A DNA stretch of 64,000 nt from Tubulanus polymorphus (lineage: Eukaryota; Nemertea; Palaeonemertea; Tubulaniformes; Tubulanidae), in NCBI RefSeq assembly GCF_964204645.1, contig NC_134030.1, positions 5,392,278 to 5,456,277 of the forward strand. Direction: 5' to 3'. The notes beneath the pieces were generated by a model. It ran no database searches. It was not told the DNA's origin and saw only the letters and a list, made by a program, of their open reading frames with translations. The position numbers were made by a program, and so were the translations under genes. Shown here in pieces: positions 1 to 64,000 of this stretch; the first letter of the stretch is position 1; each line of letters starts with the position of its first letter.

Positions 1-666
1 AAACTTACTATTTTGATTATTGAGTTTTCCTATTGACACGCACGCCATCTAGTGGGATAACTGGTGGCACGGAGTCCTCATTGTATCATCGTGGAACGTT
101 CTGATCACCATTCGAAACAAGGGCGTCATAGATTATAGAATGGTGAAGGTTCAAATTTGACATGTATTTGGGCTTTCGGGCCATTAGCGCTGCATATCAT
201 GAATAAGATTGCTGAATTTTCAAATAACCATAACATGACCGACGAAATGAAAGTCAGGTCACTTGTGAATAAGTTAACACGATCGTCAACCTTTTCATTA
301 TACATTAAACCATTTAACCCGGGGATTTTCGAGCGGATTAGCGTCTTAGCTGTACTCGGTGTTAGGTTCGGGTCAATTAGTACCCGGTGAAGGCAGGTTG
401 CGTATTTTTCCCATTTCATCTTCAGAGATTACGTGATGAGAAACGGTTTTTTCGTTGATCGATTGATTATAACCGGGCCATTAATACTAGCAGCGGGCTT
501 TATGGGCGATATTAATCGCGATTAGATCACCTTCATGTGTGGATAAGAAAATCTCGTTTCCTCACCACCTGCCATCAGCCAAAGAACACATCACTATTAC
601 TGTGATACACGGCCATATCGATAAAAATAATGTTCCATCGACATCTGTATTACGTCGACGCGCGCG

Positions 667-687
667 CACACACACACACACACACAC
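667..687. repeat. CA dinucleotide microsatellite
   Basis: About ten CA units directly follow a short CG-alternating stretch (658-666). It is a simple sequence repeat in the Antp upstream flank and lies outside any supported gene. Confidence 0.9.
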
Positions 688-1710
688 GACCTTGACTCGT
701 GTCTCGCGCCGCAGCGATACGGCATTTTTGTCGTAACCAAGCCGCGCGATGATGTCAGCGTTTCGACGAATACACTATTACACCGGTTTCGGTCGGCCCA
801 GTAGACGTAATTGATGAAATTAAAAATTCCGGACGACGAATTACTTAAAAACACCCGAGGGATTCTGAATAGCTATTAGTAGTTGCGGATGGAAACTGGA
901 CTTCATCGGGCGATATGCTATTAGAATAGCTCGGCAAAGGGTTAACTGGCAATAACTTTCTTGCGGCATTCCTCCGATGCGGACCACAAAATATGCAATT
1001 TACGAGCAATCAAATTGTCTTAGAACCCAATAAATAATGTGCATCATAGCGTCTGTGATGCGGTTATACTGATCCCAATGCAGAATGTAATTATATTGAC
1101 AAAAACGTACGCTGTCTGTCTGGTGTGGGACTAGCTCTCCACATGCGAATAGAAATGAATCCCACACCGCCCTCCCTTTAGGCCTACTTCTATTACGTTT
1201 TTATGTCGGCAACCCTCTGAATCTTGTGAGGCCCTCGAATAATAACAACAAAGATACGATATTTTTTACGGGAGGCAATGCGGATCGGCCGGACAAAAAC
1301 CTGAACACATGTTTAATGTGGAAATCCCATTACTTTTCTTATATTTATTTACACCGTCAGTTTTATCCGCGCCTCAGCGCGGATTATTATTCATTTTACT
1401 TGGCGAACAATTAATTAGCCGGCGTGAGCTATATAGTATATAGAACCTATATACTAGAGGGTTTTGATAAATAGCTAATGCATTGCACATCGGTCGGATG
1501 TGTTAGTATTGAGCTGCTTAAGGCGGCAACATCAAAGCGTCGGAGCCATTCGGCGGTATGTTTTCTGAATATTGGGTCATTAACAATAATATCTTCTAAA
1601 CGACCATTAGTCTGTTCAATATTCGAGCTCCGACCGTTTGTTGTGATGGCCGAACTGTATCGCTTTATAAGGACACCACAACAGTAGTTATAGCCGCGTA
1701 GTCGGTAGGA

Positions 1711-1720
1711 GTATATAATC
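1711..1720 (+). promoter_or_regulatory. Possible TATA box of Antp
   Basis: The string GTATATAATC resembles a TATA element and lies about 470 bases upstream of the Antp start codon. It would imply a 5' UTR of roughly 440 bases that includes the GA run. There is no transcript evidence. Several other AT-rich TATA-like strings occur nearby (around 1430-1455), so the assignment is tentative. Confidence 0.25.
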
Positions 1721-2185
1721 GAATGGATGGTAATGTCGAGTGTAGGGCATAAAGAAATCGTATCAAACCCGGGTGAATGAATCGCGAGTTCTTTGTCAAT
1801 TTAATGGCCGTTAAAATGGGACGCCACATGCGCGTTGAGTGCCGTAATATTCGCGATGAATACGAAAAACGCTTCGGAGAGAGAGAGAGAGAGGTTCCGC
1901 GTGAAATAGTAACGATCTACGACTTCGCGACGCGATGCAGCATTCTCTATACTCAAATGCGATTTAAAAACGTTAGTTTACGCGGCTCGATGATGCCAAT
2001 AAGACTGTTTAATAAGCTCATCTCGTCTCTTTTGCAGATCACCAGAAGCCAACACCGTGGAGCGGTATTGTTCACGCGAGGCTTTGATGTTGTGCCGACG
2101 GCCGCCGTTGACTGCGCGTGCGCCATAACGTCGTTTGGTTTTAAGTACCACTATCGAGAGCCACAAATCACATGACGACAGAATT

Positions 2186-2792
2186 ATGAGTACATACAGT
2201 TTTACGAATCCGTACAATATCGGGGCCACGCCGGGAAATCACATTGACCAATATTTGCCGAACAATGCTCTAAGCGCAAGCTACGCCCATCAGACGCGGG
2301 ACTACGGCCACTACGACACCGGAGGAGTGGGGTTCGACACCGCCAACTGCGTAACGTCTCGATACCAGCATCAACAGTACGATAGATTGGACCAGCACCA
2401 CCAGCATCTACGAACCGTAGTGAATAATGGTGCTCACCATCACGGTCACGGTCAGGGAGCCGGTGCCTCGCCTACAGATCATTTCTGCGGCCTGTCGGAC
2501 AGTAGTGGGAATAACCCGGTGGTTAATTACTCGAGATTGAATGGCGGCGGTGAATTCTCGTCTTCCCGAACGAGTGATTACACGAACAGTTGCGGTACGG
2601 GCGGTGGATCTGTGCAGGATTTTTCGTGCGGCAATCGGGCGGGAACGGTCACCGGCGATTCGGCCGGCGATTTTCGGATTTCGTCGCATTCACCGACCTC
2701 GACGACTGCCGCGAGTCAGCATAACTCAACAAATGGCTCACCGGCTCAGCTACCTCCACACGGCCTGTACCCGTGGATGAAAAGTTTACACG
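2186..2792 (+). CDS. Antp: Antp (Hox7) homeodomain transcription factor, exon 1 (N-terminus and hexapeptide)
   Basis: First coding exon of the Antennapedia orthologue, a nuclear transcription factor for trunk identity. It supplies residues 1-202 plus one base of codon 203. I start at ATG 2186 because it opens with MSTYSFTNPY, resembling the SSYF-type N-terminus of central Hox proteins. An in-frame ATG at 2135 would add 17 unrelated residues. The middle is rich in His, Gly and Ser, with a QYDRL stretch near residues 64-68. The hexapeptide LYPWMK is at residues 194-199, only six residues before the homeodomain; leucine before YPWM is typical of Antp. The exon ends in a strong donor (CACG followed by GTAAGT), leaving a phase-1 intron. 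The next coding segment is 7263-7540. Full protein: 294 residues. Hox6-8 relatives share parts of this architecture, but the C-terminal tail favours Antp. Confidence 0.9.
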
Positions 2793-7540
<4,748 letters not shown>

Positions 7541-10079
7541 AACGGAAACGTTCTAGAGTAGAACTTTTCATGAAAGGTCGATACGTAGAATTTTGAATAT
7601 ATACTAAAAACATTGAATGAAAATTTAGACCATAACCCACATTTTTGAATTGGATTCTAAGAAAGTGGAATTTACTATTGAACTCAAATGCGGTATGATA
7701 ATGTAAGTATTTTCGATTTTTGTTCGTAAAGGAAACTAGGTCATATTCATTTCAAAAATGACTTAGGGATTCAATTTTTCGTTAGTTGATATGAATAATC
7801 ATGGAAAGAAATATTCTACCGGCCGATAACAGATCTCACGCGTGCAAGAATGTTGTATAGTTATTCCGTAATAATATATATTCATTGCACGACTTGTACA
7901 GCTCAATAAATAGTATAAAACGGAACACTAATATGAATATCTATATGAATGATCTATCAGTGAATCGAATAATTATTCTTAAGACTTTCCACTCAAAAAC
8001 GCGAATATCTTTTCAACTACTCGATGAAAAAATAAGCCTATGGAATATTCATTTAACCGATGATTATATCTCAAAATGAATGTATGGGATGATTAATTTT
8101 TTCATAAAGATAGTAATTAAGGTCATATCGTTGTACTGGGGAAAGCGCAATCTCTAGACAGCGTACGATTGTATTATCTTTAAATCGGTCGTTGGAATAC
8201 ATTGAGTCTACGAGAAATAATCGGAAACTGGATAAATATTTCCATTTTTTCAAAACTTTCGAAAAACTTGAAAATCTCAAACTTTCAATACATTTTCAAT
8301 GTATCCGACGTACGGTATTATGATCCAACGATTCCCAAATATCAACGAATCGTCTAAAAAGATATCGTAGAAATCAATCGAATTGATGAACATTATTATT
8401 CTACACATTCGTTCTGGGTGCATTTCTTAATGTAAATATATATATATAGAATTTACATTAGTTGATCTTTTTCTTGCAAAATACGGTTTATGGTGAAATA
8501 ATAATCAAGCTCACAGTCGGGGTACAAGGAAAAAAGAGTTGTGTATATTATTTTATTGAACTTTTAATTTATTACTTATTTTCATTTTATTACCACGTGT
8601 CGTTGCATATACATGTATATAAATAGTAAACGTGCACGAATGTAAAAAGTGAAACACGACGATGTGGCTTGTGTATTTATAGAATTCAGTCTGACCAACA
8701 TGACCGTCTCATTTTTAAATGTAAAAGATAACTAGTAATATATGTGAGTTAGACTTAGAGAATGATTATTGTATTGTTCCAAGGAAACTATTTTGTCTGT
8801 GACGTTGATATAGATACTCGATCCGTGTAGAATTTTATGCTAATCATTTCAAACTATAGGTAGGTCGATTATTATTTCCTTAGTATTTATTCTATGTAGG
8901 GCGGAGCCTTCTTTTTTATTCATGAATTTACAAAGGTCTTTTGTTAGGCTCGAAGCCGTCGGTGTTTTATGTCTTTTAGTTTCGGGCTTTTCCGCTAGTC
9001 GGCGGTAGCTTTGAAAGCCCCGGTTCGCTATAATACGAGTGGGAGATTTTTGCAGGGTAAATGAATAACACTATTTCTCTCTTATTTCACGGTGGCGTGT
9101 ATAACGTGTTATTATGTGAATACCACCGCATTAGAATATACATTATATAGACATATATGAATATATTTTGTAGAATATGCATTCGTAATTAGTCTCAACG
9201 TGAAATAAAAAATGTATACATGTCATGTGACTCAACTATTGGTCAATTCAATGTCTCCCGTCTGCTCAGTTGCTATGGAAACCAATCGGGGAATGTCACG
9301 TCAGTTTTGTCATGTTTGCAAAGACGTCTCAAACACAATGAGGGACCGTGAGTTCATACTTTTTATGATAACACAATTTTCAACACGTGAATCGGCCTAG
9401 ATAATGTATGTTGATTTTTATGACTTCTCTTTGACTTGTTTATGGCCGTTGCATTGAATAGGTACATATACTAAATGCAAGAGCGAATAATGCATGTGTC
9501 TAGGGTTGATCTACACCGCGTACCAAAAGGTACCCTGTTCGGCTTAGGTTTTTGTCCCTTTTGACATGTTTACGAGGTACTGTGTACATAATTCTACCAG
9601 CTGGTATATACCGCGTGCATCGGGGTTCCATTGTCTGTTTAGGCAAGGCTTCACCAAGCGATGCATTGAAAAAAAGAGGGTTAGTTGCATTTCACCGGAA
9701 AAATCAGACGGAGGTATTATGCTTACTTGCGCCGGTACGCGAGTTGATCTTTCGACTTCGTCCGTGGCGTTCTCGTGTTGTTAGCCAGCCGGTTTTCCAT
9801 TGGATTCGCGATTTATTTGATTACGCGTACGTATACATTAAATTATTCATAGCATCAATGCGACTAGGCTTAAACGACATTTGAGACGAAAAATATCTGC
9901 GTCGCTTTATGCGATAAGAATTGATGGTATCGGCGTTAACCTTGGGAAGGCAAATTGACATTCAGAACAGCTAATACGACTATATTTATGTATTCCTCGG
10001 TTTGCCGTGTTATCCCTCGCGTTCGAATTCGGAATCCCAGATCACGCGGCGTAATTCAAAAATGGAAAGTTCACCGGAT
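7541..10079 (+). other. Antp 3' UTR and downstream flank
   Basis: AT-rich sequence after the Antp stop codon. A candidate poly(A) signal AATAAA is at 7905-7910, and further AT-rich, UTR-like sequence continues to about 9200, including another AATAAA near 9205. The true 3' end cannot be placed. A TGTAAATA (Pumilio-like) string occurs near 8432. Short open frames here (for example 9552-9884) have no recognisable domain. Confidence 0.45.
7905..7910 (+). other. Candidate Antp poly(A) signal
   Basis: Canonical AATAAA 365 bases after the Antp stop codon. Other AATAAA strings occur farther on, so this may be only the proximal of several sites. Confidence 0.3.
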
Positions 10080-10156
10080 CCGGAGAGAGTATCGCCGGTG
10101 ATTAATGCTCCCGTCATTCGCTCCGAGAATTGCGATTGCAAGTGGAACCGCGACGG

Positions 10157-10183
10157 AGGTCAGGGTCATCGGACGTGAGGTCA
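10157..10183 (+). promoter_or_regulatory. Cluster of three nuclear-receptor half-sites
   Basis: AGGTCA at 10157-10162 is directly followed by GGGTCA at 10163-10168, with a further AGGTCA at 10178-10183. All are in the same orientation inside a GC-richer patch about 230 bases upstream of the mir-10 family hairpin. AGGTCA is the core half-site of nuclear hormone receptors. Use as a promoter or enhancer of the microRNA is an inference. Confidence 0.4.
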
Positions 10184-10415
10184 TCGCGGACACCAGTTAT
10201 CCGTGGCGTGATAAATCGCGTTCGTGATTGAGCCGACATTTCCCGATCATTTCTGGACCCTCGACGAATGACATGATTACTTCTAGCGGTCTGTATAAGT
10301 AATCAGTGGTAGTGTATGAAATATTCGCCCCCGGATCAACAATACAGACACCATGGCGATGACCGATAAACAGATATCGAATAGATGCGGGTTGATTCGT
10401 ATGAGGAAATGGCGG

Positions 10416-10492
10416 GTTTCTACGTACCCTGTAGAACCGAGCTTGTGTTAAAAATAATAATTCACAAGCCATTCTACAGTGTACATTGAAAC
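10416..10492 (+). ncRNA. mir-10: mir-10 family microRNA precursor hairpin
   Basis: The 5' arm at about 10425-10447 begins TACCCTGTAGAACCGAGCTT, with the complete seed ACCCUGU of the mir-10 family and a 3' half like mir-10/mir-100 (ending CUUGUG). The 3' arm at 10463-10484 (CACAAGCC then ATTCTACAGTGTAC) pairs back along almost its whole length, leaving one mismatch opposite the seed and a small internal loop. The terminal loop is about 15 bases of AT-rich sequence (10448-10462). The stem extends below with GTTTC (10416-10420) against GAAAC (10488-10492). It lies between Antp and Lox5 in the same orientation as the Hox genes. Known mir-10 genes sit in Hox clusters near Hox4, and family members repress Hox mRNAs. 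Which mir-10 paralogue this is, and whether the opposite strand is also used, cannot be told from the window. Confidence 0.9.
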
Positions 10493-12283
10493 ATTTGCTA
10501 CTTACACCATCATGGCGCACAGATTCTGGTCGTAGGACTGCTGGACAGAAAATAAGAGCTATGAACTGGCAATTAATATTTTTCCGTTATACCCTTGACC
10601 AAATAACGAACATTTCCTTTCACTTAGAAAAATGTTTATTTCAGATCACGAACACGCTTAATAGAAATATATGCAGGTTTTACAGCATAAATCAGCCAAA
10701 ATGTGGAAGCGGTCTCATTACGTATTCGCATACGTGGCGAACCAGTCAGCCACGTATGCTGTCTGGCTGCCTACACACAACATCATACAAAAATACCTTT
10801 TCATACAAAATTCATGATTCTGGTTACTACACGTAGAGAAATCAAGAATTCAGTTTCCCCTACCACACACGTCTTTAAAGACCTTTGTTTAGAATTTGCC
10901 CCGTTTGAGGCCACAATGGCGTCTTTGTGATGATCAATAGAGCCGTCGCGATAGATGTCAAGGCGTTTTGAATGTTAATGCAATGGAAGCCTTCTCATGA
11001 ATTATTGACGAGTAGGAGGTGCTTGTCTTTCTCGAATATCGCACACACTGCATTCGCAACACTCTTCCATCCTAAAACAAGTATAAATTCGTATATGAAA
11101 ATATGCTTTTTGTCACAAGGTTACGTTAATTAATATCTGCCTTTAATGGCCAAAAACTGGAGAGTTCGTGGAGAGTTTGGAAATGAGGATTCGTCAACAG
11201 CCAGTGGTTAACGTTTGTAAGAAGTAAGAGAGCAACAAAAGCCCAAACGAAAACAACCAACTACGTATACCTTTTAGACAATATAATAAGCGTATAGCTG
11301 TGGTTTGAGAATGCGAGCAAATCATTTCATTTTGTCAAATTGTGTTGTTTTCAAAACAGATACTCTAATCACATTCGAAAAGGTGCTCTCTATTTCCCGG
11401 TGTAGCGCAACTAAAGTATAAACCCATGCACAAGAATCTATTCCGAGAGCTTAAGATACCAAGCTGAAGCAAGACGACGTATGCATGTACAAACAATAAG
11501 ACATAGGCGCCTATAGATAATCGACACTGATTTCTCCACATCGCGAATTTAAAAATGGGTCACAATCGTTTTCATGGGGCACAAACTTACGCGTTGAATG
11601 TAGGCGAATCCTTGATTTATTATATTTATTGAGGCTAGGCATTTTTATTGCGAGCGGTGGCCTTTGATGTTTGTTCACCCTATCAGTCTGCGGTTAAACA
11701 ACAAACGATTCATCTGTCCACTGGTTCTGATACACGCCGACCGAACCCTACATACACAAGTATTTTTTTCGTCGACAAATCGGTTGAAAATATAAAGTAA
11801 CTGCACCGGGAAACCTCGGACGCTTCTTTCAAGGGTCGCAGTACGACGTCCAAGGCCGGTGGAGCTTATTTTTAGCTTCCGTCGTTCCCAGAATGCCCTC
11901 GTTGATTACCGTGAACCGATATTGTTTCGAGAATCAAACGCTAATTTACCGAGAAATCTACAGAGCAAAGCGACACGGCGTTCATCATTGTGTTCAAACA
12001 AAATTAATCATTTCATTAATATTGTTGAGTGCGGCGCCCTCCAAGTACAACGTTTACCGTTTATTTTCACGCTCGGCGTCTTTGATGCTCAAGAAAATCC
12101 ATAAACAATTTTTTGATTTTCAAGTGCAAAAGAAATACACATTTTGCAAAAATGGACGAAATGTTGAACCCCACGATTTACCTGATTATCATAACCTATT
12201 GATAAAACACTCGGTGTTGTAACGAGTATGCGAAATCCCACAATAGTCATCTTTGTGAATCCTCGACGAGGGTCAGAGAATAA
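10493..12283. other. Antp-Lox5 spacer downstream of the microRNA
   Basis: Non-coding spacer that may include part of the primary microRNA transcript. It holds a perfect 11-bp stem hairpin at 10728-10759. The open frames at 10486-10836, 11859-12104 and 11893-12222 overlap one another and show no domains. I see no exon, RNA gene or mobile-element protein. Confidence 0.5.
10728..10759. repeat. Perfect 11-bp inverted repeat
   Basis: GCATACGTGGC at 10728-10738 and its exact complement GCCACGTATGC at 10749-10759 flank a 10-base loop. It lies about 240 bases 3' of the microRNA hairpin. It could be a structured piece of the primary transcript, a palindromic protein-binding site or a repeat relic. 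The stem is too short for a typical miRNA precursor. Confidence 0.7.
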
Positions 12284-12389
12284 GTGTCGGTTTTATAGGC
12301 TAGTATCAACTTTGAGCCAGGGGTTAACTCATTTGAAAATGAATTGAGTTAGCCCCAAGGTTAAAGATAAGTCTATAAAACCGGCCCCT
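12284..12389. mobile_element. Foldback MITE-like element in Antp-Lox5 spacer
   Basis: A nearly full-length palindrome of about 105 bases. The left end CGGTTTTATAGGCTA and the right end, read in complement as GGGGCCGGTTTTATAGAC, pair. The inner arms (GGGGTTAACTCATTTG, and ATTGAGTTAGCCCC read in complement) also match. It has no coding capacity. The GGGCCGGTTT-type terminus is shared with other short elements in this window, suggesting one non-autonomous family. Target-site duplications are not clear. Confidence 0.75.
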
Positions 12390-15300
12390 GTAGGTGAATG
12401 AAGTCGAAACGCCGAGATTTACCAGCTTAGGGGAACACTTCGAACAATTTATTATCGTATTCATATTATGAAATATATATACCCAGTGTTTTCCTTGACT
12501 TATTCCCTACGGATCAATTTGGATTATAACGTACGCCTATAGATATTGTGGTGTGGTGATCGAAGTGAAATAGTTTGAGGGTATTTATTAAATTCCATTT
12601 TTCATATTATATATTGAGGTCACCCCACACACTGTCCGCAGATTCGCTGATTCTAATATAGATCTGAAATAAATTTGATTGTTTTGTACATGTATTCTTT
12701 AAATACACAAACCTCTTCTTGACATTCAGATTCAGTTTATTCTTTACACATTTAACACGAATCAACAGGACATATGCTTTCCCACAGTCCTATTCAAATC
12801 GATAGTCACTGGGCTAATTTTAGCTCACTTCGTTTTACGACCTTTATAAAAATATACACGCAACCAATGCGAAGAGACGACATCTATTGTTAAACGCCTG
12901 AAACAGTTGAACCGGGAACAATTTCACACAGATCTACATGTACATTATTTGTAAAAATATTCAATTCCAATATCATACTCTTATGAATCCATTCCATACA
13001 AGTGCCAAATCAAAAATGTGCAATGAAAATATTAGCGTGAGTGTGATTTAAATTATTGTATGAAATAGCTGCTAACTAATTTGTGATGAAACAGAAAATA
13101 AGATCAAAATCAAACCAAAGCTTGTCGAAAGATATTCCGGATTAAAGAAGCCTGCAACCTCGAAGAAGATTACAGATTTTAACAAACGTTTGAACAACAG
13201 GGTTAAACACATTCTTTTTCGAACAATACGTAATTGGTATCAAAATATTATTTTCATTTGCTTTTCATGGCCGAAACATGAATTATACATACGAGCTAAT
13301 ATCGCAAACCCCAAAACAGCTATTTCCTACTGTACGACATTGCGACATCGTCCACCAACGCGTAATAAGTGCCATCGCCATGATTTAAAACCACGGAGCA
13401 CAATAAACGTCCATAATTTTCAATCGTACTTTAATGATGGACAAACAGCCGCCGGCGTTTTTACCGCGCAATAATTATGTCATATTTTGACAGATTCCCC
13501 TCAAACGAGCATGATCTATGTATTTTAATCGTATGGCGTTGTTTTGTTGACCGATTTGACTACGGCTGTTGACACCACTTATGAGACCTCGTCATTCACT
13601 GATAATAATTTACTAGATTCCTAGCCATTAATTCAAGTTTGCATATTATTGGTTAATTATCGCCGGGCAAATGACAGTTTTAATAGCTCACGACACGTTT
13701 TCGTTTTATGTAATATAGAACTCGATGATAAATTCTCTCTCGCATTCATCATCGGTCGAGATTTAATGGCTATTAATTTATTTAATAAGTTCTCCTAATG
13801 CGACAAGGGGTTAAGTGGTGAATCGTTGTAATGGTTATCAAAATTTTATTATGAAATAAATTATCAAACGTCACTTTAGTACATAGGATACGCGTAGCAC
13901 TTTCCCTACACACGCGCGCGCGCAGAATACATTTCTGTTTGCCGAATCGTTGCGATTTTTGGTTTCTAACAGAACTATAAGCATTTACTTTGATTTCAAG
14001 TACGTGCAAGATATTGATTCGAAAAGTAAGCAAAATACAATTTGAAATTGGATGGCAAATATCTTGCGAAGAATATAACGTAATATCGTAGAGTTAAGTT
14101 CTTTAGAAGTTGTTAAGAAATCATACACTTTCAGAAAAAGTTAATTTTCAAAGAAAATAGACTTATCTATTTTTGAGAGTGATGAAAATAAATTATGATG
14201 CGCAAACTGGGTAAAAGAGAAATATGTATATATTACACACAAGTATTCTTGTGTAAGGTGTCAAGGTGAAGTATATGGTTTATACTTTCTAATAACTTAC
14301 TAACACAAACGTAGACTACGTTTTCCATTAAAAAGTTAGACATTGATGCATGATTTAGTGGTAACATATTTTACTTTCATAAGTTGTTAGCACAGGCTTA
14401 AAGCGTCGTTCACGCGCTGAGAGGGCGCTAGCTGCAACCGTGTACATAATGCAAGCCGGCGGCAAGAACAAAAGCTGTCATACAGGTCATAAATTGCTGC
14501 AGTCAAAGACGACGAATAAATCACCATCCATCATTGAAATGGCCGCCTCAACCTCTCATACTATAATTTATCCCCGTAATATAAGCGCCAGCACATGAAA
14601 ATATTTACTAGCAGCCCTCATAATTCTTCGTTTGTCATTAGCTCGGCTTGCCGGCTTTGTTAACCACGTAGAATGTCTTGTATTTTGGAAAGTTTTATGG
14701 AACACTGCGAACGCAATAAATTTGCGATGTTCAATGAGTTTGAATCGAGCTTGAATTGAAGGTGAAATATACGGCGGTCGGTTTTGTTTTATGGCCCTGT
14801 AATCCCGACGCCCAGAGCTTGGCAGATTTTTGATTTACAATTGCGCGGTTTTTGTTTCGCCATCGCCGGATATAGAAACGAGTGAACAGATTTCATCCAC
14901 GATGTTTTAACCTTTTGACCAGTTTAATCTATTTTTGACACCGAAAGCAGAAGTCCAAATCAAATCTTTAATATGTGAAAGCAACTTTACGATCTACGAA
15001 ATAATTTCATAGCTTTTGTAGTTATATGAAAGAATAAGCTGTCAGCGAATTCTGAAAGTCTTCAAATCCTCTTCAAGAGCCATTACTACACATTTCCTGC
15101 AACCAAAAAGGGTAATGAGTCTGAAGAGCCGGTGAAATATTTCATAGATAATATGTTTGATCGCTAGTTTTGAAATGAACATACTAGATTGGTAAAAACC
15201 GAGATAATGGCGGTGAAAACTCAGTCAGCAAAGAAGAGAAAAATATTCATCCCACGTTTTTGCTGCCAGTCTCCCGGAGAAATACAGAATTTAACCTCTA

Positions 15301-17220
15301 TGACGCCACTGGTTCTGATAAGGCAAGATTTATGGACGAATTGTGTCGCTATAGTTAATTACTTTCGTGATGGTGGTCGCCCTAAAAAGCCTGTCTAAAA
15401 GTTTAGAAATGTCAAGAAATATTTCGCAATAATTTATTCGATTCGGAATACGATCTATTTGCGTAATGTTATCAAATTTGAAGGCATTCATTATACGCGG
15501 TTGTAATAAGTAATTTAGATTATTTTCTAAACGGATAACTTCGATATGGCGTTTCAAATACATAGATCACGCGAAGAAGTTTTTTATTGCTAAAATGACT
15601 TCATTATTAGAATAAATGTGAAAGATACATATACAAACACGAAACAAATAGCCACAGCCGCTACCAGCTCATAATAAACCAATCATAAACACGCACGGAT
15701 ATTTATGTATCGCCATTCTTATGAGAACACTTCGAATTTATGCGTGGGAAGAATTCTGATAATTCAAATGTCAAACTACTCAGTCGTGGACGAAGAAAAA
15801 TCGCGAATATGTGCTTTACAAAATGACACATATGTGCGAATAAGCACCACCCCTATCAGACAGCTGTGCTAGGTTCACCTCAGAACCGTCTCTTATCGCC
15901 TTTGAAATACGTGTTTTCTGCACAAAAATTAAATAAACAAAATTCACAACACTGAGCGCGAATATTCCAAATGCGGTTTACGAAAACGCATGGCACTCTG
16001 CACCGCCATCGTGACATCGATATGTAATGCGAAATAACCTCTAGAACATATTAATTACCATGTAATTGAAGCGGCAGGTGGAATTTATGTAATGTGGCCG
16101 TCTATGATAAATAATAATGGATTCGCATCACGAAACAGTCGTAGACAGTCACAAAAATCTGTTGAATATTACAAATACGCCGCTTTTGAAACATATTCTT
16201 CACGTTTTTGTAACTTAATCGCTATCATTTAATGCAGAAGAGGTTTTTTCTTCTAAAGCGATTTATCTCAAATTCAGAGGGGGCGTTTCTTACCGGAACA
16301 TTTCATAATATCGATAATAACTTTAGTGATTAAAATTTATCCCTTTTCAGTTCGTTTTATCATCGAAGGCGCGCGCGCGTAGCAAAAATGTCAAGATTCA
16401 TTATCGGCGGGAAAAATAGTTTTCAAAATGTTTGCAAATTGTTTTGTGACTTTGGCGTGCGTTTTGACCATCGGTGACCGTAATAACAAGAGCAACGCAC
16501 GAACCTGTACATATTAGAGCTCATTGCTGCCATATACACGGGTCAAACAGAAGTTATTAGATTCTTATGCGTCTAAATATATAGACCTAACACGCATTCT
16601 TTTTCTTTCGGCATTCGCTCGACTGAAGTTCATCGTTCCTATTTTATTGCCGGGTGTGTTAAAATGTCAATCATTCTAAACTCAGATTTTACTAGGTTTT
16701 TTCCCAAATAAATCATGATTCCGTCTACGAACGACTGAAAGGTGATACGCAAAGTGACAAGGAGGAATCGGAACGCTTATCGGTGTATGTCGCGGCAAAA
16801 AAAAAAAACTTATCAGAAAAAGTTTTCCGCTGAGTGTTATTATTCCATAAGCGGCGCTTATTGCGAATAAACTCACTTATTGCGTGCGGAGTGACCTTCC
16901 AAGAGCTCGGCTCGATTATCGGTCTTTGTTTGGATGACAAAACGGTGGTCAGTTATGATTAAGTTAAGCGATTACCGCGCGGACGCTGGCGCAAAAAGAA
17001 TATTGCATTACCTCCGCAGAAGATGAATCATTTCTGCGCGAGTTTGTTGCAACATTTAGTTTCTTATGTATCCGCTAAGTTAGTTAATTCGCCCGAGAGA
17101 TAGCTATGGCAACCGGGAGCGCAGAAAGCTGATTGCATTGCAAATGTAATCAAACGAATAGGCATAAATGCGAATCCATTCATTGTACAAAGTAGCGAGT
17201 CGAGATCCCTTTTATCGCGG
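12390..17220. other. Antp-Lox5 spacer, proximal Lox5 upstream region
   Basis: Non-coding spacer leading to the Lox5 promoter. It is AT-rich with a few alternating GC runs (13914-13922, 16371-16379). No homeobox, RNA gene or mobile-element open frame is recognisable. The short frames at 13190-13474, 13782-14033 and 16682-16940 look like chance. Confidence 0.5.
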
Positions 17221-17238
17221 GCTCGCCGACGAGCTGCG

Positions 17239-17263
17239 CTGATTGGCTACACGTCCCACGTGA
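17239..17263 (+). promoter_or_regulatory. Lox5 proximal promoter module: CCAAT box plus E-box
   Basis: CTGATTGGCT (17239-17248, an inverted CCAAT box, the NF-Y core) is followed after 8 bases by CACGTGA (17257-17263, an E-box of the USF/Myc type). The E-box ends about 90 bases before the Lox5 start codon. The same two words with the same 8-base gap lie upstream of Hox5 at 56511-56535. CCAAT and E-box control is known for some vertebrate Hox promoters such as Hoxb4. Use here is inferred from position and repetition. Confidence 0.65.
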
Positions 17264-17351
17264 CCTGTCACTCTCGCATATTATCTCGTTGAACGAGGCC
17301 ATTCTGTAACGATTGTAGCGCTAATCATAGTCGTGTTTATAGAGCCGAATT

Positions 17352-17865
17352 ATGTCTTCTTACTATGGCAATGTCTTATCGGCTCCGATGCCCAACGGAA
17401 GTCCGGTGGAAACTTTTCAAATGCCGGACATCAAGTACGATACAAACTATAACCACCAAAACGGCGGCAGTCCGGACCACTTGGACATGCAAGCACCCGT
17501 GGCTGGCGGAATTTACCCGAGGTTTCCACCTTATGACAGGTTGGAAATTCGGCCGATAAACAACTCGAATCACCAGCGCAGTTACGGCTATAACGGAAAT
17601 GTTTACAGTAACATCGGTGGTGGAGGGACTAATTGCGGTAGCGCCAGCCCGCCCGAGGCTCGCCAGTACCCGCAATACAGCGAAAACATGGACTCTCGTT
17701 TCGCGAACGGACAATACTTGAACGCTGCCCAACAGGCTATGAATTCTCATTCCGCGTATGGTACTTGCAGCCCGACCTATGGCACGAATGCGATGACCGG
17801 AGGACTGCCCGGTGGCCAGAACAACTGCGTCATCTACCCGTGGATGAAAGCTACCCTTAACGGAG
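17352..17865 (+). CDS. Lox5: Lox5 (Hox6-like) homeodomain transcription factor, exon 1 (N-terminus and hexapeptide)
   Basis: First coding exon of Lox5, encoding residues 1-171 plus one base. ATG 17352 is chosen because it opens MSSYYGNVL, a form of the conserved SSYF N-terminus of central Hox proteins, and the frame then stays open to the hexapeptide. Residues 54-64 read IYPRFPPYDRL, a motif also present in insect Antp. The rest is rich in Asn, Tyr, Ser and Gly, as usual for Hox transactivation regions. The hexapeptide VIYPWMK is at residues 160-166 and would contact PBC/Extradenticle cofactors. The exon ends GGAG before GTAAGT (phase 1); the frame would stop two codons later if unspliced. 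A 170-codon open frame on the opposite strand is an antisense shadow. Confidence 0.92.
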
Positions 17866-18300
17866 GTAAGTACTGACTCGTTAGTCAATGTTCCGATAGC
17901 GCACTACAGAGGCACATTACGATAATTGTTATGGCACATTATGTTACTATTATTTATGTTTTATGACGGTAATAACCATTTTGCAGTGAATGCCTTAGAG
18001 CAACGATGGTGCTCGACCTGTCTCGTTGATGTTTAAGATATACACTCGTAAACAAATATAAAACTCGTGTGTTTTCAGTGTCATTTGTTCATATTTCGTA
18101 TTTTCCAAAACGTGATGACACATTTTATTTGCCAGGTCATCTTTTACATGCCAACTTTTGTTATCCGATTGGTGGCGCTTATATTGGTCAGTGAAGCCAG
18201 TTTCTTTTAATTTTCTGTGTGGCTTTGTATTATTAATTACTTCGTCGATGGTCGAACACGATGAGGACAAATGTCTTGCAGAAAACTCGATTGGTGGCGC

Positions 18301-18335
18301 ATGATTAGTAATCATAAACGACATGTCGACATGTC
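18301..18335. promoter_or_regulatory. Pair of perfect palindromes in Lox5 intron
   Basis: ATGATTAGTAATCAT (18301-18315) is a perfect palindrome around one central base and presents two inverted TAAT/ATTA homeodomain cores. Five bases... four bases later GACATGTCGACATGTC (18320-18335) is a perfect 16-bp palindrome. Such a dense pair within 35 bases and 435 bases after exon 1 could be a dimeric protein-binding site. This is sequence observation only. Confidence 0.35.
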
Positions 18336-19884
18336 TTCATATCCCTCCGGCCCTACTCCCAGATCGAATGCTTAATCATTATAACGCAAACTCTACAAAT
18401 TGCCCTTTTTCTTTTAGTTTTTTCCTTGTTTTGTTGACTCGACTCTTTAGTTATGAGAACTTTGAAAATATTTGCCAATTCTACGTGACTAGAGAAATGT
18501 ACTGTTACTGTACTGTTAATCATTACGTACGACTTAGGGACTGAACGTGCTAATACCGGGAAGATTTCAATAGATTTTGCATCAATTATTTTTCAATTCA
18601 TACGATTCTAATTCTTCATTACGAATGCGGTTTCCGTCTGTTGATACACGCAGAATATTATGCTTCGTAACAAAAGCACGATTCATAGTACGATAAAAGC
18701 GTTTCAATCGACTCGAAACAAAAAGTAACAAAATAACATAGCCTTTCGACGTATACAGCTGCCGCAACTAAAAACAAAACCCTAACTGCTTTGAATGGTC
18801 GTGTAATCAGAAAGGTTTTTTTTCTCTTTTCTCCTGATGTTGGTACTTGAATCGGGAGCATTGTCATTCTATGATTTGGACAAATCGTATGACAAAGACT
18901 CTGGCTTGTAAAACAGTCTTATTTGTAAACGTCGAGCGTGTTAGATGTAGACGAAAAGTGACGCTTTCGTGGGATAGTTTAAACTATCTATACTCGATAA
19001 GCCTCGTGTTAAAACTTAGAGTCTGGAGTGACGTAAAAGCTAATTAAGACGTGAGGATCGATGTGATAAAAGTCCGTTCGATAATCAATGGTAATTAAAC
19101 ATACGGCGTGGGCCAGCGGACAAATACCACCATATAAAAGACAAATTATCGCCGGGCAACACCTTGTCGAAATGTTTCGAACCCCTATCGCGCGGCATGA
19201 AAGGTTACGATATGGGTTCGCAATAGGGGCTAGCGGTGACAACATCTTTACTTAATCGATGATAAATTGCGTAAATCTCATCACAACACAGTGGGCGATA
19301 GACAAATCAAACAGCTTTTGCGCGGATCAATAATTGTTTGTTTTCTAAAACACTCAAATTGAATCGATACACCACCACGCTGTCTATTATTGTATAGCAA
19401 GCTCTCAACTTGGTAAGCTGGTGGGATGTTTGACTATTTGGTCCAAACTTATCCAAAACTTTTAGGCTATTATGGAAACACCACCGAAAAAAGTGGAAAG
19501 GATTGGATCGATGATTGGATCAGTTGAAAGTCAGTCGCTCGAGTATTTTGGCCCAAACCTAACCACAAGACGTCAGCGCGGAACCAGCGAATTTACCCTC
19601 AGGGTTTTCTTTGCTCTTGTAACCACAATTAGAAAAATGTCCACTTATTCACTCGTTATCTTATCTTTTTTTAAACTATTTTCTAAAACATTTTTGTGTC
19701 GTTGGAAGTCATCAATTTCGTGTGGCTCACCTGTTAACACCACGTGACGTGTGCGGAACAGCCTGCTTTAAAGGGTGTCTTAGATCACGATGGCAACACG
19801 TGAAGCACCATTCGGTTTCAAAAAATGAAATTCCCGAATACAAGAATGATTGTTTTATCCTAGCTTACATCACGACGTAACACT

Positions 19885-20200
19885 CTGGGGTTAACCGTGG
19901 TGAGTAAACTGGGGCCGGTTGCATAGGAATGGCTTAGACTTAAGACCATTCTAAGACCAACTTAGTTCTATAGCCAATGTAACAACTTAAGACCAGTCTT
20001 AAGATTTAAGACCACTTTTGGACCAAAGTCACGACTGTGCAACTGGCCCCAGAGGTTAGGCGCAAATGGGCGCACGAAAACGCTGTTAGCTAACCATTGT
20101 TTTCGCGTAGCCCCTAGTTTTAAGTTTTTTAGCCTAACCACGGATAAGCCACTAACCACGGTGTGGCTAATAGGGTTCTCATACGCTCGCCCCTGAATAC
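19885..20200. mobile_element. Composite repeat flanking an inner MITE
   Basis: The flanks of the inner element at 19911-20050 look like pieces of a second repeat. GGGTTAACCGTGGT on the left is echoed in complement by two TAACCACGG words on the right (around 20135-20160). Right of the inner element, a GCGCACGAAAAC word also has a complementary GTTTTCGCG partner. This suggests insertion of one foldback element into another. Exact ends are uncertain. Confidence 0.45.
19911..20050. mobile_element. MITE-like foldback element (GGGCCGGTTGCA termini)
   Basis: A 140-base element with terminal inverted repeats. The left end is GGGGCCGGTTGCATAG; the right end in complement is GGGGCCAGTTGCACAG. Its interior is dominated by TTAAGACC/GGTCTTAA words, including CTTAAGAC and GTCTTAAG separated by two bases at 19986-20003. 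It has no protein-coding capacity. The same interior and termini recur at 29212-29304, 51530-51655 and 53534-53893. It is a non-autonomous element probably mobilised by a transposase elsewhere; the superfamily cannot be assigned. Confidence 0.8.
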
Positions 20201-23200
20201 AACCACAAATAGTTTGAAAGATTAAGAATTATTGCAGCGTTGAGGCTATTCAGTGCTCTAATCGGTTTAACAGTTTAACCATGGATAACCCTTCAGCGGC
20301 TGATGTCAGCCGGGAGTTAATTGAATTAACAATACTGCAGCAAGTTGATACAGAAATGAAACAGGTTGAAAACACAATTAAAATTCGGTCGCGCATCTCG
20401 GGATCGGCACAAACTAACAATAGTAAACAATGCACCTACGAAATTCATGCAAAATCTAGTTAAGTCCCACCCGCATCTAGGTAGGAGAACTATGGTTCAA
20501 ACACCTGTCTCATCGACTGTGGCCGATAAACCTTTTTAAAAACTATGGGCATCCGATATCTATAAGGTATACAACGTACAATCGTTTTCTATTGACGTTT
20601 TGATGAATCCGATTTTAATGATGTCACTTGAAAACGGTAACGCATTCGAGGCGTCCCATCTGTGACATGATACCCACTGTGCTGCGTACGTTCGTTTCAC
20701 TCGTGTGTTATGACTCCGCCGGCAATTACATTCAAATCCCGTGTTTTAATTGTCCTTCATTTACAAACCATCGTATCGTTCGAAGCCACTCGGTCATATA
20801 ATGCAATTATGAAAAGATGATAATGACCACCGGGTATTTATGGCATGTATCGACATTGTTGACGATCGGTCGTCTGTCATTTTAAAGCTAAAAATCAACA
20901 CGTGTAGATTCCTATGAAAAGCAATTGAGTCATATGGTCGCATATTGAGAGCTCATTTTATGACCAATTGAAAATCCTGTTTTATTGAGCGACAATTGAA
21001 TTACTAAGTAGCCCGAGGACACCACCACGACCCTAAACTGACCCGAAAATCAAGAATATAACAACAGTACTACCGGCTATTATTTCACAACAATGAAAGA
21101 ATAAAAAAGAACAGTCGTTTTCAATTTGCTTTAATTCTTTTCCGAGAGAAAGATATCGTATAAGATTTGACTCTCCATTAGACAGTGTTCAGATTTATTG
21201 GCCATTATCATCGTCAAGGGCGCGCATTAGAAAGTCAGCCGCACACACCATTAAGCTGTATCTTCCGTAGATTTTTCGGGCTAATGATTTTCACGCTTTG
21301 TTCGCCTATTGTCATTGAAAACGATGCGAAAACGAAGTGAAAGATCAAAATCGGAAAACCCTCGTTTTGTAGCGCTTATCGGCACGGCGCCCGGTCGTTG
21401 TAACGGGACTAGTTTACATGGGCCGTTATCTCTCTACGCCGATGAACAATGCATTGTCGATGCGTCCGTGTCAGTACCGACGATTCGTTCTCGCCTATTA
21501 ACTGTTCGTATCAACCGTGCTCATCTTAACCACCATCTATCGTAGTCGGTTTTGCTCCAAACGACCAATTATTTTCAAAATGGCGCCCGACCGTGATGAC
21601 AGGGTGCCGATGAAACGTCAGAGTGTTGTGACTCACGATTATAGATCACAGTTCTATATAATTTGGACTTAAATGCAACAAAATCACGTATATTTGCGTT
21701 ACATGGGGGCGGGAGAGACTATGTGTTTACTTCAGGCGGTCTGAAAAACCGTTTTGCGTCGGTGTTGTGGACTGAAAAATCCTAGCTCAAGCCCATTACA
21801 GGGTAAGAACTAGCTAGCATAGTTGGCAGCCATATACAAAATCGAAGTCGCGAAGATTTCAATTCATCTACGGGCGTCGTATGTAGGCCCTGTTATAGTT
21901 CAATGGGGAATCACATACCCGCTCTGCGTCTCTGCTACGGCCACCGACGACATTCAGTCAGTGATTGAACGACGCGTCGACGGATAAGAAAATCTCCGGG
22001 CTGTAGTTATTAAGTGGTTTCAGGGACAGTGGTGTAATTCGCGTTTTTAGCCGTGGTCGTTGTTTCCTCATTGTGGCGTCCTTCCTGCGAGCGGAAATAT
22101 TCCGTCATCGCCGAAAAGAGAAAACGGTATTTAATATTCTGTGTCGCGGCGCGAATTCCTGGTGAGAATCTGCGATGGCGATTCCTTCGCTTCATATCGC
22201 GCGTCCGCTTTTATTAATGGTCGTTTCTTCTGCCGTGTTCAATTACGTGCGCCGACCACCGAGTTGTTTTCGTCGACTCTCAGAACCAACTAGTCACCGC
22301 CGCAAGGATACACACACCGGCCCGAAACAAATAGCTTTCCTATGCAATGATCGCAATTTACTGAGTGAACCGTAGCCATATTTACATAGCAATCGAACTG
22401 ATTGCTCTAATCAAGGCTTAAAATCTCCGAAGAGAGAGCTCCGCATGTTTCCACAAAAATGCATCGAACATTTATCTTAGCCGATGACTTATTTGCACTT
22501 GTCACCTTCTGTAAATTCGAGCAATAATCGTTAATAACTCCCTTTGTTCGAGGGGAAATATGAAATTCGGCAGCCACGAGTCGTTCCCTCGTCGCAACTC
22601 AGGCCACATGCACGCGTGCTTCATCATCATTAGGTCCCTAAGTGGCCCGGCGGCTATTGCCACTGTATGAGGTAATCGTTTTTTGCGTTTACGGTCAAAC
22701 GAGTTTTCTGTGCCAGTGCAGATGGAAAACGATTCGAAGAAATTAAGACAAATGGAATGATGTAATTTCATTAGTTTTTTTTTCAGAAGATTACAACGTT
22801 ATCGACTGATCGCGTACGTGTCCCTTCATTCCAATGATAGAGTAAGAACGTTTAGAGTAATAACCGTCTCCGTGTTGACATAACAGGGACACGCAGCTCC
22901 TGCGACGGTCGTACATCCGCAAACCGAACCTTTTTTTCTTCCGACGAGCGAGCGTGTTCCAGCAAATCAGATGACGACGAAATTGGCTCGGACACAATTT
23001 GCTTAATGCAACCCGGTGAGGTGACTTGTACACCTGATGTATAGCCTACATCCCCACGGGGTGACACAAACGGTTTAAGCACTCGCCTAACATGGTGTTC
23101 ACACCCTTGATTTGATTCCCATAAAAGATGCTATTAACGAGATTCCGTTGATTGATAATCGTGTCTTTGTCGGATTAACCTCGCTGACAAATTCCAATTT

Positions 23201-25702
23201 GGCGGCATTGTTGATGATCATGAGTTCTGCTCCTGTGACAAATTTCACACTCGACTCACGGAGACGAATTTGTTTCGTCGACTGCTAATACACGACCGAC
23301 GTTCAATTTTCGATTCATTTTCTTTGTCGATATGTTCTTGCTAACGTTTTGTTTTCCTTTCTCATCAGCCATCTGTTTATCGCTACTCGGCAACGACGAG
23401 AATATCATGACACTTTATGGAATTTTTCCTTCGTAACCCTATACGCCATCGTCACACGAATTGGCGCTCTCCGCTATCGGCCACTAGATATTTCCTCGAG
23501 CCGAACCGATTACTGCACTTTCAATTATCGGAATTCAAAACAACGGCGCTGGAATGACGACTTCGTTCATGTCTGGTTTCCATTTACGAGACGAAAAGTG
23601 TCAATTTCAAAGATTGTTAATGGGTCTCAAACCACCAAATGACTTGACCACTCACGTTCGATTCGACGTGGGGATTACGACCGGTCCCCGGACGCCAGTT
23701 TTATAAATTTCCACCGAGTTAAAAATGAAGATCGTTCTTTTCTGTCGTTGTCATTCGCGTTCATGCCAGACGGTAGTTAGACATTTCGCCCCGCTTAATT
23801 ATCGACGACCGTCTTTCGTGCGAGAGAGGACCAAAGTTTATTTATGCTAATAACTGCGAGAGGCTAATGAGCCCGAGAGTCCTTAGCCGGGCGAAAGTGT
23901 CACTAGCAATATTTGCTAACTAATGAAATAGACCGAACACCGGTCATTACCAGCCGTTACGCAATCTATTATTTTGACTTTATCTATATGGTCAGTCGGT
24001 CAATATCCAGTCTCACGAGATGCATACAAATCATCGATGACAACTGGCCACGATAAAACTTCACGGTCACCGATTTGCTCATTCCCGTAGTCTCTCATTT
24101 CTCGAGAATAGGAAAACAGTCATCAAGCAGTCAACGGACCTTACTGCAATCACGATGGAATCTTGAATCATGTAGCAGCTCTGCGAAGATGACGACCCAC
24201 ACGTTCCGCATACCGCTGTTAACCAGTGTTAGCTTTTCCCCCAAGGCGAGATTATATAGGAAATGAAAGACTGTTGTTTTGTAACCGTTGCATTCTAATC
24301 AGAAGGTTCTAGAACGAAGGCTATACTTTCCGAACATTGTTTTGGGTATTCAAATATCACTGCTTTCTCGCATTTCCGCGACTGTGTCTGCAGTTGCTGA
24401 CAAGGGAATCGTTACAATCCAGTAACTGCAGATAGTGTCTGAATCTATCGAAAGAGAAGTTGAGTCAGTACCCGCAGTTACTTCTAAAACATGCTTTCTA
24501 CAGTTTGAAGAAGCGACGGGTCCCACGGAAAACAAAACCCATTACAGAGCTATACCTATTCATTTCACGAGGCTCAGAATGCAGCGTGCATTTTTCAAAT
24601 ATCAGCGTTGCATCGGGAATTTCATTAACGTCGGCCTTCAGATCAAATATTAGCGAGATAGATTAATGAGGTCGGGTCGAGGACAAAACATATTGCAGCA
24701 TCTAGAAGCATATGGCAGTCCGGGATGTTATTATCACGTTCCACGAAAGTTTCATATCACGCTCAAAACGATACGTCAAGGCTATTACTATCTTAACTGA
24801 AGTTCAAATCAGGGTAAAGCGACAGGCAACGTCTACACACGGGACCGACTTCAAACGGATCGTCGGCGTCGACGACGAAAATGAGAAACACACCGGCTTC
24901 GTACGTAATGGTTTTGGGCGATTCCCATCGGTGCCGTTTACTAACGATATGAGATCGAAAGGCACCACGTTGAATCAACCGTGACGCGTATTAGCATTAG
25001 GAAATGATTTTCTTCTATCATCTCAACTGATGTGACATCGGTTACAAGACGTAATTTTCGAAATGCTGCGGAACGGACGTGGTAGATTTAGGTCTTCCTT
25101 TACTCTGAGCTTCGCGCGCTTCTGCAATGTATATTGATGCAGTTTGGTTTTTACTCTCAGGCATTGGCACTGCGCACCATTCTTGCAATGCATGGCATTC
25201 TTCGGGTATTGAAAATACGCTGACTGATAGACACCATTTATGACCATATTTCAAACAGTGGATAGTCCAGACAAATTTAAAACAATGGTAAATGGCTCGA
25301 TGGCGTGGCTCTACTGACTGCAGGCTGACGCCTCAGCCTCATGATTTCTAAATATTGACATGTATATCTCCGTGATGTAAAATTGCATCGATGAAATAAT
25401 CAGCTCATTTTCGTTCTCCGGCTAAAATGGCCGCCGATTCCTGTAAAGCGAACGCATTCTCCATGCGTATAGTAAAACGCATATACACACGCCGTGACTC
25501 AAACATCGAGTCCTAATTATTCCCTCGTCTCGATCATTAATACTTTGTTTCCCGTCTCGACTGGGAATCAAGATAAATATGACAGAATTGTAAAACTGCT
25601 AACATGGAATCGGTTTTTATATAATGAACGCGTCGTAATGGATATACTGCCTTATGCGAAACGTTGAACTATATTTAATACAGGTTCAATCACGTAGAGT
25701 AA

Positions 25703-26059
<357 letters not shown>

Positions 26060-28935
26060 TGTATCACATGACTCTCTAAACCAATGAGATTAGTCTTTGT
26101 GCGGGTGCCATTTGGCGCAAAACGAACATTGCAGAGAGGAACAATGATCTCCCGGTCATAGGAGAGCGGGGCATAGGAGAGTGGGCATAGCCTGCCATAC
26201 AACCAACCGCGCGGTGCCCCCACATAGCGGACAGCTGTTTGCGTTTGACGAAGGTGTCTCCAACTTTCATGTGTATAGCTCATTTTTCGTTCGTTACTTT
26301 TTTGTTTTGGCCCGAAATGTTGTTCGTCTTCTTACATTTAGTTTGAATTTCATTTCGTGTAAAATGATCTGAAATGTTTCATGAATATGTGTACTCTCAG
26401 GACGTGGACAATGATATCTTACTGAACTCGGTGCAGGCGTTCTTCACTGAAGAATCTTTCAAATATTATACTATTTTAAACATATCAGCCTATTCCTCCG
26501 TTTTTTCTTTCTAAATTCGAGTGTTACCTCGAGTTTAACCATTATCATGTGGCAAACACTATACAGAACGGCCTGTACCACCGATATCTTATTCTCGTTA
26601 TTTAATCGTGTGTTAAATTTATTGGTTACTCAACACGCCTGGAAACTTCACTTCTCCATTCAAGTTGCTTAAACACGTAGCTCCGAGTATACTGAGAAAC
26701 TCGTGGTAATAATTCGTTTTAGAATCGTTATCACGAGTGACGGGCGTCCCTGGGTTCGTGGGTGGAATCGTTTTTATTTCGAAGTAATCTCCCTGTAACG
26801 CTATCTCACCAAACTGGCAGCCATTTAACTCTGATAGATAATTTCTGTTTAGTATTATATACAGCAGGGTGAGTGTCCCTACCGAAGAATCAATACAAGA
26901 TACATTTAAAAAGAAAAATGTGCTGGATAATAGTTTCGGATCTATTTTCCTTTGGATTTGTGGGACTTCTATCTTTTATCATCATTACAATACGGACAGA
27001 GTGTTTCAAAGGTTACTAAAAATGAACTTCTCCGTTTTAGCTTTTCTTCCTGTCCGAAAATTATTTATTAGGTTTGCTATAGGAAAACTTACGTATGACA
27101 AGGGTAACATTTTGCAGCGCATTATGTGTATTCTTCGATGAATTTTATTTATTCAGTTCCATTAATGATTGCTAGTTTTTGTTGTATGAAAATGTAATTT
27201 ACGAGTGATGCCTACTTTTTGGGCAAATCGGTTTATGAAGGGTAATAAAGAAAGATTTTCACGAAACCAGCCTGTGACCTGATAATCCAAATGTCGTACG
27301 AGTACTCTAGTTTTCGGTAAGGCCATTAGTTTCGTAGGTAAACAGTCCTTCAAACTTAATTCAACGTAACTATTTCAATTATCAGTCGAATGAGGTCTGC
27401 TTTTCGTGTGTGTATGAGTGCAAAATAACTAAGATCTACGTCCTTTTGTCGCTTTGTGTCATTTTACGTAGGGTCAGAATGCATTAAGGATATAGCAATG
27501 TCTGCGTCTCTGCAGCGCGTCAGTTGTACACATCATTGCCATCGATTCTGTTCATTCCTTAGCAGATATTCTACCTCAAACCACATCTCACTGCTCAAAA
27601 CTGAAGAGACTCAGGTGTGTTCGAACGTAAATCGCGCATAAAACTGAACCAGATAGTCGAACGATGATAGACTGTCTCCGGGCGATCCGACCTTACGCAA
27701 ACACCAGTGCCGTAATCTACGATACCAAAACATTGCATAATACATTTTCGATACTAAAACTGATGTTCAAACAAAATGCAGCATTTTAAACTAAAGAATC
27801 TCATTCAAATGTCTAAGACGGACTAAAACGGTCTTTAAATTTCAAATCGTATATGTTTTGATTTTGTGTGTTACAGTGCGGAAATCCTAGAATACACTGA
27901 GAACCCCTAGTTATACTTAATTACACCAGGCAGCTGCGGGTATGATGTACTCAAGAGCATGTGGCAGTGACAAAATTAAAATATGGCAAGGTAATCCCCG
28001 AGAGGACCAATTAAGTTCGCCTCGAGATACATTAATACGTCATTTGTCTTAGGATTGAATTATAGCGGATGCGAAAAAAGTATACGCCCGAGGGCTGGGA
28101 TTACCAGGTGAACATTGCCGGGGAATAGTGAATATATTTCAAAATGATTGGGAACTATGAGGCAATAAATTTTGTTGGAACTGAGGTGTGCGTTCAATTG
28201 TATTCTGATTCGATCTAAATCGTCATTATTAAATTCTCGATCCAGAGGCGAAATCGTGTATTTCTATTTTCGTTTCCCTTCGCATTGTTGACCCTGTACA
28301 CCTCAAGCGTTTTCTTAGATAAACCTCCATTCAAATTTGATATTTGGCGTGATGGCTTTCAGGATGACGACATACTAATCTTAATATAAGTGGCTTTGGT
28401 GTTTTTTCTTCCTTTTTATATCTGAGTTACGAGTGAATTGGAAATATTCTTTTGTTTTTCTTTTTCAATAATAACATAACGAGAAAATAAGTCACCGAGT
28501 GTTATTTAAAATGAGGACGCGATTATTTATCATATTTTATTATATTCCAAAAGTATGTTTTAAGAAACAAAAAGATGTTTTGTGCAAAGTAAGATTCGAA
28601 AAAGGAACACTGCGCATAGTTTCTTTTTTACATAAATGTGCATGTATCTAATATATATCTAATGTACGTACAATGATCGAGTGAGCTATGCTACTACAGT
28701 AGTTTGTAAATAGAAATGGGGAAATCCAGTTTTGTACATGTATTAATAATGTGTATAAAGATACTGTATTGAAAACTATGTACGTATTAAGTAAAAACAT
28801 TGTACACTTTGTCCATACTGTGTTTGTAAAGGGTAGAAAAAAATGTTTAATGTCAAAAAAGCAAAAGATGAAAAAAATCTCTGAATGATATGGCAATAAT
28901 TTTTGTCTAAATAAAAATCTATTTCTTGTGAATTT
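26060..28935 (+). other. Lox5 3' UTR and downstream flank
   Basis: Sequence after the Lox5 stop, increasingly AT-rich from about 28400. Its far end, around 28620-28935, has UTR-like character: many TGTA words, a Pumilio-like TGTAAATA near 28706, and AATAAA at 28910-28915 followed by a GT-rich stretch. If this is the Lox5 poly(A) site, the 3' UTR would be about 2.9 kb. Another AATAAA lies at 28164-28169. No coding exon is recognisable. Confidence 0.4.
28910..28915 (+). other. Candidate distal Lox5 poly(A) signal
   Basis: AATAAA at the end of a strongly AT-rich stretch, followed within 40 bases by a GT/T-rich segment, the usual layout of an animal cleavage site. It lies 2.85 kb after the Lox5 stop codon. 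Transcript data would be needed to link it to Lox5. Confidence 0.35.
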
Positions 28936-29059
28936 GTATAGTACGAATGGGTGTTTTATTTGACAAAAGTCTCTTCGAGGATGGGTTTCTCTTTCTACTC
29001 GCCTGAACGAGCTGGTGTTCTTTGGGACAGTTTGTGTCGGTGTTTGCTGCTAATACCCA

Positions 29060-29120
29060 GGGCCCGATTGCTTAGCCGAACGCACAGGGAAAGAAAAAGT
29101 TTTCTCCCTGTGCGTTCGGC
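29060..29120. mobile_element. Foldback repeat with perfect 16-bp stem
   Basis: GCCGAACGCACAGGGA (29075-29090) pairs exactly with TCCCTGTGCGTTCGGC (29105-29120) across a 14-base loop. The left side is preceded by GGGCCCGATTGCTTA, a terminus similar to other MITE-like elements in this window. The right terminus is not conserved, so it looks like a truncated element. Confidence 0.65.
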
Positions 29121-29211
29121 GAACATCCATTCTCATCGTCCGCTAGCAGGATGTAGGCCTAATTCTAACAGTTTCTAAAAATGAAACAAAACCTGAATAT
29201 TCCGTGTGCCT

Positions 29212-29304
29212 TGGGCTTTAAGACCAGTCTAAGACCTCCGCTGTTTAACCAATCTAATAACTTAAAACTAGTCCAACGATTTAAGACCACTCTGGAACTG
29301 GAAC
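29212..29304. mobile_element. MITE fragment (TTAAGACC family)
   Basis: The interior resembles the 19911-20050 element: TTAAGACCAGTCTAAGACC near the left, an ACCAATCTAATAACTTAA word, and ATTTAAGACCACT at the right, ending in CTGGAACTGGAACC. It lacks clean terminal repeats. The short open frame across it is incidental. Confidence 0.6.
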
Positions 29305-32300
29305 CTGCGCATCCCAACTATTCTTCAATGTCGGCAGAGTCATTCATTGAAAGCAACGCGCCAAAAAGGATAAAGCAAGAAACGTTGAATTAGAAACAGC
29401 GTTTGACAGAGTGATGTAACGTCTAATTTCTGAACGTCTAATTTAGCTGAATAGTAATTCATTGCTAAACAAAGGACAGAGCGTAATGAAGAAGAAAAAA
29501 GAAAAACCAACATATTAACTGGGGATTTAGACGACGCTCAAAATAAGACGATAATTTCGGTTGATTGAATGAATTTCCGTTACTGTAAATTAGAAGTTCA
29601 GAAAAATAATGCCACGATAAGTACTGGGAAGACTCGCCGACTTAACGCGGTATCAAGTAGGGTTTCGGTATTGTTTTCCGTTTTAATCTAAATGGAGGTG
29701 CAGGCACACGTCGATAAACCCGGCCGAAATCCTCGACGGTCGCCTCGTCGTTTTATCACGATCATTAATTACGCAATAACGACATGGCGACGCATAAATC
29801 GCGTCGCGTTGTGTACACAGTCGATGTGATCAACTGCTCCGGCGATACGCGCTCCTCTCCCCCGTCCTCCGGCCGACGCGATTAGCCCCCGATTTTCAAA
29901 TTTAATACTCGACGTCGGCGCCGAGTCTACAAAGACGACCACGCATCAAAAAGACATTTTCGGACGCGAAAGATGTATTATTTACGCATCGTGGTAAGTC
30001 TTTTAATCCGCGACAGCCCGGACTGCTCGGCCGGGGTTAATCACTGCCGGATTTCGGTAAGTTATCGACGGCTCAACTTAACGATATCATTCTCTTCATG
30101 ACGTCTGCGATTGAGTCGATTTCAACCGTCTTCATCTTGAACGACAGTATCATCTCGGACACTCCGGTTAAAAGTCGTAATTGGCAGTTTGTTCAGTTGA
30201 TCCTCGTCTTGATTAAATTGATCATCTGTATGCGCGTACGGTGCTAAACTCACTTCTTCAAAAGGCAAATTAACGATTTCGTTTGATCTGCAGGGACATT
30301 TCTTTAGATGCAATTAATACCATACCACCCAGTACAGTAGATGTAGTAAGCTAGGTATTCTCACTCATCTCTCTGATGGGAAACTAACCATAATATACCC
30401 GTTCAACGAATATCGATTGGCCCAGTATGAGTACAGATTGAATACTCTATTGAAGAGGGGTAGGGGAAATGTACTGATGTGACGGTTTAGAGTACTGGTG
30501 TGTCTACCAGCTAACTTTTTGTGTCTTATGAAACCCTGTAACACGTGAACGCGGTTGAGGATGTGCAGAAACAGCTGATGACATAAAGTCATTAGGGTCT
30601 AAACCAATTAGATAGAGTGGTATCAGACGAGACTGTTTTAGTCAATGTACAGGTTTGTTTCCAATTTCGCCGGTGTATATTACGTCAAGATAACTTTGAA
30701 AAGACCAACGCCAAAAACAAGGAGCCAATTCATTTCTAAGGCCTCTTTTGGTTTGAACACATTTTGAGAAATTCTATCGCTCGAATTGCTTAGTTTGGAA
30801 GTGACGATTCTGTTTTAGCAAACTTCGAACATTCGTGACATTTTATAAGAGCTCGATAGATGGCTCCAGGACATTGCATCGAAATTGAGAGAAAAAACCA
30901 TAACTTTATTCCATCAATCGATGGCGGAAAAGATAAATTTCACGTAATTAAACATTATTGTGACTAGAATGATTATCTGCGCCAGGCCTGAAAATTAAAA
31001 CGATCAAAGATTTCTCTGAAGTCGAACGAGGCGTGCCACTTTCAATTTGTTCGACACGCAGCTCCTGTCGTCGCGTTTTACAGCAAAATCCATCGCAAAT
31101 CGGCGACACCATTAATCACATTCACTTAAAAACTTTTTCAGATTCCTTTTGGATTTCGAAAGTGATATATCAGCGACCACATATTACAGATCAGTCTTTA
31201 ACTCGCCAACCTGAGTCAACCTTTAAAAAGTCAAAAAGAAATCATGAGACAAATCCGAAGTGGTAGAAGTGATAGAACCAAAGTTCAGTAGCAAAAGCTC
31301 TATTCGGTAAATTCTAAAATAGTTTGTTTTCCGCAACACCCGTGCAACAGGTGGCTATAAGATACAAGGTTTCATTATTGAATACGAAACGACTATAGTT
31401 TGACCTTTTTCTCTATTGTGATATCACAGCTTGAGCGACTTGGAAACGGGCTATAGGATCGTCTGCAACCAACGGGTATAGTATGCAAATAGAGACGAGG
31501 CCACATTTGAATAAGAAAAAGTGTCACGATCAAAGAAAATGAAGTGCTGTCCGGCATTATTAGATTAGTCAAGCCGCGAACAATTCCATCGTCTGAACGG
31601 GTAGATCCTGCGGTGTAAAGATCGCCAGAAACGCGGAAAAGATCCGCAATTTGTACGACGAGTATCTTATTAATATTCAAATCCATTTTCGATCGAGAAT
31701 AAATCCATTTATCGCGCCGTCAAAGTCGATATTGATCGATCGGTTTACGACAGAACTGCGCAGGTTGCGCGCACGTGGAACCATTGAATCGTCCCGGGCA
31801 CGCACGATGATAAATCAGTTTTGTCGCCGCACGATTACCGCTCAACCCTCCCACCGCAGAATGTCCACAATATCATTCAGTCCGTCCAGAAATCTGCCCT
31901 GTTCTGGATATCTTTAAAACAATTGTCCAGGGAAAAAAGTGGAAAAAACACGGATGATGACTTTTAGTTGAAAAATATATTTATTTTGAGTAAACTTTTG
32001 TAAAATTGAACACGGATAACAGTATCTAATACTTTTTAAGGTAATGAAATAAAGACGAGTCCATTTAATGATAGTTGATGAAAATAAAGGACCGAAATAT
32101 AGATTTCAAAATAAAATTCGTATGTTGAAAATACATACATTCTACAAGCTGAATAAAACCTGACATTTGAATGTGATGTACGTTTCATGATATTCTCTAA
32201 AGGTACTTAGCGAAATTAAAGTTTTTAATAGAAGAAAATAATATATACACCATTGAGATAAATGGGGAGCAGATTAATGAATTAAACATTGTGTCATAAA

Positions 32301-35300
32301 GTTAACATATCATATTGTCATGTAAACGATATCGATGAAGCTTGATGAATAATAATAACATTTAAAAAGTCGTATTAACGAAAGGCTTATTCATTAAGTT
32401 CGAATGGCGATCGAATCGGCAGTTACGAACGACGAAGACAACACAACTCCCGAAATGTCCGAGCATAATCCGAGCTTAATCCGGAATTCTGCTGTCTCAT
32501 GACTAGCCATGCGACGCGAGCGTTATCCCGGTGTCTTATCTGCGAATAATTTCAGCAGCTAGGCCTCGCGTTTTATGATAATAAATGCAATTCTATTGAC
32601 TAGATGTAAGCGGAGATATGCGCGCCAGCCAGGCTGTCGTATCGACGGACTCATCTTCAATTCGGTTATTAAATACGTGCTGTCGTCTGTAGCATGCGAG
32701 TAAGCCTGAAACGAAATAAATCAGAGATCGGTCGTATAAACGTCGCCAGTAAATGAAAAGCTACCGATAAGCTAGCCGGACGATAAGATCTCCTATACAT
32801 ACGCGCCAGAGGGGCTAAAACACTCGCCGTGGGAGAATCGGAATGTGAGCGCAGCATGTAAATTACCGCGTATCACGCGTGTAATTTATGAATCGCTCTC
32901 TTTAGTCGAACGTGACAATATTGAACGTAACGACTAAACGCACGAACTTCTATTAATTGTAATATTCTGTTTCGTGTATACATCATAATGCATTGATTGA
33001 ATATTCACATTTCCCAAACCTTCGGAGAATTGGCAGAACGAAAATATGGTCGCGCCTAATCAAAAAAAATGCGGCTCCGTCGGGACACGATTTCAGACGC
33101 GCTACCCGCGTTAACTAATGTCCTAACGAATAAAACTGTGTTACGAAATGACGTGGCAATTAACGCGTATCAATAGACCCGAAATTATACCGTATACAAA
33201 TTGAAAAATACATTTTGGGACAAAATGCTTACGCGTGCGGTCGGCAGACGCCTGGCACAAATCGATTTTACAGCCGGCCAACGTAACAAAACACAATGTG
33301 ACGACGACGGAGGTAAAAATACAACCGAAAAAACTTCTGTTGGGCTGTTACGCATTATCTCCATGCATATACGCTCACGTTTAATGAATATACCTGAGTG
33401 AGATAACAACGTTTTTGATTAACGTTTTTTCCGCCGACTCAGTCATAGACCGCGCGAAACTCAAAGGCTTGAAGCAATTTAGCTAATGGCCAGTTGTCGA
33501 AGTTGCCTCTGTTCGCGAGTCTGGGAGCACCTTGCACCAGTTTCGAGCTTCAAAGAAAACAATCGCCGAAAAAAACATTAATAAGGCATATAGATGTAAC
33601 AGGCCGAAACAGTGAGGATAGTTTTGAAGATAATTCCAGGCCAACCGTGCAAATATTCGCTTCACAAGACTCGACGAAACGAACAAACGAAGTTCGAAAA
33701 GGCGAATAAGGAAGTTCTTCCTATTTCTAACAACACGAAAAGTAGAATTTATAAATAGTTTCATCTGTGATTTCTTTGTACAACGATCCGAACAATAAGA
33801 ACCAGAAAAGGGAAACATTTTTCCTGAACAGAAACGAGTAGAATTCTATACTTAAATACTCATTATACATTCTTCACATTAAACGTTATTGTTGAACATA
33901 CGAAAATGATTTGTTTCAAAAATCGCTCTGATTCAGGTAACTACTACAACTACCTGAAAAGTCCATCAGGTGTTTACGATTTGAAGCACGTGCCGTCTTA
34001 ATCATTTTCGGTATAGATATATTCCAAGAAGTTGGGAAACGAAAAATGTACGTTCGACGGCCTTTTGTATCGTTTTATCAAACTGTCTGCGCTCACTAAG
34101 GTGCCTTGAAAAAATTTTCTCGACGCGCCATCAGCTCGGTCGAATGCTGCCGAAATAAACATTATCATTACTGTTCGACAAAGAAAATACAACTTGTCAA
34201 TAACAAAGTCGGCGAGATCAAAGCCCATCCATACTCGACCGGCTGTGCTTCGGGGAGGAAAGAAATATATCAAAATTATTTCAAATCCACGGAAGTTCCG
34301 AGTAGTTTCGCGTCATTTCGGATCACGCAATCGCCTAGTTCGTCAGTGCACTTTACATTAATAACACTTATACGAGTCACTTAACGTTCCGAGCGTTGGT
34401 TTTGTTTCAATGCGGGCGTCTTTCAGTACTTTCGTGTACGACTTCCTGACGTTTGATAGGTAATTTTGAACGAAAGAAATGACGTAATTATCAAAAGACT
34501 CCTGAAACAACTTAATACGGAAAAAAAGCGGCGAAACAATCCATCTGAACTTCTGTCGCTGTTGTTCCACTTGTCACAAACCCTATTGGAAGTTGGCGTT
34601 CGAAAATTAATGAACCCTTTTTTCTCCTGTTGTTTGCTGTAGATTGTTTCCACGAAACTGAGTACCTTATGTTGAAAAATAAAAAAAAAGTGCGCTGACA
34701 AAGCAGTATAATACCTCGTACGATACGAACACTTGGAGCCAGTTTTACAGTTCTTGGAGAAAAACAACTCCTTGAGTTAAAAACATCGCAAATGAACCGT
34801 TTTCACCCGAGTGAAAAGCAACCCACGAGTTTGAAACTCGGTTCTGATCTTCTTCATTTTAAACAATATTTGCCTGATTTATTCTTTTAATTAGGTCATG
34901 CTTTATAATCGCGATGAAACACAGTACGTGTTAAAAACGATAATACGGTAAAAGAAATTCCCTTGTTGTATTATCCCCTTGTAATTTGTATCACTTCTGG
35001 GCCCGGTTCGATCGTCGTGAGTTGGAGTTAAAACAGTTCACTTTCAATGTTCTAACTCTAAGAGAGTCAAATCTATCTCAGAACTATGGGTCTAGATCCT
35101 GGTTACTTGATTATAGTCTACCTGTTCTTGATTATACATATTTCCTAATTTCTGTTGTAACTTAAGTATTCCTGAAGAAATAAACTATAGCTCAAGGAAA
35201 TGAGCTTACGGGCTCGTTTTTCGTTTCTGTATTGAGAGATTTTACCGTATCAACATAGATTATATAAGTAAAACACGAGCGTTGCACATAACATAGCGAG

Positions 35301-36949
35301 GCAGAATAGAAAATAATCAGGTGAACAGTTCCTTTATTTTACGGACGAAAATACATTAATAGTCCACCTTTCAAAGCTTCTGAATTCGAGAATCTGAAAC
35401 CTCTACGACTTTCAAATGAACTTGAACGTTATCTGTGAAATTAATTGCGTCAGAATCGATACAATTAAGTGGCGTTAATGGTTTCTGCGGTTTTTATTTG
35501 TGAAAGGACCGATCAGTCTTCGTTTTCCAGCCGACTGGAACCTGCCCCATTGTTCTAACCGTTCATTGGAATCGGCTATTTATACATTCTCAAAAAATCG
35601 GAAAAAGTGATCGATCACGATATTTCCGATATACCGAAAAAAAAGAAAAGTCAGATTGCGTGCGCGTGTTGTGTTCGCTTCTATCGAGTATTTGTAGATT
35701 GTGTAACACGAAAGAAACCATTGTCCTTCGTCTAATGATACTCCAGATATGGATTTGTACCGATGGCGTGAACGACGTGATTTAAACCCGAGACAATTCT
35801 GAACCAAAAGTATGAAATAAAAAGGCAGATTGTGTGTAAATGCGTTCGTACCATCTAAATGTGAGTAGTTACTTACGTAAAAGAGGTTACGTATATACAT
35901 ACGTTTACGAACCATTCTATAGACTTACAATAATGACTGTGCCGAAAGTGGACAAAAAGGCAAAGTGTAAATGTGATCGTAACATGTGAGTAGTTACGTA
36001 TACGTTTATGACCAATTCTACAAGACGTTCATAACGACTGCGCTGAAAATGGACAATCATCAATCCGAAAAGAACCTCGATTATAGAGACTGAGTTAATA
36101 TAAGGTGCTATAGATTATCCGAAGACGTGTATATTGTGGCAGGCAATATTACGTGATTCGTGATATTTCATTCAATATGGCCAACGGGCAGTACTCCTGT
36201 AGGGTGAATACAACATTAACCGTCCTTGAGGCAGCTGAATTCATTTGTACGAACTGTTCGATACGTTGTTTTGGGGAAAATGGATAAAATATGCAAATTC
36301 GAACGTGGTAATGAGGCGATGGTGTTTCATGACACCCCGAGGGAGACCCTTTAAATTCCGCTCACGCAGCTGGTTGCCTATTTGCCGTTTGATATTACGA
36401 TATGGCGACTAGATTTCTATCGTTTAAGCGCTACGCCATCATCTCCAGAGCGGAGACTTTACGTTGGCGTTTGTATTTATGGCCCGATCGACCTCCGGCG
36501 CGCCCCCGATCAAGGAGAAAGAAGCACCGATTCGAACGAACGCCTGGCGTTTACGCGGCGGATGTAACGTCGTGAGAAAAGCAAACATTTTAATCGCCAT
36601 CTTGTCGCGGAAACGCTCTTAATGAAAATTAATTGAAGGTATCGGCGTTTGAACGATGTTGATATAAGGTTATAGGTGGACTCGTGGGTGACAATGACAT
36701 TTTGATTTCTTAAAAAAACGAAAAACGTTTTTTCCAGTCGATGTAAATATCTACCCATCCAGATGTGGGTCGGGGCCTCATGATACAAAGAGATAACGCG
36801 TCTAAATGGGAAATAAAACCCCCTTACATGAGACGCTTGATGCGACGTTGACTCATTAGTTTGTTTCAAACTTCACGATAGGACCGCATAGCCAAGAGTC
36901 GTCCCAAAGAGGTACTTACATTCATTGACCGTTCAAAATTAATTTCCAG
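29305..36949. other. Lox5-Hox5 interval, proximal part, no gene seen
   Basis: Non-coding. A more GC-rich patch at about 29690-30070 mixes CG-rich runs with TAATTA and ATAAA homeodomain-type words and could be regulatory. The stretch near 34985-35090 begins TGGGCCCGGTTCGAT and has weak inverted GAGTT words, perhaps a decayed MITE. Open frames of 60-114 codons on both strands lack domains. Confidence 0.5.
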
Positions 36950-37140
36950 ACCTTCTCCTCCAAGAGGAAAGCTACTGGAGGTCTTTGCGCTTGCTACATC
37001 GCCCCCAGTCATCACTTAAGAGGGATCGGCGAGAGGGACCGGATCACTCCGACCCAGTGGAGCTGCGCACAGTCCCAGGAGCCGGTCTCCGAATCATCTG
37101 CTCTCGAAAGCTCACTTACTTAGTGCTTAGTTCGCTAATT
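36950..37140. other. GC-rich exon-like block
   Basis: A compact GC-rich block that differs from its AT-rich surroundings. It is preceded by TTAATTTCCAG, a good splice-acceptor look-alike. One + frame stays open for about 70 codons and another for about 59 after that AG, but neither encodes anything I recognise. It also contains a short hairpin (AGACCTT/CTCCTCC near 36950 against GGAGGTCT near 36976). It could be a non-coding exon, a repeat fragment or an RNA. Confidence 0.3.
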
Positions 37141-37843
37141 ATAGACCAGACGAACTACTGAAATTGGTCGTAAATCTCGCACCTTCTAAATTATCCTCGT
37201 GTCATCGCACATTCTCGCATTCTCTCGCGCGCCCACCGGTTAATTTTACTTAAAACATTTTCCGGCCGTTCGACGACCGTTTCTTTTTTCTTCCCCCATC
37301 TTTGCACGTCGTATAATTATGTTATCAGTCACCGGTGTATACGTTCTACACTAACCGGAGCGCCATTTTTATCTTTTAATAATGCATAACGTGTTATTGA
37401 AATTCTGCAATAACACAATAACTTCGGGTTTTTCTATTGTTTGAGTTCAAATAAAAAACGAGCCAATTTGCGAGACAAATGGCACACCGTGGGATCGCCA
37501 ACATCCCAACGGTCATTAGTACCGGGAACATTGCGCAACATTAATGACCAAAAATTGATAATAATGACTAGTTTTTGTTGTATAATACAATCTACAGCGA
37601 GAACACCGGGCCGCATCAATCATCAATATACGATTGATTTAACCTCGTATAGCAGCGCGCGCGCCGACGGACAAGAGCCCGGATCATCGCTGATGAGGTC
37701 ATCGCTCGTATGTGGCATACCTGACGCGAGTCGGGACCGGGATTGATCGCTCATAAATCTTCACACTGAATAAAACATTAAAATATCACTCGTTGATGAT
37801 GGCTTCATACACGTCGATGTAATATCATCGTCTCTTTCATAGT

Positions 37844-37862
37844 TCGTCGTCGTCGTCGTCGT
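37844..37862. repeat. CGT trinucleotide microsatellite
   Basis: About six uninterrupted TCG/CGT units, simple sequence in the Lox5-Hox5 interval. Confidence 0.9.
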
Positions 37863-38415
37863 TAAGAACAAAGAGAATTCGTGCGCGTTTTGAAATTCTT
37901 GGCCCCAAACGAGAATAGCACTCAATTACTGTAGCGTAATTACTCGCTGGAAGGTCGTTCGGTTTCTCCCCGGCCACACTGGGTCAAAACAACCGCAATA
38001 CATCATAAACAATGTGGATGAGACTTCGAGAACTGTCTTTTAAAACCTATCGATCAGGAGACATTATATCGCACTGAATGTACCAGAATATCTAAAAGAT
38101 GTCATTATCAGATGAGAACAATGAAGAAAATTAGCCCGCCTGCGAGGTTACAGGTTACTGTTTTTGAAAATTTGAATTCAATGTGTCTGCCTTCAATTGT
38201 TTCATTTGTGGAGCCTAAAACTATGTTTTCAGAAAGTTAAACAAGATACAAATCTGTGCTGTTGGTATCAGTTCATATCACCCGTACGGGTTGGAAAGAC
38301 GGTTTTTGCGGTGAAGAAGGTGAAGCACGTAGCAACGAGATTTCGTGGAACGAACCATTGTCGATCGAATGCGGAATTTTTAGTTGGGACGATGAAGGCT
38401 TAGAGAGAGAGAAGA

Positions 38416-38430
38416 AATCAATCAATCATG
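38416..38430 (-). promoter_or_regulatory. Possible overlapping PBX/Hox composite sites
   Basis: On the - strand this reads CATGATTGATTGATT, giving repeated TGATTGAT words like PBC-Hox heterodimer sites. It is motif similarity only, and chance occurrence in 30 kb is likely. Confidence 0.2.
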
Positions 38431-40347
38431 TATGAGTTGCTAATTATTTGCCGGCTCGTAAAATGCGCCAACCCTTTGAAAAACGCTGAACGCGTCATAA
38501 CCGGGAAAGAATTACAATTGCTTTTTATACGCGACGAAGGCTCAGACATCAAAGGACGCCGACAAAATCGTTCACATAAATTACTATCGGAACACCGCGG
38601 TTCACCCTAAAATACGGATTACGGCGATATCTCCACATCAAATTCGTCCATTTGTACGCATTTTAAATACAGCAAAATAAAACGTCTATAATCTATCAGA
38701 ATCCACATCAGGATAATCGTAGCTCATTGGAAAATAGCACGATGTAAGAGACAGTTCCATTGTACATAAAACCGTTATGTTGTGTACCTTATTAGTCAAG
38801 GACTACGCTTTCGTTTGGCCCCATTATAAGCCGATAATCCCCTCGCCGAAAGACCAAACCCTTCTAAAACTCAAACACCAGCATTATCATATGTATTTAG
38901 TTTCCAGTTACATTTTCCCATCGTTACTTATCCTTCAAACTGTTTGATGTAATTCACCAATTCGAGCGGTTAGAATAAATAGGCAAAAAAGTATGATATC
39001 ACCCGTCAACTAGCATCTGTATTCTTCATACAATAGTTTACAATTCCCATTTTACAATTTTTAACTTTATCGAACTTAAAAAACTATATTCCGTAACCCC
39101 AATATTGATCGTAACTCTCGATTAGACATTTTCATTTATTACAACAATGAGGGGACATTATCAAAACCGAACTTTACACTTAATTTCATTGCAATTGGCA
39201 ATGGAAAAATAGACTATTTACTTACTTAAAGTACTGATTAATAGACAAATAGATTCCCATTAACGGAACGACATTCGTTTTATATTTCGATAATTCACAC
39301 CGAGAACAATTCGTCAAACTAATTAGTCTTACTAGCCTTCATATTTTAATTAAAATGACACATTTAATGGCGCGAAATATGCAATTTGTCACCGGTAAGG
39401 TGAGACCGTATTCGGGGTAATGTCCATCATGTCTCCTCTCGCGGTAAACTATACAATTATTTCTATTTTCCTTCAATAAACATATTTGCAATAATAACCG
39501 GCGCGCGCGTGCGGTGTCCAACCATTAATAATATTTCGTCTGAGTCTAATAAATTCTTTTTGTGCGTAATTTCGTTTTTCGAATGAATCGGCAACAGCGT
39601 AATGAATATCTGGGGACGTTGTCTTATTGCAAAATACGGTATTAATCATGCGATGGAAATCGTTCGCTAAATGAAATCTCAGTATGTTCCGGTTCACCAG
39701 GGGATGCATTTCAGTTTTCTGATTCCACAACGGTGATCGTATATTCTCCCTAACGTCTGATACAGAGTCCCTACATCAAAAACTTCGGTTTTGATGAAAT
39801 GATTGTTTTTTTCGGATTTCTCTCTTTTCTTTCCCCATAGATCCCCCTCAGTGGCAATTCAATGCCCTATTAGACCGATCTCCGCGCTAATAAGCGAGAA
39901 ATGATTTTGATATTTCATTTGCGATCGATTCGTTATCACTAAGTGTCTTAAAGTTCTGCGTTATCGAAGTATTTAAAGATAAATGTGTAAAGATAAAAAC
40001 AAAAATTTTCGAAAACCAAAGCGGACAATCCCACACATCCCTTTACAATCGTAAGATATGCCAATTTCAATTTCTTTGAGTCCGTGGAACTGAGATCCGG
40101 GATCCTCATTCGTGAGTTGAATTTGACGCTAGAAAATGAGGAGTCCAAGCACTAAAAGTCAGTCGGTTTATTTTTGCCCGAACAGAAAGTCACGTCATGA
40201 CCAACAACTGTAAAAATTCGTCTAGAAATCTTAGCTAGCCATAATTTACGAGTTTGATACGTCCTTTCAATTAGTTCAAACTGACCGTCAGAACCGTTGG
40301 GATTCCTCATTGTGTTCACAATAATTACTTTAGTATTTACTATAGTC

Positions 40348-40367
40348 ATATATATATATATATATAT
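40348..40367. repeat. AT dinucleotide microsatellite
   Basis: About ten AT units, simple sequence in the Lox5-Hox5 interval. Confidence 0.85.
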
Positions 40368-41775
40368 CTATATGAGTATTCATTTCTGATGATTAGGTTT
40401 CATAGGTTTAGCAGTAGATGGCAGACAAAACCAAATACTCACATAAATTCCGGACTTTTGCGCGCTTGCAATTACAAAAACGCGTATCCTTGTAACAAAA
40501 CCGAGGATATCTGCAAAAACAAAATACGGCATATTTATCAACAAGCATCACTGCTGGAATTACGATAGAATGATATTTCAAAGTCGGGACGTCGTATAAA
40601 TCAATTAGATAAGATAATCTTGCGCAACATGGCACCTCGGTCGTGATTTACGGTCGACAATATGCAAATTTTTCATGTGAAGTTTTGACCGGGTTAAGCG
40701 TCGATAAATTTCGGATGTGGGAATAGGTCACCGACTCGACGGCAACCTGACGCGTCGAACAGATTTTAATACACCTGTAAAACTGTAGATATGATTAGAT
40801 ACCGACTACAAATCATATTCATAGCGAGGATTGTTAATCAGATGCGCGGTTTTCATTTTCTAATCATAAATACCTATAGTTAAATCCATCCCCTAAAACA
40901 CTAGCGTAAAGAAGTACAGAATTGTACAAGGAGTTAGAGTCGTTGAGTTTATTCGTGTCAACGTTTGAATCGTTATGTGAATATCTCTAAAGATAATTCT
41001 TAAAAATTTGAATATTTCATGTATAGTAATCTAAATATTCATTTAAAAATGTCGTATTCTACACACGTATAACATTCTAACATTGTTAGTTTAACCCACT
41101 GACTGCTTATATCAATTAGAATCGCTGAAATTCTTCAATTATTCTTATATTCAATATAAAAGGAGTTCGAAGGGATAGATATAGATCTTATCTTGCTATA
41201 GTAAATTTACGTGAATGAAAAATAAGATATTCATGTTTTATTTATTTTCTAATGTGTGAAATTATGTTTTGGTTTGTCTAAGAAAAAATCGGTCCGAATT
41301 TTTACTATTAGAATTGAAAATTCGACGAGAAAACAAAAATATCGTAAGAAAATCGTTTGGAAGAAATACAATGCTGGAGCTGTGTTAAAAATTTTACTAA
41401 ATATTTTATTACCAAAAATTCTTATTCTTATTCTTATTCCCTGGCACACCGGCGTTGGTCTTTATTGGACGGAAACTTAATTTATTATCTGCGGGTTGCT
41501 TAGAAATTGCTTCCATACACAAACAACCTTAGAAAATATATCAAAAATGAACAGGGTAAGAGTTATTTTTGAGACATTCGGAAGGATTGGTTGACAAGCC
41601 GGTAGCGTCGCGTAGCGTAGTTTCGCTGAACTAACGTGACGGCTTATGAACGGGTGTTGCGAGTCAGATCCGTGATCCTACCGTATATCCATTGAAATAT
41701 CAGGGTCATAATAGATACGGCCATGATTTAAGATAAAGTATAAATAATATCTTTCCGAGTATAATAGATGTATAT

Positions 41776-41983
41776 CAAATAAAAACCCACAATAGATGTG
41801 TAGAAAAAGTTTATTTTCTAACAGTTTCGAGGTTAATTCTAAACCTCATCTTTATTTTCTAACAGTTTCGAGCTTAATTCTATACCTCATCTTCAGAAGT
41901 TCCTCTGAAGATGAGGATTAGAATTAACCTCGAAACTGTCAGAAAATAAACTTTTTCTTCGATCTACAGTGGGTTTTTATTTG
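41776..41983. mobile_element. Foldback element with internal tandem duplication
   Basis: Terminal arms CAAATAAAAACCCAC (41776-41790) and its exact complement (41969-41983) bound a 208-base palindromic element. The left arm continues with AGTTTATTTTCTAACAG, TTTCGAGGTTAATTCT and CCTCATCTT, all mirrored on the right. On the left side the TTTATTTTCTAACAG to CCTCATCTT segment is present twice in tandem; the right arm has it once. No protein is encoded. This is a MITE-like insertion with a later or replication-linked duplication. Confidence 0.85.
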
Positions 41984-44900
41984 TTAACTATACTGAGATT
42001 TATATCAGTTCACTACAGTCATAGATGTATACATTCATCAAGAAAATTACGTTCAGTAATGAACACGAATATGAACTGAATTGTAAATAAGTTCGACGTA
42101 AAACGGTTAAACCGAGGTAAAGAAAGAAAAATGTTTCTCCTAGAATTAAGAAGAAATTGTTTAAAGTACTGGCAATCATAACTACTTGTATCTCAGTCTT
42201 TATGCAAACATATATCACAATATTCAAGGTTAACCTCAGTCCGATATCCAACTGTCTCCTAGGTTCGTGGGGTATTGCATTGTTTGTCATGCGGGGACGT
42301 TAAATCATAATTTCGAAGATAAGACTGACAAAAATGTGATTAGTTTGTTATTTCGGGCGAAAGATAACGCGGCCGCTGGAGGTTAGTAAATCATCATTCG
42401 GTCGTCGAACTAGGAGTAGACTTGATGCATGCATATAACGTGGATCTATAAGGGAATTTCAGTTTGAATTCACTTTCTTTTTCGACCTTATAACTTGTGG
42501 AAATATGAAATACTGTATTTGTGCTTCTTCAAACTTTAGGCTAAGAAAATTGATACCGATTTCTCATTCCGGCCGGCCGCCTATCTACCATGTACATTAC
42601 TTTTTAAAAATCATGATGAGGCTAGTCATAACAGACCCGGCATCTATAGAAATGGACTGATTACAAATTCTATTGCAGTTTACAAAAGTTACCCGGCCAA
42701 TTGGGAGAAACGAGGTATCGTTGTATTTTATCCTTACTTAAAAAAACCTAAAACCTTCGCAAAAATGATTTATATGTATAGAAAAAAGTGTACGTGGTCG
42801 CTTACGCTAAACCCCTAAATTCAGCGCGTCTCAAATCCCGATTATTACGTCATGATCTATGCGTTTCCGGGCCACATTAAGTCGAATGCGTGATTTGCGG
42901 ATACTTTGACGTGTATTAATCTGCTTGCTTTAAGGCAACCCGAAAACCCATCGACGATTTTCCTGATTTACGGGACCCGATAAATTTATACCCGCGCGCA
43001 TAAATCAAGACCCCCTCTCTTTAATACGGCGTGAGCATCTAGGCCGTAAAATTTACACAATTTCCCGGAGACAGGAACCGCGTACAAAGTATCACTTCAT
43101 ACCGAAGCGGTATAGATTTTAAGGCAACTTTATTTATCGAGACGGCCAGCAATGATTCATTCACATTTTCGCAGAAATTCAGCCGCTGAATTTCAAAATT
43201 CACCGAGGCCTGAAAATTGTTCTTACACGCACCGAAAAGGCGAATGTAGAATGCCCTATGACCGGACTGTCTCGGAATGCGACCCAAATCAAATTTCAAG
43301 AATGATATAGGTCAGTGTTGGACCTATTTCAAAAAAAAATTGTCACAATGTTCGAAATAAAAAAAAAGATGCAAAGAGCTACTTTCAAGCGTGTGAAATA
43401 AATTCTCCTTTCAATCAGAATTCAACGAGTAAAAAATATATTTGATTGATAGCATACAGCGTAAAACTGGGCCAGTATAAAATGTTAATCAAAAATCCCA
43501 CGACGAGGTTTAGACGTCTAAAAATTCGCCGAAGTCATGATATATTTTAATTGTATTCGCTGAAGAGACTCTCCACGTATTAAAGATACTCGTAACCTGT
43601 ATTTATGAAAACGAAAAAGTCAAATACAGCGACGAATTTCATCTTTATTTATGCACATGTCAAACCGCGTACAATAAGGTATTTTTAGTTGCGCACAACC
43701 GAGTCTCAGTATTCAAAATTCTACATTCAAAATCTCCGAGGCTCAAGAGCAAGAGTAGACTATAGACTAGAGGATACATTTCGACGGTGGTGCCCGCCCA
43801 GAAAAGGCCTCTTCAAGGTGAGCCTAATATTTTGTTCAGCTTAACACAAATATCAGATTAAAAACGGCAGATTTTAACACTTCGAATTAACAAACCTGTA
43901 GCATGTTTGATAAAACTCCTATAGTGCTGGCTTTGATCGCAGATGAAAATAGGGCGATACTGCGCGAGGATCACTGCCCATACTGGCACCTCAGAACCCG
44001 TGCTAACTTATCTAACCGTATATTCTACCCGTTACAGGAGGTCTACCCGTGTTTGTAAATCGCTGTCGGATTTTTTTCAATGTCGGCAAGTCGCCTCGGT
44101 TCTTTTGATGTTGGTGGCAATTACGGCGAATTTGACAGTTTTATGGCCGACGAAAATTATGTCGTACAGGCAGGCAGCCAGGCAGGCGAAGATAAACTCG
44201 AGTATTCAAGGAGGATATCACCATCACTACACCGCAATATAGTACAAACATCTAACACTACAAAAACTTCAAACTGACATTCGAGGAATGCTTAAAAATC
44301 CGGATGAAAACACTGGTTTCACGATACGATAGTGCAATGTCATAACAGATTTATAACAACTTTCCAATGACATAGTGAATTTGTTGCTTTTAATTTTGTT
44401 TTGTTGGTTCAAACGTGGTTTTAAGGGATGCTTTAGCACGATTAGATTATCTATAAAATAGCCAGTGGCTTGTGCAAGGTTCACACTAATCTTAAGATAT
44501 CTTTATAATAAAAACGGTTAACTAATCATTTTTTCTTTCTTTGGCGATTTAAGGTATAGCATTTGTACCATTAAATGCATTTGCACCATTAAATGCAATC
44601 CATGATACTTCTGGAAGGAGCCACTTTTGACGAACAGCACAAAATGTAGGTCGCTAGTTGAAATGTGTCTCGTAATTTTTAAATCGCCTAATTCTTCTTT
44701 CGGAGATACCGAGCTACGACGAGCCTCGTCAAACGTTGTCTCGATAAATTACTTATATATTCAAATGAAGGTACGTGTGTCCACGAGGAGAGAGGTCTCA
44801 CATGTAACACATGGTGTGTGTATCGGAACGTCCGCGCACACAACAGCTGCCGTGACAGACACATCTAAAACAGCGACGGATCCTTTCAACGAATCGACGA

Positions 44901-47900
44901 AAATGAATTGGAAATCGACCGACAAGTGTCTTGGCACTAGACCATCAAACGGCGGCCACCGATGCCGACTCAAAACTTAACTGTCCGACAAACAAAAGCC
45001 ACGCAATTTGTTATATGTTTTTAAAAGCGCCATTCGCTGTTGGCAAACAAGTAACATTCGTTGAAATTTTGGCCATTAAAGACATCGGCTACGTTCTTTA
45101 AATTGAAATTACGACGAGTTTCCTTTATATTCGCTGTGTTGAGTGGGAGGCACCTATCGATGAAATATTATTATGGGCATTTTCGGCTACAAACGCGCAA
45201 TTCGAAAACAATTTGATTCTAAAGTATGACGCAAATGTTTTTGACTTGTGCTCATATTAGAGAAAAAAATAACGGGTTCGAGTTTGCGTTCGTTTTATAC
45301 GGTAGAAACTAAAGAGAAATTACTAATATTTCTGATATGGCGAGATATTTCTGGGCGTCGAAAGCTCATTCCCAACGCATAAATTATGCCAAAAATCTCG
45401 CCGCGTAAAATTCAAGGATTACTCGAGTGGGCTTAACCCATCAGAAGAGGTAGCTAGCATCGCCTTTGATGGAGCGAGTTGACTGATTTCCCTGTTGCCG
45501 TCGACTAAAGCTCCCAGCGATCGCGCTCACAAAAGCCAGCAAAAAACCTATCAATAATCCGTGACGGGAACATCTCGGTTCTGCCTTGAAATCTAACCGT
45601 GCGCGCACCAGTCTTAACGTCGATGAGAAGACAGCAGGCAGCACTCAAAGCTCGCATCAGGTGAGTGAAAAAAACATTTTCTAAAAATTACAATTCTGCA
45701 AGAAAAATCAATGACGGCGTCCCGCAATCGCTGTACCAGCGCTGGAATGCCGGCCAATCTCGAGCCGTCAAAGCGGAATTCGCCGGGGTTTTTTATGACT
45801 CAGTTAGCACTGTGTATATTTTATGAGCCGCCATTTTGTATGTTGACACCTGCCTATAAAAGCTCATCCGGAACCATAACCATTACGGAGAAAATTATGA
45901 GGGTCATAAAATCAGAGATTTTCACGCAAATGTATGAACGCACAGTTATACACATAGTATTCTAGACTCATCATTGGTCAGGGTAGCTGTCTATTGCTAA
46001 TATACTGAGCTACTAAACGCACATGTTTTCAAATCATCAAACGACATAATTATAGGTTTTATAGAGCGCTACCTAATCTTTCATGACGTTTCAATCATTC
46101 ATTCTTCTTAAATTTCGATTTTTTCTTCGTTTTCTGTTTGTAAATCAAACGTACACCGACCACATTAGCAAAAGACGAAAATGATGCGAACCATTTTTTT
46201 AATCTAAGTTTCTTCCGAATCAAGCTGCGTGATGGAAATTTCATCATTATCTCGATACAGATATTACCAACAAGTTTTTTTAAAGTATATATTCAATTCA
46301 TTACAAAAATAAATGATCGTTTCTATCTATCTGATTTTTGTTTAAATGTCAGTCGTGTTTCGTGGTATAACACGCGCTCACAGCTTATCTGTATAATCTA
46401 CGTCCCGTGGGTCTTATTAATTGCCATTAAACTGTTCACAGATATTTCGTTTCACCTCTAATTTCATCATCTCGACAGAAAAGAAAAAATCACGAAAATT
46501 AGAATAAAAAGATTGGAAACGTAAAAACCGTTAGAATAATGTTTATACATTGATAACTACTGCATTATTTAATGGTGTGAGTCGATGTGCACTCAGCGTC
46601 ATCAATATTTGCCTTTCAAAATAAAAATTACAATCGTGAATTTTGTCCTTTTTTATAATTTTGATACTCCGAGAAGATGCACTACATCATCACTATGTCG
46701 GTTCTAGACTGGTTGCCGGTCAATTGAATTAAATAAACGATATAAAAATCAAAAAATAACTTTGTTGATCCTTGATATTATATAATATATATCATGTTAT
46801 TTATAGTCGACAATATTAAGCAAAATAAGATGTGTTATTTTTCAAGGCGTCAATAAACTTTCAGTAAGCTAGTTTTCTTGCTAATACCCATTGCTCGACC
46901 ACGCTGTTTGTTTTTTTAAAGCTTAATGCCTTCATTGAATGACAGTTTCCTAGCAGTATGATTTAAACCATTAACTTTGTAGGAAACTAAATTTAGGTCA
47001 GGATTTTTTCGATGCGGTTTCAGTTGAGTTGATAACGTTCTTTCTTTCTAAATCCTGCTGCTCCAGGAACCTGTAGCGTGTACCTTCGAATAAGCCTTAA
47101 TATCGGCGTCGAATGATCAGAAATTGACGAGGCAGCAGCCGGGCGGGTTCATTACACAACAGGTCGAGTCGTGTCTTGTGTATATATTTTCGTCGTTTAG
47201 CATTGTTCAACCAATTAACGATATCAGGCTGGAAATTGATCGAATCGCGTCGCACGGCGCTCAATATACACCGGCAAATTTGTCATTTTCTCTTCGCATA
47301 ATTGCGGAACATCAAACGGAAAGAAAATGATGATGGAAAATCGGGCGTCAAACGAATAATGAATCGCCCGTCGACGTATATTACATCAATGAACATATTT
47401 GCTCTGACAACGCCCGACGAAACGGCCATTAGAAAACAAATACATAACCGAGCAAATGTAAACATTGCGCCGCTCGCCCTCGAATAACAACCGTTTCGCT
47501 TCAGTTGATTAGAACAAAATTTCCTTTTCCGATTGATTTAAAAAATGATTATTCAAAAGAAATAGATATTCTTTTAATACGTAGTCTATATCGATGCAAA
47601 TCGACGTGACATTCCGGTACGGGGAAAAACTCATTTAACTGACGACTTAGAACATGAATAACCTGATAGTTCTCTCTCCACCAAACGAAGCGAATTCGAG
47701 GTTTTTTTACGTATGAATTACGCTAAAAACTTTTTATAAATGGTTTGAGAATATTGTGACAAGATTCGGCCAGTAAGAGTATCTACAATAGGCTCGTTAA
47801 ACGAGTTTTTGAAAATTGCCGCCGTTCGCCCAAAAGTGGCAGCACCGGACGGTCGGTCAAAATAGTCGGCCGATTTTTTACACACCGGAACGATCTGTCA

Positions 47901-49972
47901 TCCCTAAGAATTCAGCAGCTGGTTTTAAACCTCGGAAGTCTTGACAACATCGTCATCGATTTTGATGGCATCGACGTCGTCACACACTCACGAGACGAGA
48001 CGCGACTTTGATTCTAATAATTCATTCACACGAAGCCCGCGCGAGAGGATTTAAATTCAATTTCAAAAACCCGATAATGCATGATGACAAATTATGATTT
48101 GCGGTGAAGTATTTCCATTCAAAAGAAGTCGGTTTCAGCGCCAACTAGATCATTCATTACTAGGCGTATAAAAATTTGCGTACGGAAAGCGTCCTTTATA
48201 ACACGGAATGCAGGTGAAATCTCCCGAATTTTTTTACGGCTTTTGACCAAACGTTAGAATTCCTAATTAAGTTTCGAACTTAAGTAAAAAAATTTATGCT
48301 CCCTAGCAAACAGCGATGAGAAATTGTACCTATCAAACTGTCCTGAAAATTACTTTGAAAGAAATTATCTCTAATTCGACCGAATCGCAAAGAACAGTAA
48401 ACGCCTTCTCATGGCAATCACCGGGCCAGGGCAGCTTGATAGTGAGTTCGGATATGAAATAATCTTGCGGTATAACTACCTGTCGCCACCGATCACCAAT
48501 GATTGAGACATATTACCCTCGGAGGTCATCAGAAACGAATTAGCCACGACACAAAAGATCGCCACATCCTTCCCGAAATTGATACTAAAATCGCGATTAA
48601 TAAAAAAACGTCCAAACGTTAAGTGGCGTAAAACGTACGTTAATGCGCAAGAAATATCATTGATATTTAATGGCAAAATTCAACGCTGTCGTCTTTCCGC
48701 TGATATTCATTTCTGTTTCCTTTTTTCCTTTCTTTTTGTCGAAATCTTCACGAGAACTTATACTTCGATGTCCTCGAATTTGGGAAATATCAAAACTGGG
48801 TATAACCTAATCGACAAAAAAAGTTCCCAAAGTTCCCAAAGTCTGATCCAGTGCATTTTCATAGTACGTAATTACATGAAATTTCTATTGCCAAAAATAT
48901 CATTATGATCTTATGAATGGCACGTCCAGAGTATGAAGGCTGTTACTGAGTGATGAGTGGACGAGCTCTCACTATAGAATCAATTCTTGTACTGAGATGT
49001 TTTAAGTCTCCTTGGAGGTTGAAACCTCATTTTGCCTTCACATCTTGCCTTTCTTCACAAACAATGGTAAATTCTACTTCTAAATTAACACATCTTCGTT
49101 AAAGCCAATGGATACGAGTTGAGCAAGGTGGAATACACCGATTATACTACTATACGGGAACAATGTCCAAGTCGATTTATAAGTCCCATTATCGGGCTAT
49201 CATCGTCTCTTCTGTTGGTTCCGATGATGACACCGAGGACACAAATCGAAAAAAGAAGAGCGAACGTGATCGAAAATTGTGATTGAAATTTAAGTGGCAT
49301 AAAACCAGGATCAACGACCTGTCATAAAGCCGCGATAAAGATGACAATATAAACATCTCCTAATTAAACCATCGTCTTTCGCTTAACGCCGTTAAGTGTT
49401 CGGTTTTAGGCCGAGAATTCAAATGAATCGGTGGCAAAACTATGAAACAGGCCCCTGGTATAGAAATACACCTATCCCGTCTTCGGCTTTATCTTCGTAA
49501 TCTCAGGTCGGAGAAGGTCTTAGTAAGGTTTTCGTGTTCTCATTTTATGTTTTTACTGATTTGTAAACATGAGATTAAAGAAACAACATCAGTCATTGTT
49601 GAAACGTGCTTCAAATCGGTGTGAAATTTAGCATTCGAGTTTTTTCCTCTCCCCGGAGAAGGCGGCTTGTTGATGACTACCTTTACGTCATCGACACCGT
49701 TCATTGACACATACGTAACCGTTAAACGCCAATAGTAATTTACGCAGCGACCAAACGGAGAGTAACGTATTTCTGCCTGATGTGTCCGGGCACGGGATGA
49801 AGGTCTCGAGGCGACCATCAATTCAATATCTTCGCAATGTCGGGATCAAATGGACCAAAGAGACAAATGTCACTGGAACACGCGCATTAGTCAACAAAGT
49901 TGCTTAGACCTCCATCATGGATCTTTTAGATCACTCACAACCCGATAACAAACCATATTACGTTGCATCCTT
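41984..49972. other. Lox5-Hox5 interval, no gene seen
   Basis: Non-coding. It contains an 18-base tandem duplication at 44559-44594 and an exon-like segment ending in a strong donor string at 45659. A CGTAAAATTTACA word near 43045 recurs near 52720. Open frames (for example 43943-44242, 44627-44980, 45711-45965) are short, overlap antisense frames and show no domain. Confidence 0.5.
44559..44594. repeat. Tandem duplication of an 18-base unit
   Basis: The unit GCATTTGTACCATTAAAT is repeated immediately with one substitution. It is a minor direct repeat with no evident role. Confidence 0.85.
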
Positions 49973-50099
49973 AGCCCAAAACACACGGAAAACATGTTTC
50001 CGTGCTTTTTCCTTCGTCGTGCGTCGTGTTTTTGGAAACATTGTTTCCGAGATCAAACATGTTTGACTCTGTGTTTCCCTGCGTCGTGTGCGTTGGGCT
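49973..50099. mobile_element. Foldback MITE-like element with internal hairpins
   Basis: Outer ends AGCCCAA (49973-49979) and TTGGGCT (50093-50099) are exact complements, followed inward by CACAC/GTGTG. The interior holds several short inverted repeats built on GGAAACATTGTTTCC and AAACATGTTT words. Flanking TT/TTA on both sides may be a short target duplication. No coding capacity. Confidence 0.6.
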
Positions 50100-51529
50100 T
50101 TACCAGTTGTTTGAATAACTGAGACGAAGCGTCAGCTCCACAGTCAAGCTATACCATCGCGAAACAAAAAAAAAACTGACCACCGAAAGCCGACTAATTA
50201 AGATTGAGTAACTTATGCCACGAAATGAGGTAGTAATACTGTTAGTTATATTAGAAGCTAATAGATTGCGGAGACGACAAAGTAAAATATTACGACAGCA
50301 CTAGAAAATTGTTTCCGATGTACATCAGGAAATATTGGACTGGTCAGTGACGAATGGGTTCTCGATGACGTGCAAACAACATTGAGACAATTTATAAGAA
50401 TTAACGCGAGGCAGGATTGAGAATGGAATCCACCAAATCAAAATATATTTCTCATAACTTCTCAAAGGCTGCTGGATTTACGAATAAGGAATTGAATTAT
50501 GGAACATTGGTAATAATCCTTTCTTAAAAAGAGTCCCAAAACAATGGTTGTTTCTTTGTTCTGATGATATCATACTCGGTGAACCTGACGTGAATCGCAA
50601 ACGGTGGCATATCCGTGTAGTAATTAATACGATGAATCCATGAATTACAAAATACTTCATAAATGAATAAAAAATCTGGCGCAGATGTGCTGAAATATGT
50701 ATTGAATTCATACAATTAGTCAATTGATTATTCCAGGTTTCCATTCATTCTGTCTCTGTATCGAAGTCAAGTACTGTGTACACATTATGATTCGAATAAT
50801 TCAGAGAATTCGACTGGAATCACTGAATAACTCGCGACCGATAACGCGAATGACTAATCTCAACCTCCGCACAAAATTAAACAATGAACGAAACGAAACG
50901 AAAAGATACACGCTGAATAAATTCATCTCTCGTTCTCCATCTGCAACTCTGAATTTGCAAAGGTTAACCGTTATTTATGGCCTCTATCGCGACACGTCGA
51001 ATTTATTTACAATAAATCTGTATTGTACGCGTATCGCGCCTAAATTCGCCGCCCGGGAACGCCGCTCACCCGTGGGGCGACTCCGACCGACGCTGTTCCC
51101 GCCGAAGATTCATCACAGGCGGCGGCGAGAAGCGATCTGTCGCCGGGGTATTACATCGTTGAAAATATGGATCTCTCGTTTAAGGGGATTAACGCCCTAT
51201 CAAAGCGAGACCTGCGCTGAGCCTCGTCTAATGACCCATTGTCCGAGTAACAGGGGACAGCGGTGTCCTGACAAATGACCAGCTCAGAGAGAAATGACTG
51301 CAGCAGACTCGTGCAGGATTAAGTGTGAGATTTGTAGATATTTTACCAAGGTCAGTGCATTCTGGCGTGAGGACGATTGTCGTTTATTTCTGAGAGACTT
51401 TCTGAACGTATTCACGACCCAGGGGATGACTGAGTGAGGACTGCTGACCATTCCTGGTTAATCAGTCGTGATAGTCCAACCTGGTCTGGTAGGGCGGGCT
51501 ACAATCGGGCTAGGCTGGTATGTCGACCA
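50100..51529. other. Lox5-Hox5 interval, no gene seen
   Basis: Non-coding. The 184-codon open frame at 50724-51278 is the longest in the interval, but its composition (Arg/Ser/Thr-rich, no domain, GC-rich second half at 51030-51250) gives no support for a protein. I regard it as chance. Confidence 0.45.
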
Positions 51530-51655
51530 GGGGCCAGTTCGATAATTGAGACTTAAGTCCGAACGTGGTCTCAAATCTTAAGACTGGTCTCAAGTTGTTA
51601 GATTGACTAAAACGGTCTTAGACTTGTATTGAAGCCGTGACTATGAACCGGGCCC
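51530..51655. mobile_element. MITE-like foldback element (TTAAGACC family)
   Basis: The left terminus GGGGCCAGTTCGATAATTG and the right terminus in complement, GGGCCCGGTTCATAGTC, pair. The interior CTTAAGACTGGTCTCAAG and GTTGTTAGATTGACTA words match the copies at 19911-20050 and 53534-53658. It is 126 bases long with no coding capacity. Confidence 0.8.
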
Positions 51656-53533
51656 TCAGGAACTAACCAGAAAGGTTCAATCACTATATATCAACTAAGA
51701 AGCAAGACCATAAGCTAATTTGAAAATAGGAGAATTTCTATGGACGACGAAACTTTACATAGATGACGTCACTGATGGAATTCGCGCAAAACGATGGCGC
51801 GAACGCACGACGTGTTATCTACAATAAAAAATTTACGTGCTCTTTCATTTCCTCTCGGTGTGAGTCGACTAGCATCGACCGGACATCCGATGTTGTAGAT
51901 TGTACGTCAAGCACGGTCTTCTAAATGTCCATTTATTGCCGATTTCGATGGTCAAGATAAGCTGATGTCGCAATAATAGTCATGTTTTTACAGAGTCGGA
52001 AACCTCGATACACGCCTGACCGTATCGACGCCGGGTAAACTCTGTCGCCGTGAAGATGGATAAGAATGCTTCTACTTTTAAACAAATACGTCTTTTTCTA
52101 AACCGACTCCGTATTACATCTACAATATGGCGTGTTTCATCGAAGGACAGATGAAAAGGATAGTATATAATCAAACTAGAGGTATACCGGACGCACGGAT
52201 AGTGCATCTCGCCACAATATTGACAAAATGGAGCGGAATCAAAGTCTATGATATTGTAAAACATTGAGATTTGAAGTGGAATTTCTACTATTTCAATACA
52301 TGATATGAAACTCCGATGGCAATTGCATAATTTACCTTTACTCTATTGTTTGTAAAAAAGATATTAAAATGGAACATGACGTAACTTTAAACGTATTGAT
52401 CTAAGGCCAAAAAAGACTGATTCTCGGAACGGGCTGACAGGTTACGAAACCGTTGGCCTGATTGCCGCTTCCCACTTCTATCACCTGGCCTCATCACTAC
52501 ACGCGTATATACGCATTACTACCAAAAATTCATAAATACTCGTCTCATTGTGAATTGTAGATAGTACGTTCTAACCAGACCGTGGCCAAATCATACATAA
52601 TCCAAAAATTGCGCTCAGAGACGACACGATATGATAAATGCTGCCGTAAACAACGACATATCACTACCATTAATCAAAGGCCTGTCTTCATTTCGCCTAA
52701 GTACCGGCTGTTCGGCGTAAAATTTACATTTTAAATTAGCCCGATTGGAGAGTGTCATCGCGTGTTCAATGTATGTCATATTTGAATTTTAAATCGTCAC
52801 CATATTGTTCACGTGTTTCGTTTTGTTTTAGCGGCACAGACGCGTATAAAACGATTATATTATGTCACATCGTATGCGAAATGTACTTATTAAAAGGACC
52901 GAAATGAAAAGCGCGAATCAGTTCGAATGGCACCAGAAACACGTAAACACCTATGCACTTTCGATGGATATAATCAAATCCCTGGGGAATTAACCATTTA
53001 GTAACCTGTTGAACTTGTAAGTACATATCATTTTTCATCAATACGTTTAAACCCGTTCGCACCGATGCATAGTACTGAAAATACATTATGTATTATATGT
53101 ATTATGTATACCTTCATTTCAGAATTCAATTATTTCTAATTTATTACATGAACGTACTAGGAGATCGGATTAGATTGATTTCCTGTGTTTTATTCTTCAT
53201 ATTTCAATGGCGAAAAAAACCCGCAGCGACTGATAAATCGTGCTCGTTGTGATTTGCTCGTGCACTTTATCCGTCGTTCGTAGTTTCGTTTAATTACCGC
53301 ACGCCGACGCTAATGACCACTTCACCAGTGATTTAAATGCAGTTTTAATGTCATTAACTGTGAATATTGAACTTGATTATACATTAGATTCCAATTGAAC
53401 ATCACATGAGTCGAACACAAAATCAAAACACGCGCCCGAATTGCTGCCTCGACTCGGTTGGAAAAAAATATTTTGACAACTCTGTAGGTGACGATTCCTA
53501 AGTATTCTTAAAAAAGTGTTTTTCGATCTGTGC
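51656..53533. other. Lox5-Hox5 interval, no gene seen
   Basis: Non-coding, AT-rich spacer between two MITE copies. Short frames only (51980-52264, 52865-53086), without domains. Confidence 0.5.
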
Positions 53534-53658
53534 GGGCCCGGTTGTTCAGAAGCGACCTTAAATCTTACCACCGGTCTTACGTTGTTAGATTGGCTACAGA
53601 ACTAAGTTAGTCTTAGACCGGTCTTAAATCTAAGCCACCATGACTATGCATCTGGCCC
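53534..53658. mobile_element. MITE-like foldback element (TTAAGACC family)
   Basis: The left terminus GGGCCCGGTTGTTCAG and the right terminus in complement, GGGCCAGATGCATAGTCA, delimit about 125 bases. The interior ACCGGTCTTACGTTGTTAG and TTAGACCGGTCTTAAAT matches the other copies. It abuts further related sequence on its right. Confidence 0.8.
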
Positions 53659-53893
53659 AGGGCTCAGTGGTACGGTCTTGACTTTAAGACCAAAAGCGGT
53701 CTTAAATGGCGTCTGGTGTCCATCAACTTAAATTACGTCATCTATTTATCACCTGTATTATTTTCTAATGTAATTTAATTTGTGAATAAAGAATGACAAA
53801 ATGATAACAAGATCTAAAGATTGGTCTTAAGTTGTTAGTAACTCTAAAAATTGAAATCTAAGCCAAGAGCCGTGAGCGTGCAACTGACTCCAG
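53659..53893. mobile_element. Second, interrupted MITE copy adjacent to the first
   Basis: Two family-like fragments (GGTCTTGACTTTAAGACC near 53675, and ATTGGTCTTAAGTTGTTAG near 53820, with an end GTGCAACTGACTCC near 53878-53891) are separated by about 100 bases of unrelated AT-rich sequence. This looks like one older copy split by an insertion, or two partial copies side by side. Confidence 0.5.
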
Positions 53894-54264
53894 GTTAGCT
53901 TTGATTATGATTTGATTCAAAGTAGAATATTTGGAAAAAATACATATTACGAAATATATATATAGCTTGGTTGAAACGATCCATTAACTTAATCTATATC
54001 AATTCCACAAAAATATCGGCAATTAATTCTTTATGAACAGATATACACTACACACCGAGTGATCGTTTGTGTATTCAGATATCGTAAAACTAGGTAGTTT
54101 AAGTAAGCTAAAACAATAACGCCAGAAGGCGGAAGATGATTGATTTTAAAAAGTCGACAACGCTTGAGATAACAATTCACAGATGGCGCTCGAACGCGTG
54201 CTTCGATATCGCTCTGTTCAGCCGAACGTATGTTTCAAGCGATAGTTGACATCGAATTGCGCAG

Positions 54265-54355
54265 GGGCCCAGTTTCACAAAAAGAGGTATTTCAACGTTT
54301 TCAATTCAGTGTCGTCAGTAAAGTCGAGTTATTACTGTTGTGAAACTGCGAGCCC
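54265..54355. mobile_element. Short foldback element with GGGCCCAGTTTCACAA termini
   Basis: GGGCCCAGTTTCACAA at the left pairs with TTGTGAAACTGCGAGCCC at the right. The 91-base element has no coding content. Its ends resemble the other GGGCC-type MITEs, but its interior lacks the TTAAGACC words. Confidence 0.75.
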
Positions 54356-55587
54356 AGAATGTAACCGATTCCATGCGTAATCGCTTGCTCAAAATGCATC
54401 AGTGGAATTTAGCCATTTCAATATTTCTCGTCTGGGCATTTTCCATTATTAGTTTCTAATCATTCGTAACATCTTTGAATACATTTCAATGAGTTGATTT
54501 TCTAACTGTAAAATACAATTTCTTACAGTGAGTAACGGCCGATACTTCTTCTATTAGAAGGCCCTAGATTCATTTGCAACGCGGATAGCTTAAGTGAAAC
54601 CTTCACTTACTAAAAGTAATGATTACCTTTCTGTCTTAGAGAGAGAGCGTTTTGTTGCAATCGGAAACGGTCCGGTAAAAATTACAAGAATTACAAACAA
54701 ATTAGCGAAATATTCGTTTTACTAACTGCAATTTGCGAAATCGCGCTGACGATGATAGGTCATCAGAATCGCAGATAAAGTACTATTCGATACCGAAAAA
54801 CGCCTCGACTAAGAACATTAGCGGGCAAGTAGCCGTTTGTTGATGATAATTTGTGTCTTGGAATTCCGCTGCGATCCCGTTCATGAACAATAGACCGCCG
54901 AAAAGACTTCCTGGCTAGAGCTGTGCTTTAGCGTGTGATTGACGATTATGGCAGGCCTAAGACAGCTGTAATGTTCCCCGGAATACAAGCATCGGGTCGC
55001 CGTGACCAATGGCACCGACAGCCAAAATAACCGCTGTTCAACGCTAACATATTGATAGGCATCAATTTCAGGGGTTAATGTTTCAACATTTTTTTTCTTT
55101 CATTTGAAAATCGTTTAGAACGCCCGGTGTCAAACGTGCCTAAGGTTAAATGAAACGCATTTCTATCGCAATTGTTTCCGAAATCGGGGGTAACGTCGTT
55201 TTTACTCGCTTTCGAACGTTCTAGGGTTAAAAAGCATTTCCAAATGTCGTATAAGAATTTGAATATAAATGCGTATACGAATTGTGACGTATGGTCTGAT
55301 TTTTATGTTCACACCCTCGTCACGTACAACAGAAGGTGTGAATTCATATATTCATAAAGAACAAGACAAGATATTTCTATGCATTTTATCGACTTGAAAT
55401 TCAAATTCTCTTCATACGTTGAAGAACTTGAACCTGACTTTTCATATTGCAAAGCTTAAAGAATCATTAGGAAGATCTCATATAGTTTTACTATGGGGTC
55501 TAATTTAACCTAGTAGAAGGCAAAACGTTTTTTGAAATTTTCAATTTTTGTGTTCAAATTGACATCGCCTTGCAAACAAGGTATTTC

Positions 55588-55731
55588 TTGAAGCAAAATG
55601 ATGGGAAACTAGATGAGAATTCGACGTTTCAGCCCAGTTCTATGGGCCATTTTTCAGTTTTTGGAAAAGACACATTGAATTGGACAGAGACGTCAAATTC
55701 TCATCTAGCTTTTCATTATTTTGGTCGCTTG
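55588..55731. repeat. Long inverted repeat upstream of Hox5
   Basis: The left arm (55588-55630) and right arm (55687-55731) are about 44 bases each and match in inverted orientation at most positions, including the shared core CTAGATGAGAATT. The loop is 56 bases. Weaker matching continues outward (AAGGTA/TACCTT). It lies about 0.95 kb upstream of the Hox5 start. It may be a MITE or a transcribed hairpin. The 61-codon frame across it is incidental. Confidence 0.75.
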
Positions 55732-56510
55732 AAAAACGTTTCTTACCTTCCTTAGTTTTCAAAATAATTGTTTATTCACTATTGTACGCGTAAGCATCAT
55801 AGGGGAACAGGAATCAGAAACATCCAGAAAAAAACCCCTAAAGACAACCTGCCCCGGTGAGACGATGTAGGGCGGTGAGTGTTAATAGCGCATGGCGCGT
55901 ATCACGCCCGTAGGGTCCTTATTCACCAATGCGTTCTGCTATGCTGCCCGTACATAAACCCACAAGCACGGTTACCTCTAAGGGATTTCCCGTGTTGTTC
56001 GATATCGCCGGGTTTATTACTCGTTGTAAATCTTCTTTATTGCTTTTTCTTAATTTATGGCCGCATTGCTGGCCTATGCTTACTGTGTAAGAGAAGCCGC
56101 GCTGTAAATTATATACAGTATTAAAACCGTCATAAAACTGCCAACGTTTACATTGAGCCTTTCATCTAAAGGCTATTCGGCTTCTTTTATCTCCGATATA
56201 GTGAAAAAATGAAGGGTAATTTATACGATAGGACTCTGGGCTGCGATAAACGCACGCACTGACGATACGTCGAGTTTATACAGTTTCATTGCAATACGAC
56301 AGGCAACTACAGACGGAAACGTGCGGTAAAAGCCGATTTGGAATTAATAGTTTCTAAAAATTCATTCAGTATAACGAAGTTTGAATGAGCAAAAGATATG
56401 TTTCTATTTCATTGGAATTCCCAAGGCGCGCGGCTCGCGAGCAACATTGCCAGGGCAATTCTAGCTAACGCGAGAAGAATGCGTGTAACCTGTAACCTTT
56501 TACTCGGCAG

Positions 56511-56535
56511 CTGATTGGCTGCCGTTGTCACGTGA
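56511..56535 (+). promoter_or_regulatory. Hox5 proximal promoter module: CCAAT box plus E-box
   Basis: CTGATTGGCT (56511-56520) and CACGTGA (56529-56535) have the same words and the same 8-base gap as upstream of Lox5 at 17239-17263. The E-box ends about 135 bases before the Hox5 start codon. A CCTTTTA word precedes both modules, but at different distances. Likely NF-Y and bHLH (USF-type) binding is inferred from the motifs. Confidence 0.65.
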
Positions 56536-56668
56536 TCTCTGACACAGCCGCCTAATACGGTATATTGTTTTCTATTAGACAGGTCAGAATAACTACAAAC
56601 TTAATGGAGTCATAATTCATCCGTGCTTAGATGTAGGCCGCTACCGACAATAAACACACAACACCACG

Positions 56669-57359
56669 ATGAGTTCTTATTTTGTAAACTCGCTAAACTG
56701 CTACAGCCATGGGGTTGGCGAACCGGGTAGTGAACATTATACCTGCACGAGCCCAGGAAATGCGTATACTTACTCAAACCCGAGCGGATACCAGTACTCG
56801 CCGAATCAGGCCCATCAGAACGGAGACTTTTATCATCACAATTCGGCCGGTTACGGCGGTATACAACACGCTCATCAACAGCTCGGGCCTCGCAACATGA
56901 CAAATATCGGAGTCAGTTACAGCCCACCACCAGGCATGATCGGCTCAGCGAGGCAGAATTTCTCTCCGGATACGACAAACACGGCCGGGACGTTTAATCG
57001 GACTTCTGTTGTCAGCGGCAGTACTGTCGTGTGTGCCGATCGTACGTCCCCGAGGACGCCGCCGTCGCCGAAAGTCGAGCCTCCGGGAAGCCCCCCGCCC
57101 GTGCCCACGACACCGACGTCAAAGGCTTCGTCGCACCAGCTACAAACACAACAACAGCAACAACAAGAGGCGAAATCTCCCGGAAACAACAACACCGGCA
57201 AAACGAATACTCAAAACAAATCGCCGACGACGGTAGGGTTTGAGGAGGATGAGAAAGAAGCGGGCAGTCCGAATTCTAATACCAGTGGTAACGAAGCGGG
57301 CTCACCTACTGGACAACCGCAGATCTATCCGTGGATGAAGCGAGTTCACTGTTCTCACG
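56669..57359 (+). CDS. Scr: Hox5 (Scr) homeodomain transcription factor, exon 1, partial gene
   Basis: First coding exon of the Hox5/Sex combs reduced orthologue, encoding 230 residues plus one base. It begins MSSYFVNSLNCY, the signature N-terminus of Hox5/Scr proteins. A Pro-rich, Ser/Thr-rich stretch (roughly residues 125-152) with several SP/TP sites and a PKVEPP word is followed by a glutamine run (about 158-166) and an acidic EEDEKEAGSP region. The hexapeptide QIYPWMKRVH is at about residues 218-227; IYPWMKRVH is the Scr/Hox5 form and argues against Hox4. The exon ends CACG before donor GTATGT (phase 1, as in Antp and Lox5). The homeobox exon is not in the window, so the gene is cut by the window edge and not necessarily broken. 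Frames on the opposite strand are shadows. Confidence 0.9.
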
Positions 57360-58811
57360 GTATGTATCAAAATACTGTGTTTAACATGTCCGTTGTTCGT
57401 CTTGTCTCGTCTAGAAATATCTATTTAATCTATCTTAGACATGCTTATTTCTTTTTTAAACAACCACATCGCGTGCATACGTACATTTGGCAAAAATGCG
57501 TAGTCGTCGTGTGACCATGTGTCATAAATCCAAATAAAACCTAGCAATTATCTTATATCCACTGTTATTGTATACTATATATGTTTTATGATGTTGTGTA
57601 TATGATTCGAGTCCCTCCTACCTCGGACCCATCGCTGTTCTATACTAGTAAATGTAGCCTAACGGTATCCCGAGCGAATGGTTTCCATTCCAGTTGTGCT
57701 CTATCGTATAATTTGTTCGATTGTGTCTTATAAAAGCCTTATTGGCCATTATGATAACGTTTTATCACCTAGTCGGTAATAAGAATGCCATTACGGCCAA
57801 ATTTACGACCCCAGTCCGACGCGTACGTCGAAAAACGTCGGTAGAACACGTTAGGGCATTAGTTTTACGTTCTTTCTGTGGCGTAAATAAATTCCGACTC
57901 CCCGGCTCGGGTTACGCCGAGACGGCAGTCTTATGGCGTTTCGAGAGAGGCCTGCAGCCGTCGTAAATTCACTGGTAAATTGCGTAATGATTACATTTCA
58001 ACGGCAACGATGTCAAACGAGCCCGGAACGATCGGATAAGCGATAGATAAGTGTCTTTTCGACGGCATAACAGGTCGGAATTAGATGTTTACTAGACGGA
58101 AAAATGGTAATTTAGATGCAAAAATCGTGTTCCAAGTCACGATCGTCGACTGATACAATCTGCACTGTCTTCTACATGAATATAATATGATATTCGGTCT
58201 GCTTGGATGACACGTTGGAAAAGTCATCTAACATGGACCTTTGATACTCAAATATTAAATTATGCTGTCTCCCTAGACGGCAATAAAAGGCCTCTGTTGT
58301 GTACTGGATAAGGTTTTTTATTTTTTAATCGACTGAATAATTTGGTTGATTTATCATTAGATAGCTTGCAATAATCATATGATTTAAGCTTTCTTGCAAT
58401 CAGGCCATTCATGTGAAATATAGTCCGAATTCACAGTAAGACATGCCATCGTTTTTGTACATTCTTCGAAATCTAACTTAACATAGAAGTGAAATATAAA
58501 GTGAAGTGACGGAGCTTCCAAAGCATTTCCTTCCCGGTCTTCAACAGAAAGTAATAACTTATTAATAGACAATGTTATAAAAATCCTGTGAAATATCGTA
58601 AATCTTGAAAATATCATGATATAATTTCAATACGTGCGATACATATCCCATGCGAACTGCTAAAACATTGGTTTGACGACTGAAGCCCACACGAATGTGG
58701 GAAGTATGAGGTATTTACTTCATAATCCGTATCGTCAAACGTACCTTTCATAAGCTAAGCTCGAGTGCAGGTGCGGATAAGCGAGCAATAAAAGACGATT
58801 TTAAAGCGAGC

Positions 58812-58814
<3 letters not shown>

Positions 58815-58849
<35 letters not shown>
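58815..58849. repeat. AT dinucleotide microsatellite
   Basis: About 17 uninterrupted AT units in the Hox5 intron. Confidence 0.95.
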
Positions 58850-58854
<5 letters not shown>

Positions 58855-61800
58855 GCACATAGTAAATAATCAGAATACAAAATCGTTTTTATCGTAAAAA
58901 GTAAACATGAAATAGTAACGACGTCACGAGCATTTCTTTCCGTTTATTTCCATATACGACCGCGTGGTTTAATGGCGGATAAGCGACGGTAGAAGAATCC
59001 CCATCGGTCCAATTCCTGCTCACATCAACGTCAATATGATTTTGCTCGCCGATTGCGAATGGGCTAAAGGGAAACTATGACACTAAATAGCGTCAACAAA
59101 TACTTTGGCTTTTACATGTTAGCATTTGACCACGATCCCCGAGTTTGGGAAAAATCTGTTCGCAGTTTTTGCGACTGTAATCCGATAAAACTGCGATATT
59201 TTGATAGCTTTTCATTGACTCGAAATCGGGTTGGAATTTACGAGTCGTCTTATATCGAGCTGAACGTAGTTCGTATCTTCGAATCTTTACCAATAGATGG
59301 AACCATGCTTTCATCTCCTGCTCGACTCGTCTCCCTCTCATCTCCCGCTCGCTCTCAAAGCACGGGATCATTAAGAAGCAGAAAAGGCCTCCTCTTTGCG
59401 ATTAGGAAAAGTAATTTTTCATGCGCGAGCTAGGTCAACGGTGAGGTATTTTCCAAGGCGGGTATATAGAAGCGGCGGCGAAGATCAAAAGGAAAATTCT
59501 AAGAATCGGCGAATGATTAAAATTGTGGTCTTCGTAAAATAGTCGACGGATGGTTGATGATCGAGACGGCACTTTGAAGCCAGTAAAAATCTTACGCGCA
59601 GAGAATTTGTCAATTCTTTTGGCAGTTGGGGAAAAACTGTTACAAAAGCTAGTTCTGTTTTCACTCACCGAATCCATCTGGTTTATATTGCTAGTTATCA
59701 AAGACGGCGTTATTTCATTCCTATGATTGCGTATAAAATCCGAAATCCTAAAACGAGAAACGAGTAATGAAATGAATACGATATGATATGATATCGATGA
59801 AAAAGGGAAAACATAGTTTTCGAGGAAGGTATAGCAAAACTGAACAAGAAAAATGCTTTTCACAAGTCTTACCTACCGAGAAAAAACAGTTCTAAGGTGC
59901 TTTAACGCATAAGAAAATGCGCTTAAATCGTTAAATTATCTAAGGACATTTTGAACTAAATATAAGCCTATCGTTGGATTTGAAATTTGAATCTTGTGTA
60001 AAAAGTTTGCGACCGATTTTTCATTTTCTAGATTTTTTTCTTGTTAATCTAACTTGTTTGAACTTTTTCTTTTGCGTCGATTCGCCGCGGTGTACGCTTT
60101 ACCTTGCTGCGGCATGAAATACTGTAACTAATAATTACTTTCACTGAAAACATCGCTTTGTCATCCGCAAATGATATAAATCATAGTCAGCCAGCGAGTA
60201 CTGTTGTCCGACGCTTTTATTTTCGGTCAGTACCGTGTAAAATTGCAAGTCAGTCTCAATGTCTGAGGAAGTCATTATGAAGTTACAAATGGTTAGAATT
60301 AATTCGTAGCCGACGCGATATAGATTCCATACATCCCGTGAGTCATTTATTCCATTCGAACAATTTTTTTCTCTCCGAAACGCGCGGAAAATATTTTACG
60401 GAGTCGGAAAATTTGAAAATCGCGTGCGACGATATTTTTCCCTCGCAGCAACGTAAATCAAGCGTAAAAATGCATTTTGATTTCGCAATTAACTCGAAAC
60501 AATATCTGAAAATGAAAATCATGCGCTACAAACTCTGCTCATTTCAAGGTGGAAGCAGTCAACCATTCCAATATATAACCTGCTAAATTTATGATTGAGC
60601 TTCAATCATGAGGTGAAATAAAGTATTGGAAACCACCATTTAAATAAGAGATAATGAACTTTGTGGTTGGCAGAAATGGTGGTTGAAATGGGGAGGGAAT
60701 CTGCGCCGAGTGACAAAGGCAAAGATATCGAAGGAAACCGCATATATCGACAGCCTTTTCCTAGATCGTCGTGAACTCTTGAGTCAGGGGTGAAACGCAA
60801 AACGATCCAATATCATTATTACCGCCGATACGGACGTTAACGACAACCAGTTGTACAGAGAAACACGACATCGCCATGATTAATACACGGGCATTCGTTT
60901 TATTAATACAACACTTAGATTTGACAATTAATAATTGTACAACAAGAGTCAAGTCAACAGAATTACAGCACCCTTTCGAATCTGTGGACACGAAACGTTT
61001 TTGCCGGACTCGTGATATTAGTTTGCCATAGGAAAATAGTTCGGCGCATATGGCCGGATCGTGTCGCGCCACGATCAGGGCTTTACCACTACAAGGCCGT
61101 CGCAATAAATAGCATTGCATCAACCGTTCGTCGGTGGCAAAATCGATGTATACGAATATAATCCTCGGTGGCCGTGATCTACGAGCTGATCTAGATCGCT
61201 ACTATTTTCTGATCGAATACACTGTCCCCGATATGTTAGACGACAGACATTCCGGCGTAGACAGCAACGACGCGAAATATTAGAAAAAAAAATCTAACCG
61301 CTTTTCGAACACCGACCCGCGTACAACAAAAGTGTCGTAATTATCGAACCATCCGTCGATGATTTGTCACCGGGGTGATATGAATTCCGCGGTCGGTCGG
61401 TAGCGTCGTGCTTTATTTGTTTATCGCGTTCGTTCATTTTTCCTCAATTCGGAAATTACTTCTGAGTTTATTGACGCTCAGTTCGAAAGCTCACTTAGAG
61501 AAGCTCTACGTTTTAAACTTATACATAGTTTTTAATATTTCTTGCCATTAGACAGTGGCTTTTTTGAAAACTGGAACATTAAAAACACCTGCCCTAAAAA
61601 TATTCTCGAAGTCTGGTTCAGACGGTTGGGGGTTTGCTAGGCATGTACTCAAGCACGTATAGCACGGCGCATTCCGATAAATTCTGTTAACTACAATAAT
61701 ACGGAATGAAGATAAAAATATGAAATAAAACTGTCAAAATGAGATCAATGAGTAGATGATTAAACAACAATTGAACGTGGTCGTAAAAATCATTATGAAT

Positions 61801-61977
61801 TGTGAAATGAGAGTAATAATGGTCCGATGACCACGACTAGAGGTTTGTCGAGTTAAGGGAGGCTTCAATGACCCGACTTGAAGGTAACGCTATAGGTTAG
61901 TCGAGTCGTTGTCATAAATGAATACACACGCGGACACTGACGTCGCATCACCTATAGTCAACTGGTTATTAATGGTT

Positions 61978-62008
61978 GTCGGCGACGGCTTTTGAAGTCG
62001 CCGCCGAC
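61978..62008. repeat. GC-rich hairpin in Hox5 intron
   Basis: GTCGGCGACGGC and GTCGCCGCCGAC flank a short loop and pair with a small internal mismatch. It is a local stem only; no RNA family is recognised. Confidence 0.5.
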
Positions 62009-63442
62009 TAATTAATCAGGAAAAATATCGCGCGGTGAAACCACCTGTAAATGAAGAACAACTTAGGAAGCTTGTGTATATTTCGTATGCTCTTTGACGT
62101 GTAGCCATCATCGTTCAGTGAAGGGCTTTGACGGCCGCTATTCGAGCCGACACACAAAGCCCCGGTGCTGATGTATCGAGGTAGCATCTTGTAGATTGTC
62201 TAAACACGGTGGTGACGTTGGAAATGACAACGCAGATCAATTTATAAATCGTTCCATTATTACTAATGTAACACATTTTTCAACGCGCGGACGACTGCGA
62301 AATATAATTGCGCTTCGTACACGAAATTTAGATTTATGGTTTTTCGTACAGCACTGGTTATTTCGAATGGTTCCGATAAACCCCATTGTGTTGTTACTGA
62401 TTACGTTATTTGTATGTGGTGATGTTCGCTTGAAAATTAGATTAGAATTTACATTCTACAGTGTATTTGAAATCACTTTTTAATGCAATGCGCCTGCAAT
62501 TTGCGCCAAGAAATACTACATCAATCCAACTTTCATTTAAAATTGTTGAGGTTCAAACGATATGCGATTACAAAGTCCTTCGAGGCCAATATTCTCTCGA
62601 TTTAGATATGTACAAAGGGTATCGCAATGAAAAGAGGGTTATCGTATCCTATTTGCCAACTCTTCATTTTAACTTAATTAAAACTCTAGAACTGGGTCCA
62701 AAATCTCGTGAAAAAACGAATTTTACATAGAGTCTTGTTTCTATCCGGTTACAGATGTCGGTGTAAAGCTTTTTCGCGGTCGATGATTCACCGTTAATTC
62801 ATTGACAATCATATCCCGTGAAATCAGAGGCTTATTAAACAGATAGCTAATTAGTTTAACGCAAATGACTGAATAAGATTTGACGATTGATAGGCGACGT
62901 CAGGCTTCGAATAAAACCTGAAATAAAGCCGTTATCTTTGAAAAAGTAAAGCTGTTATCTAATCTGAGTTAACCTAGGTTTTCTATAAGACTAAAGATTT
63001 TCTTATTCGTCGACCCTATAGCTTTTGCAAAATCAAAATTCTGATTTCAATGCTCATTTGAAATTATCAAAAGTAAAACTGAACTCTACAATGAGGACTA
63101 CACCGAACCAAAATTGTAGCTCAATTTGAAATCGCTGACTGAACATAAATATAATAAACTTTCTAAACAAAACCACAGAATGGGATAAACATAATATAAT
63201 AAGCTCATTTGCAAGTAATGTTTAAAGAAATTATGTACATTATGAATCACATTTTTCTAGTAAGCAGTTTTAACAAAATCTCTATTGATTATAGCGGAAT
63301 TTTGGTCGATAAGGTCAGGATTACAGAAACATGAATTCAATATGTTCCTTTGATTTCACTTATAATCGTATCTTTGCGGCATCTTGCGAACATGGCGATA
63401 CATTCTGTAACAGATTTACTGAATTGTCTGATCGATCGGAGA

Positions 63443-63468
63443 ATTTTTTTTCTATATAGAAAAAAAAT
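63443..63468. repeat. Perfect 26-bp AT-rich palindrome
   Basis: A plus eight T, then CTATATAG, then eight A plus T, reading identically on both strands. It could be cruciform-prone DNA or a chance low-complexity palindrome. Confidence 0.8.
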
Positions 63469-64000
63469 ATCGATTTCACCGCGAATGGAACGCAGTTCGC
63501 TTCATGGCGAGGTATATATATCTTTTATTTGATTGAGACGACATTACTGGTCGAGCCATCCATTAACGTATCATATGAAAAAAAGATATTATCGATGTGA
63601 TTATCGTGTGTGCCGGCTGAATCCAAATGCGCTGTCAATTAATACAGTGAAGTTTCGCCGATGTCCACACACTCATAACTATCCCGGTGCTTTCTTTGCC
63701 GCTGCGTGCGTGTGCCTGACTGACCGCTATCCATCATTCCGCTGTCCCGCAGTTTCTACAATTGCCACGTCCCATCTATTCCCGTTCTAGCTCGCATATA
63801 CGCAGGCCCTCTGAAAGCTTCGGCGGTCATTTTCATCAATTTCCCGATCGCGCATTTATCAGCACACGAGAAACGGACACTGGCACCTGCAACAACCTCA
63901 CGTAATGTATATGACATTTCCGGTGGCGTTAATAACGATAATCTGTCTTTTTAGGGGTCAAAATTAATGAACTTTTGGACAGTTTCGATTTGTCACAATA

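Follow-up and report, generated by a model that had tools for sequence, protein, structure and literature searches.

A mir-10 family microRNA hairpin between Antp and Lox5 in the Hox cluster of Tubulanus polymorphus, with an inverted twin between Lox2 and Lox4

A hairpin carrying the mir-10 seed between Antp and Lox5 raises the question of whether a genuine member of this microRNA family resides there and, if so, whether it is an additional Hox microRNA, a relocated one or a lineage-specific paralogue, all of which were considered in a preliminary description of the locus. The window analysed is a stretch of 64,000 nucleotides (C6:5392278-5456277), and the genome searched along with it comprises 268 Mb in 77 contigs. 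The hairpin is real, and its identity as a mir-10 family precursor in the Antp/Lox5 interval is confirmed; its fold, its seed, its place, its paralogues, and the agreement of its arms with those of a twin whose loop has diverged are all observed directly. Very probably, it is a mir-10 family microRNA gene of the mir-10b/mir-10c type that has been reported from the Hox clusters of annelids and molluscs.

The forward strand of C6 carries Hox genes in the order Post2, Lox2, Lox4, Antp, Lox5, Scr, Dfd, Hox3, pb and lab. These names were assigned by reading the homeodomain translations rather than from a tree, and the placing of the animal among the spiralians depends on those of Lox5, Lox2, Lox4 and Post2; at least 115 homeodomain matches are present in the genome, and 34 were cut out and translated, including two with no readable homeodomain. 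The hairpin lies approximately 2.9 kb past the Antp stop and 6.9 kb ahead of Lox5, on the strand shared by both genes (Table 1). Polyadenylation words are found past Antp at 7905, 9204 and 9837, and the hairpin therefore need not ride on the Antp transcript. The spacing differs from that in an early assembly of Capitella teleta, where Antp is about 17.2 kb and lox4 90.4 kb 5' of lox5 (according to part of PMC2603591), whereas here the Antp stop and the Lox5 frame are about 9.8 kb apart and the Lox4 and Lox5 homeoboxes about 49 kb.

Table 1. Features of the Antp/Lox5 interval and of the mir-10 family loci on C6; positions without a contig prefix are counted from the first base of the window.
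Feature	Position	Strand	Remarks
Antp homeobox	7274..7444	+	stop codon about 7538-7540
mir-10 family pri-miRNA hairpin (basal stem, miRNA duplex, loop)	10410..10492	+	fold, R1 score
5' flank/basal stem strand, 13 nt	10412..10424	+	same in twin
Predicted 5p UACCCUGUAGAACCGAGCUUGUG, mir-10 seed ACCCUGU	10425..10447	+	ends inferred; same in C6:5358k twin
Terminal loop, 15 nt	10448..10462	+	twin loop 11 nt, dissimilar
3p arm, star strand	10463..10485	+	ends inferred; same in twin
3' flank, 26 nt, with CNNC words CUAC, CACC	10486..10511	+	same in twin
Lox5 first exon open frame	17343..17876	+	YPWM hexapeptide near 17832
Lox5 homeobox	25769..25939	+	
Near-identical inverted twin, Lox2/Lox4	C6:5357928-5358023	-	ACCCTGTAGAACCGAGC pattern search; absent from RF00104 rows
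Third paralogue with UACCCUGUAGAACCGAGCGAGUG, Lox2/Lox4 interval, about 5.4 kb before Lox4 homeobox	C6:5362968-5363037	+	RF00104
Window hairpin	C6:5402695	+	RF00104
Canonical mir-10, Scr/Dfd interval	C6:5479986	+	RF00104
mir-993-like hairpin, Dfd/Hox3 interval, opposite strand to Hox genes	C6:5524825-5524897	-	RF00104
mir-100, adjoining let-7	C6:8194961	-	RF00104; sixth row is its antisense

When positions 10400-10510 are folded, a single long hairpin of -33.8 kcal/mol is obtained, in which pairing of the basal strand reaches 10500. None of 200 dinucleotide shuffles (-18.63 +/- 3.06) is as stable. Animal microRNA hairpins are recognised by a stable fold with at least 16 duplex pairs and a loop of at least 8 nt; in this one, the 5' arm has 19 of its 23 bases paired, the loop has 15 nt and the fold has a z of -4.96. 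The first base of TACCCTGTAGAACCGAGCTTGTG is position 10425, and the seed ACCCUGU occupies nucleotides 2-8 of the 5' arm (10426-10432), as in members of the mir-10 family. The words CUAC and CACC in the 3' flank may be a processing motif of the CNNC type. A possible second precursor at 9531 (TACCCTGT) was rejected, with a fold z of +0.55.

The Rfam mir-10 model (RF00104) gives the window hairpin 33.0 bits (E 4.6e-4) in a genome-wide search, and because this is below the Rfam gathering score of 47.5 bits, nothing is listed when the 64,000 nucleotides are scanned with Rfam at gathering scores. Such a score would suit a decayed or non-expressed mir-10 copy, a pseudogene hairpin that has retained its fold. 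However, at 43.9 bits the canonical mir-10 found in this genome is under the cut-off as well; the cut-off therefore rejects true members and is not decisive, and the family name is kept. The stability of the hairpin speaks against a pseudogene, as does its agreement with the twin over 85 of 85 arm and near-flank positions beside a diverged loop, since changes should have accumulated in the arms of a dead copy as well. On balance, a pseudogene is very unlikely, and the reading as a mir-10 family microRNA gene is retained.

R1, a covariance model derived from alignment A3 of six hairpins, scores the window hairpin at 78.1 bits, a value that is no proof of membership, because the hairpin is among the sequences from which R1 was built. 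On both strands of C6:5300001-5392300 plus the window (156 kb), R1 finds the window hairpin, its twin and the third copy alone, the next matches having E values of 0.89 and weaker, and the absence of further mir-10-like hairpins from those 156 kb is informative within the reach of the model. Some gaps in the 3' arm of the A3 alignment of paralogues are doubtful. The consensus fold of A3 contains no more than 18 pairs, three of them changed on both sides, with an unfavourable covariation term (+1.83), and the structure is therefore not supported by paralogue covariation alone.

The RF00104 search of the genome reported six rows that represent at least five distinct loci, all on C6; because scoring covered 59 of the 22,151 first-look candidates, the locus counts are lower bounds. 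Five mir-10 family loci are located within the Hox cluster, two between Lox2 and Lox4 and one each in the Antp/Lox5, Scr/Dfd and Dfd/Hox3 intervals, and all have UACCCUGUAG in the 5' arm. The canonical mir-10 is separately present in its textbook place, the Hox4-Hox5 interval between Scr and Dfd. The window hairpin is thus an additional Hox microRNA, as had been proposed, and the alternative proposal of a relocated mir-10 is ruled out. The 5p of both hairpins opens with the same 11 bases, UACCCUGUAGA, and the two differ in place and in sequence, the window 5p continuing after base 10 with AACCGAGCUUGUG and the canonical one with AUCCGAAUUUGUG, in agreement with the altered 3' half noted previously.

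The remaining loci of the cluster vary in their similarity to the window hairpin. The one in the Dfd/Hox3 interval has the 3p GAAGCUCGAUUCUACAGGUAU, which together with its place marks it as a mir-993 look-alike. The 3' arm of mir-993 is the main product in flies, and by analogy the 3' arm of this locus may be the main product here. The third copy, in the Lox2/Lox4 interval 5 kb from the twin, has the first 18 bases of its 5p in common with the window hairpin and a 3p arm of its own; its fold is less distinctive (z -1.87, with 8 of 200 shuffles as stable). Three exact copies of the 17-mer ACCCTGTAGAACCGAGC are found in the 268 Mb searched, every one inside the Hox cluster: one in the window, one at 5362976 (+) and one at 5357993-5358009 (-) between Lox2 and Lox4. 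Two places, on C1 and C2, match it with one mismatch, and 14 match with up to two, compared with 8 for the reversed control.

The closest relative is the inverted twin, which lies outside the window between Lox2 and Lox4; when 101 bp of the window hairpin are searched against the genome, this copy and the hairpin itself are the only matches. It is a paralogue within the same genome, not an orthologue from another species. It takes the same fold as the window hairpin (-31.0 kcal/mol, z -3.68, with 1 of 200 shuffles as stable). Identity between the two is complete over 36 nt, made up of 13 nt of 5' flank and the 23 nt of the 5p arm, and over a further 49 nt that span the 3p arm and 3' flank, 85 of 85 positions in all. 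The loops, in contrast, have 11 and 15 nt and differ at 6 of 11 aligned positions and by a 4-nt gap, and the outer 100-nt flanks cannot be aligned (30% and 20% ungapped identity). The difference between loop and arms (6/11 vs 0/85) has a Fisher p of 5e-7, which is generous, as the limits of the blocks were placed at the points where identity stops. Arms that are conserved beside a loop free to vary, as seen between these two paralogues of one genome, form the pattern that selection on a microRNA would be expected to leave. A protein-coding origin of the conserved block was considered and is judged unlikely from the alignment, given the 4-nt change in loop length.

It is also conceivable, although somewhat unlikely, that the arms are alike through recent duplication or gene conversion of the inverted copies and not through selection on each, an explanation that is compatible with a functional microRNA. 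The edges of the block are abrupt, with 100% identity over 36 and 49 nt directly beside the unalignable outer flanks, and a short transposed segment would show such edges. Neutral copying, however, leaves unexplained why change is restricted to the loop. Gene conversion or recent copying could nevertheless help to keep the twin arms alike in a selected microRNA pair. A near-identical inverted twin of a Hox mir-10 was not found in the portions of the published literature searched, which is no proof of its absence from print, and this arrangement may be a lineage-specific trait.

Activity of the antisense strand, in addition to or instead of the sense strand, has a precedent in iab-4/iab-8 of flies (in a passage of PMC3394115) and is extremely unlikely here. 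The antisense of the window hairpin does score with both models (41.8 bits with R1 and 27.3 with RF00104), but the sense strand scores far higher with each of them (78.1, with R1 built on the sense strand, and 33.0). R1 also scores the antisense of all six mir-10 family loci searched, which is expected because the stem is near-palindromic.

The window hairpin can be compared with several known Hox microRNAs. In the relevant part of PMC6160089, mir-10b is described from annelids and molluscs and mir-10c from annelids; like these, the window copy is a Hox-embedded mir-10 paralogue that comes in addition to the canonical mir-10 and mir-993. The window hairpin fits mir-10b or mir-10c, and the presence of AACCGAGC in the 5p together with the same interval among spiralian paralogues would separate the one from the other. 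The suggestion of a lineage-specific paralogue in the preliminary description has not been borne out, as the mir-10b/mir-10c kind is reported in that part of PMC6160089 from well beyond one lineage. No published mature sequence with the core of the window copy was found among the highest-ranked main texts. Both mir-993 and mir-1991 belong to the mir-10 family, and mir-993 is embedded in the Hox cluster (parts of PMC3394115). The window hairpin has family and Hox-cluster location in common with mir-993, and the genome has a mir-993-like hairpin of its own at Dfd/Hox3 on the minus strand.

With mir-1991, which is located between Post2 and Post1 in oyster, Lottia and Capitella (passages of PMC4138081), the window hairpin shares the mir-10 family seed and the position inside the Hox cluster, and it differs in place and in its 3' half. 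Identity with mir-1991 was rejected: the window hairpin has the sequence UACCCUGUAGAACC and its place is the Antp/Lox5 interval, whereas the snail mir-1991 5p is of the UUACCCUGUUAUACUGAGAAG type (PMC7328434) and mir-1991 lies beside Post2. A mir-1991 candidate near Post2 (C6:5303027) was also rejected, with a z of -0.33 and 67 of 200 shuffles as stable. The mir-1991 pattern has a single match genome-wide at three mismatches, on C9, versus nine for the reversed control.

Extra mir-10 copies are also present in the Hox cluster of amphioxus, at Hox5/6 and Hox9/10, and mir-10 duplication and positioning in Capitella are described as similar to those in amphioxus (both in passages of PMC3394115). 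Amphioxus and the present genome are alike in having extra mir-10 copies at more posterior places of one Hox cluster; the places differ, being Antp/Lox5 and Lox2/Lox4 here. A mir-10-related gene is drawn in the Hox complex of the likely lophotrochozoan ancestor in a figure legend of PMC3290615. Since mir-10b, mir-10c, mir-993 and mir-1991 have been published from Hox clusters, the window copy adds to a known set. Extra Hox mir-10 copies as such are already known, and what is added here is the twin and the sites near anterior Hox genes.

For the latter, a site was taken to be ACAGGGU, the complement of the seed, and sites were counted after the stops of the ten Hox genes, as predicted by extending the homeobox frame of each gene (for Post2 a later exon may have been missed). 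Within 1.5 kb of the stops, 7mer-m8 sites are found at lab (two, C6:5635934 and 5636199), pb (one, 5603540) and Hox3 (two, 5566397 and 5566477, one of them an 8-mer). For these three genes, the five sites compare with a dinucleotide shuffle mean of 0.14, and no shuffle of 300 and no other word of 600 reaches five. The count is still five at 2.0 kb (0/300 shuffles and 0/600 words reach it) and at 2.4 kb (0/300 and 1/600), and at 1.0 kb it is a single site, which is not significant (23/300 and 49/600). Taking all ten genes at 1.5 kb, the shuffle mean is 0.46 and again none of 300 shuffles reaches five. The other seven genes, including Antp and Lox5, have zero 7mer-m8 sites at every length up to 2.4 kb, which does not amount to depletion because the shuffle means are only 0.22-0.36; one 7mer-A1 word occurs by Antp. 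The antisense word is found 0, 0, 1 and 3 times over the ten genes at 1.0, 1.5, 2.0 and 2.4 kb, versus five sense sites at 2.4 kb. If 3 kb after each homeobox is counted instead, there are seven 7mer-m8 sites (Lox2 1, Scr 1, Hox3 2, pb 1, lab 2), and 200 permuted words have a mean of 1.04 (sd 1.13); the Lox2 and Scr sites, at about 2.7-2.8 kb, are not part of the anterior group.

The sites are uninformative on the window copy itself, because mir-10, its paralogues and the mir-993-like 5p all carry one and the same seed. Nor do duplex energies set the window hairpin above the other same-seed copies. As judged from these predicted sites, the concentration at lab, pb and Hox3 appears to resemble the preference of vertebrate miR-10 for Hox1-3, which are chiefly its predicted targets (a review, part of PMC3394115). 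In zebrafish, miR-10 represses HoxB1a and HoxB3a in sensor and knock-down experiments, and HoxB2a is a predicted non-target (passages of PMC2148072), whereas the Hox2 gene pb does have a site here. In Drosophila, tests on Scr and Abd-B, the Hox genes predicted as miR-10 targets there, detected no role for the microRNA (part of PMC3290615), and these negatives speak against miR-10-Hox repression as a general rule. The literature passages on the extra spiralian Hox mir-10 copies contain no target analysis of them, and the parts of the published literature searched mention no concentration of seed sites at the lab, pb and Hox3 genes of spiralians, which does not prove that none has been published.

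By extension from the family, Drosha and Dicer would process a transcript from the Hox strand, and Argonaute would be loaded with the 5p UACCCUGUAGAACCGAGCUUGUG. The loaded 5p would repress mRNAs containing ACAGGGU, most likely those of lab, pb and Hox3. The window copy would then add dose, and perhaps a more posterior domain, to the canonical mir-10 seed, and the added repression would make Hox boundaries sharper, as has been proposed for vertebrate miR-10. A bolder interpretation, which we think unlikely, is that the five-locus cluster, with its shared seed and its sites at lab, pb and Hox3, acts as a graded microRNA device with several positions, through which posterior prevalence is repeated along the cluster, with a miR-10 to Hox1-3 circuit common to a protostome and the vertebrates and with two inverted copies whose arms are held identical. 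The five loci and the Hox1-3 site concentration make an origin of anterior Hox regulation by mir-10 before the protostome-deuterostome split testable, and site conservation across the 3' UTRs of spiralian lab, pb and Hox3 is the ground on which to test it.

Several minor observations concern the surroundings of these loci. There is no Post1 homeodomain among the 34 that were read out of at least 115 homeodomain matches, and no mir-1991-like hairpin was recognised beyond Post2 (C6:5300001-5318000); mir-1991 and Post1, neighbours in other spiralians, may be jointly missing here. The snail microRNAs miR-1985 and miR-1984, which are mollusc markers, have no match in the genome at up to three mismatches. 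A search for the erythrocruorin-linker family, an annelid marker, had no match, and neither had its controls. The 3-kb mir-100/let-7 locus shares its chromosome with the Hox cluster, and mir-100 and let-7 are separated by about 0.5 kb; among the matches listed for this locus, none is of the mir-125 type. Finally, two NK-type homeodomains with the same translated sequence are found 18 kb apart on another contig (C2:6935330 and C2:6953608), and are perhaps a recent duplicate.
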